Source: Opitutia bacterium (GTDB lineage Bacteria; Verrucomicrobiota; Verrucomicrobiia; Opitutales; Opitutaceae). Taken from it: a stretch of DNA of 64,000 nucleotides. How positions within the stretch are numbered: the stretch's first letter is position 1; each line of letters begins with the position of its first letter. A program made the position numbers and the translations under genes. Shown here one piece after another: positions 1-64,000 of the stretch. A model generated the notes under the pieces. It made no database searches, was not told the DNA's origin, and saw only the letters and a list, made by a program, of their open reading frames with translations. The stretch is from the NCBI GenBank assembly GCA_947472765.1, contig CANJCM010000011.1, positions 1-64,000 on the forward strand, in the 5' to 3' direction.

Positions 1-508
1 ACGAAGGCACGAAGCTCACAGAGCCAATCGGCAGCTTTGGATCGGTCACTCAACACTCATCCCTCAACTCTCAACCAATCCGCCACACACGCGCATGAGG
101 CGCAGGGGGGCGGGGTCCGGCTCGGTGCCTCGGTGTCTCGGTGGTTAAAAGGCTTGGTGGCTCGAAGATCGAATGCCCGGGCTTCGTGTCTTCGTGGTTA
201 ACCGGATTGGATCCATCTGCGTAAATCTGCCGGTCATCTGCGGATGATCAGGTCCTGCGCCTCGTGTGCCTTTTGTGGCAATCGGTTTTGGATCAATCTC
301 CCAGACATTTTATCCACAGATGTCGGGCAGATTTCCACAGATTCGATCTTCCGGGAGGGCGGCACCCGGAATTTGGGGCTCAATCCGCCAACGTGGGGGT
401 TGAAACGCACGAAGACACGAAGTACACCGAGCGAATCATCGATGGCCACACGCTCTTTCATCTCGGCGGTAACTTGACCCGAACACACGCTGTGTTCATT
501 TTTTCGGC
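1..508. repeat. Repeat-rich intergenic region, no gene seen
   Basis: The stretch consists of degenerate copies of a dispersed intergenic family with phrases such as GGCACGAAG, CTCGGTGCCTCGGTGTC and CTTCGTGTCTTCGTGGTTAA. The same family recurs near 1150-1460, 4080-4240 and 45365-45395. The short ORFs listed here on both strands are translations of these repeats and show no domain. I see no RNA gene. Confidence 0.7.
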
Positions 509-733
509 ATGGAACGGAAGACGATTACCATCGATCGGGAAAGTTACACCCGGTTGGCCGCCGCCCAGCGGCCGGGAGAGACGTTTTCGCAGACGATCGA
601 TCGTCTCGCCCGGGTGAGAACCAACACCGACGCCTTAGCCCACTACCGCGAAAAGCGATCCTGGCTGAGTCCCGCGAAACTCGCCTTGATCGAGGGTGTC
701 CGCGCGGGGCGGCGTCGCTCACCCCGTCAGTGA
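509..733 (+). CDS. vapB: VapB-type antitoxin
   Basis: A 74-residue protein whose N-terminal part (MERKTITIDRESYTRLAAAQ, then RPGETFSQTIDRLAR) matches the DUF217/VapB antitoxin pattern, in which a short DNA-binding segment is followed by a toxin-binding tail. Antitoxins of this kind neutralise a cognate PIN ribonuclease and repress their own promoter. The stop codon overlaps the GTG start of the next gene in a GTGA junction, the usual coupling of vapB and vapC. The basic C-terminus (GRRRSPRQ) is unremarkable. No strong Shine-Dalgarno sequence is visible before the ATG. The antitoxin call rests on motif and on the partner gene. Confidence 0.8.
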   Translation: MERKTITIDRESYTRLAAAQRPGETFSQTIDRLARVRTNTDALAHYREKRSWLSPAKLALIEGVRAGRRRSPRQ

Positions 734-1116
734 TCTACGATAGTACTTTCCTAATCGCGCTGGAGCGGAAAAGGACTCGCGCGGCGGCGATCAATTTCCT
801 GATGCGACACTTGGACGAGCCCGCCCGGGTGCCGGTCATCGTGCTCGGCGAACTGGCCGTGGGCTACAGTTCGTTGGAAGAACTGAGGCACAACCTTGAT
901 CCCGCCTACATCGTGGAGCCGCTGACCGAGGAAATTGCCTGGTTGGCTTCGCGCGTGCAGGAGACCCTGGCTCGCCAAGGTCGGCTGATCGGCGAAAATG
1001 ATACGTGGATTGCCGGCTTCGCACTTTATTTTCATGAACCGCTGATCTCGCGCGACACCGACTACGCCAGCGTGGTCGCGGCCGGCTTTCCCCTCGACTG
1101 GCGCCATACTTGGTAA
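730..1116 (+). CDS. vapC: PIN-domain toxin VapC
   Basis: A 128-residue PIN-domain protein, the usual VapC length. It has the expected acidic residues: Asp4 in MIYDSTFLIALE, Glu in the ILGELAVGY-like segment (VLGELAVGY), Asp in GENDTWIAG and Asp in ISRDTDYASV. PIN toxins are Mg-dependent ribonucleases, often cutting tRNA or rRNA, and are held inactive by VapB. It starts at GTG and overlaps vapB by 4 bases, so the two are translationally coupled. The pair sits alone between repeat-filled gaps, consistent with a mobile or stabilising module. The RNA target cannot be predicted from sequence. Confidence 0.88.
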   Translation: MIYDSTFLIALERKRTRAAAINFLMRHLDEPARVPVIVLGELAVGYSSLEELRHNLDPAYIVEPLTEEIAWLASRVQETLARQGRLIGENDTWIAGFALYFHEPLISRDTDYASVVAAGFPLDWRHTW

Positions 1117-1720
1117 GGACCGCCCAACGCCGGAGTCCCGGGCATTTTTAACCACGAAGGCACGAAGGACACAGAGTGGCGGCGCGTCGGCGAGCGACGG
1201 CCCTACAGGACGGAACAGCACCATTCCGAGTGGGGCCACCCACAGACGCGAGGACAGCGTCCGAGCGGTGCGACCCGCGCGTGCGAGGGCTGCCTGCATG
1301 ACGACGCTTCCATCCGGCAGCCCTCGGGCGCGCTGGATTGGGCTCATCTCGGTGCCTCGGTGTCTCGGTGGTAAAACTGATTGGTGGCTCGAAGATCGAA
1401 TGCCCGGAACTTCGTGACTTCGTGTCTTCGTTGTTAAACCGGTTTGGGGCCCGGCCTCGGATCGCCTCGGGTTGCCTCCGTGTTCAAACGGATTGAGGCT
1501 CGGGGATATCGGCTGAAGCGGCCCGTCGGCGAGCGACGGCCCTACAATTATCGGTGGCTATAAACAACCGCGGGATGGCCCGGTGAAATACCGGGATTCC
1601 GGTAGAGACGGGGATCGTCGTCCACGGCGGGAGGGGCCAGGGTGCGGTCACGATCTCAAGGGCGACAACGAAAACCCCACTCGTCGCGGCGCGGCTGGCC
1701 CCGGCGGGCACTCCACCACG
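1117..1720. repeat. Repeat-filled gap upstream of LysR gene
   Basis: This gap contains more copies of the GGCACGAAG/CTCGGTGTCTCGG family (about 1149-1460) and fragments of the GGCGAGCGACGGCCCTAC family (about 1187 and 1530). The LysR ORF in the track extends upstream into this gap, but that extension lacks LysR similarity. Confidence 0.6.
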
Positions 1721-2629
1721 ATGACCAACATCCATCATCTCGAGTTGTTTCACTATGTGGCCAGGCACAAGGGCATCTCGGCGGCGGCGCGGCAGATGCC
1801 GTACGGGGTCGGGCAGCCGGCCATCAGCGAACAGATCAAGCTGCTCGAGGAACATCTGGGCTATGCACTGTTTCAGCGCACGCCGTTCGAACTGTCCCCG
1901 CGCGGCGCGATTCTGGCCGCGCACATCGCCTCGTTTTTCGATCGCATCGAGGTCCTCGTGGATCGGCTGCGGAGTCCACACGCGACGCAGTTCCGGATCG
2001 CGGCGTCGGACTTCGTCCAACGCGAATACCTACCGGATGTCGTGGCGATGATGCAGCGCCGCGCCCCGGGCGTGGGGTTTGCGATGATGTCGGGGCCGCA
2101 GGCGCAAATTGAAGACTGGCTCCGGACGGGAGCGGTCGACTTGGCCATCGCGGCGCTGACCGAGACCCTGCCGGCGGGGGTCGAGGCGCTGCCGGTGCTG
2201 CGGTTCGCGCCCGTGCTGCTGGTGCCGAACACGAAGGAGCACCGTGCGATCAAATCGGCGGAGGACTTCTTTCGCGCCGGGGCGGCGATGGCGCCGCTGG
2301 TGTGTCCGCCCGAGACGGAGGGGGTGACGCGAGTGTTTCACCACGGGCTGAAACTCCGGGGCATCCATTGGCCGGTGGCCGTGCAGGTGAAGTCCGCGGA
2401 TGTCGTGACGCGCTACGTCGCGAGCGGCGGGAGCGTCGGTCTGAGCCTCGATTTGCCGCTGCTGGTGTCGCACCCTGGGGTGCGGGTGCTGCCGTTGAAG
2501 GGTTTTCAACCGGTGCCGTATGGCGTGGTGTGGCAGGCAGCGGCGGGTAAGCCAGCGGAGCTGTTGTCGGCGATTTTGGGGCGGGCGAGGATGTTGTGGC
2601 CGGAGGTGGAGGTGGATTCGGGGAGTTGA
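1721..2629 (+). CDS. LysR-family transcriptional regulator
   Basis: A 302-residue LysR-type regulator. The N-terminal winged helix-turn-helix is clear (HHLELFHYVARHKGISAAAR, then QPAISEQIKLLEEHLGYALFQR). It is followed by a periplasmic-binding-protein-like effector domain (about residues 90-290). I start at the ATG at 1721 because the family begins right before the HTH; the longer ORF from 1583 adds 46 residues of low-complexity sequence. The neighbouring genes do not point to a target. There is no divergently transcribed gene of the classical LysR arrangement directly upstream, only repeats and vapBC. The effector is unknown. Confidence 0.88.
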   Translation: MTNIHHLELFHYVARHKGISAAARQMPYGVGQPAISEQIKLLEEHLGYALFQRTPFELSPRGAILAAHIASFFDRIEVLVDRLRSPHATQFRIAASDFVQREYLPDVVAMMQRRAPGVGFAMMSGPQAQIEDWLRTGAVDLAIAALTETLPAGVEALPVLRFAPVLLVPNTKEHRAIKSAEDFFRAGAAMAPLVCPPETEGVTRVFHHGLKLRGIHWPVAVQVKSADVVTRYVASGGSVGLSLDLPLLVSHPGVRVLPLKGFQPVPYGVVWQAAAGKPAELLSAILGRARMLWPEVEVDSGS

Positions 2630-2884
2630 GGGATGGTGAAAGTTGAGAGGTGAGAGATGAGGGTTGGTGAAAGTTGAGAGTTGAGGGTTGGTGAAAGTTG
2701 AGAGTTGAGGGTTGAGAGTCGGACGCCTGAGGACGGAGGACGGAGGGCGGAGGGCGGCGGCGGAGAGAGGTGGAACTCCGAGTTGTAGGGCCGACGCTTG
2801 CCGGCGGGCCGCAGGGGCGGACGGAAATTCGTGACGAACGCGGCCCGGCGGTGAACGCCGGCCCTACATTCGAGCGCGGGCGCG
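2630..2884. repeat. Tandem TTGAGAG-type repeats and GC-rich REP-like copies
   Basis: Right after the LysR stop there are tandem copies of a purine-rich unit like GGTTGGTGAAAGTTGAGAG (about 2633-2720). These are followed by two facing copies of the family GTAGGGCCGACGCTTGCC / GCCGGCCCTACA (about 2786-2871). The first unit also appears as Leu/Ser/Gln/Pro-coding sequence inside recD2. Confidence 0.75.
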
Positions 2885-2916
2885 AAAAAGCCGCCGGGGG
2901 ATCCGACCCGGCGGCT
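2885..2916 (-). terminator. Rho-independent terminator of the 2968-3886 gene pair
   Basis: Read on the minus strand, AGCCGCCGGG pairs with CCCGGCGGCT and is followed by five T residues. It lies about 50 bases downstream of the stop of the 187-residue gene. Confidence 0.7.
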
Positions 2917-2967
2917 CATGATTTACGGTCCCGCGTACGTCTCGCGGGACCGATGCTGGGTGGCGCG

Positions 2968-3531
2968 CTACGCGGTGAAGGGCTTCTGCAGCGTGCCGCT
3001 GTTGCCGGGACGGTCCTTGGCTTTCGCCTCGATCGTCACGGTCTCACCCGCGGGCAGCGCGGTCGTGGCAGTGTAGCGCCAGACGCCATCGGCCGACGCG
3101 GCCGCGCCCTCTTCCAGCACCAGGCCGGCGGCGGAGCGAATCACGACGGCCACGGACATCACCTGGGTGTCGTCCGTCGCGAGCACGGTCACGGGGTCAC
3201 CGATCTGGCCGCGGTAGTCGGACAGCTCGATGCCGGTGACGCGGGGACGCTTGAGGTAGTCGCTCATGGCGACGGCGAAGACCGAGGTCTTCTTCTCGAG
3301 CGCTAGCGGCTCGTAGAACGCCAACTTCACCGGGTCGCCGGCCACGGAGTTGGCAAACGCCGAGGCGAGCTTGAACCGGTTTTGCACGTCCACTTGGGCG
3401 GCGCTCGGCGGAACGTCCGGACGCGTCGGTGGACGCGAGAGGAAGGAGCTTCCGTTGCGTTTCCGCACGACGATGTCGCCGAAGCGGCCCTTGATACGGT
3501 CGAGCAATCCGTTGAGGATGAGCTTAGCCAT
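2968..3531 (-). CDS. Hypothetical protein with basic N-terminal motif and Ig-like tail
   Basis: A 187-residue protein that I do not recognise as a named family. The N-terminal third is basic and patterned (GRFGDIVVRKRNGSSFLSRPP, then AQVDVQNRFKLASAFANSV). This resembles the G-x-I-V-x-R-x-x-G start of some small proteins of unknown function in Bacteroidota, but I hold that only loosely. The C-terminal 100 residues look like a beta-sandwich (VTVLATDDTQVMSVAVVI, WRYTATTALPAGETVTIEAKA). There is no signal peptide. Translation start support is strong: AGGAGGGTGCCACC precedes the ATG on the minus strand. It overlaps the upstream 120-residue ORF by 8 bases and has a terminator after it, so the pair is probably one transcript. 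Confidence 0.7.
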   Translation of the reverse strand: MAKLILNGLLDRIKGRFGDIVVRKRNGSSFLSRPPTRPDVPPSAAQVDVQNRFKLASAFANSVAGDPVKLAFYEPLALEKKTSVFAVAMSDYLKRPRVTGIELSDYRGQIGDPVTVLATDDTQVMSVAVVIRSAAGLVLEEGAAASADGVWRYTATTALPAGETVTIEAKAKDRPGNSGTLQKPFTA

Positions 3532-3886
3532 GGTGGCACCCTCCTTTCGCCGGATTGGCGATTCGACCGCTGGGGAGCCGGACCCAAGGCAGGCCGTGGG
3601 GTCGGTGGCCCGCGCGGCGAGATCCTTCGGTTATCCTTCGGTAATCCTTCGGATATCCTTCGGGACCGGCGGGGCGCGAGCTGTAGCTCTCGAGCTTCAC
3701 CTTTTGAACCTCGGTGGGCGGCGGGCTGCCGCGGCGGCGGAAGAGTCCCAGGATGGGACCGAGGACCAACGACGCGATCGCGACGATGGGGTTGCGTTGG
3801 AGAGCTGAGGTGATCAGCTCCCGGCCAGCGGATTGCGCCACGGCGGTGTTGCTTTCGGACGAACGACTCGGGGAGTCGGTTTTCAT
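3524..3886 (-). CDS. Possible small membrane protein of unknown function
   Basis: A 120-residue ORF starting at the ATG at 3886, preceded by AACGAAAGG. Residues about 31-50 (NPIVAIASLVLGPILGLF) form one hydrophobic segment followed by RRR, giving a likely single-pass membrane anchor. The C-terminal half is low-complexity and is partly encoded by an 11-bp tandem repeat (3622-3663), giving EGYPKDYRRITEGS. It ends 8 bases inside the next gene. I do not recognise a family. The N-terminal half looks genuine. The repeat-derived tail weakens the case for the whole frame, and a shorter or non-coding leader is possible. Confidence 0.45.
   Translation of the reverse strand: MKTDSPSRSSESNTAVAQSAGRELITSALQRNPIVAIASLVLGPILGLFRRRGSPPPTEVQKVKLESYSSRPAGPEGYPKDYRRITEGSRRAGHRPHGLPWVRLPSGRIANPAKGGCHHG
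3622..3663. repeat. 11-bp tandem repeat, four units
   Basis: ATCCTTCGGTT, ATCCTTCGGTA, ATCCTTCGGAT and ATCCTTCGG follow one another with no gap. The period of 11 bp is close to one helical turn. It lies inside the 120-residue ORF, just upstream of the next gene's start region. Confidence 0.9.
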
Positions 3887-3987
3887 ATGATGCCTTTCGT
3901 TGTTTTGCTTCGTCTGATCCCGAAGCCCGGGAATCGGGCTCCTTCGCAGACGGGCGCAACGTACCGGAAGGCAGGGCGCGGGCGTTA

Positions 3988-4002
3988 ATCGGTAATACCG
4001 AT
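3988..4002. promoter_or_regulatory. Perfect 15-bp palindrome, possible operator
   Basis: ATCGGTAATACCGAT is a perfect inverted repeat about 100 bp upstream of the 3886 start on the minus strand and about 270 bp upstream of the sensor kinase. No regulator can be assigned to it. Confidence 0.35.
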
Positions 4003-4250
4003 GGGGGTATGGGGGGCGGCTGAGAGTTGAGAGTTGAGCGTTGAGAGACGGAATCTCCAATCCACCCGAGTGGTTTGAACACAGAGGCAATCCGAGGCGA
4101 CCCGAGGTCGGAGCTTCCAATCCCAGGCATTTTTCACCACCAAGACTCCGAGACACAGAGAGCCGGGCTGGCTCGGTGCCTCGGTGCCTCGGTGTCTCGG
4201 TGGTGAAAGCCTGGCTCCGTGAGCTTCGTGCCTTCGTGGTTCCACCCGGC
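4003..4250. repeat. Dispersed repeat copies (TTGAGAG and GGTGCCTCGGTGTCTCGG families)
   Basis: TGAGAGTTGAGAGTTGAGC lies at about 4020. Beyond it are the CTCGGTGCCTCGGTGCCTCGG array and its facing copy with GACTCCGAGACACAGAG (about 4140-4205). I see no gene. Confidence 0.65.
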
Positions 4251-4255
4251 TTTTT

Positions 4256-4274
4256 TTGTTAAGCCCGAGTAAAC
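4256..4274 (+). promoter_or_regulatory. Direct-repeat operator-like box upstream of the sensor kinase
   Basis: TTGTTAAGCCCGAGTAAAC contains GTTAA-N6-GTAAA, two half-sites 11 bp apart. The reverse complements of 6036-6058 and 7393-7414 share it (TTGTTAAGCCTGTGTAAAG and TTGTTAGTCCTGTGTAAAG). Half-sites of the GTAAA type spaced by about one helical turn are known for CpxR and other OmpR-family regulators. The box lies 46 bp before the GTG at 4321. Confidence 0.55.
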
Positions 4275-4320
4275 GTTGCGGATTTTTCCGGGCGACTCGC
4301 GTACAGTCACCGTGCGATCC

Positions 4321-5862
4321 GTGAAAGTCTCCTACCCACTTTCCCTCAAGGTCTCCGTCTGGCTGCTGCTCAATCTGCTGCTGCTCGCCGGGCTGGGCGT
4401 GGGCTTTTTGGTTTATCAGGGCGGCATTGGCTGGGATGCGCTGGTCGCGGGGACGAGTGGCACGCGGGCGCAGGCCACGGCCAACGTCATCGCCGGCGAA
4501 GCCACGGCCGCCGCCACGCCCGAGGGCGCCCAAGCCGTGCTCAATCGCTTCGGCTCCGCGTATGGCGTGGAGTTTTATCTCTTCCGCGGTGATGAAGCCC
4601 AGATTGCCGGGACCACGGTTGAACTGCCGCCCGAGGTGAAAGCGCGGATCGATCTCTGGCCCATGCGAGGCGGGTTCGGCGGCCGCGGGGAGTTTGGACC
4701 GGGTCGCGAGGGCCGGCGGCCGGGCGATTTCAAGGGACCACGGCGCGAACCACCGGAGAAGGCGAAGCGCGAGCCCGGCGACATGACGCGGCGTGAGCCG
4801 CCGCCCTTTGAGCCCGGCCCCGAGCGGATACCGGGCCGTTTCGTGATTCGCACCGGCTCGCCCACCGCTTACTGGGTCGGACTGCGTGTGCCCGTGGTCT
4901 TCGGTGAACGCGGTCGCTTTCCGATTCCCAGCGTGCTGGTGGCACGCGTCGACTCACTCTGGTCGCTGCTTCACTTCCTCGACCTGCAGACCTGGCTGCT
5001 CGCCGGCACGGGCGTGCTCGTGCTCTCCGTGCTCTTCTGGCTGCCACTGGTGCGCGGCATCACCATCGCCCTGGGTCAGCTCACGCGGGCGACCGAGGAA
5101 ATAGCGGATGGCCGGTTCGATGCGCGGGTGCCCGCCGATCGGCGCGACGAACTCGGCAAGCTCGGTGACTCCGTCAACCGGATGGCGTCGCGGCTCGATA
5201 CCCACATGAAGGGACAGAAGCGCTTTCTCGGCGACGTGGCGCATGAACTTTGTTCGCCGCTGGCCCGGCTCCAGATGGCCACCGGCATCCTCGGTGAGCG
5301 CGCTCCCGCCGAGCTGCGCGGGACGGTCGAGGATGTGCGCGACGAGGTTCAGCAGATGAGCACCCTCGTGAACGAACTGCTCGCCTTCACCAAGGCCGGC
5401 ATGCAGCGCCGCGACGTGGAACTCACCACGCTCCCGCTCGCGCCGCTGGTGCAGGACGCCATTGCGCGCGAAGGCGGCGGCGAGCGCGTGACCGTGCTCG
5501 TTCCGGCCGAGTTGCAGGTGCGCGGCGAGACCGACCTCCTGACGCGGGCCATTGGCAATCTCGTCCGCAACGCGCTGCGTTACGCCGATGCCAGCGAAGC
5601 GATTCTCGTCAGCGCCCGGCGTGAAGGCGACCGGGTGATCGTCGCCGTCGACGATCATGGCCCCGGCGTTCCGCCCGAGGCCCTCGATCGGCTCGGAGAA
5701 CCTTTCTTCCGCCCCGAAGCCGCCCGCACCCGCGAACTCGGTGGCGTCGGGCTCGGCCTCTCGATTGTCCGTAGCGCGGTCGTTTCCTGCGGGGGCGAAG
5801 TGCATTTCTCGAATCGGACACCCCGCGGCTTCCGCGCCGAGATTTCGCTGGCGTCTGGATGA
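4321..5862 (+). CDS. CpxA-like HAMP sensor histidine kinase
   Basis: A 513-residue inner-membrane sensor kinase. The first membrane helix lies at about residues 7-32 (LSLKVSVWLLLNLLLLAGLGVGFLV). A periplasmic domain follows that holds a low-complexity Gly/Arg/Pro/Glu stretch (about 117-170). The second helix (LLAGTGVLVLSVLFWLPLV) leads to HAMP, then HisKA with the phospho-acceptor in DVAHELCSPLARLQ, then the ATPase domain with GNLVRNALRYA, VDDHGPGVP and GVGLGLSIV. The HELCSPL form of the H-box resembles CpxA-type kinases. No response regulator gene adjoins it, so it is an orphan here. The track starts at TTG 4276; I prefer GTG 4321 because an operator-like box ends at 4274 and the added residues are not hydrophobic. 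The start is uncertain. Confidence 0.88.
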   Translation: MKVSYPLSLKVSVWLLLNLLLLAGLGVGFLVYQGGIGWDALVAGTSGTRAQATANVIAGEATAAATPEGAQAVLNRFGSAYGVEFYLFRGDEAQIAGTTVELPPEVKARIDLWPMRGGFGGRGEFGPGREGRRPGDFKGPRREPPEKAKREPGDMTRREPPPFEPGPERIPGRFVIRTGSPTAYWVGLRVPVVFGERGRFPIPSVLVARVDSLWSLLHFLDLQTWLLAGTGVLVLSVLFWLPLVRGITIALGQLTRATEEIADGRFDARVPADRRDELGKLGDSVNRMASRLDTHMKGQKRFLGDVAHELCSPLARLQMATGILGERAPAELRGTVEDVRDEVQQMSTLVNELLAFTKAGMQRRDVELTTLPLAPLVQDAIAREGGGERVTVLVPAELQVRGETDLLTRAIGNLVRNALRYADASEAILVSARREGDRVIVAVDDHGPGVPPEALDRLGEPFFRPEAARTRELGGVGLGLSIVRSAVVSCGGEVHFSNRTPRGFRAEISLASG

Positions 5863-6035
5863 CAGGAGTCCGGCAGCCAGGCACCGAGCCTTTTAGACAG
5901 GATGACAGGATGGAGCAGGATTTAATTCCCGCTTCGATCCCTGTCCTCTCCGCGTGAGCCCGACTGCCCCGGCCTGGACTCCAATCCTGTCCATCCTGTC
6001 ATCCTGTCCACTAATCGGGGCCCCTCTCCTGTCCG
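5863..6035. repeat. CCTGTCATCCTGTCCA-type repeat pair
   Basis: GACAGGATGACAGGATGG (about 5898) and its inverse TCCTGTCCATCCTGTCATCC (about 5985-6008) face each other across some 75 bp. The same phrase recurs near 38396. It lies between the kinase stop and the sigma-factor promoter region. Confidence 0.7.
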
Positions 6036-6058
6036 CCTTTACACAGGCTTAACAATTC
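6036..6058 (-). promoter_or_regulatory. Operator-like box upstream of the ECF sigma gene
   Basis: CCTTTACACAGGCTTAACAATTC is nearly identical to 7393-7414 in front of the EF-hand gene. Both share the GTTAA-N6-GTAAA arrangement (minus strand) with the box before the sensor kinase. It ends about 80 bp before the sigma-factor ATG. Confidence 0.6.
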
Positions 6059-6139
6059 TCCCCGCGCGCGAAACGAAGGCCTAACACGGTTCGGGCTTAC
6101 TAGCGGCGTCGCCAGCCCGGCGGCTCACCCATTCCGGCC

Positions 6140-6826
6140 ATGATTCTTCCGACGCCCGAACACGATTTGAACCGGGGGACCTCCACTCCCGAAGCCTTCG
6201 ACTCTGAGGAGCAGACGACCACGAAGTCCGGTCTCACTCCGGCCGCCCGGCGCGATCTCGCCGACCTCGTGCGCCGGGCCCACGCCGGCGACGCTGCCGC
6301 CCAGACGCTCCTCGTGCAGCGCTACACCCGCCGGATCTCTGGCTACGTCCGCTCCATCATCCATCAACCCGATGCGGTCGAGGACGTGGTGCAGACGGTC
6401 TTCATCAAAATGTTTCGCCGCCTCGGACGGCTGCGCGATCCGTCCTCGTTCGAATCATGGCTGTTCCGGCTCGCCCGCAACACGTCGGTCGACTTCATCC
6501 GCCGCCGGCGCTGCCGGCCCGTGACCGTGCCGGCCGAGGACAACGCCTTCGACATCCCGGATCCTACCGACTCCACGGCGACGAACGAAATTCTGGAGGC
6601 GCTCGCCGCCGCCCTCACGCAGGTCAGCGCCAAGGACCGCCGGCTGGTGAATCTTTTCGTCGCCGGCAACAGCTACCAGACCCTCGCCCACGACAACGGC
6701 CTGACGCTCGGCGCCGTGAAGGCGCGGCTGCATCGCATGCGCCCGTTTCTCCGCACCTTCGTCGGCGAAGCGACAGCCAGCCGCCAGCCACACGCCGACG
6801 GCGGGCGGCTGGCATTTGAGATCTGA
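6140..6826 (+). CDS. ECF-type RNA polymerase sigma factor
   Basis: A 228-residue sigma-70 family protein of ECF layout. Region 2 spans about residues 45-125 (AAQTLLVQRYTRRISGYVRSI, then AVEDVVQTVFIKMFRRL and ESWLFRLARNTSVDFIRRRR). A linker follows, and then region 4 (about 150-205: KDRRLVNLFVAGNSYQTLAH, LGAVKARLHRMR). The N-terminal 35 residues and the C-terminal tail (ASRQPHADGGRLAFEI) are not conserved; the end runs into an intergenic repeat (GAGATCTGAGATTTGAAA). There is no anti-sigma gene next to it. It shares an upstream box with the sensor kinase and the EF-hand gene, so it is probably under two-component control. Its own target promoters are not evident. Confidence 0.9.
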   Translation: MILPTPEHDLNRGTSTPEAFDSEEQTTTKSGLTPAARRDLADLVRRAHAGDAAAQTLLVQRYTRRISGYVRSIIHQPDAVEDVVQTVFIKMFRRLGRLRDPSSFESWLFRLARNTSVDFIRRRRCRPVTVPAEDNAFDIPDPTDSTATNEILEALAAALTQVSAKDRRLVNLFVAGNSYQTLAHDNGLTLGAVKARLHRMRPFLRTFVGEATASRQPHADGGRLAFEI

Positions 6827-7392
6827 GATTTGAAATTTGAGATCGATGCGCGGCCGGCCGTTGAACTCGGATCGTCGTCCGCTCGCCCCGTCAAAAATCA
6901 CTTTCCCGCCAATCCACGTTTGTCATCCATTAGATGACAAACACGTCGGCTGAGAGCGAAGTTCTGTCCCGTAAAGTGTAGGTGCGATGCCGCGTTCTCA
7001 GGCCCGCTTTGCTGGCGTAACGGCGGGGCGTTGGCGCTCAAGCCGGAGCCTGCAGGTTCTGGTAATTCGAGCTTTGAAATCTGAGATCTGAGATTCCAGC
7101 CCGGCCGCTTCGGCCGTCGATTCGCCTCGGATCGGCTCCTGTTCAACCGACTGGGGATTGGGCCGGGACGCGGAGTGAAGAGCCGTTCATTCGTGGCCAC
7201 TCCCGGAGCAGAAGCTGAACGACTCCACGACGGCCCCGGGTATTGGCACAGAAGACAATCCAAGGTCGAGCCAGGCCCCGCGAATCCACGTCCCTCTTCG
7301 CGCCGTCGCGACTTTGCGCTTCACGCCCGCCACCGCCCGTGGACCGGTTCTCAAATCTCAGATCTCAAATGCCGCGCCGGCGCCCGGCGCGG
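6827..7392. repeat. Repeat-filled gap between sigma factor and EF-hand gene
   Basis: This gap contains GAGATCTGAGATTTGAAATTTGAG-like copies (about 6820-6842, 7072-7096, 7350-7372), an empty TTGTCATC palindrome (6919-6941), and a copy of an ACAGAAGACAATCCAAGGTCG element (7248-7274) whose inverted relative lies at 48141-48166. No coding sequence is convincing. Confidence 0.65.
6919..6941. repeat. Empty target-type palindrome
   Basis: TTTGTCATC-CATTA-GATGACAAA: perfect 9-bp arms with a 5-bp loop. This is the same palindrome in whose loop a 150-bp element sits at 25821, 43345 and 55252. Confidence 0.85.
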
Positions 7393-7418
7393 CTTTACAC
7401 AGGACTAACAATTCTCCC
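7393..7418 (-). promoter_or_regulatory. Operator-like box upstream of the EF-hand gene
   Basis: CTTTACACAGGACTAACAATTCTCCC differs from the box before the sigma factor at only two positions. The half-site layout on the minus strand is GTTAG-N6-GTAAA. It ends about 118 bp before the EF-hand gene start. Confidence 0.6.
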
Positions 7419-7535
7419 GTTCCGACACACAGAATCCAAACACGCTCGGTGTTTAATCATCCCAGTTCACCACGACCTCCGTTACTCCGCCACCCCGTTG
7501 GTTGGCGGCGGATCGCCAGGGTGAACGAAGCTTCC

Positions 7536-8120
7536 ATGAATAAACTCCCTCGCTTCCTCGCGCTCAGCGCGTTTCTCGGTCTCGCCGCCATCGTCACCGC
7601 CCAACCCGGCCCGCGCGGTCGCGGTGGCCGCGGCGCGGGTGGCCCCGGCGGCCACGGCGGTCCGGGCGGTCACGGCGCTCACGGCATGCTGATCGTCAAA
7701 GTACTCGATAACGATCAGGACGGCGATCTCTCCTCGACCGAACTCGCGAACGCCTCCTCGAACCTGCTCGCCCTCGACCTCAATGCGGATGGCGCGGTCT
7801 CGACCGACGAACTCCACCCGCGCCCGGCCGACGCGCCCACGCCGCCGGCCGATCGCCCGGGCCGGCCCACCGACGCCGATCATCCGCGTCCCGTGTTTCC
7901 GCTCATGCTGGCACTCGACGCCGACAGTGACGGCGCGCTCTCGGCCAGTGAAATCGCGAACGCCACCGCGAGCCTGACCGCCCTCGACGCCAACGGCGAT
8001 GGCAAGATCTCGGCCGACGAATATCGCCCGGTGCCGCCGGAAGGCGCCCCGGCCGAGGGTGGCCGCGGTCATCGTCAAGGCCCGCCCCCGGCCCGCGACG
8101 GCACGAAGAAGGGCGCCTGA
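7536..8120 (+). CDS. Secreted EF-hand protein
   Basis: A 194-residue protein with a signal peptide (MNKLPRFLALSAFLGLAAIVTAQ), then a Gly/His/Arg-rich stretch (RGRGGRGAGGPGGHGGPGGHG), then four EF-hand-like calcium loops: DNDQDGDLSSTEL, DLNADGAVSTDEL, DADSDGALSASEI and DANGDGKISADEY. The tail is again Gly/His/Arg/Pro-rich. It is probably a periplasmic calcium-binding or metal-responsive protein. The start is the ATG at 7536, where the signal peptide begins; the longer ORF upstream covers repeats and the operator-like box. That box is shared with the sensor kinase and the sigma factor. A clear terminator follows. The His-rich segment could also bind transition metals, which is inference. Confidence 0.85.
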   Translation: MNKLPRFLALSAFLGLAAIVTAQPGPRGRGGRGAGGPGGHGGPGGHGAHGMLIVKVLDNDQDGDLSSTELANASSNLLALDLNADGAVSTDELHPRPADAPTPPADRPGRPTDADHPRPVFPLMLALDADSDGALSASEIANATASLTALDANGDGKISADEYRPVPPEGAPAEGGRGHRQGPPPARDGTKKGA

Positions 8121-8145
8121 TCCCAGATCATTCACATTCCCTCAC

Positions 8146-8178
8146 GAACGCCGGTCATCCGACCGGCGTTCTTTTTTT
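8146..8178 (+). terminator. Rho-independent terminator of EF-hand gene
   Basis: GAACGCCGGTC pairs with GACCGGCGTTC across a 4-base loop and is followed by seven T residues, 25 bases after the stop codon. Confidence 0.92.
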
Positions 8179-8229
8179 CGCCGCGCCGCTCTTACCCGAA
8201 GCGGCGCACGACGCCGCGGGCCGTCGGCT

Positions 8230-8910
8230 TTACTTCACGCGCTGCTCAATCACGACCGCGCCCTGGACGCCCGGGCCATGCACGCCCTCGATCAGGATGC
8301 CCTCGACATCGGCCGTCTTCGAGGGCCCGGTCACCCAGATCGTGCTCCGGTCCAGGCCGAGCGCCCGGATGCCCGCCGGCACATCCAGCAGAATATCCTC
8401 GCGCAGGATGACGGCGAAGTGAGCCCACGGCGCGAGCGAACTCAACCGGCTGGAAGAGATTTCGTCGGTCAGGATGATGGTGCCGGTTTCCGCGATCGCG
8501 CCTCCCGCGAGCGTGATGGAGAACTGGTAGTCGTCCAACCGCCGGGACTCAAAGTGCAGCTCCACCTTGAAATTGGGTCCGAAGTGGGCCTTGAAGGTGC
8601 GCCAAAGCGCTGGCGCGCAGTAGCCCCGCAACCAGCCTTGGGATTCCAGATAGGTGACAATGGCGGCCGGGTTCGGAAACAGCTTCGTGTTCACGCGCTG
8701 CATCCGTTCGCCGAGCACTTCCACCGGATCGCGTCCGGCCAGGACCGAGTGCTGGATTACCACCTTGGAATCGTAGAGCGGCATCAGCGCCCGGTTCGGC
8801 AGCTTTTCGAGCGCCTTGCTCACCCGGGTGAGGATCTGATCCCGGTCGCTGATGGTATAGTCGGGCCGCGGCGGCTCCCCGAATTCGAGTAACTCGGACC
8901 AGAGGCTCAT
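8230..8910 (-). CDS. lutC: Lactate utilization protein LutC
   Basis: A 226-residue LUD-domain protein (LutC/YkgG family). Typical segments are ETGTIILTDE and AVILREDILLDVPAGIRAL, and the C-terminal DVEGILIEGVHGPG has the usual LutC form. In Bacillus and relatives LutABC together oxidise L-lactate to pyruvate in the cytoplasm. The start is the ATG at 8910, which overlaps the lutB stop in an ATGA junction; the longer ORF in the track is a shadow of lutB. It is the last gene of the lutABC operon. Together with the rhamnose genes next door, its likely substrate is lactate made from lactaldehyde. Confidence 0.9.
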   Translation of the reverse strand: MSLWSELLEFGEPPRPDYTISDRDQILTRVSKALEKLPNRALMPLYDSKVVIQHSVLAGRDPVEVLGERMQRVNTKLFPNPAAIVTYLESQGWLRGYCAPALWRTFKAHFGPNFKVELHFESRRLDDYQFSITLAGGAIAETGTIILTDEISSSRLSSLAPWAHFAVILREDILLDVPAGIRALGLDRSTIWVTGPSKTADVEGILIEGVHGPGVQGAVVIEQRVK

Positions 8911-10307
8911 GAGGGTCGCCTCCGCTCTGCGAGCCACTTTCGGAAGGCACCGCCGCGCCACTCCGGCAGGGCCCGCGACTGCTCCCAGGCCTGGAGCGCC
9001 GGAATCGGCAGCAGATCCGTCGGCAGACGATTCAGGACGCGGCTGGCCGAAAGCGCCGTTCGCCAGGCCAGCGGTTGCGAGGCCAGCACCGACCATGCAC
9101 CCATCGGCGGCGACCCTTCCATCGCCACCCCGCGCACATGCGCCCGATTGCGCAACCGCAGCAGCAAGTCCGGGATTGGAATGTTCACCGGGCACACCTC
9201 GTGGCAGGCGCCGCAGAGACTCGACGCCTTGGGCAAATCGGCCTTCTCGAAAAAGAGCCGCTTGCCCATCATCAGCGGCGACAGCACCGCGCCGAGGGGT
9301 CCCGGATAAACGCTGCGGTACGCGTGTCCGCTGGCCTGCCGGTACACCGGGCAGACGTTGAGGCAGGCCCCGCAACGGATGCAGCGCAGGATTTCGGTGC
9401 AATCGCTCTCGAGCACGTCCGTGCGGCCGTTGTCGACGAAGATGACGTGAACCTCATCCGAGCCATCGAGCTGATCCTCATGGCGCGGGCCCTTGATGAA
9501 CTCGGTGTACACTGTCAGTTCCTGCGCGGTCGCCGACCGGCCGAGCAGGTTGAGGAACAGCGGAAGATCCTGATCGCGGGGCACGATCTTCTCGATCCCG
9601 ATCAAGGCGATGTGGCACCGGGTGGCCGCAAGGCAGAAGCGGGAGTTGCCCTCGTTCGTCACCAGCACGATCCGCCCGCTCTCCGCCGACACAAAGTTCG
9701 CACCCGTGATCGCGACATCCGCCTCCATGTACTTGTGCCGAAGATGCTCTCTCGCCCGCATCGTGATCGTCTTCGGATCGTCGTTGTAGGCCCCGAGGCC
9801 CTCGCGCTCGAAGCTCTGCGCAATCTCGCGCCGGTTCTTGTGGATGATGGGGCGGACGATGTGGCTCGGATGATCCTTGTCGATTTGGACGATGAACTCG
9901 CCGAGGTCGGTCTCGACCGACTCGATCCCATGATGCTGCAGGAAACGCCCGAGCCGGATCTCCTCGCTGACCATCGTCTTCGTCTTGACCACCCGGTACG
10001 CGCGGCGGGCGACGAGAATGTCCAGGACGGTGTGGCACGCCGCGCTGGCCGTCGCCGCCCAATGCACCTTGATGCCGTTCTGCTGCATCCGGGCCTCCAC
10101 CGCCGGCAGGTACGAATCGAGATTATCGATCACATGCTGCTTCACCTCCCCGGCCCACTGGCGGAGCTGATCCGGATTCTTGTACTGATCGAAGAGGAGC
10201 TTGGTCCGCTTCTCGTGCGTGACCTTGGTGCTGTGATAGACCGAGGCCTGCGTTTCCGCGGATAACTCGGCCGCGGCCTGGTCGACACTCTTGCGCCCGT
10301 TCATCAC
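8907..10307 (-). CDS. lutB: Iron-sulfur lactate utilization protein LutB
   Basis: A 466-residue LutB/YkgF family protein. The N-terminal two thirds is the LUD domain (GANFVSAESGRIVLVTNEGN). Two ferredoxin-like clusters follow, CIRCGACLNVCPVY and CGACHEVCPVNIPIP, consistent with 4Fe-4S binding and electron transfer during lactate oxidation. A C-terminal domain (LAWRTALSASRVLNRLPTD) completes the family layout. It overlaps lutA by 4 bases upstream and lutC by 4 bases downstream (ATGA junctions), so the three are translationally coupled. The length is normal and no key cysteine is missing. Confidence 0.93.
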   Translation of the reverse strand: MMNGRKSVDQAAAELSAETQASVYHSTKVTHEKRTKLLFDQYKNPDQLRQWAGEVKQHVIDNLDSYLPAVEARMQQNGIKVHWAATASAACHTVLDILVARRAYRVVKTKTMVSEEIRLGRFLQHHGIESVETDLGEFIVQIDKDHPSHIVRPIIHKNRREIAQSFEREGLGAYNDDPKTITMRAREHLRHKYMEADVAITGANFVSAESGRIVLVTNEGNSRFCLAATRCHIALIGIEKIVPRDQDLPLFLNLLGRSATAQELTVYTEFIKGPRHEDQLDGSDEVHVIFVDNGRTDVLESDCTEILRCIRCGACLNVCPVYRQASGHAYRSVYPGPLGAVLSPLMMGKRLFFEKADLPKASSLCGACHEVCPVNIPIPDLLLRLRNRAHVRGVAMEGSPPMGAWSVLASQPLAWRTALSASRVLNRLPTDLLPIPALQAWEQSRALPEWRGGAFRKWLAERRRPS

Positions 10308-11074
10308 GCGGTCCCTCCGTTGGCGAGCATGGCATCACGCAGGATCTGCGCGAAGTGCTGGGTCTTGATCGGTTTGCCTTCCTTGGTCGCCCGTCCGCCG
10401 AGGTGCATCAGGCAACTCATGTCGGCGGACACGAGCACGTCCGGCTGGACCGCACGAATGTGCTCGAGCTTCAAATCGCCCATCGCGGTGGAGATGTGCG
10501 GAAAGGTGACCGAAAACGTGCCGCCGAAACCGCAGCACTGCTCGCCCTCGCCAAACTCCTTCACGGTCACGCCCGGGATGGACGCGAGCAACGTCGTCGC
10601 CGCCTCCGCGCTGCGGGAGCCGCGGGAGTGACACGAGCGGTGAAACGCGATCGTCGCGTCGTACCGGCCCGGCCACTTCGTGATCCCGCGACCGTGCACA
10701 AGGAAATCCGCCAGCTCCCAGGTCCGCTGGCCGAGCTCCTGCACGGCGGACAGATCCCGCTCCTTCTCAAACTCCAGCGGCGCCCCATGAGCCAGCATCG
10801 CCGTGCACGAACCGCTCGGCACGATGACCGGCAGGTCGCCCGCAAAGGTCCGGAGCGTGTGGCGGACGACGCGGCGCGAGGCGCTCCAATCACCGCCGTT
10901 GAAGGCCGGCTGACCGCAGCAGGTCTGCCCTTCCGGGAACTCCACATCGAGGCCGACGAATTCCAGCACCTGCAGCGTCGCCGCCGCGACGTCGTCATAG
11001 AACGCGTCACAGAGACACGTCGCCATGAGTTGGACACGGGAACCGGCGTAGGGAGGGCGCGCGGAAGATTGCAT
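10304..11074 (-). CDS. lutA: Lactate utilization protein LutA
   Basis: A 256-residue protein with two CCG domains: TCCGQPAFNGGD near residue 57 and CCGFGGTFSV near residue 175. This is the pattern of LutA and of heterodisulfide-reductase/GlpC-like iron-sulfur subunits. It is the first gene of lutABC. I start at the ATG at 11074, giving MQSSARPPYAGSRVQLMATC; an internal ATG at 11026 would give a shorter form beginning just before the conserved TCLCDAF segment. The track ORF running to 12685 is antisense to rhamnulokinase. The divergent gene rhaB starts 148 bases away, so both probably share a regulatory region. Confidence 0.9.
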   Translation of the reverse strand: MQSSARPPYAGSRVQLMATCLCDAFYDDVAAATLQVLEFVGLDVEFPEGQTCCGQPAFNGGDWSASRRVVRHTLRTFAGDLPVIVPSGSCTAMLAHGAPLEFEKERDLSAVQELGQRTWELADFLVHGRGITKWPGRYDATIAFHRSCHSRGSRSAEAATTLLASIPGVTVKEFGEGEQCCGFGGTFSVTFPHISTAMGDLKLEHIRAVQPDVLVSADMSCLMHLGGRATKEGKPIKTQHFAQILRDAMLANGGTA

Positions 11075-11221
11075 GCGACGGGAAAAAAGCTGCGGCGCAC
11101 GCACCGGCTGGCAACTGGAAACCGGTCCCCCAATTTCGGGGTGCCGGCGGCCTCGCCAGGTGGGTCGGATTTTGCCGTGACGCTGGCGGGCGCCGGCCTT
11201 TTCCTCGGCTTCCCCTTCCCC

Positions 11222-12667
11222 ATGCCCGCCTCCGTCCACGCCGCCGCGATCGATTTGGGAGCCACCAGTGGCCGGGTCATCCTCGGCACCTGGGCGCGAA
11301 ACCGCCTCACGTGGCGCGAGGTGCACCGCTTCCCCAATGCGTTCCGCACGCTCGACGGGCACGACTACTGGGACGTCGGCTCCTTGTGGCAGGAAGTGCA
11401 GGCCGGCCTCCGCCTCGCGGTGGCGGCACTCCCCCGCGGAGCGAAGCTGGCATCCGTCGGCGTCGACACCTGGGGCGTCGACTACGCGCTCGTCAACGAT
11501 GCCGGCCGGCTCGTCTTCCCGGTTCACGCCTATCGCGACAGCCGCACGCAGCCGGGTCTGCAGAAGCTGGCCCGCACCCGGGCCGCGCTCGCCCGCCTCT
11601 ACGCCGCCACCGGCGTGCCCAACGTCTTCTACAATTCGTCGCTGCAACTCGCCGAGGTCGTCGCGGCCTGCCCGGCGATCGAGGATTTGGCGACGCGGTG
11701 CCTGTTCCTGCCCGACTACTTCAACTTCCTCCTCTCGGGCCGGATGGCGAACGAACTCTCGATCGCGAGCACCTCGCAACTGCTCGACGTCCATTCGACG
11801 CAATGGTCCCGCGCGGCGCTCGATTACTTTCGAATCCCGGCGCACTGGTTCACCCCGCCGGTGCCGGCGGGTACGCGGCTCGGACGGGTCCGCGGAATTC
11901 CCGCGCTGGCCGGCACGCAGGTCATCGCCGTGCCAGGCCATGACACCGCCTGCGCCTACGATGCCATGCCCGCCGCGCCCGACGGCACCGATCTTTTCCT
12001 GAGTTCCGGCACGTGGTCGCTGGTGGGTTTCGAAAGCGAAACGCCGGTCCTCGGCGCCGAGGCACTCGCGGCGCGGATTTCCAACGAACGCATCGGCGAC
12101 GGCCGTTACCGTCCGCTCACGAACGTCATTGGACTCTGGATGCTCGAGGGGACATTGAAGGACTTCGCCTCGCGCCCGAACAACGACCGCGAGTGGAACG
12201 CGTTGATCACGGCGGCCGCAAAGCGTCCGGCGCCGGCGCGGTTGCTCGACGTCGCGGATCCCGCGTTTGCCAATCCCCCGTCGATGCGCGCCGCCATCGA
12301 TCGCCAGCTCAAGAAATTCCGGGTGACTCCACCGCGCGACCTCGCCGGGTATGTCCGGTTGATCTGCGACTCGCTCGGCCGCGGCCACGCGGAGGCCATG
12401 CGCAACTTCGAGCGGATGACCGGCCGGCGGTTCAAGCGGATCCTGATCGTCGGCGGTGGTTCGAAGAACCGCCTGCTTTGCCAGGCCACGGCGGATGCGG
12501 CCGGCGTGCCGGTGGTGTCCTTCGCCCTCGAGGGCACCGCCGTCGGCAATCTCGCCAGCCAGTTCATCGCTCTGGGCGCCGTGAAGGATCTGACGACCTT
12601 CCGCCGTCACCTCGGCGCCGGTTTGAAGCAGACCGTGTATGCGCCTGACGGATCCAAACCTGTTTAA
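11222..12667 (+). CDS. rhaB: Rhamnulokinase
   Basis: A 481-residue FGGY carbohydrate kinase of the rhamnulokinase type. It phosphorylates L-rhamnulose to L-rhamnulose-1-phosphate with ATP. Diagnostic segments are the N-terminal phosphate loop AAIDLGATSGRVILG, GVDTWGVDYALVND, PGHDTACAYDAMPA, FLSSGTWSLVGFE and the ATP-binding ILIVGGGSKNRLLCQATAD. The start is the ATG at 11222, where family similarity begins. It is divergent from lutABC and lies 2.4 kb from the rhamnulose-1-phosphate aldolase fusion, which supports a rhamnose route. The 3' end abuts a cluster of CACTAA-type repeats. Confidence 0.93.
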   Translation: MPASVHAAAIDLGATSGRVILGTWARNRLTWREVHRFPNAFRTLDGHDYWDVGSLWQEVQAGLRLAVAALPRGAKLASVGVDTWGVDYALVNDAGRLVFPVHAYRDSRTQPGLQKLARTRAALARLYAATGVPNVFYNSSLQLAEVVAACPAIEDLATRCLFLPDYFNFLLSGRMANELSIASTSQLLDVHSTQWSRAALDYFRIPAHWFTPPVPAGTRLGRVRGIPALAGTQVIAVPGHDTACAYDAMPAAPDGTDLFLSSGTWSLVGFESETPVLGAEALAARISNERIGDGRYRPLTNVIGLWMLEGTLKDFASRPNNDREWNALITAAAKRPAPARLLDVADPAFANPPSMRAAIDRQLKKFRVTPPRDLAGYVRLICDSLGRGHAEAMRNFERMTGRRFKRILIVGGGSKNRLLCQATADAAGVPVVSFALEGTAVGNLASQFIALGAVKDLTTFRRHLGAGLKQTVYAPDGSKPV

Positions 12668-12815
12668 CCACTCATTTTCACTCATCGGACACTAATCCAA
12701 TCCAGGCAGAGGGGGTCCAATCCTTGAACCACTAACTTTCACTAACGGGACACTAACTCGATCCAGTCTGAGTGGTTCGAAGTATTCTCCGAGATTAGTG
12801 ACCGATTAGTGCCAA
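12668..12815. repeat. CACTAA-type repeat cluster
   Basis: Alternating forward and inverted copies of a unit with three CACTAA boxes spaced by 11-12 bp, for example ACTTTCACTAACGGGACAC and GATTAGTGCCAATTAGTGG. Other clusters lie at 24797, 27998, 33866 and 38562. Confidence 0.85.
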
Positions 12816-14642
12816 TTAGTGGTTCCCCCGTGCCTTGATCGCCGCTTCGAACGCATCGACTGACTCGCCGCAGCCGGCGATGGCCTGCGCCCAGAATGCC
12901 TTCGTGCCGATGTCCCAGCCGAGCGTCGACTTCACCGCGTCCTCACAGGACGCACTGCCGGTCGCGAGCAGGAACTGCTCGTACTTCGGAAGGAACGACG
13001 CCCCCTCGCGCCGGAACTGCGAGAACAGCGCCTGGCTGAGCAGAAACCCAAACGTGTACGGGAAATTGTAGAACGACACTTCCGCGATGAAGAAGTGGAG
13101 CTTCGACGCCCAGAACCAGGGATCGCGCCCGTGCGGTTCCAGCGCCGGCCCGTAAACCTCGGCCTGCGCCTGCGACATCAGTTCGCAGAGGCGCGACACG
13201 CTCACCACGCCCGCCTTACGCTCCTCGTAAAAGCGCTGCTCAAACAGAAAGCGCACCGGAATGTTCAGCAGATACGCCGGCATGTGGTTCGTCTCCATGT
13301 CGAGGAGGAAGGCCCGGCGCGACGGCGTGAGGCCGGGCGCAGACAGCAGCCCGTGCACGAGAATTTTCTCCGCGAAGGTCGAGGCCGTCTCCGCCAGCGT
13401 CATCGGGTAGTCGCGCGCAATCGGCCGCAGCCCGCCGAGCACATGCGAGTGCCACGCATGGCCGGCTTCGTGCGCGAGGGTCACGACGTCGCCCATCGTG
13501 CCGTTGAAGGTCATGTAAATCCGCTCTTCCCGCGTCAGGGGCGAACCGGTGCAGAACGCGCCGGAGCGTTTGTTGGCGCGCTTTTCCCCCTCGAGCCAGC
13601 GGTCCCGCACACTCTGGCGGAAATACTCGCCGAGCCGCGGATAAGCGGCGTCGAAGGCCGACTGCACCATCGCGATGCCCTCGTCCCATGAAATGTCCGC
13701 AATCGGATCCAGCGGCCGCGGCGCCTCGAGGTCGTACCATTCGAGCGCCTGCGTGCCCTGCAGCCGCGCGCCGATCTGCATGATCCGCCGCGGCAGCGCG
13801 TAGTTCTCGCCGATCGCCGCGAACATCGCATCGAGGGTCGGCTTCGCCAGCGCCGCATCGTGCAATGGAGCATCGAGGAAATGTCCGCGACCGCGCCGTG
13901 CGTACAGCGTGTGCCGCGTGCCGGCGAGGGCGTTGATCGCCGCCGCACAGGTGTCACCCGCCGCGACCCAGACCTTGTTGCCCTCCTCGAACGCGACCTT
14001 CCGGATCGCGCGGTCGGGATTCGTCATCAGCGCGCGGCGTTGCGACATGGGGACGCGTTCGCGGCGTCCATCGGGGAACGTCATCTCGAAACTCATCTTG
14101 CCCGTGACCGTGTCGTAGAGCCGGCTCCACGCCTTGAAGCCGTCGACCCCGAGGTCCGACGCCAGCGCCTCCTGCGCCGCATCCATCTGGTAAACCGCCT
14201 CGGCCCGCAGCCGCCGCAACGCGTGGGCGGCACCGGCGGTCTCCGACGCGGCGAGCAATGCCGCGAAGGCCGTCTCGTCCGCCGGGCGGAGCCCACGGAG
14301 GAGCTGTGATTTCAACTTCGATTCCTCGGCCGCGGCGAGCGACAGCGCCGCCTCCTCGGTCTGATAAGCCTCGTTGGCCGAGTCCGCCGCGCTAAGGCAG
14401 CCGAGATACGAATTGAGATGCCCCATCCGAGTCATCAGCCCTTCCCAGGTCGCAAACGCCCGGGCCCACGCCTGCACGCTTTCCGAAGTCGACTGGAGCG
14501 GCGCGAGCGCGCTGGCCGCGGCGAGCGCAGCCTTGAGGTCGGAATTCAGAGCGGTCCGGAACGCGCGATATTCCGGTCCATCGAAGGTGGGAAAATAGGA
14601 CCGGAGGTCCCAGGTCTGCGGCAAAGGGCGATGCGTCGTCAT
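12816..14642 (-). CDS. M3-family oligoendopeptidase (PepF-like)
   Basis: A 608-residue zinc metallopeptidase. The catalytic motif is LAHEAGHAWHSHVLGG near residue 395, with the third zinc ligand in LAETASTFAEKILV about 30 residues later. The rest aligns with the helical M3/PepF fold (HTLYARRGRGHFLDAPLHDA, YPYTFGFLLSQALFSQF-like segments). There is no signal peptide, so it is a cytoplasmic enzyme that breaks down short peptides. The start is the ATG at 14642 (MTTHRPLPQTWDL), typical of the family; 14666 adds eight residues. It lies between rhamnose genes on the minus strand with no evident functional link to them. Confidence 0.93.
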   Translation of the reverse strand: MTTHRPLPQTWDLRSYFPTFDGPEYRAFRTALNSDLKAALAAASALAPLQSTSESVQAWARAFATWEGLMTRMGHLNSYLGCLSAADSANEAYQTEEAALSLAAAEESKLKSQLLRGLRPADETAFAALLAASETAGAAHALRRLRAEAVYQMDAAQEALASDLGVDGFKAWSRLYDTVTGKMSFEMTFPDGRRERVPMSQRRALMTNPDRAIRKVAFEEGNKVWVAAGDTCAAAINALAGTRHTLYARRGRGHFLDAPLHDAALAKPTLDAMFAAIGENYALPRRIMQIGARLQGTQALEWYDLEAPRPLDPIADISWDEGIAMVQSAFDAAYPRLGEYFRQSVRDRWLEGEKRANKRSGAFCTGSPLTREERIYMTFNGTMGDVVTLAHEAGHAWHSHVLGGLRPIARDYPMTLAETASTFAEKILVHGLLSAPGLTPSRRAFLLDMETNHMPAYLLNIPVRFLFEQRFYEERKAGVVSVSRLCELMSQAQAEVYGPALEPHGRDPWFWASKLHFFIAEVSFYNFPYTFGFLLSQALFSQFRREGASFLPKYEQFLLATGSASCEDAVKSTLGWDIGTKAFWAQAIAGCGESVDAFEAAIKARGNH

Positions 14643-15091
14643 GCCTCCACCGAGGCGCGGAATCACCTCGGAGGCGAGACTAAGGGAAGTGAGAGTTAAG
14701 AGTTATGAGCTATGAATTATGAGGGAAGAAACGGACCAACACACCCCGCCTTGGCAGATTTTGGATTCTCGATTTTCGATTCTCCCTCCGTTCGGCCGTA
14801 CCTTTCTCAATGGAGGGCCGGTGCCCTCACCGGCCATTTGGCGAGTCCCGCTTACGACCTGCTTCTCGTTCTCATTCTCGTAATCGTTCTCGTTCTCGAA
14901 CCAGGCGCGGACGAGCCGCGCCCCTACGAAAGCCGTTTGTAGGGGCGCGCCTCGTGCGCGCCCGCCGGCTCCGATCACCGCCTGCAATCGGCCGGCCCCA
15001 ACACCCTTCAACCCAGAACCCAAAACTCAAAACCCAGAACTCATAACCCTGAACTCAAAACCCAGAACCCCCGCGGCCCGCCGCGGGCGCC
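14643..15091. repeat. Repeat-filled gap
   Basis: Contents in order: TTGGATTCTCGATTTTCG copy (about 14759), TGGAGGGCCGGTGCCCTCAC copy (14811), TCTCGTTCTCATTCTCG low-complexity run (about 14863), a GCGCCCCTACGAAAG / GTAGGGGCGCGCCTCG pair (about 14908-14963), and AACCCAGAACTCA tandem text (about 15005-15070). No gene. Confidence 0.7.
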
Positions 15092-17284
<2,193 letters not shown>

Positions 17285-17450
17285 GGGGCGAATCTATCCC
17301 GGCCCGGGGCGGACGGTTCAAACAAATACAGGCCGGCACGGCCCGGGGCGGGCATTTTGGATTCTGGATTCTCGATTTTGGATTGGGGGACGTCCGACGC
17401 TGCGCGCGGACGTAGAAAATCCAAAATCGAGAATCCAAAATCCAAAATCC
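17285..17450. repeat. AATCCAAAATC-type inverted pair
   Basis: TTTTGGATTCTGGATTCTCG (about 17355) faces GAAAATCCAAAATCGAGAATCC (about 17417), with some 50 bp between them. Related copies occur at 14759, 42985, 45306, 46720 and 60833. It separates the two aldolase genes. Confidence 0.8.
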
Positions 17451-18218
17451 TCAAAGTCCCAGCGCCTGCTGCCGGTAATGCTCATCCGGCCGGCCCGCGA
17501 TGCGCGCGACCGTCGCCGCGGAAAGATAGCGCGGCTGGCCGCGATTGAGCACCGCCGCACCAAAGAAAACCTCGGCCGCCTTGTTGCCCATCAGCGTCGC
17601 CGCGAGCACCGCCGCCGGCGTGGCCCCGAGCGCGATGAAGCCGTGGTTCTCGAGCAGGATGACCCGCGGCGCCCGGCTCGTCCGCCGGATAAACGCCACC
17701 ACTTCGGACCGGATGGCCTGCGCGAGCTTCAGCCCCGGGTCCGCGTAGCCGACGTACACGCTCTCCACGCCGCAGCACACGACCTCGTCCGGACACGTCC
17801 GGCGCTGCGCAAATGCCTTCGCATACTTGGAGCAGAGCACGCGGTTCACAGCGACCGGATGGGTGTGGCCGACAAAGTTCACGCCCGGCAACGTCAGCAG
17901 GTAGGCGTGAAACATCGCCTCCACGGAAGGCTTCTTCGCCGTCGGATCCAACCGGGCATCGAGCAGTGTCTGATCGACCTCGGCATCGGGCACCCGTTTC
18001 CGGTCGAGCAGCGCCAGGATGGGACCAAGCCGGCATTCGGTCACCCCGAGGGGCGAGAGCGTCGCGAGATTCGATCCGCTCGCCTTCACGAGAAAGCAGT
18101 CACCCGGCAGCCGCGCCGAGGTGTTGCCCTCGCCGAGAATCGCCAGCGCGCGTTCCTCGCGACCCAGCTCATGCGAGAGCGTCAGCAAGGCAGCGCGCGG
18201 TTCGACAGGAGCGGACAT
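17451..18218 (-). CDS. Class II aldolase/adducin family protein
   Basis: A 255-residue class II aldolase-fold protein. It has the N-terminal GEGNTSARLPGDCFLVKASGS phosphate/substrate loop, the metal ligands in VGHTHPVAVN, and a third His in LLENHGFIALG. Family members act as fuculose-, rhamnulose- or ribulose-phosphate aldolases or epimerases, or as decarboxylases. The specific substrate cannot be assigned. The position upstream of the RhaD-dehydrogenase fusion suggests a deoxysugar such as fuculose-1-phosphate. The start at 18218 gives MSAPVEPRAALL; no strong Shine-Dalgarno sequence is visible. Confidence 0.82.
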   Translation of the reverse strand: MSAPVEPRAALLTLSHELGREERALAILGEGNTSARLPGDCFLVKASGSNLATLSPLGVTECRLGPILALLDRKRVPDAEVDQTLLDARLDPTAKKPSVEAMFHAYLLTLPGVNFVGHTHPVAVNRVLCSKYAKAFAQRRTCPDEVVCCGVESVYVGYADPGLKLAQAIRSEVVAFIRRTSRAPRVILLENHGFIALGATPAAVLAATLMGNKAAEVFFGAAVLNRGQPRYLSAATVARIAGRPDEHYRQQALGL

Positions 18219-18281
18219 GGCGCGACGAAAGACTCTCGAACGGAATAATTCGAACGAAATTCTTCCCGCCCGCGCCGCTTG

Positions 18282-18356
18282 TCATTCTGAGCGGGAGCGA
18301 AGAATCCATGTGATCGGCCCAACTTACGGATGGATTCCTCGCTGCGCTCAGAATGA
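18282..18356. repeat. Inverted-repeat element (CATTCTGAGCG family)
   Basis: TCATTCTGAGCGGGAGCGAA on the left and CTCGCTGCGCTCAGAATGA on the right form a hairpin of about 25-bp arms. A second, better-paired copy lies at 42820-42893. Confidence 0.85.
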
Positions 18357-18436
18357 AAGAGGGATAGCTATTCGAGGCACCGAACAGCCTTCCCGAGTCT
18401 CAAATCTCAGATCTCAAATTTCAAATGCGCTCCTGT

Positions 18437-19279
18437 TCACAGGAGCGCATTGTCGATCATCCGCAGTTCGTCCACCCAGACCGCAATCGCCAGCATTGTC
18501 CGCCCCGGCACGACTTCGCGCAGCGGCTCCATCGTGTTGGGATCGACGATCGAGACATAGATGACGCGAATTCGCCGCCGCTCGCCGAAGAGATGCGTGG
18601 CCTCCGCAATAATCCGATCCGGACTGCGCACCCCCTGCGCGACCATTTCGCGGGCGCGTTGCAGCGCCGCCGGAATGGCAGCCGCCTCCTGCCGCTGGCC
18701 GGACGTCAGATCGCGGCTGCGGAACGTGACCGCGAGGCCGTCGGTGTCCCGCACCGTCGGTGCCAGCAAGACTTCCGTTCCGAGGCTGAGATCGTTGATC
18801 ACCTTGCGCATCACGGCCGCCTGCTGGGCGTCGCGCTGGCCCATGATGAGGAAGTCGGGCCGGACGATGTTGAGCAGCTTGACCGTGCCCGTGGCCATGC
18901 CCCGGAAATGACTCGGCCGTGACACCCCGCAAAGCGGCTTGCTGACGGCCTCCTCGATCACGTAGGTGGAATACCCTTTCGGATAAAATTCCTCGGTCCC
19001 GGGCAGGAAGACCGCATCCACCTTCAGGTCCTCGCACAGCTTCAGGTCGGCGTCGGGGCTGCGCGGATAGCCCGCGAAATTCTCACTCGGGCCAAAGGCC
19101 AGCGGGTTGCGGAAAACGGAGACGACGACGTGCTGCGCGTGACTTTTGGCCGCCGCGATCAGCGCGGCGTGGCCGGCGTGCAACGCCCCGTTCGTGGCCA
19201 CGAGGCCAATCGACCGGCCCTCCTGCCGCGCGACAGTCGAGGCGGCACGCATCTCGGAAACAGTCTCGTATTTATGCAT
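18437..19279 (-). CDS. panC: Divergent pantoate-beta-alanine ligase homologue
   Basis: A 280-residue PanC-family protein (pantothenate synthetase: pantoate + beta-alanine + ATP). The family framework is clear: LVATNGALHAGHAALI, VVVSVFRNPLAF, YPRSPDADLKLCEDL, SKPLCGVSRPSHFRGM and RDAQQAAVMRKVI. Several positions that are near invariant in well-studied PanC enzymes differ: TMGALH is TNGALH, NPMQF is NPLAF, and the SSRN nucleotide loop reads TFRSRD. It may therefore be a diverged PanC or a ligase for another acid. The start is the ATG at 19279; the longer ORF has no homologous extension. It is divergent from dapL with 118 bases between them. Confidence 0.72.
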   Translation of the reverse strand: MHKYETVSEMRAASTVARQEGRSIGLVATNGALHAGHAALIAAAKSHAQHVVVSVFRNPLAFGPSENFAGYPRSPDADLKLCEDLKVDAVFLPGTEEFYPKGYSTYVIEEAVSKPLCGVSRPSHFRGMATGTVKLLNIVRPDFLIMGQRDAQQAAVMRKVINDLSLGTEVLLAPTVRDTDGLAVTFRSRDLTSGQRQEAAAIPAALQRAREMVAQGVRSPDRIIAEATHLFGERRRIRVIYVSIVDPNTMEPLREVVPGRTMLAIAVWVDELRMIDNALL

Positions 19280-19397
19280 GGGGCACGGCGGGGTGGACGG
19301 CGAACGTCGGGCTTGAACTAACCCTTCCCGGTGCGTTTGTTCAAGTTTTTCGCCGGTCCCACCGGTCCGATCCGCCGCCGCTCCCTCCTCCCTTCCC

Positions 19398-20621
19398 ATG
19401 ATCCGCATCAACGAGAATTACACCAAGCTCAAGGCGTCCTACCTTTTCAGCGACATCGCCAAGCGCGTCAGCGCCTATGTCGCCGCCAACCCGACCAAGC
19501 CCGTCATCCGGCTCGGCATCGGCGACGTCACCGAGCCGCTCCCGCCGGTGTGCGTCGAGGCGCTCCATGCCGCGACCGACGAGATGGCGAACCGCGCCAC
19601 GTTCAAGGGCTACGGCCCCGAGCAGGGCTACGCGTTCCTCCGCGACGTGATTGCGCAGCACGACTACGCGGCGCGCGGCTGCCAGATCGACGCCGATGAG
19701 ATCTTCATCTCCGACGGCGCGAAGTGCGACTGCGGCAACATCCAGGAAATCTTCGGCCAGGACATCCGCCTCGCGATTCCCGATCCCGTTTACCCGGTCT
19801 ACATCGATACGAACGTCATGGCCGGCCGCACCGGTCAGAACGTCGACGGCCGCTACCAGGGCGTCACCTATCTCGATAGCACGCCGGCGAACGGCTACGT
19901 GCCCGCGATTCCCGAGGTCGCGACCGATCTAATCTACCTCTGCTTCCCGAACAACCCGACCGGCGCCGTCGCCACCAAGGCCCAACTCGCGGCCTGGGTT
20001 GCCTATGCGAAGAAGCACAAGGCGATCATCCTCTTCGACTCCGCCTACGAGGCCTACATCCGCGACCCGCAGATTCCGCACTCCATCTACGAGATCGAAG
20101 GCGCCCGCGACGTCGCGCTCGAGTTCCGCAGCTTCTCCAAGACCGCGGGCTTCACCGGCACGCGCTGCGCCTACCTCGTCGTGCCGAAGTCAGTCGTCGC
20201 CTACGATGCCGCCGGCAACGCGCATCCGGTTCATGCCCTCTGGAATCGCCGCCACAGCACCAAGTTCAACGGCGTGGCGTATCCGATCCAGAAGGCCGCC
20301 GCCGCCATCTACACCGACGCCGGCAAGCAGCAGACCAAGGCGCTGATCGATTTCTATCTCGGCAACGCCAAGCTCATCCGCGATGCGGTGAAAAGCTGGG
20401 GCTTCAGCTGCATCGGCGGCGACAACGCGCCCTACCTCTGGATCAACACCGGCCGCGACTCCTGGGAATTTTTCGACCTGCTCCTGAACAAGGCCCAGGT
20501 CGTCTGCACGCCCGGCGCCGGCTTCGGCAAGTGCGGCGAAGGCCACGTCCGGATCAGCGCCTTCAACTCGCGCGAGAACGTCGAGAACGCGCTGGCGCGA
20601 ATCGCCGCCGCGCTGAAGTGA
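19398..20621 (+). CDS. dapL: LL-diaminopimelate aminotransferase
   Basis: A 407-residue PLP aminotransferase. It converts tetrahydrodipicolinate directly to LL-diaminopimelate for lysine and peptidoglycan synthesis. The match to DapL is strong through the whole length: [68 protein letters not shown] and the PLP lysine in [15 protein letters not shown]. This variant route is found in plants, Chlamydiae, Verrucomicrobia and some other bacteria, which fits the taxon inferred for the window. It is a single gene with its own terminator. Confidence 0.97.
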
Positions 20622-20653
20622 GGAAAAATTAAGAGTTAAGAATTAGGAATTAA

Positions 20654-20687
20654 GAAACCGATCCGGTACGGGTCGGTTTCTTTTTTT
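20654..20687 (+). terminator. Rho-independent terminator of dapL
   Basis: GAAACCGATCC pairs with GGGTCGGTTTC (one G-T type pair) across a short loop and is followed by seven T residues, about 33 bases after the stop codon. Confidence 0.9.
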
Positions 20688-20699
20688 GCCATGCCGGAA

Positions 20700-20723
20700 G
20701 TGGCACGGGTCTCCCGACCCGTG
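20700..20723. repeat. Solo GTGGCACGGGTCTCCC hairpin repeat
   Basis: CACGGGTC-TCCC-GACCCGTG forms a perfect hairpin. The same unit occurs as an inverted pair inside recD2 (30184-30242). Confidence 0.85.
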
Positions 20724-20752
20724 AAAGCCGTTCGAACGAACGTCGATCCGTG

Positions 20753-20916
20753 GCCGACACACCCCGCCCTACGGCACCCCTCTCGAGCCGGAATGATGCA
20801 GTGGAACGAAATCGGCGGGTGTGGGCACCCGCCCTCCATGGCAGGCGGATCGTTCGGACTTCCGTTCGCGCTCCTCTCAAAGAGCAATCCCTGGAGGGCC
20901 GGTGCCCCCACCGGCC
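20753..20916. repeat. 165-bp composite intergenic block, copy 1
   Basis: The block runs from GCCGACACACCCCGCC through ATCGGCGGGTGTGGGCACCC and AGGCGGATCGTTC to GGTGCCCCCACCGGCC. Copies 2 and 3 lie at 30701-30865 and 59001-59166 with high identity over the whole length. It is bounded by two short palindromic units, GGCGGGTGTGGGCACCCGCC and GGCCGGTGCCCCCACCGGCC. Confidence 0.85.
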
Positions 20917-21000
20917 ATTCGGCGTCGCCCCTTTCCGAACGCGCCGTGACGACACTGCGCCTCCAGCCAGGCCTCGGCCCCGTTTCGACCTTCTTCCCTC

Positions 21001-21672
21001 TTACTTCGTCTTCGAGAGCTCTGCCGAAATCTCCGCCGCCAGTCCCGCCACCGCCTGGCTCAGGCCGGCGACGAGTTCGGATTCGGTCTTGCCGTCCCAA
21101 CGCAGGTTCGCCGCGCGAAAATCGCCGCGGGCGATGGGCTCGTTCTTCCCGTCCGGCCCAAAAATCTCCCACACCGACCGAAACGCGATCGATCCGTCGG
21201 TCGATCCTTCCGCCGTCAGGACGCGCACCTTGAGTTCGCGATTGTAGGTCACACCGGCCGCCCGCATCCCGGGCGTCAGCACCGCCGCGGCCGCTCCCCG
21301 CGCCAGCAATTCCTCGCGCAACACGCGGCCGAGCCCGAGTTCGATCGGCTCACCCCAGCGGGCATATTCGCGGAACTCGATCTCGTGCTGGCCGCGGCGG
21401 ACCACAATCGGACGCGCCCGCAGATAGGTCGCGACCTCGACCTCGCGCAGGTGCACCACGGGCCGGGCACCCGCCGGTTCCGGAGCCGGTGCGGTCGACG
21501 GGGCGGTCAGGACGTAGAAGCGCGTGGGATCCGCCGCCGCCTGCGGAATCGGGATCGAGCAGCCGGTCACCGCCAGCGCGGCGAGGGCAAGGAAACCGCC
21601 AACCACTCCCCAGCGGGGGCCGCCTCCCGTTGCCTCGGTCACGGCGGGGTTCTGTATCGGACGGGACATCAT
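21001..21672 (-). CDS. ABC transport auxiliary lipoprotein of MCE system
   Basis: A 223-residue lipoprotein with signal and lipobox LAALAVTGCS near residue 38, then the ABC-type transport auxiliary (PqiC/YmbA, DUF330) domain: DPTRFYVLTAPS, VHLREVEVATYLRARPIVVR, YARWGEPIELGLGRVLREEL and DFRAANLRWDGKTESELVAGLSQAVAGLAAEI. Such proteins sit at the outer membrane facing the periplasm and work with MCE permeases in lipid movement. It overlaps the substrate-binding gene by 4 bases and is the last gene of the four-gene operon. Confidence 0.87.
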   Translation of the reverse strand: MMSRPIQNPAVTEATGGGPRWGVVGGFLALAALAVTGCSIPIPQAAADPTRFYVLTAPSTAPAPEPAGARPVVHLREVEVATYLRARPIVVRRGQHEIEFREYARWGEPIELGLGRVLREELLARGAAAAVLTPGMRAAGVTYNRELKVRVLTAEGSTDGSIAFRSVWEIFGPDGKNEPIARGDFRAANLRWDGKTESELVAGLSQAVAGLAAEISAELSKTK

Positions 21673-22673
21673 GGTTGATCCGGCCGCTTGCGGCCGGTGA
21701 TGAGGGCATTGGGATTGCGCTCGAGGAAATCCGCGAGGCGTTTCACCGCTTCCGCGGCTTCGTTCAGATGCGCGAGCGTGCCGGCGACTTCCTCGCCGAT
21801 GCCGCTGTGCGTATCGAGGAAACTTTGGGCCGTTGCCGCCGTGGATCGAAAGGATTGCAGCGTGCGTCGCGTTTCCGCGAGCGTCTCGTTCAGCTCCCTG
21901 CTCGTCGGCTCGATTTGCGCGTCCAGCCGGGCAATTACCGACCGCAGCTCACCCGCCGCCGTATTCAGGTTCTCGATCGTCCGCTTGATGTCGGGATTCG
22001 TGACGAGCGCCTCGACCTGCACCCCGGTTTTCTTCCATTGCTCGACCACCCCCTTCAGATCGACGCCATCGACCTGCTTGCGCGCGGTGTTGGCGAGCGA
22101 ACTCAGGTCGCGGGCGAGCCCCGCCATGTCGACGCGGCGGAAGTTGGCCAGCACCTCGCTGATGCCGTTCTGGAACTCGGAAATCGCCGATGGCACGTAG
22201 GGCACGACGACGAGCCGCTCCGGCGGCCGGGCGGTCGCAGGAAATTCCTTGGGGTCGTGGAAGTCGAGTTCGACGAACAACAGGCCGGTGGCGAGTCCCT
22301 GCACGCCAAGTTGGGCGCGCAGACCGCGGTCGACGAGCTGCTGCAATTCCGCGCGCGCCGACACGTTGATCGGCGCACCCGTGCTGTCGGCGACCCGGTC
22401 CCGCCCAAATTCGCACCTCACGGCGACGACCGAGAGGTTCTTCGTCGCATCGTAGGTGATGGTGAGGTCAACCACCCGGCCGACCGGTACGCCGCGCAGC
22501 TTCACCGGCGAGCCGAGGGTCAGGCCGTGCACCGATTCGTCGAAATACACCACGAACCGCTGCGGCTTCGCAAAAAAGTTCACGCCGCCAAAGGTGAGCA
22601 CCGCAATGATGCCCAGCGCAAAGGCGCCGATGACGAAGGCTCCGACCACCGTCGGGCTGAACTTCGTCTTCAT
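21669..22673 (-). CDS. MlaD/PqiB-type MCE substrate-binding protein
   Basis: A 334-residue membrane-anchored protein. An N-terminal helix (VVGAFVIGAFALGIIAVLTFGG) is followed by one MCE domain (FVVYFDESVHGLTLGSPVKLRGVPVGRVVDL) and a long helical tail (about 150-320, DMAGLARDLSSLANTARKQV). The MCE domain forms hexameric rings that carry lipids across the periplasm. The start is the ATG at 22673, just before the membrane helix; the track ORF starts 35 codons earlier without similarity. It lies in an operon with permease, ATPase and lipoprotein. Confidence 0.9.
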   Translation of the reverse strand: MKTKFSPTVVGAFVIGAFALGIIAVLTFGGVNFFAKPQRFVVYFDESVHGLTLGSPVKLRGVPVGRVVDLTITYDATKNLSVVAVRCEFGRDRVADSTGAPINVSARAELQQLVDRGLRAQLGVQGLATGLLFVELDFHDPKEFPATARPPERLVVVPYVPSAISEFQNGISEVLANFRRVDMAGLARDLSSLANTARKQVDGVDLKGVVEQWKKTGVQVEALVTNPDIKRTIENLNTAAGELRSVIARLDAQIEPTSRELNETLAETRRTLQSFRSTAATAQSFLDTHSGIGEEVAGTLAHLNEAAEAVKRLADFLERNPNALITGRKRPDQP

Positions 22674-22752
22674 GGCGCCGCCGCCCTCCCGCGGCCATCG
22701 CCGGCACCCACCGGCATACTCGTTCTGTTGAGACTCACGCGGAAATTTTCCA

Positions 22753-23565
22753 TCACGCGCCCGGCTTTGGCAAATCATCCCGCCTCAGGAATTCCCGCAC
22801 GCGCGGATCGCGACTCGACGCCGCCAGCTCGCGGGGATGGCCCTCGGCGATGATCCCCTGCTGCGCGCTATCCAGCATCACGACGCGATCGGCGAGATCG
22901 AAGATCGAGGCGAGTTCGTGCGACACGACCACGATGGTCGTGCCGAAGGTGTCGCGCACCTCGCGGATGAGTTCGTCAAGCTTCCGCGACGTCACCGGAT
23001 CGAGACCCGCCGAGGGCTCGTCGAAGAACACAATCGCCGGGTCCAGCGCCAGGGCGCGGGCGAGCCCGGCGCGCTTCTTCATGCCGCCGCTGATCTCCGA
23101 CGGAAAATAGTCCTCGAACCCTACCAGCCCAACCTGCCGCAGCTTGAGCGCGACGACTTCCTCGATGTCGCGCGCCGAGAGCGTCGTGTATTCCTCGAGC
23201 GGCAGCGCCACGTTTTGCCGGAGGGTCAGCGAGGTCCAGAGCGCCCCGCCTTGGAAGAGCATGCCGAAGGTGCGCAGGATCTGGCGGCGCGTTGCCGGGT
23301 CCGCCGCGCTGAACGGCTGCCCGAGGAACTTCACCAGCCCGGCCCGCGGCTGATTCAGGCCGACGAGATGCCGCAGCAGCGTGCTTTTGCCGCAACCCGA
23401 GCCGCCGATGATGAAGAAAATCTCCCCCGGCCTGACGGTGAACGACACGTCCTTCAGCACGACCTTGCCTTCGTAGCCGCACTCGAGGTGTTCCACCTCG
23501 ATCGCCGGAGCGGGTGGCAGGGCGGAGGCCTCGTCTGGATTCTGCCTGTGGCTGGTTCCGTTCAT
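22753..23565 (-). CDS. MlaF-type ABC transporter ATP-binding protein
   Basis: A 270-residue ABC ATPase with Walker A (GGSGCGKSTLLRHLVGL), Q-loop region, signature SGGMKKRAGLARALALDP and Walker B IVFFDEPSAGLDPVTS, then the D-loop and H-loop (VVSHELASIF). The AGLDPVTSRKLD stretch and the SGGMKKR signature are typical of MlaF/Mkl ATPases that drive MCE lipid transporters. I start at the ATG at 23565, four bases after the permease stop, in agreement with tight coupling. The N-terminal 20 residues are a variable extension. Confidence 0.93.
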   Translation of the reverse strand: MNGTSHRQNPDEASALPPAPAIEVEHLECGYEGKVVLKDVSFTVRPGEIFFIIGGSGCGKSTLLRHLVGLNQPRAGLVKFLGQPFSAADPATRRQILRTFGMLFQGGALWTSLTLRQNVALPLEEYTTLSARDIEEVVALKLRQVGLVGFEDYFPSEISGGMKKRAGLARALALDPAIVFFDEPSAGLDPVTSRKLDELIREVRDTFGTTIVVVSHELASIFDLADRVVMLDSAQQGIIAEGHPRELAASSRDPRVREFLRRDDLPKPGA

Positions 23566-23569
23566 GGCG

Positions 23570-24697
23570 TCAGATTCCCAGGGCGTTGAACAGCACCGCG
23601 AAAATCGCATCGGCCACGATCATGAGGAGGATGGCGGTCACCACCGCCGAGGTCGCCGCGCGACCGACGCCGGCCGCGCTCCGTTCCGCCTGCAGGCCCC
23701 GCAGGCAGCCGGCCAGTCCGATGATGACGCCAAACGCGACGCCGCGAATCACGCCGCTCGCGACATCGGACAAGTCGACGATGGTCAGCATCTCGGCCCA
23801 AAACGCCGCCGGGGGAATCGAGAGCTGGCCATAAGCAACCAACAACCCGCCAATGATGCCGAGCGCGTCGGAGTAGAGGACGAGAAACGGCATCATCAGG
23901 CCAAGCGCCAGGATCCGGGGCAGGACGAGGAACTGCACCGCGGGAATGCCGAGGGTCTCGAGGGCATCGATCTCCTCGTTCGCCTTCATGTTGCCGAGTG
24001 TCGCGGCGAACGCCGCCCCGGTGCGGCCAGCCAGCACCACGCCGGTCATCACTGCGCCCATTTCCCGCACCATCGCGAGGCCGATCAGGTCGGCGATGTA
24101 GATGTCGCCGCCGTACTGCCGGAGCACGAGCGCACCGGTGTAGGCGAGCGTCACGCCGACGAGCAGGCTGACGAGGCTCACGATCGGCAGCGCCATCGCG
24201 CCGCACTGCTGCATCTCGGTGAAGCAGTCGCGCCAGCGAAACCGCTGCGGGCTGCGCACGAGCCGGACGGTGCTGAGGACGCATTCGCCGACGAAACTGG
24301 AAATCGCGCGCGCCTTGGCCAGCGTGTCAGCCGTCGCCAGGCCGACGGTCGCGAGAAAACTCTCGGTGCGATCGAACGGCACGCTCGACTCGTGCGACGC
24401 CATCATCTGCGCCAAAAGCACCCGGATTTTCTCCGGCAGCGCCTCGGAATTGAAATAGAATCCGCGCTGGCGGCACCACTCCTCCACCTCGAGGAGAAAG
24501 AGCAGCAGCGAAGTATCCCACCGCGGCACTTCGCCCAGCCGCACGGTCACCCGCTTCGGTTCCGCGGCGCCGAGAAGCTTCGCCCAGGACGGTCGCGGAT
24601 CAGTGATCTGCCAGCTCCCGGCCAGGACGACTTCACAGCCCTCGCCCACCGCGTTCACGGTGACGCGGGCGGGCTGAATTTCCGAGGGCTGAGACAT
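23570..24697 (-). CDS. MlaE-type permease with N-terminal STAS domain
   Basis: A 375-residue MlaE/YrbE permease. Residues about 10-100 look like a STAS-type domain (GEGCEVVLAGSWQITDPRPS, VPRWDTSLLLFLLEVEEWCRQRG). The membrane part follows (FTEMQQCGAMALPIVSLVSLLVGV, TGVVLAGRTGAAFAATLGNMKANEEIDALE, VASGVIRGVAFGVIIGLAGCL). In E. coli the STAS protein MlaB is a separate subunit; here it is fused, as in a number of other Gram-negatives. It is the first gene of the operon. The start is the ATG at 24697; the longer ORF has a repeat-derived N-terminus. Confidence 0.92.
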   Translation of the reverse strand: MSQPSEIQPARVTVNAVGEGCEVVLAGSWQITDPRPSWAKLLGAAEPKRVTVRLGEVPRWDTSLLLFLLEVEEWCRQRGFYFNSEALPEKIRVLLAQMMASHESSVPFDRTESFLATVGLATADTLAKARAISSFVGECVLSTVRLVRSPQRFRWRDCFTEMQQCGAMALPIVSLVSLLVGVTLAYTGALVLRQYGGDIYIADLIGLAMVREMGAVMTGVVLAGRTGAAFAATLGNMKANEEIDALETLGIPAVQFLVLPRILALGLMMPFLVLYSDALGIIGGLLVAYGQLSIPPAAFWAEMLTIVDLSDVASGVIRGVAFGVIIGLAGCLRGLQAERSAAGVGRAATSAVVTAILLMIVADAIFAVLFNALGI

Positions 24698-25010
24698 CGC
24701 GTTAAAGCTCACTGCCGCTGCGCGCCGGTTCAAGCTTCGGGAGCGAAGGCCCAAACCGGGTTGAGCCGGAAGCCAGGAAGAGAGGAATAGGACTCCCAAC
24801 CAGTGAACCACTAACCGGCACTAACGAGACACTAACTCCGAACCACGGATTTGAACCGCTGGTCCGGATTCCGGGATTCCTGGCTTCAGGCTCCATGGCT
24901 TGGATTAGGGCCCATAAGTGAACACGCGTGGCGACCCCGTTTGAAGCACGGCCGACCGCGACGAACTCCGGCTTGCAGCCTCCGCCCGGACTCCACGCAA
25001 TGCGCCTCTC
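24698..25010. repeat. Gap with CACTAA-type repeats
   Basis: CCAGTGAACCACTAACCGGCACTAACGAGAC and related text lie at about 24799-24845, followed by non-repetitive sequence with no gene seen. It separates the divergent MCE operon and the phosphatase gene and should hold both promoters. Confidence 0.6.
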
Positions 25011-25661
25011 ATGCCTCGTTTTCAGACTGTCCTGCTCGACCTTGATGGCACGCTGGTGGACGCGTTCACCACGATTCACCGGAGCTACGTGCACGTGCTG
25101 CCACAATTCGGCCGCCCGGCGCCCACCGCCGCCGCCGTCCGGCGCGCCGTCGGCGGGGGACTCGAGAACGCGATGCGGCACTTCCTGCCCGAGGAGCTGA
25201 TCGCCGAGGCGGTGAAGAAGCACATCGCCCACACCGAGACCATTTTGCTCGAGGACGCCCGCGCCCTGCCCGGCGCGCTGGAGTTGCTCAAGTCCCAGCA
25301 CGAGGCCGGCGCCACCCTCGCCGCCTTCACGAACAAGCGCGGCGAACATGCCCGCAAAGTGTGCGCCCACCTCGGCATGAGCCCGTATCTCCGCGGCATC
25401 TACGGCGCGAAGGACACGCCCTGGCTCAAGCCGCAGCCGGAATTCGCCGCCCATGTCCTCACCGCGCTCAATGCCACCGCCGCGACCACGATCCTGATCG
25501 GCGACTCACCGTTCGACGTTCAAGCTGCGCACAACGGTGGTTTCCCCTGCTGGTGCGTCACCACCGGCACGCACAGCGCCGAGGAACTTCGCGAGGCCAA
25601 GGCCGACGGCGTCTTCGAGGATCTGTTCGCCGTCCAGGCCGCGCTCGCGGCCGCGAAATAA
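25011..25661 (+). CDS. HAD-superfamily phosphatase (phosphoglycolate-phosphatase-like)
   Basis: A 216-residue HAD hydrolase with motif I LLDLDGTLVDAFTTI (nucleophile Asp10, acid/base Asp12), a helical cap domain (about 15-85), motif II FTNKRGEHARKV, motif III lysine in KPQPEF and motif IV ILIGDSPFDVQAA. The layout is that of phosphoglycolate phosphatases and related Gph enzymes that remove 2-phosphoglycolate. The precise substrate is not determined by motif. It stands alone between repeat-rich gaps. Confidence 0.85.
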   Translation: MPRFQTVLLDLDGTLVDAFTTIHRSYVHVLPQFGRPAPTAAAVRRAVGGGLENAMRHFLPEELIAEAVKKHIAHTETILLEDARALPGALELLKSQHEAGATLAAFTNKRGEHARKVCAHLGMSPYLRGIYGAKDTPWLKPQPEFAAHVLTALNATAATTILIGDSPFDVQAAHNGGFPCWCVTTGTHSAEELREAKADGVFEDLFAVQAALAAAK

Positions 25662-25713
25662 TCCCCCGCCCGCCGGGGTCGGCCCCGCCCCTCACCACCA
25701 AGCCAAGCCCAGT

Positions 25714-25734
25714 TTGTCATCTATCAGATGACAA
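25714..25734. repeat. Empty target-type palindrome
   Basis: TTGTCATC-TATCA-GATGACAA: perfect 8-bp arms with a 5-bp loop. Confidence 0.85.
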
Positions 25735-25766
25735 CCACGGCAATCCCCGCTGCGGCAGCTGAGCAA

Positions 25767-25789
25767 CTTGTCATCCAATGGATGACAAG
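25767..25789. repeat. Empty target-type palindrome
   Basis: CTTGTCATC-CAATG-GATGACAAG: perfect 9-bp arms with a 5-bp loop. Confidence 0.85.
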
Positions 25790-25820
25790 ATCGCCGGGCC
25801 TCCAGCTGCATCTCTTCCGG

Positions 25821-25972
25821 TTGTCATCTGATACTTGGATTCCGAAGTTGGCTTCGTAGCCCGCTGCGTGAGCAGCGGGAGGGCTTGAGGCGAAGCGATC
25901 AAGAAGTCCCTGTCCTCACGGACAGGGCCACGCCAATCCGTTTAACTTCGGAATCCAGGTATTGGATGACAA
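25821..25972. mobile_element. Composite palindrome-nested element, copy 1
   Basis: The outer arms TTGTCATC and GATGACAA belong to the target-type palindrome. Inside are terminal inverted repeats TACTTGGATTCCGAAGTT and AACTTCGGAATCCAGGTA. Between them are two hairpins, CCCGCTGC-GTGA-GCAGCGGG and CCCTGTCC-TCAC-GGACAGGG, whose loops are complementary. The element is non-coding. Other copies: 43345-43498, 49157-49304, 55252-55399. Confidence 0.88.
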
Positions 25973-26107
25973 CGACGGCCTGGCCTTCGGCTCGGGCGCC
26001 GGCTCGGTGGATGGGCCGCCGCCCGCGGACTTTTCCCTTTCCCTTCCCGCGCCCGCCGCACAGCGTCACGCGACTTCGCCCCCGGCCTCGCTTCGGGCCG
26101 CCCCGCC

Positions 26108-27988
26108 ATGACCCTCCTTCCGCTCGACTGGGCCATCGTCCTTTTCACGCTGCTCATCTGCTTCGTGCCCGCGCTCTTCTTCGGGCGGCGCGCCGGACAG
26201 AGCACGTCCGAGTTCTTCGCCTCCGGCCGCTCCGTGCCGTGGTGGCTCGCGGGGCTCTCGATGGTCGCGACGACCTTCAGCAGCGACACGCCGAACTGGG
26301 TCACGCAACAGGTCCGCCAATACGGCGTCGCGGGCAACTGGCAGTGGTGGGCCTTCGTGCTCACCGGCATCTCCACCGTCTTTTTCTTCGCACGGCTCTG
26401 GCGACGGTCCGGCGTGATGACGGATCTCGAGTTCTACGAGTTGCGCTACTCCGGCCGCGCCGCGTCGGTCGTCCGCGGCTTCCGCGCCGTGTATCTCGGG
26501 CTGTTCTTCAACTGCTTCATCATGGCGATGGTGACGCTCGCGGGCTGCAAGATCGCCAACATCCTCTTCGGTCTCCCGCCGTGGCAGACGATCGTCATCT
26601 GCGGCGTGCTCAACGTCCTCTTCGCCGCCCACGCCGGCCTCTGGGGCGTGCTCGTCATCGATATGGTGCAGTTCTTCATCAAGATGACCGCGGTCGTCGC
26701 CGCGGCGTACTTCTCGCTGAAGGAAGTCGCGCGCCACTCCGGGGTCGGTGACAGCGCCCTCGCCGGTCTGCACAAGCTCGTCGACATCCTCGGGGTGCAA
26801 CAGGTGACGTTCCAGGGCGGGCAGCCGCTCGTCTCCGTCATCGACGGCAAGGGCCAGCCGATCCTCGACCTGCTGCCCAACTTCTCCCTCGGCGAACTCG
26901 CGCTCATGATTTTCATCATGCCGATCGCGATTGGCTGGTGGGCCAACTGGTACCCCGGCGCGGAGCCCGGCGGCGGCAGCTACATCGCCCAGCGGATGCT
27001 GGCCTCGCGCTCCGAGAAGGACTCCCTCGGCGGCACGCTGTTCTTCAACTTCGCCCATTATGTGGTGCGTCCGTGGCCGTGGATTATCACCGCGCTTTGC
27101 TCGATGGTGATTTTCCCCGAGCTGAAAGACATCCAGACCGCGTTTCCGAATGCCGACCCGAGTCTGCTCGGCCACGACAGCGCGTTCCCCGCGATGTTGA
27201 AGTTCCTGCCGGTCGGCTTCGTCGGCCTGATGGTCGGCGGCCTGATCGCGGCCAATTCGTCGACCATCCTGACGCATCTCAACTGGGGCTCGTCGTATCT
27301 GGTCCACGACTTCTATCGCCGCTTCCTTCGTCCCGCCGCGACCGAGAAACACTACGTCAACATCGGCCGGCTCTGCACCGTCGGCCTCTACGTCGTCGCG
27401 GCGATTTTGAGCCGTTTTCTCGATTCCGCCCAGGAAGCCTTCGAGATCATCATCTCGATCGGCGCCGGCACGGGCCTGCTCTACCTGCTGCGCTGGTACT
27501 GGTGGCGGATCAACGCGTGGTGCGAGGTGGTCGCGATGGTCAGCTCGTTCGCGATCTCGGTTGCGTTCTTCATTGCGCGCAAATCCGGTCACGCGCTCCC
27601 GTTCGCGCAGACCGTGCTCTACTCCGTCGCGTTCACGACGATCTGCTGGCTCATCGCCGCGTGGACGACGCCCGGCACGAACATGGGGCGGCTCGTGGCG
27701 TTCTATCGCAAGGTCCGGCCCACCGGCCCCGGCTGGAACCCGGTTCGCGACGCCGCTGGCATCAGTGCCGAAGAAGCCGCGCGCCATGGCGACGATCTCG
27801 GCCAGGCCACGATTGGCTGGATCTCGGGCTGCCTCGCCATCTGGTCGGCGCTCTTTGCGATCGGCTACTTCCTCTACGGTCGCACCACCACCGCCTGGCT
27901 GCTCACCGCGATCTTCGTCGTGAGCACAGGCATCCTGATCTTCACCGTGAATTCGCTCTGGGGCAAAGACACCGCTGAGCGACGCTGA
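26108..27988 (+). CDS. Sodium:solute symporter family protein
   Basis: A 626-residue SSS-family transporter with about 13-14 membrane helices, e.g. LDWAIVLFTLLICFVPALFFGRR, FFASGRSVPWWLAGLSMVATTFSSDTPNWVT, GFVGLMVGGLIAANSSTILTHLNWGSSYLVHDFYRRF. These contain the GR and sodium-site features typical of the family. It imports a sugar, organic acid or similar solute with Na+ at the inner membrane. The cargo cannot be told from sequence. The length is within the longer SSS group. It has no obvious operon partner. Confidence 0.9.
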   Translation: MTLLPLDWAIVLFTLLICFVPALFFGRRAGQSTSEFFASGRSVPWWLAGLSMVATTFSSDTPNWVTQQVRQYGVAGNWQWWAFVLTGISTVFFFARLWRRSGVMTDLEFYELRYSGRAASVVRGFRAVYLGLFFNCFIMAMVTLAGCKIANILFGLPPWQTIVICGVLNVLFAAHAGLWGVLVIDMVQFFIKMTAVVAAAYFSLKEVARHSGVGDSALAGLHKLVDILGVQQVTFQGGQPLVSVIDGKGQPILDLLPNFSLGELALMIFIMPIAIGWWANWYPGAEPGGGSYIAQRMLASRSEKDSLGGTLFFNFAHYVVRPWPWIITALCSMVIFPELKDIQTAFPNADPSLLGHDSAFPAMLKFLPVGFVGLMVGGLIAANSSTILTHLNWGSSYLVHDFYRRFLRPAATEKHYVNIGRLCTVGLYVVAAILSRFLDSAQEAFEIIISIGAGTGLLYLLRWYWWRINAWCEVVAMVSSFAISVAFFIARKSGHALPFAQTVLYSVAFTTICWLIAAWTTPGTNMGRLVAFYRKVRPTGPGWNPVRDAAGISAEEAARHGDDLGQATIGWISGCLAIWSALFAIGYFLYGRTTTAWLLTAIFVVSTGILIFTVNSLWGKDTAERR

Positions 27989-28311
27989 TCTCCAATCCGG
28001 TGAACCACTAATTGGCGCTAATCGGACGCTAATCCCGGAGCAGAGGACTAACCACTGATTGGCACTGATTGGACACTAATTTCGGAGGAGGGCTCCGAAC
28101 CACGAAGCAACGTTTGGGTTAGTGTCCCGTTAGTGAAAGTGAGTGGTTCAAGGATTGGATCCTCTCCGCCTGGCTCGGGATTAGCGTCCCATCAGCGAAG
28201 ATTAGCGGTTAAACCTGAATCAGCCCCATCAGCGTTACACCCCGATTCGGGGTGAAACGCCCCGCACAGGAAACTTCACTAATCCGCATTAGTGTCCATT
28301 AGTGGCGCGCA
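27989..28311. repeat. CACTAA-type repeat cluster upstream of recD2
   Basis: Forward units (about 28002-28085) and inverted units (about 28115-28145, 28183-28212, 28276-28304) with AGTGTCCCGTTAGTG-like text. The last inverted unit runs up to 8 bases before the recD2 GTG start, so the repeat supplies the 5' leader of the gene. Confidence 0.85.
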
Positions 28312-30696
28312 GTGGCCCAACAACGGCAGTCCTCCGCACCCAGCGCTTCGCTCACCGGCGTGATCGAGCGCATCATTTTTCTCAACGAGGAGAACCACTA
28401 CACCATCGCCGAGCTCCGGCCCGATCCGCCGCCCGGCAAGTCCGTCGATCCCAAGGCGCGCCCCGAGGCGGTCACGGTCGTCGGCCCGCTCCCCGGCGTC
28501 GAATGCGGCGAGACGCTCCACCTCACCGGCGAGTGGTCGCATCACACCCAGCATGGCGCCCAGTTCAAAATTGCGGCGTTCAAGAGCGAGTTGCCGGCGA
28601 GCGTCTACGGCATCCGCAAGTACCTCGGCAGCGGACTCGTCTCCGGCATCGGCAAGGTCTACGCGAACAAGATCGTCGACGCCTTCGGCACCGACACGTT
28701 TCGGATCCTGAGCGAGGAGTCGGGCCGGCTGCGCAGCGTCGACGGCATCGGCAAGAAGCGCGCCACGGCGATCAAACTGGCGTGGGACGAGAAACGCACC
28801 GAGCGCGAACTCTACATTTTCCTCCAAACCTACGGCGTCACGCCGAGCCAGTGCGTGAAGCTGGTGAAACAATACGGTCCCGCCGCCCAGCGGATCCTCA
28901 CCACCGAGCCATACCGGGTCGCCCGCGAGATCGACGGCATCGGCTTCAAGACCGCCGACCGGATCGCGATCAATCTCGGGTTCGCCAATGACGCCGCGCC
29001 CCGCCTGGACGCCGGGCTTCTCTACGCGCTCGAGACGCTGCAGGAGGAGGGACACACCGCATTTCCCCACGACGATCTCGTCGCGCACACCGCCAACCTG
29101 CTCGAGACGGACTCGCGGCTCGTCACCGCCCGGATCGCCGCCCTCATCGAGTCCCACGCGGTCGTCGCCCAGACCCCGCCGGACGTGCCGGATTCCGCAG
29201 CGTTAACCAACACCACGCTCCTCCAGCTACCGCACAACGACCGCGCCGAGCAGAAAATCGCCGCGACCGTGGGGCGTCTCAATCGCGTCGCGAGCGGACT
29301 GCCACCCATTCGGATCGATGCCGCCGTGAAGTGGGCCGAGGAGAAAGCAGGCTTCGAGTTTCACGAGTTGCAGCGCACCGCAGTCCGCCACGCCCTCGCC
29401 CGCAAGCTCACGATCCTCACGGGTGGTCCCGGCACCGGCAAGACCACCATCCTGCGCGCGCTCGTCGAAATCCTGAAAGCCAAGAAAGTCCGCATACATC
29501 TCGCCGCGCCCACCGGCCGGGCGGCCCAACGACTCGCCGAAACCACCGGCGGATACGCCTCCACCATTCACCGGCTGCTGAAATACGACGCCAGCAAGGG
29601 GGGCTTCACCGCGAACGAGAATACTCCTCTCGCCACGGATTTCCTGATCGTCGACGAGGCCTCGATGCTCGACACGCGTCTCGCCGCGGCGCTCTTCCAG
29701 GCGGTCCCGTCCCGCGCCCATCTCCTGCTCGTCGGCGACATCGACCAACTCCCGAGCGTCGGCCCCGGCAACGTCCTCAAGGATCTCATCACCGCCGCCA
29801 CCTCCCTCTCTCAACCCTCAACTCTCAACCCTCAACTATCAGCCCCCGCCGCCGTCACGCGCCTTTCCGTCATCTACCGCCAGAAGGAACAGAGCGGGAT
29901 CGTCACGACCGCGCATGCGATCAACTCCGGCGATCCCTCGCTGCCGCCCGCGGTGCCTGACGTCGCGTCGGCCCAGGCCTGGTCGGATCTCACCTTCGTC
30001 GTTGCGACCGATGCGGAGGATTGCGTCCGCAAGGTGATCGAACTCTGCACGGAGTTCATTCCGCGGCATTGGAAGTGGTTCGATCCGGTCAACGACGTGC
30101 AGATCCTCGCGCCGATGCACAAGGGCGTCGCCGGCGTCGCGAATCTCAATGTGCAGCTGCAGGGCGCGTTGAATAATCCGGGTGTGGCACGGGTCTCCCG
30201 ACCCGTGATGGAACGTTCCACGGGTCGGGAGACCCGTGCCACTTCGAACCATCCGGCCCCGTCGCTGCGCGGGCCTGGCGGCGAGTTTCGCCCGGGCGAC
30301 AAAGTCATCCAGCTCCGGAACAACTACGACAAGAACCTCTTCAACGGTGACATTGGCAACGTGACCGCGGTCGATCCCACCGCGGGCAAACTCGAGGCCG
30401 CGTTCGACGGCGATCGCCATGAATTCTCGCGCGGCGAGTTCGGTGACCTCGCCCTCGCCTACGCCATCAGCATCCACAAGTCACAGGGCAGCGAATATCC
30501 CGTCGTCATCGTGCCGCTGCTGAAGGGGCATTTCATGATGCTCCAGCGGAACCTGCTCTATACCGCGATCACCCGCGGCAAGAAGAAGGTTTTCCTCGTC
30601 GGCGAGCCCGCCGCGTACGCGATGGCCGTGCGCAACAGCGAGTCGAAGCAACGGCTCACGCACCTGCGCGAGAAGATCGCGGCGCTGCTGGCGTAG
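28312..30696 (+). CDS. recD2: RecD2-type ATP-dependent DNA helicase
   Basis: A 794-residue SF1B 5'-3' DNA helicase used in repair and replication. The N-terminal OB-like and helix-hairpin-helix part (SGIGKVYANKIV, DGIGKKRATAI, DGIGFKTADRIA) marks RecD2. The helicase motifs are Walker A GGPGTGKTT (about 371), DEASMLD (about 448), GDIDQLPSVGPGNVL, HKSQGSEYP (about 720) and LYTAITRGKKKVFLVG. It starts at GTG 28312. Two dispersed repeats are inserted in frame: a CTCTCAACCCTCAACT run after motif III (LSQPSTLNPQLS) and a 59-bp inverted pair coding GVARVSRPVMERSTGRETRA before the C-terminal SH3-like part. The frame is intact, so the protein may still work. Confidence 0.93.
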   Translation: MAQQRQSSAPSASLTGVIERIIFLNEENHYTIAELRPDPPPGKSVDPKARPEAVTVVGPLPGVECGETLHLTGEWSHHTQHGAQFKIAAFKSELPASVYGIRKYLGSGLVSGIGKVYANKIVDAFGTDTFRILSEESGRLRSVDGIGKKRATAIKLAWDEKRTERELYIFLQTYGVTPSQCVKLVKQYGPAAQRILTTEPYRVAREIDGIGFKTADRIAINLGFANDAAPRLDAGLLYALETLQEEGHTAFPHDDLVAHTANLLETDSRLVTARIAALIESHAVVAQTPPDVPDSAALTNTTLLQLPHNDRAEQKIAATVGRLNRVASGLPPIRIDAAVKWAEEKAGFEFHELQRTAVRHALARKLTILTGGPGTGKTTILRALVEILKAKKVRIHLAAPTGRAAQRLAETTGGYASTIHRLLKYDASKGGFTANENTPLATDFLIVDEASMLDTRLAAALFQAVPSRAHLLLVGDIDQLPSVGPGNVLKDLITAATSLSQPSTLNPQLSAPAAVTRLSVIYRQKEQSGIVTTAHAINSGDPSLPPAVPDVASAQAWSDLTFVVATDAEDCVRKVIELCTEFIPRHWKWFDPVNDVQILAPMHKGVAGVANLNVQLQGALNNPGVARVSRPVMERSTGRETRATSNHPAPSLRGPGGEFRPGDKVIQLRNNYDKNLFNGDIGNVTAVDPTAGKLEAAFDGDRHEFSRGEFGDLALAYAISIHKSQGSEYPVVIVPLLKGHFMMLQRNLLYTAITRGKKKVFLVGEPAAYAMAVRNSESKQRLTHLREKIAALLA
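29805..29840. repeat. In-frame TTGAGAG-family repeat inside recD2
   Basis: TCTCTCAACCCTCAACTCTC on the coding strand is the inverse of the GTTGAGAGTTGAGGG intergenic family seen at 2633-2720 and 4020. It encodes LSQPSTLNPQLS between helicase motif III and the next conserved segment. Confidence 0.85.
30184..30242. repeat. In-frame inverted pair of GTGGCACGGGTCTCCC units inside recD2
   Basis: The left arm begins GTGGCACGGGTCTCCCGACC and is mirrored by a 24-bp perfect right arm ending AGACCCGTGCCAC; the centre is TGGAACGTTCCA. Each arm is itself a hairpin. A solo unit lies at 20700-20723. Confidence 0.92.
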
Positions 30697-30700
30697 AGCC

Positions 30701-30865
30701 GCCGACCCACCCCGCCCTGCGGGCACCCCTCTGGGGCCGGGACGATGCCGTGGAAGGAGATCGGCGGGTGTGGGCACCCGCCCTCCATGGTCGGCGGATC
30801 GTTCAGACTTCCGTTCGCTCTCCTCTCCAAGAGCAATCCATGGAGGGACGGTGCCCCCACCGTCC
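30701..30865. repeat. 165-bp composite intergenic block, copy 2
   Basis: Matches 20753-20916 and 59001-59166 along its length, including GGCGGGTGTGGGCACCCGCC and GGATCGTTCAGACTTCCG. It starts 4 bases after the recD2 stop codon. Confidence 0.85.
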
Positions 30866-31150
30866 AAGGCTGCCTAACGTGCGACGGAACGTCCGCGGAT
30901 CGGTGCAGGGCCCGGGATTCCCTCCGTCTGGCCGTGAGCTTGCCGAACCGGCTCGCCGCCGGGCCGCTTCGCGAAAGAAGTGCAAGGCCCGGCAGCCAGC
31001 GCCGGCCCTACAGAAGGACGAGAGTGCACGGAAGTAACCCCGATTCACCGGATTGATCGTCCGCGCACCTCGGCTCGATTTCTTCCTTCTGCCTTCTCAG
31101 TTCTTCCTTTCCGTCTCCTCCCACCTGCTTCGTGCTCCTCTCACTTCCCC
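30866..31150. repeat. Repeat remnants upstream of cupin gene
   Basis: The GCCGGGCCGCTTCGCGAAAG and GGCAGCCAGCGCCGGCCCTAC family lies at about 30958-31013. The remaining 130 bases to the cupin start show no feature I recognise. Confidence 0.55.
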
Positions 31151-31561
31151 ATGACCAAATCGACCCTCGCCTCCACCCTCGCCCTCCTCCTCGCGTTGCC
31201 CGTCGCCGGGCTCTTCGCGGCTGACACTCCTCCCGCCTTGTTCACGCGGACCATCCTGCAGGATCAGGACATCGCCGCGGCCGGCCACCACGTCGTGATC
31301 GCCCAGGTTGATTTCAAAAAGGACGCAATGGTCCCGGCGCATACGCACCCCGGCGAAGAGTGCGGCTATCTCATCGAGGGCACCGTCATCGTCGCAATCG
31401 CCGGGCAGCCGCCGAAGACGATCAAGGCAGGTGAAGCGTTTGTCATCCCGGCGGGTGCGGTGCACTCCGCCCGCAACGTGACGGGCGGCCCCGCGCGGCT
31501 CGTGGCGAATTACATTCTCGAAAAGGGCAAGCCGCTCGCGACGCCCGTCGCGGCGAAGTAA
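31151..31561 (+). CDS. Secreted cupin-domain protein
   Basis: A 136-residue protein with a signal peptide (TLASTLALLLALPVAGLFA) and a single cupin barrel: VPAHTHPGEECGYLIEGTVIVAI supplies the first metal-binding motif, and AFVIPAGAVHSARNV the second. Such small periplasmic cupins bind a metal and often a small organic ligand; the reaction is not known. The start is the ATG at 31151. The upstream ORF extension is repeat sequence. It is followed by the cyclophilin gene but not tightly coupled to it. Confidence 0.83.
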   Translation: MTKSTLASTLALLLALPVAGLFAADTPPALFTRTILQDQDIAAAGHHVVIAQVDFKKDAMVPAHTHPGEECGYLIEGTVIVAIAGQPPKTIKAGEAFVIPAGAVHSARNVTGGPARLVANYILEKGKPLATPVAAK

Positions 31562-31757
31562 TTTCCGATCGTCCGGCGCCGACCCACCCCGCCTTCGAGT
31601 ACCCCTCCCAAGCGGTTCCCATTGTAGGGCCGGCGCTCGCCGCCGGGCCGCTTCGCGAATGAAACACGTGGCCTGCCGACGAGCGGCAGCCCTACACCGC
31701 ACGACGCCCTTCTGCGCCGTCCTTGACTCGCAGGACGAGACGCCAAGAAGTGCAGCC
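31562..31757. repeat. Repeat-derived intergenic sequence
   Basis: GCCGACCCACCCCGCC (31578, start of the 165-bp block family) is followed by TGTAGGGCCGGCGCTCGCCG and a partly inverted GACGAGCGGCAGCCCTACA. These are the two ends of the GTAGGGCCGGCG family. Confidence 0.7.
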
Positions 31758-32417
31758 ATGACTCTGCTCGCCCGCCGTTCCCTTTTCGCTTTCGTCGCCT
31801 GCAGTTTTCTCCTCGCCGGCTGCAAGCCGAAGACCGCGCCGGCTCCCAGCGGCGCCGCCGCGTCGGCGGCCATGCCAACCACCACGCATCCGAAGATCCC
31901 CGCGGGGGCGAAAAGCTCGGGCGGCAAGCACGCCGTGCTCGCGATGGATCAGGGCACGATCGAAATTGAGCTGCTGCCCGACGCCGCGCCGAAGGCCGTG
32001 GAGAATTTCCGCCTCCTCGCGGAGCACGGGCTCTACGACGGACTCACGTTTCACCGCATCATCAAGGATTTCATGATCCAGGGCGGCGACCCGCAGGGCA
32101 ACGGCATGGGCGGCGTCAGCGCCTGGGGCGGCCCGTTCGAGGACGAGATCGACCGCAGCTCGCAACTCTACCGCACCGGCTACAAGCGTGGGATCGTGGC
32201 GATGGCGAATTCCGGCCCGAACTCCAACACCAGCCAGTTCTTCATCCTGCACGCCGACTACCGGCTGCCGCCCGCGTACGTGATCTTCGGTCGCGTGACC
32301 AAGGGCATCGAGGTCGTCGACAAAATCGTGAACCTCCCGATGGCGATGGGCTCAGACGGCGATCTCAGCCGTCCCCTGCAGCCCGTCGTGATGAAGAAGG
32401 TCGCGATCAAGCCGTAG
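31758..32417 (+). CDS. Cyclophilin-type peptidyl-prolyl isomerase lipoprotein
   Basis: A 219-residue lipoprotein (lipobox FLLAGCKP) with a cyclophilin domain (about 55-215) of the bacterial type: GTIEIELLPDAAPKAVENF, YDGLTFHRIIKDFMIQGGDPQGNG, IVAMANSGPNSNTSQFFIL and VIFGRVTKGIEVVDKI. The catalytic Arg of FHRII and the SQFFI active-site strand are present. It catalyses proline isomerisation in the periplasm. The start at 31758 gives the signal peptide (MTLLARRSLFAFVACSFLLAGC). Confidence 0.93.
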   Translation: MTLLARRSLFAFVACSFLLAGCKPKTAPAPSGAAASAAMPTTTHPKIPAGAKSSGGKHAVLAMDQGTIEIELLPDAAPKAVENFRLLAEHGLYDGLTFHRIIKDFMIQGGDPQGNGMGGVSAWGGPFEDEIDRSSQLYRTGYKRGIVAMANSGPNSNTSQFFILHADYRLPPAYVIFGRVTKGIEVVDKIVNLPMAMGSDGDLSRPLQPVVMKKVAIKP

Positions 32418-32794
32418 CGAATCCGCGAACGCGGATTCGCCACGCGGCGCGCGGAGGCGCGCCGCAGGAATACTCGTTCTCGTTATCTTTCTCGTTCTCG
32501 TCTGAGGTCGAGAACGAGGACGATTAAGCGAACGAGGACGAATCAGGGTGGCGAATTACGTCCCGCTTTGGCCGGTGGGGGCACCGGCCCTCCATGGTAC
32601 GACCTTCGGATCGATGTAGGGCCGGCGCCCTTCGACCAGCTCAGGACCTCGGTTTGGATCGACCGTCAGGCCGTGAGCCTGTCGAACGGCTCGCCGCCGG
32701 GCCCAGTCGAAAATGCCGAAAGCCTGCCGACGAGCGGCAGCCATTCGAAACTCGGCATTCGCCAATCGCCATTCGGCATTGGCGCAACCGCGCC
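32418..32794. repeat. Repeat-filled gap
   Basis: Inverted CGAATCCGCG/CGCGGATTCG (about 32419), a TCTCGTTCTCG run with its inverse GAGAACGAGGACG (about 32470-32545), CCGGTGGGGGCACCGGCCC (32574), a GTAGGGCCGGCGCCCTTCGA unit (32617) with a distant inverse, and CATTCGGCATTGGC text. No gene. Confidence 0.6.
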
Positions 32795-33796
32795 TCACGC
32801 CGTTTTCAGCCCGAACATCTTCGCCGCGTTCGTGAGGTAGATCTTCTGCTGCACGTCTTCCGGCAGTTGCAGGAAGTTGAGCGCGACCAGCTTGATCCCC
32901 GACCAGCACGTCGGCATGCCGCCGGTCGTACACGTGCAGTCCGAGCCCCACATGATTTTGTCCTGATGCCGGGTGATGAAGTCCTTCGCGAAATCCGGGT
33001 CGCGCATGATCGCCGTGCTCCCCGACTGCGCCGAGAGATCGCAGTGGAGGTTCGGGTAACGCGCGAGCCATTGGTCGGTCAGGCCGCCCGGAGTGACACG
33101 GCCACGCGGATAGGTGCCGCCCTTGACCGAATAGTTCTTGTCGACGGCACCCCACCAGTCGATCGCGTGGCCGATGAACGTCACCGTGGGATACTTTTCG
33201 ATCGTCTTGTAGAACTCCGAGTAGACCGCCGCCGGATAGAGCGCCTCCTGAAAGTGAAACAGGATCGGCACCTTGTAGTCGCGCGCCATGTCGAGAATCG
33301 CCCGGGTAAACGGGATGTCACCTTCCCAGCGATGCTCGCCGATGCCGCGCGCGCCGCCCTTGAGCGCCGCCTCGACCGCCGCCGCGCGATCGCCACCCGC
33401 CGGTCCCGCCGCCGCGAACCGGACGTAGCGGCCGGGATTCTCCTTCATGAATTCATACTCGTAGGCGTTGCCCCCGAGAATCACGCCGCCAATCGCGTTC
33501 ACGGCCTTCTGGTGCGCGACGAACTGCGCCTCCGTGCGGCCGCCGCCACCTTTCTTGCCACTGCCGCCACGCATGCTGTCCGGAGACTGGTGCACGTGGA
33601 TATCAATCAACGGATGCGTCGGCCCGCCGCCGTTGGACACCGGAGCCTTGCCGGCCTTGGCCGGTGGCGCCGGATCCTGGGCGAGCATCGACGGCACCCC
33701 GGCCGCCACCGCGGCCAGCGAGGCCACGGTCAGGAAATCGCGCCGGGTCATGCCGGACTGGGAGTGCTGACAATTCGAGGTGCAGATATGGTGCAT
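32795..33796 (-). CDS. TAT-exported amidohydrolase-family protein
   Basis: A 333-residue TIM-barrel amidohydrolase (Amidohydro_2 type) with metal ligands in DIHVHQSPD near residue 80, plus HFQEALYP, FIGHAIDWWG and the late Asp in MWGSDCTCTTGG. The N-terminus has a twin-arginine signal (MTRRDFLTVASLAAVAAG) preceded by MHHICTSNCQHSQSG, a short leader seen in some exported family members. The start is therefore 33796 or, less likely, the internal ATG at 33751. Substrate unknown. A second amidohydrolase-fold protein (50999-52075) has a related C-terminal sequence (VYYKNALRLF). Confidence 0.85.
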   Translation of the reverse strand: MHHICTSNCQHSQSGMTRRDFLTVASLAAVAAGVPSMLAQDPAPPAKAGKAPVSNGGGPTHPLIDIHVHQSPDSMRGGSGKKGGGGRTEAQFVAHQKAVNAIGGVILGGNAYEYEFMKENPGRYVRFAAAGPAGGDRAAAVEAALKGGARGIGEHRWEGDIPFTRAILDMARDYKVPILFHFQEALYPAAVYSEFYKTIEKYPTVTFIGHAIDWWGAVDKNYSVKGGTYPRGRVTPGGLTDQWLARYPNLHCDLSAQSGSTAIMRDPDFAKDFITRHQDKIMWGSDCTCTTGGMPTCWSGIKLVALNFLQLPEDVQQKIYLTNAAKMFGLKTA

Positions 33797-33865
33797 GGGG
33801 AGGTGGAGGTTCGGTGACACGCCGCTTGACGCAGCGCGACGCGAATCGGTCCGCGGCCTGATCCA

Positions 33866-34425
33866 ATCCTTGAACCGCTAATTTTCGCGAATGGGCGCTA
33901 ATCCTGACCCAATCTTTGAACCACTAACTTTCACTAACGGGACACTAACTAGGGCCGGACGGATCCAAACCTGTTTAACCACTAATCTTCACTAATCGGA
34001 CACTAATCCAATCCAGCGGAGGGGTTCGATCCCGGAGAGGTGCGACGCGTCGCTCGCTCAGGAATTAGTGTCCAATCAGTGCCAATGAGTGGTTCACCGC
34101 CTTGGTCGGGAGTTAGTGCACCATTAGTGCCCGTTAGTGGTTTTGATCCGGTCCGGATCGGAAGGGTTGAACCACTCATTTTCACTGATTGGACACTCAT
34201 TCGATCCCGCCGGAGAGGGTCCAATCCTTGAACCACTAACTTCCACTAACGGGACACTAACTCGATCGAGTCAGAGTAGTCCGTGGCCTTCTCCAAAATT
34301 AGTGTCCGATGAGTGCCAATCAGTGGTTCCCCCGCCTTGGTCCGAAGTTAGTGCACCGTTAGTGCCCGTTAGTGGTTTTGATCCGGTCCGGGATTAGTTC
34401 CGATTAGTGGTCCCCCCACCGAAAT
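33866..34425. repeat. Largest CACTAA-type repeat array
   Basis: About 560 bp built of alternating forward (AACCACTAACTTTCACTAAC) and inverted (TTAGTGTCCAATCAGTGCCA) units separated by variable GC-rich spacers such as CGATCCCGGAGAGG. Each unit has three ACTAA/ACTCA boxes spaced 11-12 bp. I count roughly ten units by eye. It lies between the divergent amidohydrolase and M16 peptidase genes. Confidence 0.88.
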
Positions 34426-34553
34426 CAGCCTCAATCAGCGGTCCGCCATTCGTCGCTAACCGCTTGGCGCGGCGGCCGGGCCTGTGCATTGTCCCGGCTC
34501 CCAACGCGACTTCTGCTGTCGCCGGTCCGTCTGTTCCGCCACCGCACTTTGCC

Positions 34554-37550
34554 ATGAAACGATTCCTTCCCGTTCCGCTCCTCGTCCTGGCCGCGTTCGT
34601 TCTTCCTGCCTTCGCCGCCGAGCGGCCCAACGTCGCCGGCTTCGAATTCGTCAAGGAGTCCGGCGGCGTCACGGAGTTCAAGCTCACCGCGAACGACCTC
34701 AACGTCCTGCTCCTCGAGGACCACTCCGCCCCGGTGCTCACGTTCATGGTCACCTACCGCGTCGGCTCGCGCAACGAGGTCACCGGCACCACCGGCGCCA
34801 CGCACATCCTCGAACACCTCATGTTCAAGGGCAGCCAGAATTTCCACCCCGGGATCGGCAAGGGCTTCGACACGATGATGGACCAGGTCGGCGGCATCAA
34901 CAACGCCACCACCTCCCTCGACCGCACCAACTACTACGAGAACCTGCCGAGCAACCACCTCGAACTCGCCGTCGCCATGGAGGCCGACCGCATGCGCCAC
35001 CTGCTCCTGCGTGACGAGGATCGGCAGCCGGAGATGACCGTCGTCCGCAACGAATTCGAACGCGGCGAAAACGATCCCGCCGAGGCGCTCGAGAAGGAGA
35101 TCATGTCCACCGCCTTCGTCGCCCACCCGTACCACCACCCGACGATCGGCTGGCGGAGCGACATCGAGAAGGTGTCGATCGCGAAGCTGAAGGAGTTCTA
35201 CGACACATTCTACTGGCCGAATAACGCGACGATCACAGTCATCGGCGACTTCGCCCCCGCCAACGCGCTTCAGCTCATCCAGAAATATTTCGCCGTCATC
35301 CCCCGTGCGCCGCACCCGATTCCCACGATCTACACGGAGGAGCCCGCCCAGACCGGTCCGCGCCGCGTGGTGGTAAAACGGCCCGGTGAGGTCGGCGTCG
35401 TCCAGATCGCCTACAAGACGCCCCGCGCCCTGCATCCCGATCATGCGCCTCTCGAGGTCCTCTCCGTGCTGCTGAGCGAGGGGAAGTCCAGCCGGCTTTA
35501 CCGCGCGCTGATCGACGCCAACCTCGGCATCAGCGCCGACGCCTGGAAGGGCGCGTTTCACGACGACATGCTCTTCTCGCTGAGCTCGATGCTCGCGCCC
35601 GGCGTCGGTCACGAGCAGGTCGAGAAGACGCTCCTCGCCGAGGTCGAGAAGGTGAAGAAGGACGGCGTCACCCCGACCGAGGTCACGCGGGCCATCAATC
35701 AACTGCTAGCCGGCATCGCGTTTCACCGCGACGGGTCCTTCGCGATCGCGGGACAAATCAACGAGGCCATCGCGGTCGGTGACTGGACGAGCTACACCGG
35801 CTTGCTCGAGAAGTTGAAGGTCGTGACCGCCGCCGACATTCAGCGCGTCGCCCGGCAGTACCTCAACGAGGACCAAAGCACGACGGGTTGGTTCATCCCG
35901 CAGGCGGAGCCCGCCGAGCCCGCCAAAGGCCAGGCTAGAAACGCAAAGATGCGCGAAGCGGGAGATGACTCTCTTGGTAGCCCGCTGCGTGAGCAGCGGG
36001 ACGACGTCAGGCTCAGCAGTGAAGAAGTCCCTGCCCTCACGGGCAGGGCTACCCTGGACGAGGGTCGGGATGCCGAACGCCATGCAACAGCTCTGCCGCT
36101 CGGTGGCAGCACGTCGGCCGTCACCTCCGCAATCGCATCGTACTCCGGCGCCGGTCGCTTCCTGCACTACTACCGGGACCCTCGCGGTCAGGATGACTTC
36201 AACGCGCCGCCGACCCGAGGCGCTCCCGCCGCTCTCGCCGCCGCTCCCATCACCGGCGGCGGCAAGGCCGCCACCGGGGCATTGATCGCTCCGCGCGTCC
36301 GTCGCCGCCAGGTCGCAGGCATCGACGTCCTCACGCTCAAGACCGGAATCAAGGACGTCGTGACCATTCGCGGCGTGCTCGGCGCCGGCGATGTTTTCAA
36401 CCTGCCAGGCAACTCCGCCATCGCCGATCTCACCGCGGGCATGTTGGACCAGGGCACGGTCAAACGTGACAAGTTCGCCGTCGCCGCGGTGCTCGAGGAA
36501 ACCGGTGCCACGCTTCGTTTCGGGACCGGCAGCCACACGCTCAACTTCTCCGGCAAAAGCCTGCGCAAGGACCTGCCGCTCGTCGTCGGATTGCTCGCCG
36601 AACAGTTGCGCACGCCGCGGCTCGATGCGGAGGAGTTCGCGAAGCTGAAGACCCAGCTCATCGGCCGGCACAAGCGCGCGATGGACGACACCGACTTCCG
36701 CGCGGGCCGCGAATTCGAGCGCGCCATTTATCCGGAGGGCCACCCGAACCGCCCGCCCGCGAACGAAAAATATCTGGCCGACGTCGAGGCCGCGACGCTC
36801 GACCAGTTGCGCGCTTTCCACGCCGCCAACTACGGCCCGACCGCCGCCCGGCTCGTGATCGTGGGCGATGTCGACGACGCCGCGATCGACGCGGCCATCG
36901 GCGAGGCCTTCGCCGGCTGGAAGGGCGGGCGCCCGATTCCGCCGGCACCGCGCGCTCCGGCCCTCGCCGCTCCCCGCGTCGAAAAGGTCGCGATGCCGGG
37001 CAAGACGAGTGTGTCGCTCACCATCGGGCAACCGTCCGGTCTGCGTTACACCGATCCCGGCTATCAGGCGCTCAACATGGCGACGTCGGTCCTCGGCAGC
37101 GGTTTCTTCTCGGCCCGGCTGCTCGACATCATTCGCAACCGCGAGGGACTCACCTACGGCATCTTCGCCCAGCTCAGCGGCGACACCTACGCTGACGGCG
37201 GCTGGCAAATCTCCGGCACCTTCGCTCCCGACCTGCTGGAGAAGGGTCTCGCCTCCACCCTGCGCGAACTCAACCGCTTCGCCCGCGAAGGCCTGACCGC
37301 CGCGGAACTCACCACGTTCAAGGTCACCCTCACGGGTTCGTACAAAGTCGCCCTCGCGACGACGGACGGCCTCGCCTCGACGCTGCTCAATACCATTCAG
37401 CGCGGGTACGGTCCGGAGTGGGTTGATGAGTTACCCCGCAAGATCGAAGCGCTGTCGCTCGCCGAGGTGAACGCCGCGATCAAGCAGTACCTGAATCCGG
37501 ACAAGATGGTGACGGTCATGGCCGGCACGTTTCCCGAAGCGGGAAAGTAG
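34554..37550 (+). CDS. M16-family zinc peptidase (two-domain, secreted)
   Basis: A 998-residue protein with a signal peptide (FLPVPLLVLAAFVLPAFA). The first M16 domain has the inverted zinc motif THILEHLMFKG near residue 85 and the distant Glu in ENDPAEALEKEI, followed by two more M16 units. It degrades peptides in the periplasm. At residues about 475-500 there is an in-frame REPIN-like insertion (SPLREQRDDVRLSSEEVPALTGRAT), between the first pair and the second pair of M16 domains, a linker position that could tolerate it. The start is the ATG at 34554; the upstream extension is repeat sequence. Confidence 0.9.
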   Translation: MKRFLPVPLLVLAAFVLPAFAAERPNVAGFEFVKESGGVTEFKLTANDLNVLLLEDHSAPVLTFMVTYRVGSRNEVTGTTGATHILEHLMFKGSQNFHPGIGKGFDTMMDQVGGINNATTSLDRTNYYENLPSNHLELAVAMEADRMRHLLLRDEDRQPEMTVVRNEFERGENDPAEALEKEIMSTAFVAHPYHHPTIGWRSDIEKVSIAKLKEFYDTFYWPNNATITVIGDFAPANALQLIQKYFAVIPRAPHPIPTIYTEEPAQTGPRRVVVKRPGEVGVVQIAYKTPRALHPDHAPLEVLSVLLSEGKSSRLYRALIDANLGISADAWKGAFHDDMLFSLSSMLAPGVGHEQVEKTLLAEVEKVKKDGVTPTEVTRAINQLLAGIAFHRDGSFAIAGQINEAIAVGDWTSYTGLLEKLKVVTAADIQRVARQYLNEDQSTTGWFIPQAEPAEPAKGQARNAKMREAGDDSLGSPLREQRDDVRLSSEEVPALTGRATLDEGRDAERHATALPLGGSTSAVTSAIASYSGAGRFLHYYRDPRGQDDFNAPPTRGAPAALAAAPITGGGKAATGALIAPRVRRRQVAGIDVLTLKTGIKDVVTIRGVLGAGDVFNLPGNSAIADLTAGMLDQGTVKRDKFAVAAVLEETGATLRFGTGSHTLNFSGKSLRKDLPLVVGLLAEQLRTPRLDAEEFAKLKTQLIGRHKRAMDDTDFRAGREFERAIYPEGHPNRPPANEKYLADVEAATLDQLRAFHAANYGPTAARLVIVGDVDDAAIDAAIGEAFAGWKGGRPIPPAPRAPALAAPRVEKVAMPGKTSVSLTIGQPSGLRYTDPGYQALNMATSVLGSGFFSARLLDIIRNREGLTYGIFAQLSGDTYADGGWQISGTFAPDLLEKGLASTLRELNRFAREGLTAAELTTFKVTLTGSYKVALATTDGLASTLLNTIQRGYGPEWVDELPRKIEALSLAEVNAAIKQYLNPDKMVTVMAGTFPEAGK
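35976..36053. repeat. REPIN-like hairpin pair inside the M16 gene
   Basis: GGTAGCCCGCTGCGTGAGCA starts the first hairpin and CCCTGCCC-TCAC-GGGCAGGG forms the second; the ends GGTAGCCC and GGGCTACC are complementary. At 78 bp (26 codons) it keeps the reading frame. The same core lies at 38298-38372 and inside the four composite elements. Confidence 0.9.
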
Positions 37551-37929
37551 TTTCACCGGGCTGGCCACTGTAGGGCCGGCGCTCGCCGCCGGGCCGCCTC
37601 GCGACCGAAATCCAAGGCCCGTCGGTGGCGGGCCGAAGCGTCCCCGGGCGCGCACGAGGCGCGCCCCTACGGCGGCTTTCGTAGGGGCGGGGCTCGTCCA
37701 AGCCCCCCGCTCATGGAGGGCCGGTGCCCCCACCGGCCACGCAGACGGAACGACGTTGGCGGGTGAGGCACCCGCCCTCCATGGCACGTACCGCGATCAC
37801 TTCGGCGGAATCGAAGATTAGAAATCCACCGCCCCTGGTTTCGCTTTTACGAATACTTGTGCGCTGGCCTCCCCACGAAAGCGCTTCGGCCTTTGACGCG
37901 CGGACGAACGACCGTCATGTTCCAGCCAC
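37551..37929. repeat. Repeat-filled gap
   Basis: TGTAGGGCCGGCGCTCGCCG (37570), GCGCGCACGAGGCGCGCCCC paired with TAGGGGCGGGGCTCGTCC (about 37649-37702), TGGAGGGCCGGTGCCCCCAC (37713), and GCGGGTGAGGCACCCGCCC (37758). No gene. Confidence 0.75.
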
Positions 37930-38268
37930 ATGTCCGCACCGCTCCTGGAAATCGACCTTGCCCCGCTTTGGAAGGCGCTCGCGCCCTACGGGAAGCTGCT
38001 GAAGGAACTCTACCAGGAGCACAACCTGCTCACGCTGATCTGCGGGTTCTTCGTCGTGCTGATTACACTGAATTTCTACCGCTTCCTGCGCAGCATCAAC
38101 CCGGCGCTCGTCGGACTCCTGCTGCTGATGATGCTCGTGATCCTGATCATGCACTGGACGGTGACGCGCACCGAGCCGGCGTTCCTCAAGCCTTTGGTCG
38201 ACTTTCTCGCGCCGTTCTTCCCGAGCATCGATCCGGTGGCCGTGCCAGTGCCGAAGCGGGTCAACTAG
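37930..38268 (+). CDS. Small two-helix membrane protein of unknown function
   Basis: A 112-residue protein. An amphipathic N-terminus (IDLAPLWKALAPYGKLLKELY) is followed by two membrane helices, LLTLICGFFVVLITLNFYRF and ALVGLLLLMMLVILIMHWTV, then a soluble tail (KPLVDFLAPFFPSIDPV). I do not recognise the family. The codon usage (GC-rich third positions) and clean hydrophobic pattern support a real gene. It is flanked by repeats and stands alone. Confidence 0.65.
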   Translation: MSAPLLEIDLAPLWKALAPYGKLLKELYQEHNLLTLICGFFVVLITLNFYRFLRSINPALVGLLLLMMLVILIMHWTVTRTEPAFLKPLVDFLAPFFPSIDPVAVPVPKRVN

Positions 38269-38297
38269 GGCCGGTCTCCGAGCTTGCCCGCCAGGGT

Positions 38298-38372
38298 GTG
38301 GCCCTGCCCGTGAGGGCAGGGACCTCTTTGTGCTCCGCTTAAAGTCGTCCCGCTGCTCACGCAGCGGGCTAC
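38298..38372. repeat. Solo REPIN-like hairpin pair
   Basis: CCCTGCCC-GTGA-GGGCAGGG and CCCGCTGC-TCAC-GCAGCGGG are separated by about 27 bp and bounded by GTGGCC and GGCTAC. It is the core of the composite element without the outer terminal repeats, 30 bases after the small membrane protein gene. Confidence 0.9.
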
Positions 38373-38609
38373 AACACCAACGCACGCCTCCTGCGAATCC
38401 TGTCATCCTGTCCACGCTTTGAATGGCTCCTGAATTCTTGGCTTCAGGCTGAAGCAGGTAAGACGCAGCGGGCGCGCACGAGGCGCGCCCCTACGAAGGG
38501 CGTGACGACTTTCTCGTAGGGGCGAGGCTCGTCCACGCCCGGCTTGGGTTCGGTTTTCCAACCCAATGAGTGTCCCATCAGTGCCCATCAGTGGTTAACC
38601 ATCAGGGAC
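38373..38609. repeat. Repeat-filled gap
   Basis: AATCCTGTCATCCTGTCCA (38396), a GCGCGCACGAGGCGCGCCCC / TAGGGGCGAGGCTCGTCC pair (38468-38541), and one CACTAA-type inverted unit (38562-38597). No gene. Confidence 0.7.
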
Positions 38610-40232
38610 TCAGCCGCGCGCCTCGCGCCACCGCGCCCGCTCCGCCTGCGCCCGCGTGTGCGCGGCCCCCGCACCCGCATCGCGCAGAATTTCGCGAAAA
38701 CGCGGATGCCCCCGCAGCGAATCGAACACCGGCAAATACATCAGCAGCGACAACTCCGCCGGCCGCGCAATCGACGGCGCCATCAGCGCAATCACGTCGT
38801 CGCGACGTCCCGTCACCGCGAGCAGGTAGTACACCGACGTCTTCACCGCCGCCGGGATCTGCTTGAAGGCCTCATCGGCTTCGCGACGTTGTCCGCCCCG
38901 ATAGAGCACCGCGGCCGCAAACGTGGCCTCCATTGAGCCCCCTTTTTTCGCCAGCCGCCTGGCTTCCTCAATTGCCTCCGGCATCCGCTGCAAATCCACC
39001 AGCGCCCAAGCTCGCCAGCAGCGCGCCTGCGAATTCTCCGGCTGCAGCGCCAGCGTGGCATCCAGCCGCTCGAGCGCGGCGGCGCTCTGTCCGGCCAGTA
39101 CGAGCGCCAGGGCATAATCGGTCGCGACGGCCGGCGACAACGGATCCAATCCCACCGCGCGGCGGTGCTCCGCCAGCGCGTCCTCGAGCCGGCCCTCCGA
39201 TTCCCACACTTGCGCGAGCCAGCGATGCGCGGACGCGTCGTTGCGATTCAGGCGAATCGCGGTGTCGAGCGACCGCTCGGCATCGCCGCCCTGCCACGCC
39301 CCGGCGTAGGCGTCGCCAAGCAAGGCGTGCGCCTCCGCGAGGTTCGGCTCGAGTTCGATCGCCTTCTTCAACTGGGCGATGATGTTCGGCAAAAACGCGG
39401 GATTCGCCCGGCTGAAGCCAGCCCGATCACCCTCCGTCTGGCCGCGGACCAGCCAGACGGCCGCGAGCGAGGAATGCGCCGGCGCAAAATCCGGCGACAA
39501 CGCGATCGCCTTGTTGAACGCCTCCTCCGCCTTGTCGCGTCCTTCGGCCGTCCCGAGATGCCACGCCTGCCGCCCCTGCGCATAAATCTGGTACGCCTCC
39601 GCGTTCACCGCGCTGCTTCCCGCCGGCGACGCGACCGACGCGCCCAACTCGCGGGCTACTCCCGCCGCGACCGCCGCCGCCAGACCCGGCACATGGTCGC
39701 GTTCCAGTTCGAAAGTCTTGGTCCAGATCACCGCACCCGAATTCGCCCGCACGAGCCGCACCGTGATCCGCGACTTATCCCCCGCCGACTCGATCACACC
39801 CTCGACGAAATGTCTCACCCCCAACCGGCGGCCGGCCTCCGCCGCGACAATCTTTTCCCACCGCAAGGCGAACGCCGAGGTCCGCGCGATCACGTCGAGA
39901 TCCGGCACCGCCCCAAGTTCGCGAATCACATCCTCCGTCAGCGCGTCGGCCAGCGCGCCATTCGTGGGATCCGTTCCCGTCACGGTGAAAGGACGAACCG
40001 CAACCGACTTCGCGGACGCCGTCTCGGGCGCTTCTGCCGCCTTCGCGCTTCGCACCACCGCGGGTGGAACGGAAGCCTGTGCGACCGCCGCCGGGACTTC
40101 GGACGCGGCGGAGGCGCCAGACGCCTGCGGTTCCGTCCGACGACAGCCGTTGCCAAAAATCGCGAGCAGGCACGCCGCCATCGCGAATCCATGCGCTCCT
40201 GATGTCCGAGGAAATTTGACCGCCGAGCTCAT
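38610..40232 (-). CDS. TPR-repeat lipoprotein with TolB/FlgO-like N-terminal domain
   Basis: A 540-residue protein. A lipoprotein-type signal (FAMAACLLAIFGNGCRR) is followed by an Ala-rich linker and a domain like those found in adenylate-cyclase-associated and TolB-N/FlgO-type proteins (about 75-190: KSVAVRPFTVTGTD, ALTEDVIRELGAVPDLDVIARTSAF, GRRLGVRHFVEGVIE). Then come five or more TPR units (AEEAFNKAIALSPDFAPAHSSLA, LKKAIELEPNLAEAHALLGDAY, LDTAIRLNRNDASAHRWLA). It is probably a periplasmic scaffold. The start is the ATG at 40232; the longer ORF is spurious upstream. Confidence 0.82.
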   Translation of the reverse strand: MSSAVKFPRTSGAHGFAMAACLLAIFGNGCRRTEPQASGASAASEVPAAVAQASVPPAVVRSAKAAEAPETASAKSVAVRPFTVTGTDPTNGALADALTEDVIRELGAVPDLDVIARTSAFALRWEKIVAAEAGRRLGVRHFVEGVIESAGDKSRITVRLVRANSGAVIWTKTFELERDHVPGLAAAVAAGVARELGASVASPAGSSAVNAEAYQIYAQGRQAWHLGTAEGRDKAEEAFNKAIALSPDFAPAHSSLAAVWLVRGQTEGDRAGFSRANPAFLPNIIAQLKKAIELEPNLAEAHALLGDAYAGAWQGGDAERSLDTAIRLNRNDASAHRWLAQVWESEGRLEDALAEHRRAVGLDPLSPAVATDYALALVLAGQSAAALERLDATLALQPENSQARCWRAWALVDLQRMPEAIEEARRLAKKGGSMEATFAAAVLYRGGQRREADEAFKQIPAAVKTSVYYLLAVTGRRDDVIALMAPSIARPAELSLLMYLPVFDSLRGHPRFREILRDAGAGAAHTRAQAERARWREARG

Positions 40233-40808
40233 CACTTCCCGAACTCCCCGGCCTTCCTGTTCAAACTCTCTGCGTGGGAAGCTTCGGCCATGCAGCGCAG
40301 CCGCGACCCGGCATCCCCGGTTCGCTCTACCTGCCCCCTTCCATCCGCCGTCACCTCCGGTGCGCATAAAACCCATCACCGACAGGACGAAGCCACCGGG
40401 GCGGTCGTTTGCATGGCCCGCACCTTTTCTCCGACCTTTGATTTCGTCAACACACGTACGGCCTTCGTTACGTTCGGGCGCGCACGAGGCGCGCCCCTAC
40501 GAAAGCTGAGAACGCGATCCGTCGTAGGGGCGGGGCTCGTCCACGCCCGCTTTGGCCCTTCAGCGAGTCCTACGATTGCGCTCACCCCTACCCTGGAGGG
40601 CCGGTGCCCCCACCGGCCAATCTACACTCCGCATCCGCAAACGCGCGGTGAGGGCACCGCGCCTCCAGCGAATACCGCCACTCGCTCACGCTCGCAGCCA
40701 CCCAACGCCCCGTCCGCTCTTCCTCATTCGGCACTCGGCATTCGCCAATCGGCAATCCTCCTCCCAGCCTCGGATTCCTACTTCTTCCTTCTTACTTCTT
40801 CCTTCCCA
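40233..40808. repeat. Repeat-filled gap
   Basis: GCGCGCACGAGGCGCGCCCC with TAGGGGCGGGGCTCGTCC (40478-40545), TGGAGGGCCGGTGCCCCCAC (40592) with GCGGTGAGGGCACCGCGCC (40646), and CATTCGGCACTCGGCATTCG text (about 40727). This gap holds the divergent promoters for the TPR and M20 genes, but I cannot place them. Confidence 0.65.
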
Positions 40809-42419
40809 ATGAACGCCCTCCGTACCGCCCTCCCCGTTACGCTCGCCCTTCTCCTCGCCTCCCCGCTCGCCGCCCAATCCGTCGCCGTCGCCGAGTACAA
40901 GGCGATGGTCCGCACGGACGTCGAAGCGATGAAGAAGAAGACCCAGGTCATGATCGACACGGTCTTCAGCTTCGGCGAACTCGGCTTCCAGGAAGTCGAA
41001 ACCTCGAAATACCTCACCGGCATCCTCGAGCAGGAGGGCTTCAAGGTGGAACGCGGCGTCGCCGGCATTCCGACCGCGTGGGTCGCGCGCTGGGGCTCGG
41101 GCCATCCGGTCATCGCGCTCGGCTCCGACATCGACTGCATTCCGCAGGCGTCGCAGAAACCGGGCGTTGCCTACCACGATCCGATGATCGAGGGCGCCCC
41201 CGGCCACGGCGAGGGCCACAACTCCGGCCAGCCGCTCAACCTCACCGCCGCGCTCGCCGTGAAGCGCATAATGGAGAAGTCGAAGCTGCCCGGCACGATT
41301 GTGCTCTGGCCCGGCGTCGCCGAGGAACAGCTCGGCTCGAAGGCCCATCTCGTTCGCGCCGGCGTGTTCAAGGACGTCGACGTCGTCCTTTTCACGCACG
41401 TCGGCAACAATCTCGAGACGTCCTGGGGCACCGGCACGAACACCGGCATGGTCTCCGTCGAATACACTTTCCGCGGCGAGACGGCCCACTCCGCGATGGC
41501 GCCCTGGCGCGGTCGCAGCGCACTCGATGCCGTCGAACTGATGAACATCGGCTGGAATTACCGCCGCGAACACCTGCGTCTCCAGCAGCGCTCGCATTAC
41601 GTGATCACCAACGGCGGCGACCAGCCCAACGTCGTCCCCGCCAACGCGAGCGTCTGGTACTACTTCCGCGAACTCGAATATCCGGAGATCATCAAGCTCC
41701 GCCAAATCGGCGACACCATGGCGAAGGCCGCGACGATGATGACCGACACGACGATGTCCGTGCGCGTCCTCGGCACCGCCTGGCCGGGCCACTTCAACCG
41801 TCCCGTCGCCGAAGCTCTGACCGCGAACATCAACGAAGTCGGACTCCCCGAGTGGAGCGACGCGGATCAAACCCTCGCGAAAGCGCTGCAGGGCGAACTC
41901 AACGCGCCCATGACCGGCCTCCCCGTGCAGTTGAAAGCGATGCAGGGACCGGCCACCGACGAGACGCGCGTCGGCGGATCGGACGACATCGGCGATGTCT
42001 CGTGGAACGTGCCCACCGTCATTCTGCGTTACCCCGCGAACATCCCAAATCTGCCGGGCCACAACTGGGCCAACGCGATCGCGATGGCCACACCGATCGC
42101 GCACAAGGGCACGACGGCCGGCGCGAAGGCGCTCGCGATGACGATGCTCGATCTCATCACGCAGCCGGAGCTCGTCGCGAAGTCGTGGGACTATTTCCGC
42201 AACGTCCAGACCAAGGACGTGAAGTACCAGCCGCTGATCGGCCCCGAGGACCAACCCGCCCTGCACCTCAACGCGAAGATCATGGCCGAGTACCGCGCGA
42301 AGATGAAACCGTTCTACTACGACGCCTCGAAGTACGATACATACCTAGATCAGCTCGGCATCACGTATCCGACGGTGCGGCCGCGTGGGGCCGCGGCGGG
42401 GGCGGGAAGTCAGAAGTAA
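40809..42419 (+). CDS. Secreted M20-family amidohydrolase (AbgB-like)
   Basis: A 536-residue M20D peptidase with a signal peptide (LPVTLALLLASPLAAQS). It has a catalytic-domain pattern of the AbgB/aminoacylase group: GSDIDCIPQASQ, GHGEGHNSGQPLN, WPGVAEEQLGSKA, LFTHVGNNLETSWG and GRSALDAVELMNIGWN, and the lid domain with FRGETAHSAMAPWRGR. These enzymes hydrolyse p-aminobenzoyl-glutamate or N-acyl amino acids with two metal ions. Substrate unknown. The start is the ATG at 40809. Confidence 0.9.
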   Translation: MNALRTALPVTLALLLASPLAAQSVAVAEYKAMVRTDVEAMKKKTQVMIDTVFSFGELGFQEVETSKYLTGILEQEGFKVERGVAGIPTAWVARWGSGHPVIALGSDIDCIPQASQKPGVAYHDPMIEGAPGHGEGHNSGQPLNLTAALAVKRIMEKSKLPGTIVLWPGVAEEQLGSKAHLVRAGVFKDVDVVLFTHVGNNLETSWGTGTNTGMVSVEYTFRGETAHSAMAPWRGRSALDAVELMNIGWNYRREHLRLQQRSHYVITNGGDQPNVVPANASVWYYFRELEYPEIIKLRQIGDTMAKAATMMTDTTMSVRVLGTAWPGHFNRPVAEALTANINEVGLPEWSDADQTLAKALQGELNAPMTGLPVQLKAMQGPATDETRVGGSDDIGDVSWNVPTVILRYPANIPNLPGHNWANAIAMATPIAHKGTTAGAKALAMTMLDLITQPELVAKSWDYFRNVQTKDVKYQPLIGPEDQPALHLNAKIMAEYRAKMKPFYYDASKYDTYLDQLGITYPTVRPRGAAAGAGSQK

Positions 42420-42819
42420 GAACGAAGAAACCGGGCGAAGCTTACAAAGGTCCCCTCCGGAGCCGGACCAAGGCAGTTGAACCACAGATGGACACCGATG
42501 CACACAGATGAGTGAAGGTGTCGGTCATGGCCCACTCGCTAGTGCGCCCATTTCGAGCCTCTCGCTCCGGAGTTTCTGCCTCTGAATCCGTGTCCATCTG
42601 TGGTTGTTGCCACTGCATTGATCCGGCTCGAGGGGGTGGCGCGCAGTACCGGGGTGTGTTGGGACACTTTCGATTTCCGATCGGCAGAAACGCCACTCAT
42701 TCGTAGCCGCGAATGTGAGCGAGTGGAGTTCGTTCGGCCTTCAACTCCGAACACCAAACGCCAAACTCTCCAGTGGCTGCGAGCGTGAGAGACGTTGGGA
42801 GAAGTCGCCCCCCTTCATG

Positions 42820-42893
42820 TCATTCTGAGCGCAGCGAAGAATCCATGGTCTCGAGGGACTCACGCGTGGATTCTTCGCTGCGCTCAGAATGAC
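42820..42893. repeat. Inverted-repeat element (CATTCTGAGCG family), copy 2
   Basis: TCATTCTGAGCGCAGCGAAG pairs almost perfectly with CTTCGCTGCGCTCAGAATGA across about 24 bp. The other copy is at 18282-18356. Confidence 0.9.
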
Positions 42894-43344
42894 AGGGTAT
42901 TCACACAGTCTCTCACGCTCGCAGCCACCAATCGAGTTTGGGGTTTGGGGTTCGGAGTTTGGAGAGGAACGCCGCGCTTTGCGACCGAATGGGAATCGAA
43001 AATCGAGAATCCAAAATCGAAAATCCAACCATGCAGCTGCCTCGTACTGGACTGGAGTACGGCTCCGCTGGAACACCGATCCAAATGTAGCTGGGGCACG
43101 GACAAGGAAGCGGGCTCGATAACAACTTTCCGGCGTTTCTAAGCGATTCGTTTTCATAGCATTGTCTACGAAACGGAGGGCCTGTTCCGGCCTATGATTG
43201 GGGCCAGCAATTGGCGGAGGCGTCTGGCGTTTTGGGTTTGGAGTTCGAAGTTTCGTCGAGAACGCGCTCAAGAACGGCACCCGCGCGCATCCACGAGCAC
43301 CCCGCCATCACCAGTGGAGAAATTCCGGCACGTGCCGGTCGGTA

Positions 43345-43498
43345 TTTGTCATCTGTTAAATGGATTCCGAAGTTGATTGGCTCGGCGTGGCCCTGTCCGT
43401 GAGGACAGGGATTTCTCGATCGCTCTGCATGAAGCCGTCCCGCTGCTCACGCAGCGGGCTACGAAGCCGACTTCGGAATTCAGGTGCTAGATGACAAA
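43345..43498. mobile_element. Composite palindrome-nested element, copy 2 (inverted)
   Basis: The outer arms TTTGTCATC and GATGACAAA belong to the target palindrome. Terminal repeats ATGGATTCCGAAGTT and ACTTCGGAATTCAGG follow. The hairpin pair is in reverse order to copy 1: CCCTGTCC-GTGA-GGACAGGG comes first, then CCCGCTGC-TCAC-GCAGCGGG. Confidence 0.88.
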
Positions 43499-43801
43499 GA
43501 CGGATCGGTGGCCGGAGCGGAGCGCTGCACGCGACGGTGGCTCGGAGTTTAGAGTTTGGAGTTTGGAGTTTGGAGTTTGGAGTTTCGGGTTCACCGGCAG
43601 CGTTCCGCACTTCCGCACTGCAGCTGCAGCTCCGGCATCTGGCCTCAGCCCTCTGGCATCCGTCCTCCGCCTGCCGCCGTCCGTCGTCTATAGTCTATTG
43701 TCCATCGTCCGCGCGCCGCGCGACCGTCGTCCGTCGTCCGACCTCCGTCCTCTGTCCTCAGTCCTCGCGCGCCGCGCGCGCCCTTCGCCGTTGACACCGC
43801 C

Positions 43802-45304
43802 ATGCACGACGCGGACACATTTCCGCCGATGCCCGAGCCCACCCAATTGCCCGTCTTCCACGTCGTTGGATTCACGGGTCATCGGCAGCTCACGGACCCG
43901 GACGGCGCGACGCGGGTGATGCGGGAGGTCCTCACCGAGCTGAAAGCCGAGCCGGGCGTCGAATGGCTCGCGTTGTCCTCGGTCGCCGCGGGCAGCGACG
44001 TCCTGTTCGCCCGCACGGCACTGTCCCTCGGGCTCGGCTGGGAGGCCGTCCTGCCCCTTCCGCCGGCGGAATTTCGGCGCGACTTCGACGACGTGTCGTG
44101 GCGCGAGGTCGAGACCCTGCTCAGTGAGGCCGAGGCCGTGCGCGTGATTGGCGAACGCCCGGAGCGGGAAGATGCCTATCTCGACAGCGGCATGGAGGCC
44201 GTGAACTACTGCGATGTTCTCCTCGCTTTCTGGGACGGCGAACCCGCGCGCGGTCGCGGGGGTACGGCCGAGATCGTCGCCTATGCCCGCGAAATGGGCC
44301 GGCCCGTCATCCTGATCAACGCCCGCACGCTGGCGGTTCGCCGCGAGAACGCGGACAAGCTGAAGCTTGGCGATCGGCATCTGGCGTTCCTCAACCGGCT
44401 CCCGGAAGCGGCGCCGATCACGGACGACGATCCCGGCCGCAAGACCGTGCGGGAATTTCATCACAAGGTGGACTACGCCGCCACGCAGGGCGCGCCGCAC
44501 TTCCGGCGGCTCATCGTGTTCTCGGTCGGGCTGCACGTGCTTGCGACCGCCCTGGCCGCCGCGACGCTGGCGTTCAGCCTGCACTCCCCCGCCCTGCCAT
44601 GGGGCAAGCTCGCGTGTCTCGTCGGCGCGCTCGGCGTGGCGCTGCTAATTCGTCATCACCACCACCGCTCCGCGCCGGTGCGCTGCCGGCTCGCGGCGGA
44701 AATCACGCGCAGCGCGCTCGACACGTGGGGGCTGCCGCGTTCGCTGCGGCTCTTCGACGACTTCGACTGGGCGGGACTCGAACCGCTGCGCCGTTCGCTC
44801 GACATCCTCCAGCGCCGCGGGGCCCGCGCGCATCCGGCGGAATTCGACGAGTTCAAGCAGCATTACCTGAAGGAACGAATCGACGGGCAACTCGCCTACT
44901 TCGCCCGGCAGGAGGCGCGCGCGGTGCCGCTGCTCGGACGGCTCCGCACGGGATTCTACATCGTGTCGACGCTGGCGATCGTGTTCACCGCCGCCTACGC
45001 GCTCCACAGCGTGACGCCGGACGTCCCGGTGCCGCACTGGGTGGAAACATGGATCTTCGGCTTCGGCCCCATCGTGCTGCCGGTGATGGCCGCGGGATTC
45101 ATTTCGCTCATCTCGATCAACGACCTCGATCGCCGCGTGGCGCGCTATCGCGAGATGCGGGTCCGCTTGCTGACGGCCCGCAAGGAGGCGGTTTTCGCGC
45201 AAACCTGGGGCTCACTCGAGCGCGTCGTGGCCAAGGCCGAACGCGCGCTGCTCCAGGAAGTCTTCGAGTGGCACTCGATCACGAGCTTCTCGGAAACGCA
45301 CTGA
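43802..45304 (+). CDS. SLOG-like nucleotide-sensor fused to four-helix membrane (SLATT-like) effector
   Basis: A 500-residue protein. Residues about 18-185 match a SLOG/LOG Rossmann pattern: VVGFTGHRQL with Gly26-His27-Arg28, SSVAAGSDVLFARTALSLG, and CDVLLAFWDGEPARGRGGTAEIV. The second part has four membrane helices (about 236-258, 266-284, 382-402, 415-438) with a long cytoplasmic helical region between them. The tail is RYREMRVRLLTARKEAVFAQ, ending LLQEVFEWHSITSF, reminiscent of SLATT/DUF4231 proteins. SLOG proteins bind nucleotide-derived ligands and SLATT proteins are proposed membrane effectors of nucleotide-signal conflict systems. No nucleotide cyclase is next to it. The function is inferred. 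Confidence 0.68.
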   Translation: MHDADTFPPMPEPTQLPVFHVVGFTGHRQLTDPDGATRVMREVLTELKAEPGVEWLALSSVAAGSDVLFARTALSLGLGWEAVLPLPPAEFRRDFDDVSWREVETLLSEAEAVRVIGERPEREDAYLDSGMEAVNYCDVLLAFWDGEPARGRGGTAEIVAYAREMGRPVILINARTLAVRRENADKLKLGDRHLAFLNRLPEAAPITDDDPGRKTVREFHHKVDYAATQGAPHFRRLIVFSVGLHVLATALAAATLAFSLHSPALPWGKLACLVGALGVALLIRHHHHRSAPVRCRLAAEITRSALDTWGLPRSLRLFDDFDWAGLEPLRRSLDILQRRGARAHPAEFDEFKQHYLKERIDGQLAYFARQEARAVPLLGRLRTGFYIVSTLAIVFTAAYALHSVTPDVPVPHWVETWIFGFGPIVLPVMAAGFISLISINDLDRRVARYREMRVRLLTARKEAVFAQTWGSLERVVAKAERALLQEVFEWHSITSFSETH

Positions 45305-45456
45305 TCGGATTTTGGATTTTGGATTCTCGATTTTCGATTTCGGGCGCCGAGCCCCGAGCGGTTTAACCACGAAGGCACGAAGGGCACGGAGTCGATTCGG
45401 CGATCTGCGCAACCTCCATGGAGGGACGGTGCCCTCACCGTCCACAGCTTTCAGCG
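45305..45456. repeat. Repeat-filled gap between convergent genes
   Basis: TTTTGGATTTTGGATTCTCG (45308), AACCACGAAGGCACGAAGGG (45364) and ATGGAGGGACGGTGCCCTCAC (45418). No separate terminator seen. Confidence 0.7.
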
Positions 45457-46239
45457 TTACCTGGCCGCGAGGGCGCGGACGACTTCGCCGGCGGCGGCGA
45501 GACCGAACGCGCCGGTGACAAATACCGCGGTGCCGAAACCGCTGTCACAGTCGAGCCGCAGGTTGCTGCCGGGCTCCGCTTCCGCCGCGCACGTGCCATC
45601 GGCCCAGGGGAAGACGGGATGTTCGTCCGTCCAAACGCAGCGCACGCCGAAGTTCATCCGGCCGCGTTCGGTGCCCGCATCGAAGCCATAATCGCGCCGC
45701 AACTTCTTCCGCACGACGCGAAGCAACTCGTCGTTGAAGGCATCGCCGAGATCGCCGGTCTGCACGCGCGTGGGATCGCGGCGTCCGCCGGCCGCGCCGA
45801 CGGTCAGAACCGGCCAGCCGCGATCCCGACACGCCGCGATCAACTCGGCCTTCGGCGTCATGCGGTCGATCGCATCGACGACGAAATCGAACGGCCCGGC
45901 GAGCAATCGCGCGGCCGTGGCGGGCGTGAAATATTCCGTCACCGCCGCCACCTCGCAGGCCGGGTTAATCAGCCGCACGCGTTCCGCCAGCACGGTGACC
46001 TTGGGTCGCCCGACCTGGCCATCGAGCGCCGGCAACTGGCGGTTCACGTTCGTCACGCAGACATCATCGAGATCGATCAGCGTGAGCCGGCCGACGCCGC
46101 TGCGCGCGAGGCCCTCAACGATCCACGAACCGACCCCGCCGACGCCGACCACCGCGACATGCGCGGCCCGCAGCCGGCCGAGGGCATCGCGGCCGAGCAG
46201 GCGGCCGACGCCGCCGAAGCGCTGTTCGTAGTCATCCAT
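45457..46239 (-). CDS. tcdA: tRNA threonylcarbamoyladenosine dehydratase
   Basis: A 260-residue ThiF/E1-like protein of the TcdA (CsdL/YgdL) type. It uses ATP to cyclise t6A37 of tRNA to ct6A. Key segments: [23 protein letters not shown], the nucleotide loop [53 protein letters not shown] and the C-terminal [24 protein letters not shown]. The ATG start at 46239 gives the typical N-terminus. It is divergent from the small monooxygenase gene. Confidence 0.92.
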
Positions 46240-46381
46240 GGTCGCTGCCGGATGTATCGGGCTTGCGCTGCCGCGCAAGCCGGGGGCGCCGTGCCGGCGC
46301 CGGGACTTCCGGGCATTTTCTTGCGACGGACTTGCGCGCGGCCGCCGGGCTCAGTCCTATGGGACGCCTCGTCGGCGCCCC

Positions 46382-46687
46382 ATGCTCATCGTCCACGTCC
46401 ACGTTCACACCCATCCGGATCAGGTCGAAGCCTTCAAGGCGGCCACCGTCGCCAACGCCCGCGCCAGCCTCCAGGAACCCGGCATCGCGCGCTTCGACGT
46501 CATCCAGCAGAACGACGATCCCACGCGCTTTCTCCTCGTCGAAATCTACCGCACACCCGCCGCCGCCAGCGCGCACAAGGAAACCGCCCACTACGCGACC
46601 TGGCGCGACACCGTCGCCCCCATGATGGCGACGCCACGCTCCAGTGTGAAATTCACGAACGTCTTCCCAGGCGACGCGAACCTCTGA
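46382..46687 (+). CDS. Antibiotic biosynthesis monooxygenase-fold protein
   Basis: A 101-residue single-domain protein of the ABM/YgiN/LsrG type: [20 protein letters not shown], then [25 protein letters not shown], then [18 protein letters not shown]. The family forms dimeric ferredoxin-like barrels that act as monooxygenases or isomerases on small molecules, or as AI-2 handling enzymes (LsrG). The substrate is unknown. The start at 46382 is set by family length. The next gene, an alcohol dehydrogenase, follows 63 bases later on the same strand. Confidence 0.85.
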
Positions 46688-46750
46688 TCCGTCCCGCCCC
46701 CCGTCGCCCGAGAAATCGCAAATCGAGACTCCAAAATCGAAAATCCCAAG

Positions 46751-47905
46751 ATGCGCTTCGAATTCGCCACCGCCAGCCGGATCGTTTTCGGCCCCGGCAC
46801 CCTCGCCGAAGTCGGCCCGCTCGCGCGCGGATTTGGCCGGCACGCGCTCGTGGTGACTGGCCGCGATCCGCGGCGGGCGACGACCTTGCTGGCTCACCTG
46901 GGCAAAGCGGGCGTGGCGACCACGACCTTCGCGGTGGCGGGCGAACCTTCGCTCGCCGATGTCACCCGCGGCACCGGGATGGCCCGCGCCGCGCAATGCG
47001 ATTTCGTCATCGGGTTCGGCGGCGGCAGCGCAATCGATGCGGCCAAGGCCATCGCGGGGTTGATCCCGAATCCGGGCGAACTGCTCGACTACCTCGAGGT
47101 TATCGGCCGCGCGCTGCCGCTGGCCCAGCCCGCCCTGCCCGTGATCGCGATCCCGACCACGGCCGGCACGGGCGCCGAAGTCACTCGCAACGCGGTGCTG
47201 AGTTCGCCCGCCCACCGTGTGAAGGTGAGTCTCCGCAGCGTGCACCTGCTGCCGCGGCTCGCGCTCGTGGATCCCGAGCTCACTTACGATCTCTCGTCCG
47301 AATTGACGGCGAGCACGGGTCTCGACGCCCTCACGCAACTTATCGAGCCCTACGTTTCGTCCCGCGCGCAGCCGCTCACGGATGCCTTGTGCATCGAGGG
47401 GATTCGACGTGCGGCCGGTTCGCTGCGGACGGCCGTCGAGCAACCGCGGGACGCCGCCGCCCGCGAGAACATGGCTGCCGCCAGTCTCTTCGGGGGACTC
47501 GCGCTGGCAAATTCCGGACTCGGAGCGGTGCACGGTTTCGCGGCGCCGATCGGGGGACGCTTCGACGCGCCGCACGGCGCCGTATGCGCGGCGCTCCTGC
47601 CCGGGGTGATCGAGGCCAACGTGCGTGCCCTGCGGTCCCGGGCCGCGGGTTCGCCCCTGCTTGCGCGCTTCGAAGAGATCGCCCGGCTCCTCACCGGCCG
47701 GCCGCACGCGACGTCCGACGATGCTGTGCACTGGTTGCGCGAACTGCTTCAGGTTTTGCAGATCAAGCCTCTCGCGGCCTACGGCCTGACCGCCGCGGAC
47801 GTGCCCGCCCTGGTCGCCGCGGCCGCGCAGGCGAGCAGCATGAAGGCGAACCCGATCCCGCTCACCGCGGAGGAATTGACGCAAATTCTGCAGGACGCGC
47901 TCTGA
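46751..47905 (+). CDS. Iron-containing alcohol dehydrogenase family protein
   Basis: A 384-residue group III (iron-type) alcohol dehydrogenase: FATASRIVFGPGTLAEVG, the NAD-binding GFGGGSAIDAAKA, IPTTAGTGAEVTRNAVL and the metal-site region GLDALTQLIEPYVS, AVHGFAAPIG and DAPHGAVCA. In FucO-type enzymes the metal ligands are the Asp and His of DALTH and two later His residues; here the first His is Gln. Either a different metal or a metal-independent variant is possible. It lies 63 bases downstream of the ABM gene; the leader between them is a copy of the AATCCAAAATCGAAAATCCC repeat that ends right at the start codon. Confidence 0.9.
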   Translation: MRFEFATASRIVFGPGTLAEVGPLARGFGRHALVVTGRDPRRATTLLAHLGKAGVATTTFAVAGEPSLADVTRGTGMARAAQCDFVIGFGGGSAIDAAKAIAGLIPNPGELLDYLEVIGRALPLAQPALPVIAIPTTAGTGAEVTRNAVLSSPAHRVKVSLRSVHLLPRLALVDPELTYDLSSELTASTGLDALTQLIEPYVSSRAQPLTDALCIEGIRRAAGSLRTAVEQPRDAAARENMAAASLFGGLALANSGLGAVHGFAAPIGGRFDAPHGAVCAALLPGVIEANVRALRSRAAGSPLLARFEEIARLLTGRPHATSDDAVHWLRELLQVLQIKPLAAYGLTAADVPALVAAAAQASSMKANPIPLTAEELTQILQDAL

Positions 47906-48251
47906 GCACGACGGGGCGGTTTTAAGAAATGCGTCACCGCCGCGAGGCGTGGACGAGTCCCGCCCCTACACCGATTTCGTAGCGCCCGGTCGAACGCCGA
48001 TTTCGCAGGGGCGCGCCTCGTGCGCGCCCTCCGCGGCCGGATGGGCACAGAAGTCAGGCCCGACGCCGAGCCTCTTCGTCATCTATCAGATGACAAAGAG
48101 GCTCGGGTGGTAATCCAAGGTACGGTCGAGCAGGCTGGCTTGGTTCGACCTTGGATTGCCTTCTGTAAAATGGATTGGGCGCCTGGTTCGCGGTAAACGC
48201 CCATGCGCGAAGTCACCAAGGACCCGCTTGAACCCAGGATCTCCGCGCCGG
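47906..48251. repeat. Repeat-filled gap between convergent genes
   Basis: The TAGGGGCG/GCGCGCCTCGTGCGCGCCC family (47947-48030), a long palindrome (48068-48104), and an imperfect inverted element AATCCAAGGTACGGTCGAGC ... TTCGACCTTGGATTGCC (48111-48166). No gene. Confidence 0.75.
48068..48104. repeat. Empty target-type palindrome with extended arms
   Basis: GAGCCTCTTCGTCATC-TATCA-GATGACAAAGAGGCTC: 16-bp arms with one mismatch around the GTCATC/GATGAC core and the 5-bp TATCA loop also seen at 25722. Confidence 0.9.
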
Positions 48252-49097
48252 TCACTGACCTTCGGTCGCGGGTTCCGGTCCAGGTTTCGGCGACGACTTC
48301 GGCGTCGCCACAAAGGCCTCGAGCGACTCGCGCGTGATCGTGTGGCGCGCCGCACAACGCGGGCAGCGGATCTCGATCTTGTCGTCACCGCCGAAGAGCT
48401 CGTCCGGCTCGTGCCGCATCGACGGCGCGAGCACTTCCATCATCCGCTGCTGATTGCAGCCGCAGTGCCAGCGATAGATTCGACGCTCGAGCAGCGCGAG
48501 GGTCTCGCGCTGGTCGAGGGTCGCCGCCTGTTCGGTCGTGACGCCCCGAAACCAGGGCAGGTCGCAGTCGGGATGCTCCGACAACAGCGTGAAGTTCTCT
48601 TCGCCGAGTTGGAAGTAGCGCGCGCCCCGCTGTTCGCTTTGCAGGTAGAACTTCTCCGCGGCGGCGATCGGATCGGCGCCTTGGAACGTGACCGCGCTCC
48701 GCCGCTTCGGCTGCGCACCGCGGACGACATCGGAGTAGAACAGGTTCTCCGGCCCCTCCTTCACGTTTTCGTCGAAGATTCTTCCCGTCACCGCGCCGGT
48801 CTCGTTGTCACCGGTCAGGAACAGGTTCACGAGCGGATCCTGGAAGTTGATCGTCCACGCGATCATTTCGTTCCACGGCCGGGACGCACAGTGCAGGGTG
48901 AAGGCCGCGAGCGCCCGCTTGAACATGGCATCATGCTGCGGGCTGACCTTGATCTGGTTGGAGCTGAGGTGGAGGTAGTAGTCGACGAACAGATCGCCGA
49001 AGTCGGCGCGGGCGATGAGGGTATTGCGGTTGCGCACAAAGTAAGTGCGCACCTCGAGGCCGGAATCGGCGGTGTTCGGCGGCGTGGTTTCAGGCAT
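48252..49097 (-). CDS. hslO: Hsp33 redox-regulated chaperone
   Basis: A 281-residue Hsp33 family protein. The C-terminal zinc motif is intact: WHCGCNQQRM and IRCPRCAARHTIT supply the CxC and CxxC cysteines. The N-terminal domain (LEVRTYFVRNRNTLIARADFGDLFVDYYLHLSSN) and linker are recognisable. On oxidation the zinc site releases and the chaperone binds unfolding proteins. The C-terminal tail KSSPKPGPEPATEGQ is variable. The start is the ATG at 49097. The neighbours give no operon. Confidence 0.9.
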   Translation of the reverse strand: MPETTPPNTADSGLEVRTYFVRNRNTLIARADFGDLFVDYYLHLSSNQIKVSPQHDAMFKRALAAFTLHCASRPWNEMIAWTINFQDPLVNLFLTGDNETGAVTGRIFDENVKEGPENLFYSDVVRGAQPKRRSAVTFQGADPIAAAEKFYLQSEQRGARYFQLGEENFTLLSEHPDCDLPWFRGVTTEQAATLDQRETLALLERRIYRWHCGCNQQRMMEVLAPSMRHEPDELFGGDDKIEIRCPRCAARHTITRESLEAFVATPKSSPKPGPEPATEGQ

Positions 49098-49156
49098 CGC
49101 GGAACCTTTCCCCCGGTTGGAGGAATTGTCCAGTCGCCCACCTGCATCGGGCCTTC

Positions 49157-49304
49157 GTCACGTATTACGTGGATTCCGAAGTTGGCCTGGTAGCCCGCTG
49201 CGTGAGCAGCGGGACGGCATGGAGCGCAGCAATGAAGGAGTCCCTGTCCTCACGGACAGGGCCACGCCAATCCGTTTAACTTCGGAATCCAGGTATAACG
49301 TGAC
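49157..49304. mobile_element. Composite palindrome-nested element, copy 3
   Basis: The flanking palindrome is GTCACGT ... ACGTGAC rather than TTGTCATC ... GATGACAA. The terminal repeats TACGTGGATTCCGAAGTT and AACTTCGGAATCCAGGTA and the two hairpins match copies 1 and 4. Removing the element would leave a near-perfect palindrome GTCACGT-ATTA-ACGTGAC. Confidence 0.88.
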
Positions 49305-49364
49305 GTGCAAGGATTGGGAAACGGGGCCGCCACGCCGGGGCGACACGGCCCGCAAACCCGGCAC

Positions 49365-49381
49365 GTCACGTAATGCGTTAC
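49365..49381. repeat. Imperfect empty palindrome of the GTCACGT type
   Basis: GTCACGTAATGCGTTAC lies 60 bases downstream of the occupied GTCACGT/ACGTGAC site. The arms match with two departures from ACGTGAC. Confidence 0.5.
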
Positions 49382-49581
49382 ATTGGGGCCTGGGGGTGCC
49401 GGGACAGGGAAGCGGCCTGGCGTCGTCGCGCGCGGCGTGCGCGGCGGGACTGGCTTAGAGGAGATTAGGTTGAAGGGTAGCCGATCAGAACATAGCGGGC
49501 GCGCACGAGGCGCGCCCCTACGAAATGGGTGTTCGACCGGGCGCTACGAGAGGGGTGCAAGGACGGGCCGGGTAGTGCCGC

Positions 49582-49639
49582 GTCTCCGACCGGCGAAAGA
49601 ACTGATCTCGCGGCGTTACGGCTTTCGCCAGTCGGAGAC
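49582..49639. repeat. Inverted repeat with 18-bp arms
   Basis: GTCTCCGACCGGCGAAAG and CTTTCGCCAGTCGGAGAC are complementary except for one base; the 22-bp loop contains a CGCGGCG core. It may be another REPIN-like family; I found no second copy in the window. Confidence 0.75.
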
Positions 49640-49700
49640 CGGCGCCTCGTCACTCTCCTTCTCGCTTGGCTCGTAACGCCTGACTCCGATTCTCGCCTTC

Positions 49701-50072
49701 ATGCCACCCGCCTCCGACGCCGCCGTAGTTGTCCAACGCCAGCTCGAGGCCTACAACGCCCGCGATCTCGACGCGCTACTCGGCATCTACGCCAGTGACG
49801 CGCAGCTCTTCGAACATCCCCACACGCTCCTCGCCCGCGGCCCGGCGGAGCTGCGGGCCCGGTTCGCGGTGCGTTTTCAGGAACCCAATCTCCACGCGCA
49901 CCTGATGCAGCGAATCGTGTCGGGCGCCACGGTCATCGATCACGAACGCGTGACGCGCACGTTCCCCGAGGGTCCCGGCACCGTCGAGCTCGTCATGATC
50001 TACGAGGTGCAGGACGGACGCATCAGCCGCGCGTGGTCCATCGCCGGCGCGAAGACGTTGTTCGCCTCCTGA
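49701..50072 (+). CDS. NTF2/SnoaL-like small protein
   Basis: A 123-residue NTF2-like protein: VVQRQLEAYNARDLDALLGIYASDAQLFEHP, LLARGPAELRARFAVRFQEPNLHAHL, then VIYEV-like strands (VELVMIYEVQDGRISRAWSI). The family includes isomerases, cyclases and scaffold proteins. The function is not set by motif. The next gene begins 22 bases downstream of its stop, so the two may be co-transcribed. Confidence 0.8.
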   Translation: MPPASDAAVVVQRQLEAYNARDLDALLGIYASDAQLFEHPHTLLARGPAELRARFAVRFQEPNLHAHLMQRIVSGATVIDHERVTRTFPEGPGTVELVMIYEVQDGRISRAWSIAGAKTLFAS

Positions 50073-50094
50073 GATCTTCGTGCTCCCTTCCGTG

Positions 50095-50646
50095 ATGAAG
50101 TGGCTGCTGCCCGCGATCGTGCTTCTCACCGCCAGCCTGCGCGCTGAGATCCAGTTCTCCGGCTTTTTCCTCACGTCGCAGGACGCACGTTATTCGCTGA
50201 CCGAAACCACCGACGGCCGCTCCTCGGGTTGGCTGCGGGTCGGGCAGTTCTTTCGCGACCACCGCGTGGTGTCGTTCGACCGCGAGCACGAGATCATCAC
50301 ACTCGAGCACGAGGGACGGACAGTCACGGTTCCGCTGCGGACGGCGAGGATCAAGGCCGGCAAAGCCACGGTCAGCGGCCGCATCACATTTCCCGGCGGG
50401 CAACTCGAGGGCGTGTACGCGTCGCTTTTCCTCGGCGAGGAAACGGCGTTCCCGCTGCGGGAGGGCATCACGCTGCATCTGCAACCCGAAGGGCGTCCCG
50501 ACGGCAGTGCCCTGTACCGCGCCCGCTTCGTCCTGAAGCAGCCTGACGGAACCGAGAACGTCGTCGCGGCCCCGGCCGTGATCGCCCGCCCCGGCAGCAG
50601 CTTCAGCGTGCAGATCGGCGAAGTGGGCTTCACGTTTCACCCGTAG
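50095..50646 (+). CDS. Secreted hypothetical protein
   Basis: A 183-residue protein with a signal peptide (MKWLLPAIVLLTASLRA). The mature part is beta-rich: FSGFFLTSQDARYSLTETTDGRSSGWLRVGQFFRDHRVVSFDREHEIITLEHEGRTVTVPL, a pattern seen in small secreted or type-II-like accessory proteins. No catalytic motif is visible. I prefer the ATG at 50095; the track uses GTG 50080. I do not recognise a named family. Confidence 0.7.
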   Translation: MKWLLPAIVLLTASLRAEIQFSGFFLTSQDARYSLTETTDGRSSGWLRVGQFFRDHRVVSFDREHEIITLEHEGRTVTVPLRTARIKAGKATVSGRITFPGGQLEGVYASLFLGEETAFPLREGITLHLQPEGRPDGSALYRARFVLKQPDGTENVVAAPAVIARPGSSFSVQIGEVGFTFHP

Positions 50647-50998
50647 AGCCGGAACGCTGCAGTTGAATGTAACGACGGCGCTCGCCTCCGGCCCGTTTCT
50701 CAAACGAAGGACCTGGCCCGGCGACGAGCCCCGGCCCGAAACCGATCGGTGGGGGTTCAGTCGGAAATGATACCAGCCTGGACGGTGAGGGCACCGTCCC
50801 TCCATTGATTGCGCTTTCAGAGGAGAAACGTAGGTCGCAGGAAGAGCCCTCCGACCCTGGAGGGCGGGTGCCCTCACCCGCCGGTTCGTGCAACGACATC
50901 GTTCGGCCAAGGGGCGCGCCGGGGAGTCACCGCGGCGGGGGAACCCGTCTCCGGCCTTGGCGTCCGTCCGCTGCTCGTTCACCGTCCGCCCCACCCCC
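50647..50998. repeat. Repeat-filled gap
   Basis: GACGGTGAGGGCACCGTCCC (50783) and TGGAGGGCGGGTGCCCTCAC (50859) are two units of the same family, and remnants of the GCCGGGCCG family lie at about 50690-50735. No gene. Confidence 0.65.
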
Positions 50999-52075
50999 AT
51001 GCGTCGACTACTCCTGCTTGTCCTGCCCTGCCTCGTGGCCTCCGCCCAGACGATCTCGATCGAGGAGTTCGAGCCGAAGTCCACCCTGCGCGTCCCGGAA
51101 CATCATCTGACCCGCGCCAAGTTTCCGTTCATCGACGTCCACAATCACCAGCGCGACGTGTCACCGGGCAAGCTCGACCAGTTGCTCCGCGACATGGACG
51201 GCCTGAACATGCGCATCCTGGTCAACTCGCCCGTGGGCGGCGGCCACGGGAAGTGGGTCGCGGACGCGGTCAAGGCGATGCAGGCGCGCGATGCCAAGCG
51301 TTTCGCGGTCATGACCAACATCGACTACGCGAATCTCGACGCCCCCGACTACCCGGCTCGCGCGGCCGCGCAGCTCGAGGCCGACATCAAGGCCGGCGCG
51401 ATCGGACTCAAGGTCTGGAAGCACCTCGGGATGATGCTCACCGATGGGAAGGGACGCGTGAAGGTCGATGATGCGCGCTTCGATCCCGTTTGGGAGATGT
51501 GCGCGAAGTACAAGATTCCCGTCCTGATTCACACGGCGGATCCGTGGGGACTGTTCCAGCCGATGGACAAGAATAACGAGCGCTGGCTCGAGCTGAAGTT
51601 GCGCGCGACTCGCAACCAGTCGCAGCAATCCGAGTTCACCTGGGAGCAGCTTATCGACGAGCAGCACGCGCTCTTCACGAAGCACCCGAACACGATCTTC
51701 ATCAACGCGCACCTTGGCTGGCTCGGCCACGATCTCGAACGGCTCGGGGCGCTGCTCGATCGCCTGCCGAATGTGTACGCGGAGATCGGGGCGATCACGA
51801 GTGAGCTTGGCCGCCAGCCGCGGGCGTCGCAGCGGTTTTTCAAGAAGTACCAGGACCGGATCCTCTTCGGGAAGGATCTCTACGACGTGAAGGAGTACTA
51901 CACGTACTTCCGGTTGCTCGAGACGGACGACGACTACTTCGATCCGATCCGGAAATACCACGGCATCTGGAAACTCTACGGCCTCGATCTGCCGGACGAC
52001 GTGCTGAAGAAGGTGTATTACAAGAACGCGCTCCGGCTCTTCCCGAGCCTGTCGAAGGACGGCTTCCCTCAATAA
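50999..52075 (+). CDS. Secreted amidohydrolase-family protein
   Basis: A 358-residue TIM-barrel amidohydrolase with a signal peptide (LLLLVLPCLVASA). The metal ligands are in FIDVHNHQRDVSP near residue 46, LIHTADPWGLFQP, FINAHLGWLGHDLERL and the late Asp in RILFGKDLYD. It resembles the Amidohydro_2 group, like 32795-33796. Substrate unknown. The start is the ATG at 50999. Two stacked hairpins follow the stop codon. Confidence 0.85.
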   Translation: MRRLLLLVLPCLVASAQTISIEEFEPKSTLRVPEHHLTRAKFPFIDVHNHQRDVSPGKLDQLLRDMDGLNMRILVNSPVGGGHGKWVADAVKAMQARDAKRFAVMTNIDYANLDAPDYPARAAAQLEADIKAGAIGLKVWKHLGMMLTDGKGRVKVDDARFDPVWEMCAKYKIPVLIHTADPWGLFQPMDKNNERWLELKLRATRNQSQQSEFTWEQLIDEQHALFTKHPNTIFINAHLGWLGHDLERLGALLDRLPNVYAEIGAITSELGRQPRASQRFFKKYQDRILFGKDLYDVKEYYTYFRLLETDDDYFDPIRKYHGIWKLYGLDLPDDVLKKVYYKNALRLFPSLSKDGFPQ

Positions 52076-52126
52076 GGGTTTTGGCTGCGCCAAAACCCCA
52101 GGCCCTTTCGGCCTCGCCGAAAGGGC
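52076..52126. terminator. Tandem double hairpin after amidohydrolase gene
   Basis: GGGTTTTGGC-TGC-GCCAAAACCC, a short spacer, then GCCCTTTCGGC-CTC-GCCGAAAGGGC. It starts right after the stop codon. There is no T run, so it may be a processing or Rho-type end. A structurally matched pair lies at 52240-52288. Confidence 0.6.
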
Positions 52127-52239
52127 ATTCGACTTTTTAGGGCGGGTCTTGGGTCGGACACTTCACCGTGGATTCGGAACTTGGCGGCGATTGATGCCAT
52201 CGGCGGAAGAATGGTTACCAGAGTCTCCCCACCCCCGCC

Positions 52240-52288
52240 GCTTTGGCCACAGGCCAAAGCCCAGGCAATTTCGGCCGCCGAAATTGCC
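52240..52288. terminator. Tandem double hairpin after MBL-fold gene
   Basis: GCTTTGGCC-ACA-GGCCAAAGC, spacer CCA, then GGCAATTTCGGC-C-GCCGAAATTGCC. It ends 2 bases before the stop of the minus-strand hydrolase gene. Same architecture as 52076-52126 with different stem bases. Confidence 0.6.
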
Positions 52289-52290
52289 TC

Positions 52291-53268
52291 CTATTTGGCG
52301 ATGTCGCCGGGCTTGATGCCGCGGCCGAGTTCGAAGCCGGCGCCGACGGCGCCGACGACGGCGTGTGCACGATCGAGACTGAGATCCTTGCGAAAGCGAT
52401 AGACCGTCTCGACGCCGGTGCAGTGGGCGCCGATGAGATTGTCGATGCCGATGCCGCGCAACTTTTCCGCGGTCCAGGACAGCGTCGTCTCGCTCGCGTT
52501 GAAGAGATGGATCCCGCCGATCAGGGCGTGAACCTTGGTCGGGCGAATGAAGTCGCGGGCGTGCTCGATGATGTTGATGACGCCGGCATGGCCGCAGCCG
52601 GTGAGCACGACGAGTCCCTGCTCCGTGTCGAAGACGAGCGACATGTCATCCTGCACCGTATCCTCCACGACTCCCTTCGGCGTCGTCACTGAAACGCTGC
52701 CGCTCCAGTTGCGCTCGGGATAACGGCGCGGCACGGGACCGGTGAGCCAGACGCCAGGCTGGAGCTGGGCGGGGCCGGCGTGCGACACGAAGACGCCGCC
52801 GGTTTTCTCGTAGTCGGCCTTCAGCCGGATCATCTGATTGATTTCAACGTGCGGCGGATTCGAGCGCCGCGGATAGAACATGCCCTCGGCCACGTGCGTG
52901 CGCGCCAGGGCGGTGGGCGTCGCGGTTTTCACCGAGTCCCGCAGCGGCAGAAATCCGCCGATGTGGTCCGAGTGCCAGTGGCTGAGGATGACGTCGGTCA
53001 CATTGCCAAGATCGATCTTCAGGCTCCGCGCGTTGCGCAGGACGACGTCGGTGTTCGCGCCGGTGTCGAAGAGGATGCGTTTTCCGTCAGCCTCCACGAG
53101 TGCCGCGAACCCCCACTCGCCCAACTCGTCGCCGTCGGCGAGCATCGTGGAGAGAACGGTGATCTTGAGATCGCGAACGCGTCCCTTCTCGGCGGCGGCC
53201 AATCCGGACGACCACCCGAGCGCGATAAACAGAAGCGCCAGGCGAAGCGGGGTCGGGAAAATCTTCAT
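52291..53268 (-). CDS. Secreted metallo-beta-lactamase-fold hydrolase
   Basis: A 325-residue MBL-fold protein with a signal peptide (LRLALLFIALGWSSGLAAA). The metal motif ILSHWHSDHIGGFLPL lies near residue 98, with further ligands in LTGCGHAGVINI and GAHCTGVE. It resembles the 7,8-dihydropterin-6-methyl-4-(beta-D-ribofuranosyl)aminobenzene-5-phosphate-synthase-like / MBL_fold group that acts on small molecules (WGFAALVEADGKRILFDTG). The exact substrate is unknown. The start is the ATG at 53268. Confidence 0.87.
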   Translation of the reverse strand: MKIFPTPLRLALLFIALGWSSGLAAAEKGRVRDLKITVLSTMLADGDELGEWGFAALVEADGKRILFDTGANTDVVLRNARSLKIDLGNVTDVILSHWHSDHIGGFLPLRDSVKTATPTALARTHVAEGMFYPRRSNPPHVEINQMIRLKADYEKTGGVFVSHAGPAQLQPGVWLTGPVPRRYPERNWSGSVSVTTPKGVVEDTVQDDMSLVFDTEQGLVVLTGCGHAGVINIIEHARDFIRPTKVHALIGGIHLFNASETTLSWTAEKLRGIGIDNLIGAHCTGVETVYRFRKDLSLDRAHAVVGAVGAGFELGRGIKPGDIAK

Positions 53269-53378
53269 GCCGCCAGCGAACACGGGGCCGTCGAGGAAGC
53301 CAACTCCGCAACGCCTCTCGCTTGCCCGTCCCACTCCGCCGGAACAAGGTACCAGCGACCCCTCAACCCCCGCCCCTC

Positions 53379-55019
53379 ATGCGTTGCACCCTCCTTCGAT
53401 CACCTCGACTCGCCGTTCTCCTGCTTCTCGGGTGCTCCGGCTCGGTCGGCCGCGCAGCGGCCGACCCGCGCTGGAACATCCTCTTCGTGTTCGCCGATGA
53501 CTGGGGCCGCTACGCGAGCGCGTATGCCGCCGTCGACGGGCGGCCGTCGCCGAACGACGTGGTCAAGACCCCGAACATCGATCGCGTGGCACGGCAGGGC
53601 GCATTGTTTCGCAACGCGTTCGTCAATTCGCCCTCCTGCACGCCCTGCCGCAGCGCCCTGCTTTCCGGGCGCTATTTCTTCAACACGGGCCAGGGCGCGA
53701 TTCTCCGCGGCGCCGTGTGGGACCCGAAGATTCCCAGCTTCCCGTTGATGCTGCGCGATTCGGGCTATCACATCGGCAAGAGCTTCAAGGTGTGGGGCCC
53801 GGGCACACCGGCGGACGCGCCCTTCGGCGGCCAGGCTCACGCGTACGAGAAGGCCGGTCGTGATCCGAACGATTTCTCGGAAGTCGCCACGGCGCGCGTG
53901 CGCAGCGGAACCGGCATCGCGCAGGCCCGGGACGAGATTCTCGGACAGGTCCGCGCCAACTTCGACGCCTTCCTCGCCGACCGAAAACCGGGTCAGCCCT
54001 GGCATTATTTCTTCGGTCCCACCAACACGCATCGCCTCTGGGTCAAGGGATCTGGCCTGCGCCTCTGGGGCATCAATCCGGATCAATTGAAAGGGAAACT
54101 ACCGGCCGCCATGCCTGATGTGCCCGAAGTGCGCGAGGACTTCGCGGATTACCTCGGGGAAGTGCAGGCACTCGACGCCTACGTCGGCGTCCTGCTCGAG
54201 CGGCTCGAGGCCAGTGGCGAGGCCGATCACACACTCGTGGTCATCGCCGGCGACCACGGCGCTCCCGGTTTCAACTCCGGCAAATGCACCCTTTACGACA
54301 ACGGCACCGGCGTGGCGCTGGTGGTGCGCGTGCCCGGCGGCAAGGGCGGACGCGTCATCGATGATCTAGTCTGCCTGCCGGAACTCGCGCCGACCTTCAT
54401 GGACATTGGCGGGCTCACTCCGCCGGCCGGCTTGTACGGACGCAGCCTGCTCCCGCTTCTGCTCTCGGATCGAAGCGGACAAATCGATCCGAACCGTAAC
54501 TGGGTCGTCACCGGCCGCGAGCGCCATGTCGACGCCGCGCGCGAGGGCAACCTGCCTTATCCGACCCGCGCGTTGCGCACGCCGGACTTTGTGTACATCC
54601 GCAACTTTGCCCCGGATCGGCTGCCGATGGGTTCGCCGGGCCGCGCGCTTTCACCGGAGGCCCTGGCCAGCGGCGAAGTCGAAGTGAACACGCGCATCGG
54701 ATTCGCCGACTACGACGCGGGACCCTCGAAGGCCTGGCTGATTCAGCACCGCGACGAGCCCCAGTGGGCCTGGCACTACGACTGGGCGTTCGGCCTGAAG
54801 CCGGGCGAGGAGCTCTACGATCTGAAGAAGGACCACGATCAGATCCACAACGTCGCCAGCGACCCTGCTTACGCTGCGATCAAAGCCGAACTCGCGGGAC
54901 GGCTCATGACGAAACTGAAGGACGCGGGCGATCCGCGGGTGACAGGCGACGGCAAGACCTTTGATCGGATGCCGTACACGGTGGTCGAACCGCCGCCGAA
55001 GCCGGGCTCGCCGATGTAA
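53379..55019 (+). CDS. Secreted sulfatase
   Basis: A 546-residue type I sulfatase with a signal sequence (LLRSPRLAVLLLLGCSGSVGRAAA). It has the FGly motif NSPSCTPCRSALLSGRYF near residue 87 (C-x-P-x-R), the metal-binding DD in ILFVFADDWGRYAS, and the later VVIAGDHGAPGF. The cysteine is oxidised to formylglycine by an FGE not seen here. It hydrolyses sulfate esters of polysaccharides or small molecules; Planctomycetes and Verrucomicrobia often carry many. It runs divergently from the MBL-fold gene, which ends at 53268. Confidence 0.92.
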   Translation: MRCTLLRSPRLAVLLLLGCSGSVGRAAADPRWNILFVFADDWGRYASAYAAVDGRPSPNDVVKTPNIDRVARQGALFRNAFVNSPSCTPCRSALLSGRYFFNTGQGAILRGAVWDPKIPSFPLMLRDSGYHIGKSFKVWGPGTPADAPFGGQAHAYEKAGRDPNDFSEVATARVRSGTGIAQARDEILGQVRANFDAFLADRKPGQPWHYFFGPTNTHRLWVKGSGLRLWGINPDQLKGKLPAAMPDVPEVREDFADYLGEVQALDAYVGVLLERLEASGEADHTLVVIAGDHGAPGFNSGKCTLYDNGTGVALVVRVPGGKGGRVIDDLVCLPELAPTFMDIGGLTPPAGLYGRSLLPLLLSDRSGQIDPNRNWVVTGRERHVDAAREGNLPYPTRALRTPDFVYIRNFAPDRLPMGSPGRALSPEALASGEVEVNTRIGFADYDAGPSKAWLIQHRDEPQWAWHYDWAFGLKPGEELYDLKKDHDQIHNVASDPAYAAIKAELAGRLMTKLKDAGDPRVTGDGKTFDRMPYTVVEPPPKPGSPM

Positions 55020-55430
55020 GCCAGAGCGGCGCCGGACGACGGAGTCGGTAACGAACCACCGGCAATGGATCGCCGTCAACCCTGGCACACGACTCCGCCG
55101 GAATTTCGTCAGCGCACGCTCCCGAAAAGCAATTCCTGGAGGGACGGTGCCCCACCGTCCGGTGTGAAGGGCCCGATGCCATCTGGCGGACGGGGGCGTC
55201 CGCCCTCCATGGTAAGAGGCCCGGCGGCGAGCTCCGCTCCAGGCCGTAGTTGTCATCCAATACTTGGATTCCGAAGTTGGCTTCGTAGCCCGCTGCGTGA
55301 GCAGCGGGACGGCTTTAGGCGAAGCGATCACGAAGTCCCTGTCCTCACGGACAGGGCCACGCCAATCCGTTTAACTTCGGAATCCAGGTAATAGATGACA
55401 AAGCCGTCCGGTCCGACATCGTCGGACCGC
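55020..55430. repeat. Repeat-filled gap with composite element copy 4
   Basis: TGGAGGGACGGTGCCCCACCG (55138), GCGGACGGGGGCGTCCGCCC (55186), composite element (55252-55399), and the small palindrome GTCCGAC-ATC-GTCGGAC (55411-55427) just before the next gene. Confidence 0.8.
55252..55399. mobile_element. Composite palindrome-nested element, copy 4
   Basis: The outer arms TTGTCATC (left) and GATGACAA (right) flank TACTTGGATTCCGAAGTT and AACTTCGGAATCCAGGTA, with the two hairpins between them. It is nearly identical to copy 1 throughout. It lies immediately upstream of the M20 gene; the ATG of the longer track ORF (55395) is part of its right palindrome arm. Confidence 0.9.
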
Positions 55431-56585
55431 ATGGATTCCAGTGCGCTTCGCGACCAGCTCATCGCGTGGTCGAATATCAACTCGGGCAGCGATCATGCGG
55501 CCGGGCTCGATCGCATGCGTCAGGTCCTCTCGGCGGAATTTGCGACACTCCCGGGGGCGCGGGTCGAAACCGTGCCGCTCGCCGGCGGCGCCGCCGCGCT
55601 GCGGGTCACCGTGCGTCCCGAGGCACCGCGGCAGATTCTGTGCAGCGGGCACTTCGACACGGTGTACGGCGCGAGCCATCCGTTTCAGGCCTGCACGCTC
55701 ATGGACGCGAACACGCTGCGCGGTCCGGGTGTCGCCGACATGAAGGGCGGAATTGTCCTCATGCTGGCGGCGCTGCGGGAGTTCGAGCGTTCGCCGCACG
55801 CCACGCAGCTGGGCTACGAAGTACTGCTCACGCCGGATGAGGAAACGGGATCAGTCGCGAGCCGGCCCGCGATCGAGTCCGCCGCTCGCTCCGGCAAGTT
55901 CGCCTTCGCGCTCGTGTTCGAACCCGCCCGGGCCAACGGCGATCTGGTGAAGTCGCGGAAGGGCACCGGGATTTTCACGATCACGTGTCACGGCCGCGCC
56001 GCCCATGCCGGCCGCGATCCCAAGGCGGGACGCAGTGCGATCCTCGCCCTCGCCGAGTACCTGCCGCGAGTCCATGCGCTCAACGACGAATTGGACGGCG
56101 TGATGATCAACATCGGGTCGATCCGCGGCGGCAGCGCGGTGAACATCGTGCCCGATCTCGCGAGTGCCGAGGTGGGCATCCGGATCACGCGCAGTCGTGA
56201 CGGCGACGCTGTTCTGTCCCGGTTGCACGAGCTCGCGGCGCCGATCAACGCCCGCGACGGCTATCGGATTGAAATCACCGGGCAGTTCAACCGCCAGCCG
56301 AAGGAAGTGACCCCGTTCGAGGAAAGCCTCTTCGCGCAATGGCAGGCGTGCGGTCGTGAGCTCGGCTTGAATTTTTCCTGGCAGCACGTCGGTGGCGGCA
56401 GCGACGGCAATCTGATGTCGGCGGCCGGGCTGCCCAGCCTCGATGGCATCGGGCCGGTGGGCGATCACCTGCACAGCCCGGAGGAATTTGTGAACCTGCC
56501 GAGCCTGGTGCAGCGGGCGGAGCTGGCGGCGCGGTTCCTTGGGCGGTTCGCGGCGGGGGAAATTAAGTTCGAACGGGTCAGGTGA
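55431..56585 (+). CDS. M20-family metallopeptidase (carboxypeptidase G2-like)
   Basis: A 384-residue M20 peptidase: CSGHFDTVYGASHPF (zinc ligand His), GPGVADMKGGIVLMLAAL (bridging Asp), LLTPDEETGSVASRPAIE (catalytic Glu), then the lid-domain stretch CHGRAAHAGRDPKAGRSAI and the late GIGPVGDHLHSPEEFV (His). This is the carboxypeptidase G2/ArgE-like group. It has no signal peptide. I start at the ATG at 55431 rather than 55395, because 55395 lies in the mobile element. Confidence 0.92.
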   Translation: MDSSALRDQLIAWSNINSGSDHAAGLDRMRQVLSAEFATLPGARVETVPLAGGAAALRVTVRPEAPRQILCSGHFDTVYGASHPFQACTLMDANTLRGPGVADMKGGIVLMLAALREFERSPHATQLGYEVLLTPDEETGSVASRPAIESAARSGKFAFALVFEPARANGDLVKSRKGTGIFTITCHGRAAHAGRDPKAGRSAILALAEYLPRVHALNDELDGVMINIGSIRGGSAVNIVPDLASAEVGIRITRSRDGDAVLSRLHELAAPINARDGYRIEITGQFNRQPKEVTPFEESLFAQWQACGRELGLNFSWQHVGGGSDGNLMSAAGLPSLDGIGPVGDHLHSPEEFVNLPSLVQRAELAARFLGRFAAGEIKFERVR

Positions 56586-56823
56586 ATTGTACGGCCGCCG
56601 AGCGCCGGCGGACCGGGAATGCACGACGACAGGAAGAGGCCCGGCGGCGAGCGCCGGCCCTACAGCAGAGAAATTTCAGCCGACGGGCTGGCGAATGGCG
56701 CCGTTCGGGGAACTGGGCGGACAACGGGCGCGCACGAGGCGCGCCCCTACGAAAGCTGGGAACGTGATCCATCGTAGGGGCGTGGCTCGGGCACGCCCGA
56801 AATTCCCATCCACCCACCCCCGC
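56586..56823. repeat. Repeat-filled gap between convergent genes
   Basis: A GCGAGCGCCGGCCCTACAG unit (56650) and GCGCGCACGAGGCGCGCCCC with CGTAGGGGCGTGGCTCGGGC (56730-56795). Confidence 0.75.
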
Positions 56824-58926
56824 TTACGGCAGCGCGAAGGCCACGTACGAATCGCCGGAGCGGTTGCCTTGTTTCCCGCCGCCGCAGGCGATGACGACGA
56901 ACTGCTTGCCGTTCACCTCGTAGGTGGCGGGCGTCGCGAAACCCGCGGCGGGCAACTGCGTTTCCCACAGCAGCTCGCCGGTCGCGGTCGAGAACGCGCG
57001 GAATTTTTCATCCGTCGTCGCGGCGAGGAAGAGCACCCCGCCCGCCGTCACGACCGGGCCGCCGTAATTCTCGGTCCCAGGTGGACGCGTTTCGCCGGGA
57101 TACGGCTTCGGCGGATCACCGAGCGGCCGGCGCCAGAGATACTCACCCGTGTTGAGATCGATCGCGTTCAAGGTGCCCCACGGCGGCTTGATGCCCGGAT
57201 AGCCGTCGGGATCGAGGAAACGGTTGTAGCCGGTGATCACATACGCGCTGTTGGCCGGCGGCGTGGTGATTGAGCCGGGCTCGGGGCGCGGCGTGCCGCC
57301 TTCCAGCGGCGGCACGGTCAGGAACTGCGCGAGCGCCTCCTTGGCCGGATTCGGCAGGAAGTTGAAGGACGGCATCACACCCTTGCCAGTGCGGAGCAGC
57401 GCGACGATGTCATCGGCTTTGAGCCTGGAGCCCACGTTGACGAGGCTCGGAATGTTGGCCGAGGGATTGCCCTCCATCTTCGGACCATGGCAGGAAAGGC
57501 AGAGCTGGGCGTATTGCTGGCTCGCGCCGCTGGCGAAGAGCGCAGTCGGGACGAGGGTGAACGTGTAAGGCAGCTCGCTGCTGTTCACATAGAGAATGCC
57601 CTTCGGATCCACGGCCGGCCCGCCCCATTCGCCGCCACCGTCGGTGCCCGGCATCATGATCGCGCCGCGCAAACTCGGCGGCGCAAACGGCGCACTCGGA
57701 TCGAGCTCAGCCAGCCGCTTCAGCACGTACTCGCGGGCGGCCGGCGTGCGGTCGGTGGCCTCAGCGGCGGTGAACCGCTGGCGCGTGAACGGCGCGGGTT
57801 TCAACGGGAACGGCTGCGTCGGCCAGCTGACTTCGCCGGGCACGGTCGACTGCGGCACGGGCTCCTCGCGCCAGGGGAAGAGCGATTCGCCGGTCTCGCG
57901 GTTGAAGACCCAGACGTGGCCGGACTTCAACGTCTGCGCCACGGCGGGAATCTTCTTTCCGTCGCGTGTGACTTCGCAGAGCACGGGCGGCGCCGGGGGA
58001 TCGCGATCCCAGAGATCATGGTGCACGAACTGGAAGTGCCACTTGAGTTCGCCGGTGGCCGCGTCGAGGGCCAGCAAGCAGTTCGAGTAGAGATTCTGGC
58101 CGGCGCGGTCGGCTCCGTAGAAATCGTAGGACGCGGAACCCGTCGGCATGAACGCGAGGCCTCGCGCCTGATCGATCACGAGGCCCGGCCAGTTGTTGGC
58201 GCCGCCCACCTTTTCCCAGGAATCCTTCGGCCAGGTGTCATGGCCCTTCTCGCCGGGGAAAGGAATCGTGTGAAAAATCCAGCGCCGCTTGCCGGTGCGA
58301 ACATCGAACGCCCGGATGTGTCCCGCCGCCGCCGGTGCCGGACCTTCGCCCACGCGAATCGGCATGATGATCAGATCGCGATAGATGGCACCAGGGGTGT
58401 TACTGACGAGGTAGAGTCCGGTGACATCGCGATCGAGTCCCTCCGCGAGATCGATGCGGCCCTCGACGCCGAACGTCGGAATCGGCCGGCCGGTCTCCGG
58501 GTTGATCGCATAGAGGAAGCGGCCCGCGCAGTACATGAGCTGCCGTTCCTTCCCGTCCTGCCACATGGTCAGGCCGCGGTTGAGTCCACCGCGCGCATCG
58601 TTCGGCTCGAAATGCCACTTCTCGGTGCCGGTCGCGGCGTCGACGGCGAAGAGGTTCAGCGTCGGCGACGTGCCGTAGAGAATGCCGTCGATCACGAGCG
58701 GGTTACACTGGATCTGCGAGCGGTTGTTCTCGGCCGTGCCGCCACTGCGGTACTCCCAGGCCTTTTTCAGGCCGGCGACGTTTTTGGCATCGATGCCCTT
58801 GAGCGTGGAGTAATGCGTCGCACCGGCGTCGCCCAGGTAGGCGTCCCAATTGCGATCGGCAGCGGAGAGCGAAACGGCGGCGGCAAGCAGGGTCGCGCCC
58901 GCGAGAAAACGAAGACGTGGGTTCAT
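56824..58926 (-). CDS. PQQ-dependent dehydrogenase-like quinoprotein with cytochrome c domain
   Basis: A 700-residue secreted protein (signal LAGATLLAAAVSLSA) with an eight-bladed beta-propeller of the PQQ/quinoprotein dehydrogenase type: NWDAYLGDAGATHYSTLKGI, NPLVIDGILYGTSPTLNLFAVDAATGTEKW, YAINPETGRP, LPAAGFATPATYEVNGKQFVVIACGGG. Near residue 475 it holds a haem c motif CLSCHGPKMEG with the distal Met of MPSFNFL, an internal cytochrome domain. Such enzymes oxidise sugars or alcohols in the periplasm and pass electrons to the respiratory chain. The substrate is unassigned. The start is the ATG at 58926. Confidence 0.9.
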   Translation of the reverse strand: MNPRLRFLAGATLLAAAVSLSAADRNWDAYLGDAGATHYSTLKGIDAKNVAGLKKAWEYRSGGTAENNRSQIQCNPLVIDGILYGTSPTLNLFAVDAATGTEKWHFEPNDARGGLNRGLTMWQDGKERQLMYCAGRFLYAINPETGRPIPTFGVEGRIDLAEGLDRDVTGLYLVSNTPGAIYRDLIIMPIRVGEGPAPAAAGHIRAFDVRTGKRRWIFHTIPFPGEKGHDTWPKDSWEKVGGANNWPGLVIDQARGLAFMPTGSASYDFYGADRAGQNLYSNCLLALDAATGELKWHFQFVHHDLWDRDPPAPPVLCEVTRDGKKIPAVAQTLKSGHVWVFNRETGESLFPWREEPVPQSTVPGEVSWPTQPFPLKPAPFTRQRFTAAEATDRTPAAREYVLKRLAELDPSAPFAPPSLRGAIMMPGTDGGGEWGGPAVDPKGILYVNSSELPYTFTLVPTALFASGASQQYAQLCLSCHGPKMEGNPSANIPSLVNVGSRLKADDIVALLRTGKGVMPSFNFLPNPAKEALAQFLTVPPLEGGTPRPEPGSITTPPANSAYVITGYNRFLDPDGYPGIKPPWGTLNAIDLNTGEYLWRRPLGDPPKPYPGETRPPGTENYGGPVVTAGGVLFLAATTDEKFRAFSTATGELLWETQLPAAGFATPATYEVNGKQFVVIACGGGKQGNRSGDSYVAFALP

Positions 58927-59540
58927 GGGGGGGGGCCTGCATGTAGAGGCGATTGTCGCGGGCAAACGAGCCGAATGTGGGGAGGCGTAATGCAGTCGGC
59001 GCCGACACACTCCGGCGCTATGCGCAACCCTCTCGAACCGGAACGATGCAGTGGAACGAAATCGGCGGGTGTGGGCACCCGCCCTCCATGGTAGGCGGAT
59101 CGTTCAGACTTCCGTTCGCTCTCCTCTCAAAGAGCACTCCATGGAGGGACGGTGCCCCCACCGTCCAGGGCGGCATTTCGTCGAGCTGAACGTTCACCAA
59201 TCAGTATAGGGCTGCCGCCCTTCGACTGGCTCAGGGCCCCCGATTCCCTCCGTTTGGCCGTGAGCCTGCCGAACCGGCTCGTCGGCAGCCCACGGGTCTC
59301 ATTCGCGAAGCGGCCCGGCGGCGAGCGCCGGCCCTATATTTGAGTGCATTGTTCCGGCTCAAGAGGGGACCTTTTGATCAGCGGCATCGAGAGATTCCTG
59401 CTCGCCGACGGGTGAGGGCACCGGCCCTCCATTGATTTCTTTTCTCCATCCCGGCTCCGCGCTTGCCCGAAATCGGCGCGACCATTAACGCAATCTCCGA
59501 TGATTACCCCTACCCCGGTGCGTGACGCTGCGTTCGCCGC
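58927..59540. repeat. Repeat-filled gap with 165-bp block, copy 3
   Basis: The third 165-bp block (59001-59166), then TATAGGGCTGCCGCCCTTCG and GGCGGCGAGCGCCGGCCCTAT ends of the GTAGGGCCGGCG family (59207-59338), and a CGACGGGTGAGGGCACCGGCCC unit (59407). No gene. Confidence 0.75.
59001..59166. repeat. 165-bp composite intergenic block, copy 3
   Basis: Matches 20753-20916 and 30701-30865; the section AACGATGCAGTGGAACGAAA through GGATCGTTCAGACTTCCG is almost identical to copy 1. Confidence 0.85.
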
Positions 59541-60827
59541 ATGAGCGCACCCTCCCGCTCCTCAATTCGGATGGTGGCTCTGGCGAGTTTCGTCGGGACG
59601 ACGATCGAGTGGTACGATTTCTTCCTCTATGGCACGGCGGCGGCGCTGGTCTTCAACAAGCTGTTCTTCCCGACCTTCGATCCGATCGCGGGCACGCTCG
59701 CCTCGTTCGGCACGTATGCGGTCGGGTTCATCGCCCGGCCGTTCGGCGGCGTGATTATCGGGCACTACGGCGACAAAATCGGCCGCAAATCGATGCTCGT
59801 GCTGACGCTGCTCATCATGGGGGTCGCGACGTTTCTCATCGGGCTGCTGCCCACGTATGCGACGCTCGGTCCCTGGGCGGCTGGACTCCTCGTGCTGTTG
59901 CGGCTGGTGCAGGGCTTCGGCGTCGGTGGCGAATGGGGCGGCGCGGTGCTGATGGCGGTCGAACATGCACCGCCGCACCGGCGCGGGTTCTACGGAAGCT
60001 GGCCGCAGATGGGCGTGCCGGCGGGGTTGCTGCTCTCGACCTTCGTCTTTGCCGCATTCTCGCGGCTGCCCGAGGATCAGTTTCTCGCGTGGGGCTGGCG
60101 CGTCCCTTTCCTCGTCAGCATTTTTCTCGTCGGGCTCGGACTGCTGATCCGGATGCGGATCCTCGAGACGCCGGCTTTCGCCAAGATGAAGGAGAAGCGC
60201 GTCGAGGCGATGATGCCGATCGTGGAGGTGCTGAAAAAATATCCGCGGCAGGTGCTGCTCGCCGCCGGCGCCCGTGTGGCGGAGAACGGCGGCTTCTATA
60301 TCTTCAGCGTGTTCACGCTCCTCTACGCCACGCAGCATGCGAAGGTGGAGCGCAGCGTGGCGCTCACCGGCGTGATGATCGCGTCGGCCTTCGATTTCGT
60401 GGCAATTCCGTTCTACGGCCACCTCTCGGATCGGATTGGGCGGCGGCCGGTGTACATCTTCGGCGCGGTCATGACGGGGGTGCTCGCCTACCCGCTTTTC
60501 TGGCTGATCGACACGGGGTCGACGCCGCTGGTCTGGCTCGGGCTGGTGCTCGTGTTCACCTTCGCCCACGCGCCGATGTACGGACCGCAGGCGGCGTTTC
60601 TCTCCGAACTCTTCGGCACCCGCGTGCGCTACAGCGGCGCCTCCCTCGGGGCGCAACTGGCCTCGATTGTGGCCGGTGGCCTTTCGCCGTTCATCGCCAC
60701 GGCCTTGATGCCCAAGTACGGCCGCGCGGGACTCTCAGTCTATCTCGCCGTGATGGGATTGATCACGGTCTTCGCCGTCCTCGCCGCCGCGGAAACCGCG
60801 CGGAAGGACATTCACGAGGACGCGTGA
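59541..60827 (+). CDS. MHS-family MFS transporter
   Basis: A 428-residue 12-helix transporter of the metabolite:H+ symporter (MHS) group. Signature segments are ASFVGTTIEWYDFFLYGTAAALVFNKLFFP, PFGGVIIGHYGDKIGRKSMLVLTLLIMG, LRLVQGFGVGGEWGGAVLMAVEHAPPHRRGFYGSWPQMGVPAG, and FYGHLSDRIGRRPVYIFGA. Known members carry proline/betaine, shikimate, alpha-ketoglutarate or citrate with H+; the cargo here is not set by sequence. It stands between the convergent SGNH-DUF1080 gene and the quinoprotein. Confidence 0.93.
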   Translation: MSAPSRSSIRMVALASFVGTTIEWYDFFLYGTAAALVFNKLFFPTFDPIAGTLASFGTYAVGFIARPFGGVIIGHYGDKIGRKSMLVLTLLIMGVATFLIGLLPTYATLGPWAAGLLVLLRLVQGFGVGGEWGGAVLMAVEHAPPHRRGFYGSWPQMGVPAGLLLSTFVFAAFSRLPEDQFLAWGWRVPFLVSIFLVGLGLLIRMRILETPAFAKMKEKRVEAMMPIVEVLKKYPRQVLLAAGARVAENGGFYIFSVFTLLYATQHAKVERSVALTGVMIASAFDFVAIPFYGHLSDRIGRRPVYIFGAVMTGVLAYPLFWLIDTGSTPLVWLGLVLVFTFAHAPMYGPQAAFLSELFGTRVRYSGASLGAQLASIVAGGLSPFIATALMPKYGRAGLSVYLAVMGLITVFAVLAAAETARKDIHEDA

Positions 60828-61055
60828 GATTTTGGATTTTGGATTCTCGATTTTCGATTTTCGATCCGGCCGGCGCGGGGTGGACTGAGCCGGAGGCGGC
60901 GAGCGGAGCGATCCAAACCGGGCGCGCACGAGGCACGCCCCTACAACGATAACACTTTCGTAGGGGCGCGCCTCGGGCGCGCCCGGCTCGGCGCCCGGTA
61001 TTCGGACAATGGAAATGGCCGGTGGTGACACCAGCCCTCCATCAACGGAGCGCCG
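60828..61055. repeat. Repeat-filled gap between convergent genes
   Basis: ATTTTGGATTTTGGATTCTCG (60830), GCGCGCACGAGGCACGCCCC / GTAGGGGCGCGCCTCGGGCG pair (60921-60981), and TGGCCGGTGGTGACACCAGCCC (61017). Confidence 0.75.
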
Positions 61056-62354
61056 TCACTGCGCTTCCTGGACGCGGATCCGGCGGTACTCCATCTGCCC
61101 GTGATCGCTTTCGAGGCCGATGGGACCCGAGGTGGGGATGGGCATCGCGTCGATCAAGACCTCTCCGTTGCAGGTGCAGTGGGCGAGGCCGCCCTTCACC
61201 GTGATCACGATCTCGTTCCAATCCAGCGGGCGATACCGCTTCAGATTCATGTACGGCCCGGCGATGAGGAAGTCGCGACACTGGAGCTGCGGCCCGCGCA
61301 CATAGATGCCGCTGTCGGCGTTTGGACTGGCGCGAAATTCGAGCTTCAGCGTGAAGTCCTTCGCGAAGACGCGCTCGGTCACGACGCGCTTGAAGACGCG
61401 GACCACGCGGGCCGGGGTCACGACGAGCCGGCCGTTGCGCACCACGAAGCGCCCGTCGCTTGTGTCGGTCTTGCCGCCAAGCGCGGGAGTCTCGGAGTAC
61501 GTCCAGCCCGTGAAGTCGCGGCCGTTGAACAGACTCGTGAAGCCCGGCTCGGGCGTGAAGTCATCGGGCCATGACGGCACGAGACCATTGGCCTCGAGGG
61601 CCGGCCGCAGCGCCCGCTCCCAGCGCGCGTAGCCGATGCCGTTCGGATGCAGCAGATCGGGAAACTCGTCGGCGTTCGCGTCGCCGAACGTGTTTGCGAA
61701 GAGCGCGTAGGTGTCGACGACCGTGACCTGCGGCTCATTCGCGAGCCCGGCGAGGTAGAGCTGGTTGAGCGCACGAATCTTCGAGGCCGGCCGCTTCTTC
61801 GTGGCCGAGCTGGGAAACACGTTGCACAGGATCACCGGCATCGTGGGGTTGTGCTGCTTCAGCGCGGCAATGATGAGCCCCAGGTTTGCCGCCACCGTCG
61901 CGGGCTCGGCCTGCTCCTCGAGATCGTTGGTGCCGATGAGCAGCACGACGCCCTTCGGTTTCAGGCTGAGCACGTCCTCCTGCAACCGGATCAAAACGCC
62001 GCGGGTCGTATCGCCGCTGATGCCGCGGTTCGCGACCTTCACGCCGGGATACATCCCGCCGATGTTGTCGGTCCAGCCCTGCGTGATGGAGTCGCCGAGG
62101 AAGACGAGCGCGCCCTGGTCCTGCGTCACCCGCGCCGCCCAGTTGGTCCGCCGCTCGAGCCACAGTTTCTGGAACCACTCGTAGCGGCGAACGGGGCCGG
62201 CGCCGGGCAGGCCGTCGTCGGTCGCGGGGATGGCCAGGGGACTCGCCACGGCCGCGGCCGGGGCCGCCGCAACCGGTTCGGCCGCACGGAGCAACCCGGA
62301 CAGGGCCAGCGGAACAACCAGCGCGGCGAGGAGGAAACAGGGGGGTAGTTTCAT
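61056..62354 (-). CDS. Secreted SGNH/GDSL hydrolase fused to DUF1080 domain
   Basis: A 432-residue secreted protein (signal FLLAALVVPLALSGLLRA). Residues about 70-230 form an SGNH hydrolase: block I LVFLGDSITQGW, block II NRGISGDTT, block III LIGTNDLEE and the late DLLHPNGIGYARW. Residues about 240-432 form a DUF1080 (3-keto-disaccharide hydrolase-like) beta-sandwich: FTSLFNGRDFTGWTYSETP, DFTLKLEFRASPNADSGIYVRG and DWNEIVITVKGGLAHCTCNG. The SGNH part is probably an esterase or deacylase on carbohydrates. It is a glycan-processing enzyme by inference. Confidence 0.9.
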   Translation of the reverse strand: MKLPPCFLLAALVVPLALSGLLRAAEPVAAAPAAAVASPLAIPATDDGLPGAGPVRRYEWFQKLWLERRTNWAARVTQDQGALVFLGDSITQGWTDNIGGMYPGVKVANRGISGDTTRGVLIRLQEDVLSLKPKGVVLLIGTNDLEEQAEPATVAANLGLIIAALKQHNPTMPVILCNVFPSSATKKRPASKIRALNQLYLAGLANEPQVTVVDTYALFANTFGDANADEFPDLLHPNGIGYARWERALRPALEANGLVPSWPDDFTPEPGFTSLFNGRDFTGWTYSETPALGGKTDTSDGRFVVRNGRLVVTPARVVRVFKRVVTERVFAKDFTLKLEFRASPNADSGIYVRGPQLQCRDFLIAGPYMNLKRYRPLDWNEIVITVKGGLAHCTCNGEVLIDAMPIPTSGPIGLESDHGQMEYRRIRVQEAQ

Positions 62355-62427
62355 GGCAAAGAGAGAGGACGGGCAGTGCATCCGCAACGCCGGCCGATTT
62401 ACAGGCTGAAACCGCGGGGTCGCGGCC

Positions 62428-63066
62428 TCAATCGCCGACGAGTCCGGCCTCGATGCACCAGCGCGTCAGGCTGGCCACCTTGTGGAGGCCGACCTTCTGC
62501 ATGATGTTTTCGCGGTGCTTCTCGACGGTGCGCAGGCTGAGGTTCAGGCGCATGGCGATCTCCTTGGACATCTTCGCGCTCGCCACCAGTCGCGCGATTT
62601 CCTCCTCGCGCCGGGTGAGGGGCGCCGAGAGGGCGCGCACCTGGCCGGGAACGAACTTTGCCGTTTTGGCCTGAACATGACTTGCGAAAAACATCCCGCC
62701 GTTTCGCACCGTCTCGATCGCCTTCAGCACGTATTCGATGGGCTCGTTTTTGTCGACGTACCCATTCACCCCGAGGGCGATGAGCTCGGCCGGGAGCTGC
62801 GCGCTGGGATGCGCGGTGATGATGAGAATGATGACCTCCGGCCGCGACCGGCGCAGCTCGCGGACGATCTCCATGCCGTTGAGATCGGGCAGCACGAGAT
62901 CCACGACGACCAGATCGATCTCGTGGTGCAGACAGTATTGGAGGGCGGGCTTGCCGAGTTCGAAGGCCGCCGCGACCTGAAGATCGCGCGCCTGCCGCAG
63001 CGTGGAAAGCACGAGCTGACGAAACATCGTTTCGTCTTCGACGATGACCGTGCGAAGTTTGCGCAT
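62428..63066 (-). CDS. NarL/FixJ-type response regulator
   Basis: A 212-residue regulator. Receiver domain (about 1-120): VIVEDETMFRQLV, phospho-acceptor Asp in VVVDLVLPDLNGMEIV, ITAHPSA, and the KNEPI lysine. A LuxR-type HTH follows (about 140-205): LTRREEEIARLVASAKMSKEIAMRLNLSLRTVEKHRENIMQKVGL. It starts at the ATG at 63066. No sensor kinase adjoins it. The fold class differs from that expected to partner the CpxA-like kinase at 4321, so the two are probably not a pair. Confidence 0.93.
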   Translation of the reverse strand: MRKLRTVIVEDETMFRQLVLSTLRQARDLQVAAAFELGKPALQYCLHHEIDLVVVDLVLPDLNGMEIVRELRRSRPEVIILIITAHPSAQLPAELIALGVNGYVDKNEPIEYVLKAIETVRNGGMFFASHVQAKTAKFVPGQVRALSAPLTRREEEIARLVASAKMSKEIAMRLNLSLRTVEKHRENIMQKVGLHKVASLTRWCIEAGLVGD

Positions 63067-63272
63067 GCTGGAACGCGGCGATTGGAGAACAGGACGCGTC
63101 GAGGGGTCGGACGCGGGAGGGACGGGCGGAAAATTCGGCTACGCCCCGCTACGGGGCAATGAGATTCCGGCACAGTGACGGCCCAGTCCGACGCACGGCT
63201 GCGAGACCCTGAAACTTGCCCGCGACGGGGCGGCCACCCAGCGTCCGGGCTGATGCCGCCAGCCCGCCTGAG

Positions 63273-64000
63273 ATGAACCCGACCGCCGACCACCATCCCT
63301 TCGCGCACCACACGCGCGGCGTGGCCCTCATGCTGCTCTCGACGGCGTTTTTCACGGCGAACGTGCTGCTCATCCGCGCCCTCGGCCAGCTGCAGCACGT
63401 CAACGTCTGGCTCATCACCTGCGTGCGCTTCGGCGTCGGCCTGACGCTCGTCGCGACCGTCTACCGGCGCGAGTTTCAACCCCTGAACCTTTTTCGCAGT
63501 CGCAAGCTGGCCCAGCGCGGGATCATCGGCGGCGCGACCGTGTATGTGTTCTACAGCACGATCGTGGTCCTCGGAGCCGGCCGGGCCACGTTCATCAACA
63601 ACACCTATGTCATCTTCGCGGCGCTGATGGCGGTCGTGATGGTGGGGGAACGTTACCGCCCCAGCCTTGGCGTCGGCAGCGCCGCTGCACTCGGCGGCCT
63701 CGCGTTGCTGACCAACGCCTTTGCCGGCGGCGTGCACGCGGGCCCCTATGATTTTCTGGCCGTGGCGGGAGCGCTGGGCTCGGCCTACGTCGTCGTGACG
63801 ATCCGCCAGCTCCACGCCACGGAACACACGGCGACCATCTTTGCGGCGCAATGCGTCTATGGCCTGCTCGTCTGCGGGGTGCCCGCGATGCTTCATCCGG
63901 AGCCCGTCAGTCTCGGGGCGTGGGGCGTGATGGTGCTGGCGGGCACGTTTGCGGCGGCCGGACAAATCTCGATGACCCGCGCCTTTCGCGATCTGCCCGT
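63273..64000 (+). CDS. EamA-family (DMT) transporter, cut by window end
   Basis: An ORF open at the 3' edge (242 codons and two bases visible), absent from the supplied track because it lacks a stop. My translation begins MNPTADHHPFAHHTRGVALM and continues with the typical DMT pattern of about ten short helices: STAFFTANVLLIRALGQL, VWLITCVRFGVGLTLVATVY, GIIGGATVYVFYSTIVVLGAG, FINNTYVIFAALMAVVMVGE, LTNAFAGG and LAVAGALGSAYVVVTIRQLH. These EamA units export metabolites or drugs at the inner membrane. The visible part covers the first repeat and most of the second. Confidence 0.85.
   Translation, partial: MNPTADHHPFAHHTRGVALMLLSTAFFTANVLLIRALGQLQHVNVWLITCVRFGVGLTLVATVYRREFQPLNLFRSRKLAQRGIIGGATVYVFYSTIVVLGAGRATFINNTYVIFAALMAVVMVGERYRPSLGVGSAAALGGLALLTNAFAGGVHAGPYDFLAVAGALGSAYVVVTIRQLHATEHTATIFAAQCVYGLLVCGVPAMLHPEPVSLGAWGVMVLAGTFAAAGQISMTRAFRDLP

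Follow-up and report, generated by a model that had tools for sequence, protein, structure and literature searches.

Results

The window, that is, the whole stretch of 64,000 nt of DNA analysed here, carries on its forward strand a gene for a fused M16 peptidase of 998 amino acids (34554-37550), in which Pfam recognised two stretches each of Peptidase_M16 (PF00675) and Peptidase_M16_C (PF05193). The protein starts with a signal-peptide-like N terminus, followed by a catalytic half with the motif HILEH, a disordered linker and a non-catalytic half. The residues H84, E87 and H88 of HILEH were at least 90% conserved, and the translation of the C-terminal half lacked HxxEH; one half thus has the motif and the other misses it, as in pairs of active and inactive M16 proteins. 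Correspondingly, the N-terminal half matched the active subunit (3amj_C) and the C-terminal half the inactive subunit (3amj_B) of the heterodimeric M16 zinc peptidase PDB 3amj, with the difference that the subunits are separate there, whereas the halves form one chain here, joined by a linker that holds a repeat. The two halves are encoded by separate neighbouring frames in some relatives outside the genus and are fused in most genus members. Among viral contigs, no relatives of the protein were found.

An AlphaFold2 model based on an alignment of 42 orthologues reached a mean pLDDT of 83, with values mostly above 90 in both halves and below 50 in residues 457-574. This inter-domain linker (35922-36275, forward strand), which is predicted to be disordered, holds a 76-bp repetitive extragenic palindrome doublet, or REPIN, running from GTAG to CTAC (35977-36052, forward strand) and lying in frame. 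The frame is open over all 998 codons, and both flanks of the REPIN were strongly coding in it (mean log-odds 0.23 over 526 codons and 0.24 over 498). Compared with the nearest relative, dN and dS were 0.112 and 0.84 for the N-terminal half and 0.115 and 0.86 for the C-terminal half. Purifying selection on both halves is therefore strong and equal (dN/dS about 0.13), as an average over a period that mostly predates the REPIN insertion.

The left REP (35977-36000, forward strand) reads GTAG-CCCGCTGC-GTGA-GCAGCGGG, the GTAG tag being followed by the stem CCCGCTGC/GCAGCGGG with the loop GTGA. After a spacer of 28 nt, the right REP (36029-36052) follows in inverted orientation; on the forward strand it reads CCCTGCCC-TCAC-GGGCAGGG-CTAC, so that GTAG, the stem CCCTGCCC/GGGCAGGG and the loop GTGA belong to the reverse strand. 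Both stems are perfect over 8 bp. Tag, stem and the 4-nt loop of both units agree with the GTAG REP superfamily, whose hairpins are described as having a stem of 5-13 bp, a loop of 2-20 bp and, on one side, GTAG (or GTGG) left unpaired (Di Nocera et al. 2013, PMC3733652). The architecture is that of a REPIN, in which two inverted REP palindromes enclose a spacer and can together fold into a larger hairpin. A stretch of 91 nt covering the element folded better than 200 of 200 shuffled sequences both as RNA (-46.9 kcal/mol, z -3.5) and as DNA (z -3.7). The REPIN codes for residues 475-500 of the protein, GSPLREQRDDVRLSSEEVPALTGRAT. The sequence-only reading had recognised a REPIN-like hairpin pair in frame between M16 domains, adding about 26 residues, and all these points were borne out.

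REPIN family in the genome

The window is part of a metagenome-assembled genome (MAG) of 4.97 Mb in 157 contigs. Searching it with the hairpin pattern GTRGCCCn5GTGAGn4GGG yielded 450 matches (219+231), while the reversed control pattern yielded none; the hairpin is abundant far beyond chance. In a sample of 2.6 Mb (52% of the genome), 246 hairpins formed 136 loci. They included 78 dimers with outward GTAG ends, of which 61 were exactly 76 nt long, and 21 dimers with inward GTAG ends, 18 of them exactly 57 nt long, i.e., the many copies and the conserved length that characterise REPINs. The copies closest to the M16 element showed 94% identity over 77 bases at best, others 92% over 76, and Blast matches of other copies typically spanned query bases 2-77. 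The length of 78 bp that had initially been given for the element, a multiple of three, was thus not upheld: it comprises the 76-bp unit plus a flanking G and C, and the element as such does not have a length divisible by three. Because 76 bp by themselves would put the reading frame out by one, further small changes must have accompanied or followed the insertion.

Five more copies occur in the window, four of them within a longer form of 166 nt that has inverted arms on the outside. These are at 25856-25931 (forward strand, outside coding-like sequence), 43387-43462 (reverse), 49190-49265 (forward) and 55285-55360 (forward); the fifth (38298-38372, reverse), with 75 bp and without outer arms, overlaps a weakly coding open frame. 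The hairpin pattern was also found in six related genomes of the genus, with 50 to 118 matches each, and had no match in many others. A search of plasmid records with the element sequence gave no match. The window additionally contains abundant CACTAA-type degenerate repeat arrays (AACCACTAACTTTCACTAACGGGACACTAACT) at 12656-12830, 24793-24850, 27990-28178 and 33863-34400, including just upstream of the M16 gene.

Seven Y1_Tnp (RAYT-type) genes were detected in the assembly, two of them near contig ends. None of the seven was found to be flanked by the family of the M16 REPIN; where flanking REPs could be recognised, they belonged to other families. The RAYT-type genes of L146, L147 and L142 each have a separate REP family of their own in the flanks (GGAGGGCGGGTG..., GTGGCACGGGTC... 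and GTAGGGGCGCGC...).

To judge how often family members lie in genes, we called coding sequence by a home-made codon score instead of a gene finder, which makes the in-gene count approximate. By this measure, the M16 copy was the sole one of about 99 family dimers in the sampled 2.6 Mb that lies inside a convincing gene; the remaining 98 or so are outside such genes or upstream of a likely start codon, the usual extragenic location of REPINs. Six further candidates were rejected, three because they lie upstream of likely start codons (C8:48055, C18:10402, C38:25454) and three because their frames look spurious (C25:6435, C26:42893, C38:577). Likewise, three more REP-like families seen in the window (GTAGGGGCG..., GTAGGGCCG... 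and GGAGGG...) had 554 matches, none of them in a gene. The search for other copies within coding sequences, suggested by the sequence-only reading together with a role of the element as donor of protein linkers, accordingly gave no further convincing case for this family. The rarity argues against such a donor and for selection that removes most in-gene insertions. We retain the M16 copy as a REPIN despite its site, because intragenic REPs are documented (PMC3733652) and extragenic position describes the usual location.

Insertion into a variable linker

Between fixed anchors, the linker measures 161 amino acids in the window protein and 72-136 in the other orthologues. The segment coded by the REPIN was absent from all of about 42 distinct aligned orthologues, the comparison that had been named beforehand as the one that could overturn an insertion; it is therefore a lineage-specific insertion and not ancestral. 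The linker is hypervariable in all relatives, many of which have short linkers free of repeats, and it varies too much between species for the exact empty site to be read. Counterparts are also missing for residues that flank the 76 bp, and the net gain may accordingly exceed the element itself. A reading of these flanks as belonging to a longer repeated unit was rejected, since no other copies turned up in 1.16 Mb searched.

The linkers of three relatives hold other repeats in frame. In the nearest relative (L066, genome G004, 77% identity), this is again a pair of REPs from the M16 REPIN family, but arranged the opposite way, CCCTGCGC-TCAC-GCGCAGGG-CTAC, 12 nt, GTAG-CCCGCGGC-GTGA-GCTGCGGG, and it lies downstream of a conserved YYRDP, whereas the REPIN of the window protein lies upstream of it. 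Part of the same linker also looks like simple heptamer repeats. The second case (L065, genome G025) is a hairpin ACGCGACG-CCCC-CGTCGCGT; its pattern was matched at 187 sites of the genome concerned. The third (L062, genome G003), a hairpin GCGGGACG-GGGG-CGTCCCGC, is weak, since its 7 places in the genome are near the level of the reversed control. Counting hairpins in the orthologue linkers gave 6, compared with a mean of 3.2 and a maximum of 9 after codon shuffling, a weak and non-significant enrichment that we rejected as statistical proof; the recurrence of repeats in this linker thus rests on membership in repeat families. The M16 linker is best regarded as a site that lets insertions persist.

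A second REP family in helicase and repair genes

Another family, tagged GTGG and reading GTGGCACGGGTCTCC-N-GACCCGTG, was found at 42 loci with 33 dimers and lies in frame in three genes identified by NCBIfam, recD2, mfd and hrpA. The recD2 helicase gene is on the forward strand of the window (28303-30693), with the REP dimer at 30184-30242 coding VARVSRPVMERSTGRETRAT; the other two sites are at L195 203-275 (contig C3:40203-40276) for mfd and in L343 (contig C38:22624-22647) for hrpA. RecD2 matches to many genus members end at residues 624-627, the REP site, so this spot is variable too.

Some further repeats in coding frames were noticed. The recD2 frame includes an in-frame simple repeat of the CTCAACCCTCAACTC type, SQPSTLNPQLS, at 29808-29837 of the window, and simple repeats of intergenic type (AAATCCAAAATC and similar) are in frame in apparent genes at C11:70808-70827, C13:52830-52845 and C34:10300-10324. 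In two related genomes (G017 contig C23 and G020 contig C67), the RecD2 match splits near residues 378-387 within an open frame of 1195 amino acids, which would correspond to a large in-frame insert, possibly an intein.

Discussion

Very probably, the element in the M16 gene is a rare, tolerated in-frame insertion of a REPIN at a permissive site of a gene whose active and inactive halves were already fused. A GTAG-family REPIN is a mobile element that is non-autonomous and presumably depends on a RAYT transposase of the Y1/HUH type for its movement; such an element would have entered the linker of the fused gene. The copy would have survived there with the frame kept through nearby small changes and with the added residues placed in a floppy linker, at little or no harm, and most other insertions into genes would presumably have been removed by selection. 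About 26 element-coded residues were gained, and no specific function is needed as an explanation.

A functional role, with the REPIN donating a linker or with its residues or its mRNA hairpin selected for, e.g., as a pause between the halves, appears improbable to us. The site exactly between two domains, the strong RNA fold, the repeats in the linkers of several relatives and the fact that most family copies have no stops in more than one frame speak for such a role. However, only one of about 99 dimers is within a gene, the coded segment is predicted to be disordered, the relatives carry other sequences, placed elsewhere in the linker, and many orthologues manage with short linkers that contain no repeat. 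We regard it as highly improbable that the gene is decaying or newly broken, or that the REPIN marks a false join of the assembly. Copies of the element stand at the start or end of several contigs of the MAG, which shows that it does break the assembly, but many relatives have the two halves fused in this order as well, both flanks are orthologous to one and the same gene of G004, and the uninterrupted frame keeps its full coding signal on both sides. The idea that the segment is an ancestral protein feature merely resembling a REP has next to no probability in view of its absence from the orthologues and of the closely matching copies elsewhere in the genome.

Nucleic-acid helicase and repair genes of Opitutaceae, together with the M16 linker, might have been entered repeatedly by REP-type elements through a targeting bias or a selected effect that goes beyond the tolerance of floppy loops; we consider this unlikely, and an enrichment in helicase and repair genes refers to a sample of four genes, too small for a test. 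In Opitutus terrae, REPs were reported in uvrA, DNA ligase and RNA helicase genes (Di Nocera et al. 2013, PMC3733652).

The same paper describes GTAG REP dimers, their link to RAYTs and intragenic copies that code in frame for 20-30 amino acids, gives the highest number of GTAG REPs for O. terrae, and proposes that in-frame inserts are neutral owing to flexible linkers or loops. Judged by the published descriptions, the M16 case shares with the intragenic GTAG dimers of O. terrae the family Opitutaceae, a GTAG/GTGG tag, paired inverted hairpins and the in-frame position in genes; it differs in host species and gene and in that intragenic copies of the M16 REPIN family are very rare in this genome. 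Since in-frame GTAG dimers are known from O. terrae, the M16 case is an example of a known phenomenon and requires no new mechanism. REPINs have been described as mobile units (Bertels and Rainey 2011, PMC3116915), and REPs are recognised via GTAG and the hairpin (PMC8266576). Our element resembles those REPINs (PMC3116915) in that two inverted REPs and the spacer between them make up a hairpin, in its high copy number and mostly extragenic position, and in the presence of RAYT-type genes in the genome; in contrast, the M16 copy is intragenic and no cognate RAYT adjoining the family was found among the seven. Palindromic mobile repeats inserted in frame into genes that probably encode working proteins are also known as RPEs from Rickettsia (Ogata et al., as cited in PMC3733652). 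Here, the manner of in-frame insertion is alike and nothing else. RPE-4 and RPE-6 are listed there as CGTC-tagged repeats, whereas the M16 element is GTAG-tagged and unrelated in sequence; an assignment to the RPEs was therefore rejected.

What is new here is the recurrence of insertions within one linker and the in-frame occurrence of a second REP family in recD2, mfd and hrpA. The latter repeats, for a second genome of the Opitutaceae, the unexplained observation of 2013 that REPs reside in genes for helicases and repair proteins. The M16 REPIN represents a well-resolved case of mobile hairpin DNA that turned into protein sequence, in a linker that has been entered by different repeats and that can be compared across many species of the genus, so that the frequency with which REPINs land in genes, and the survival of such copies, become testable by counting.
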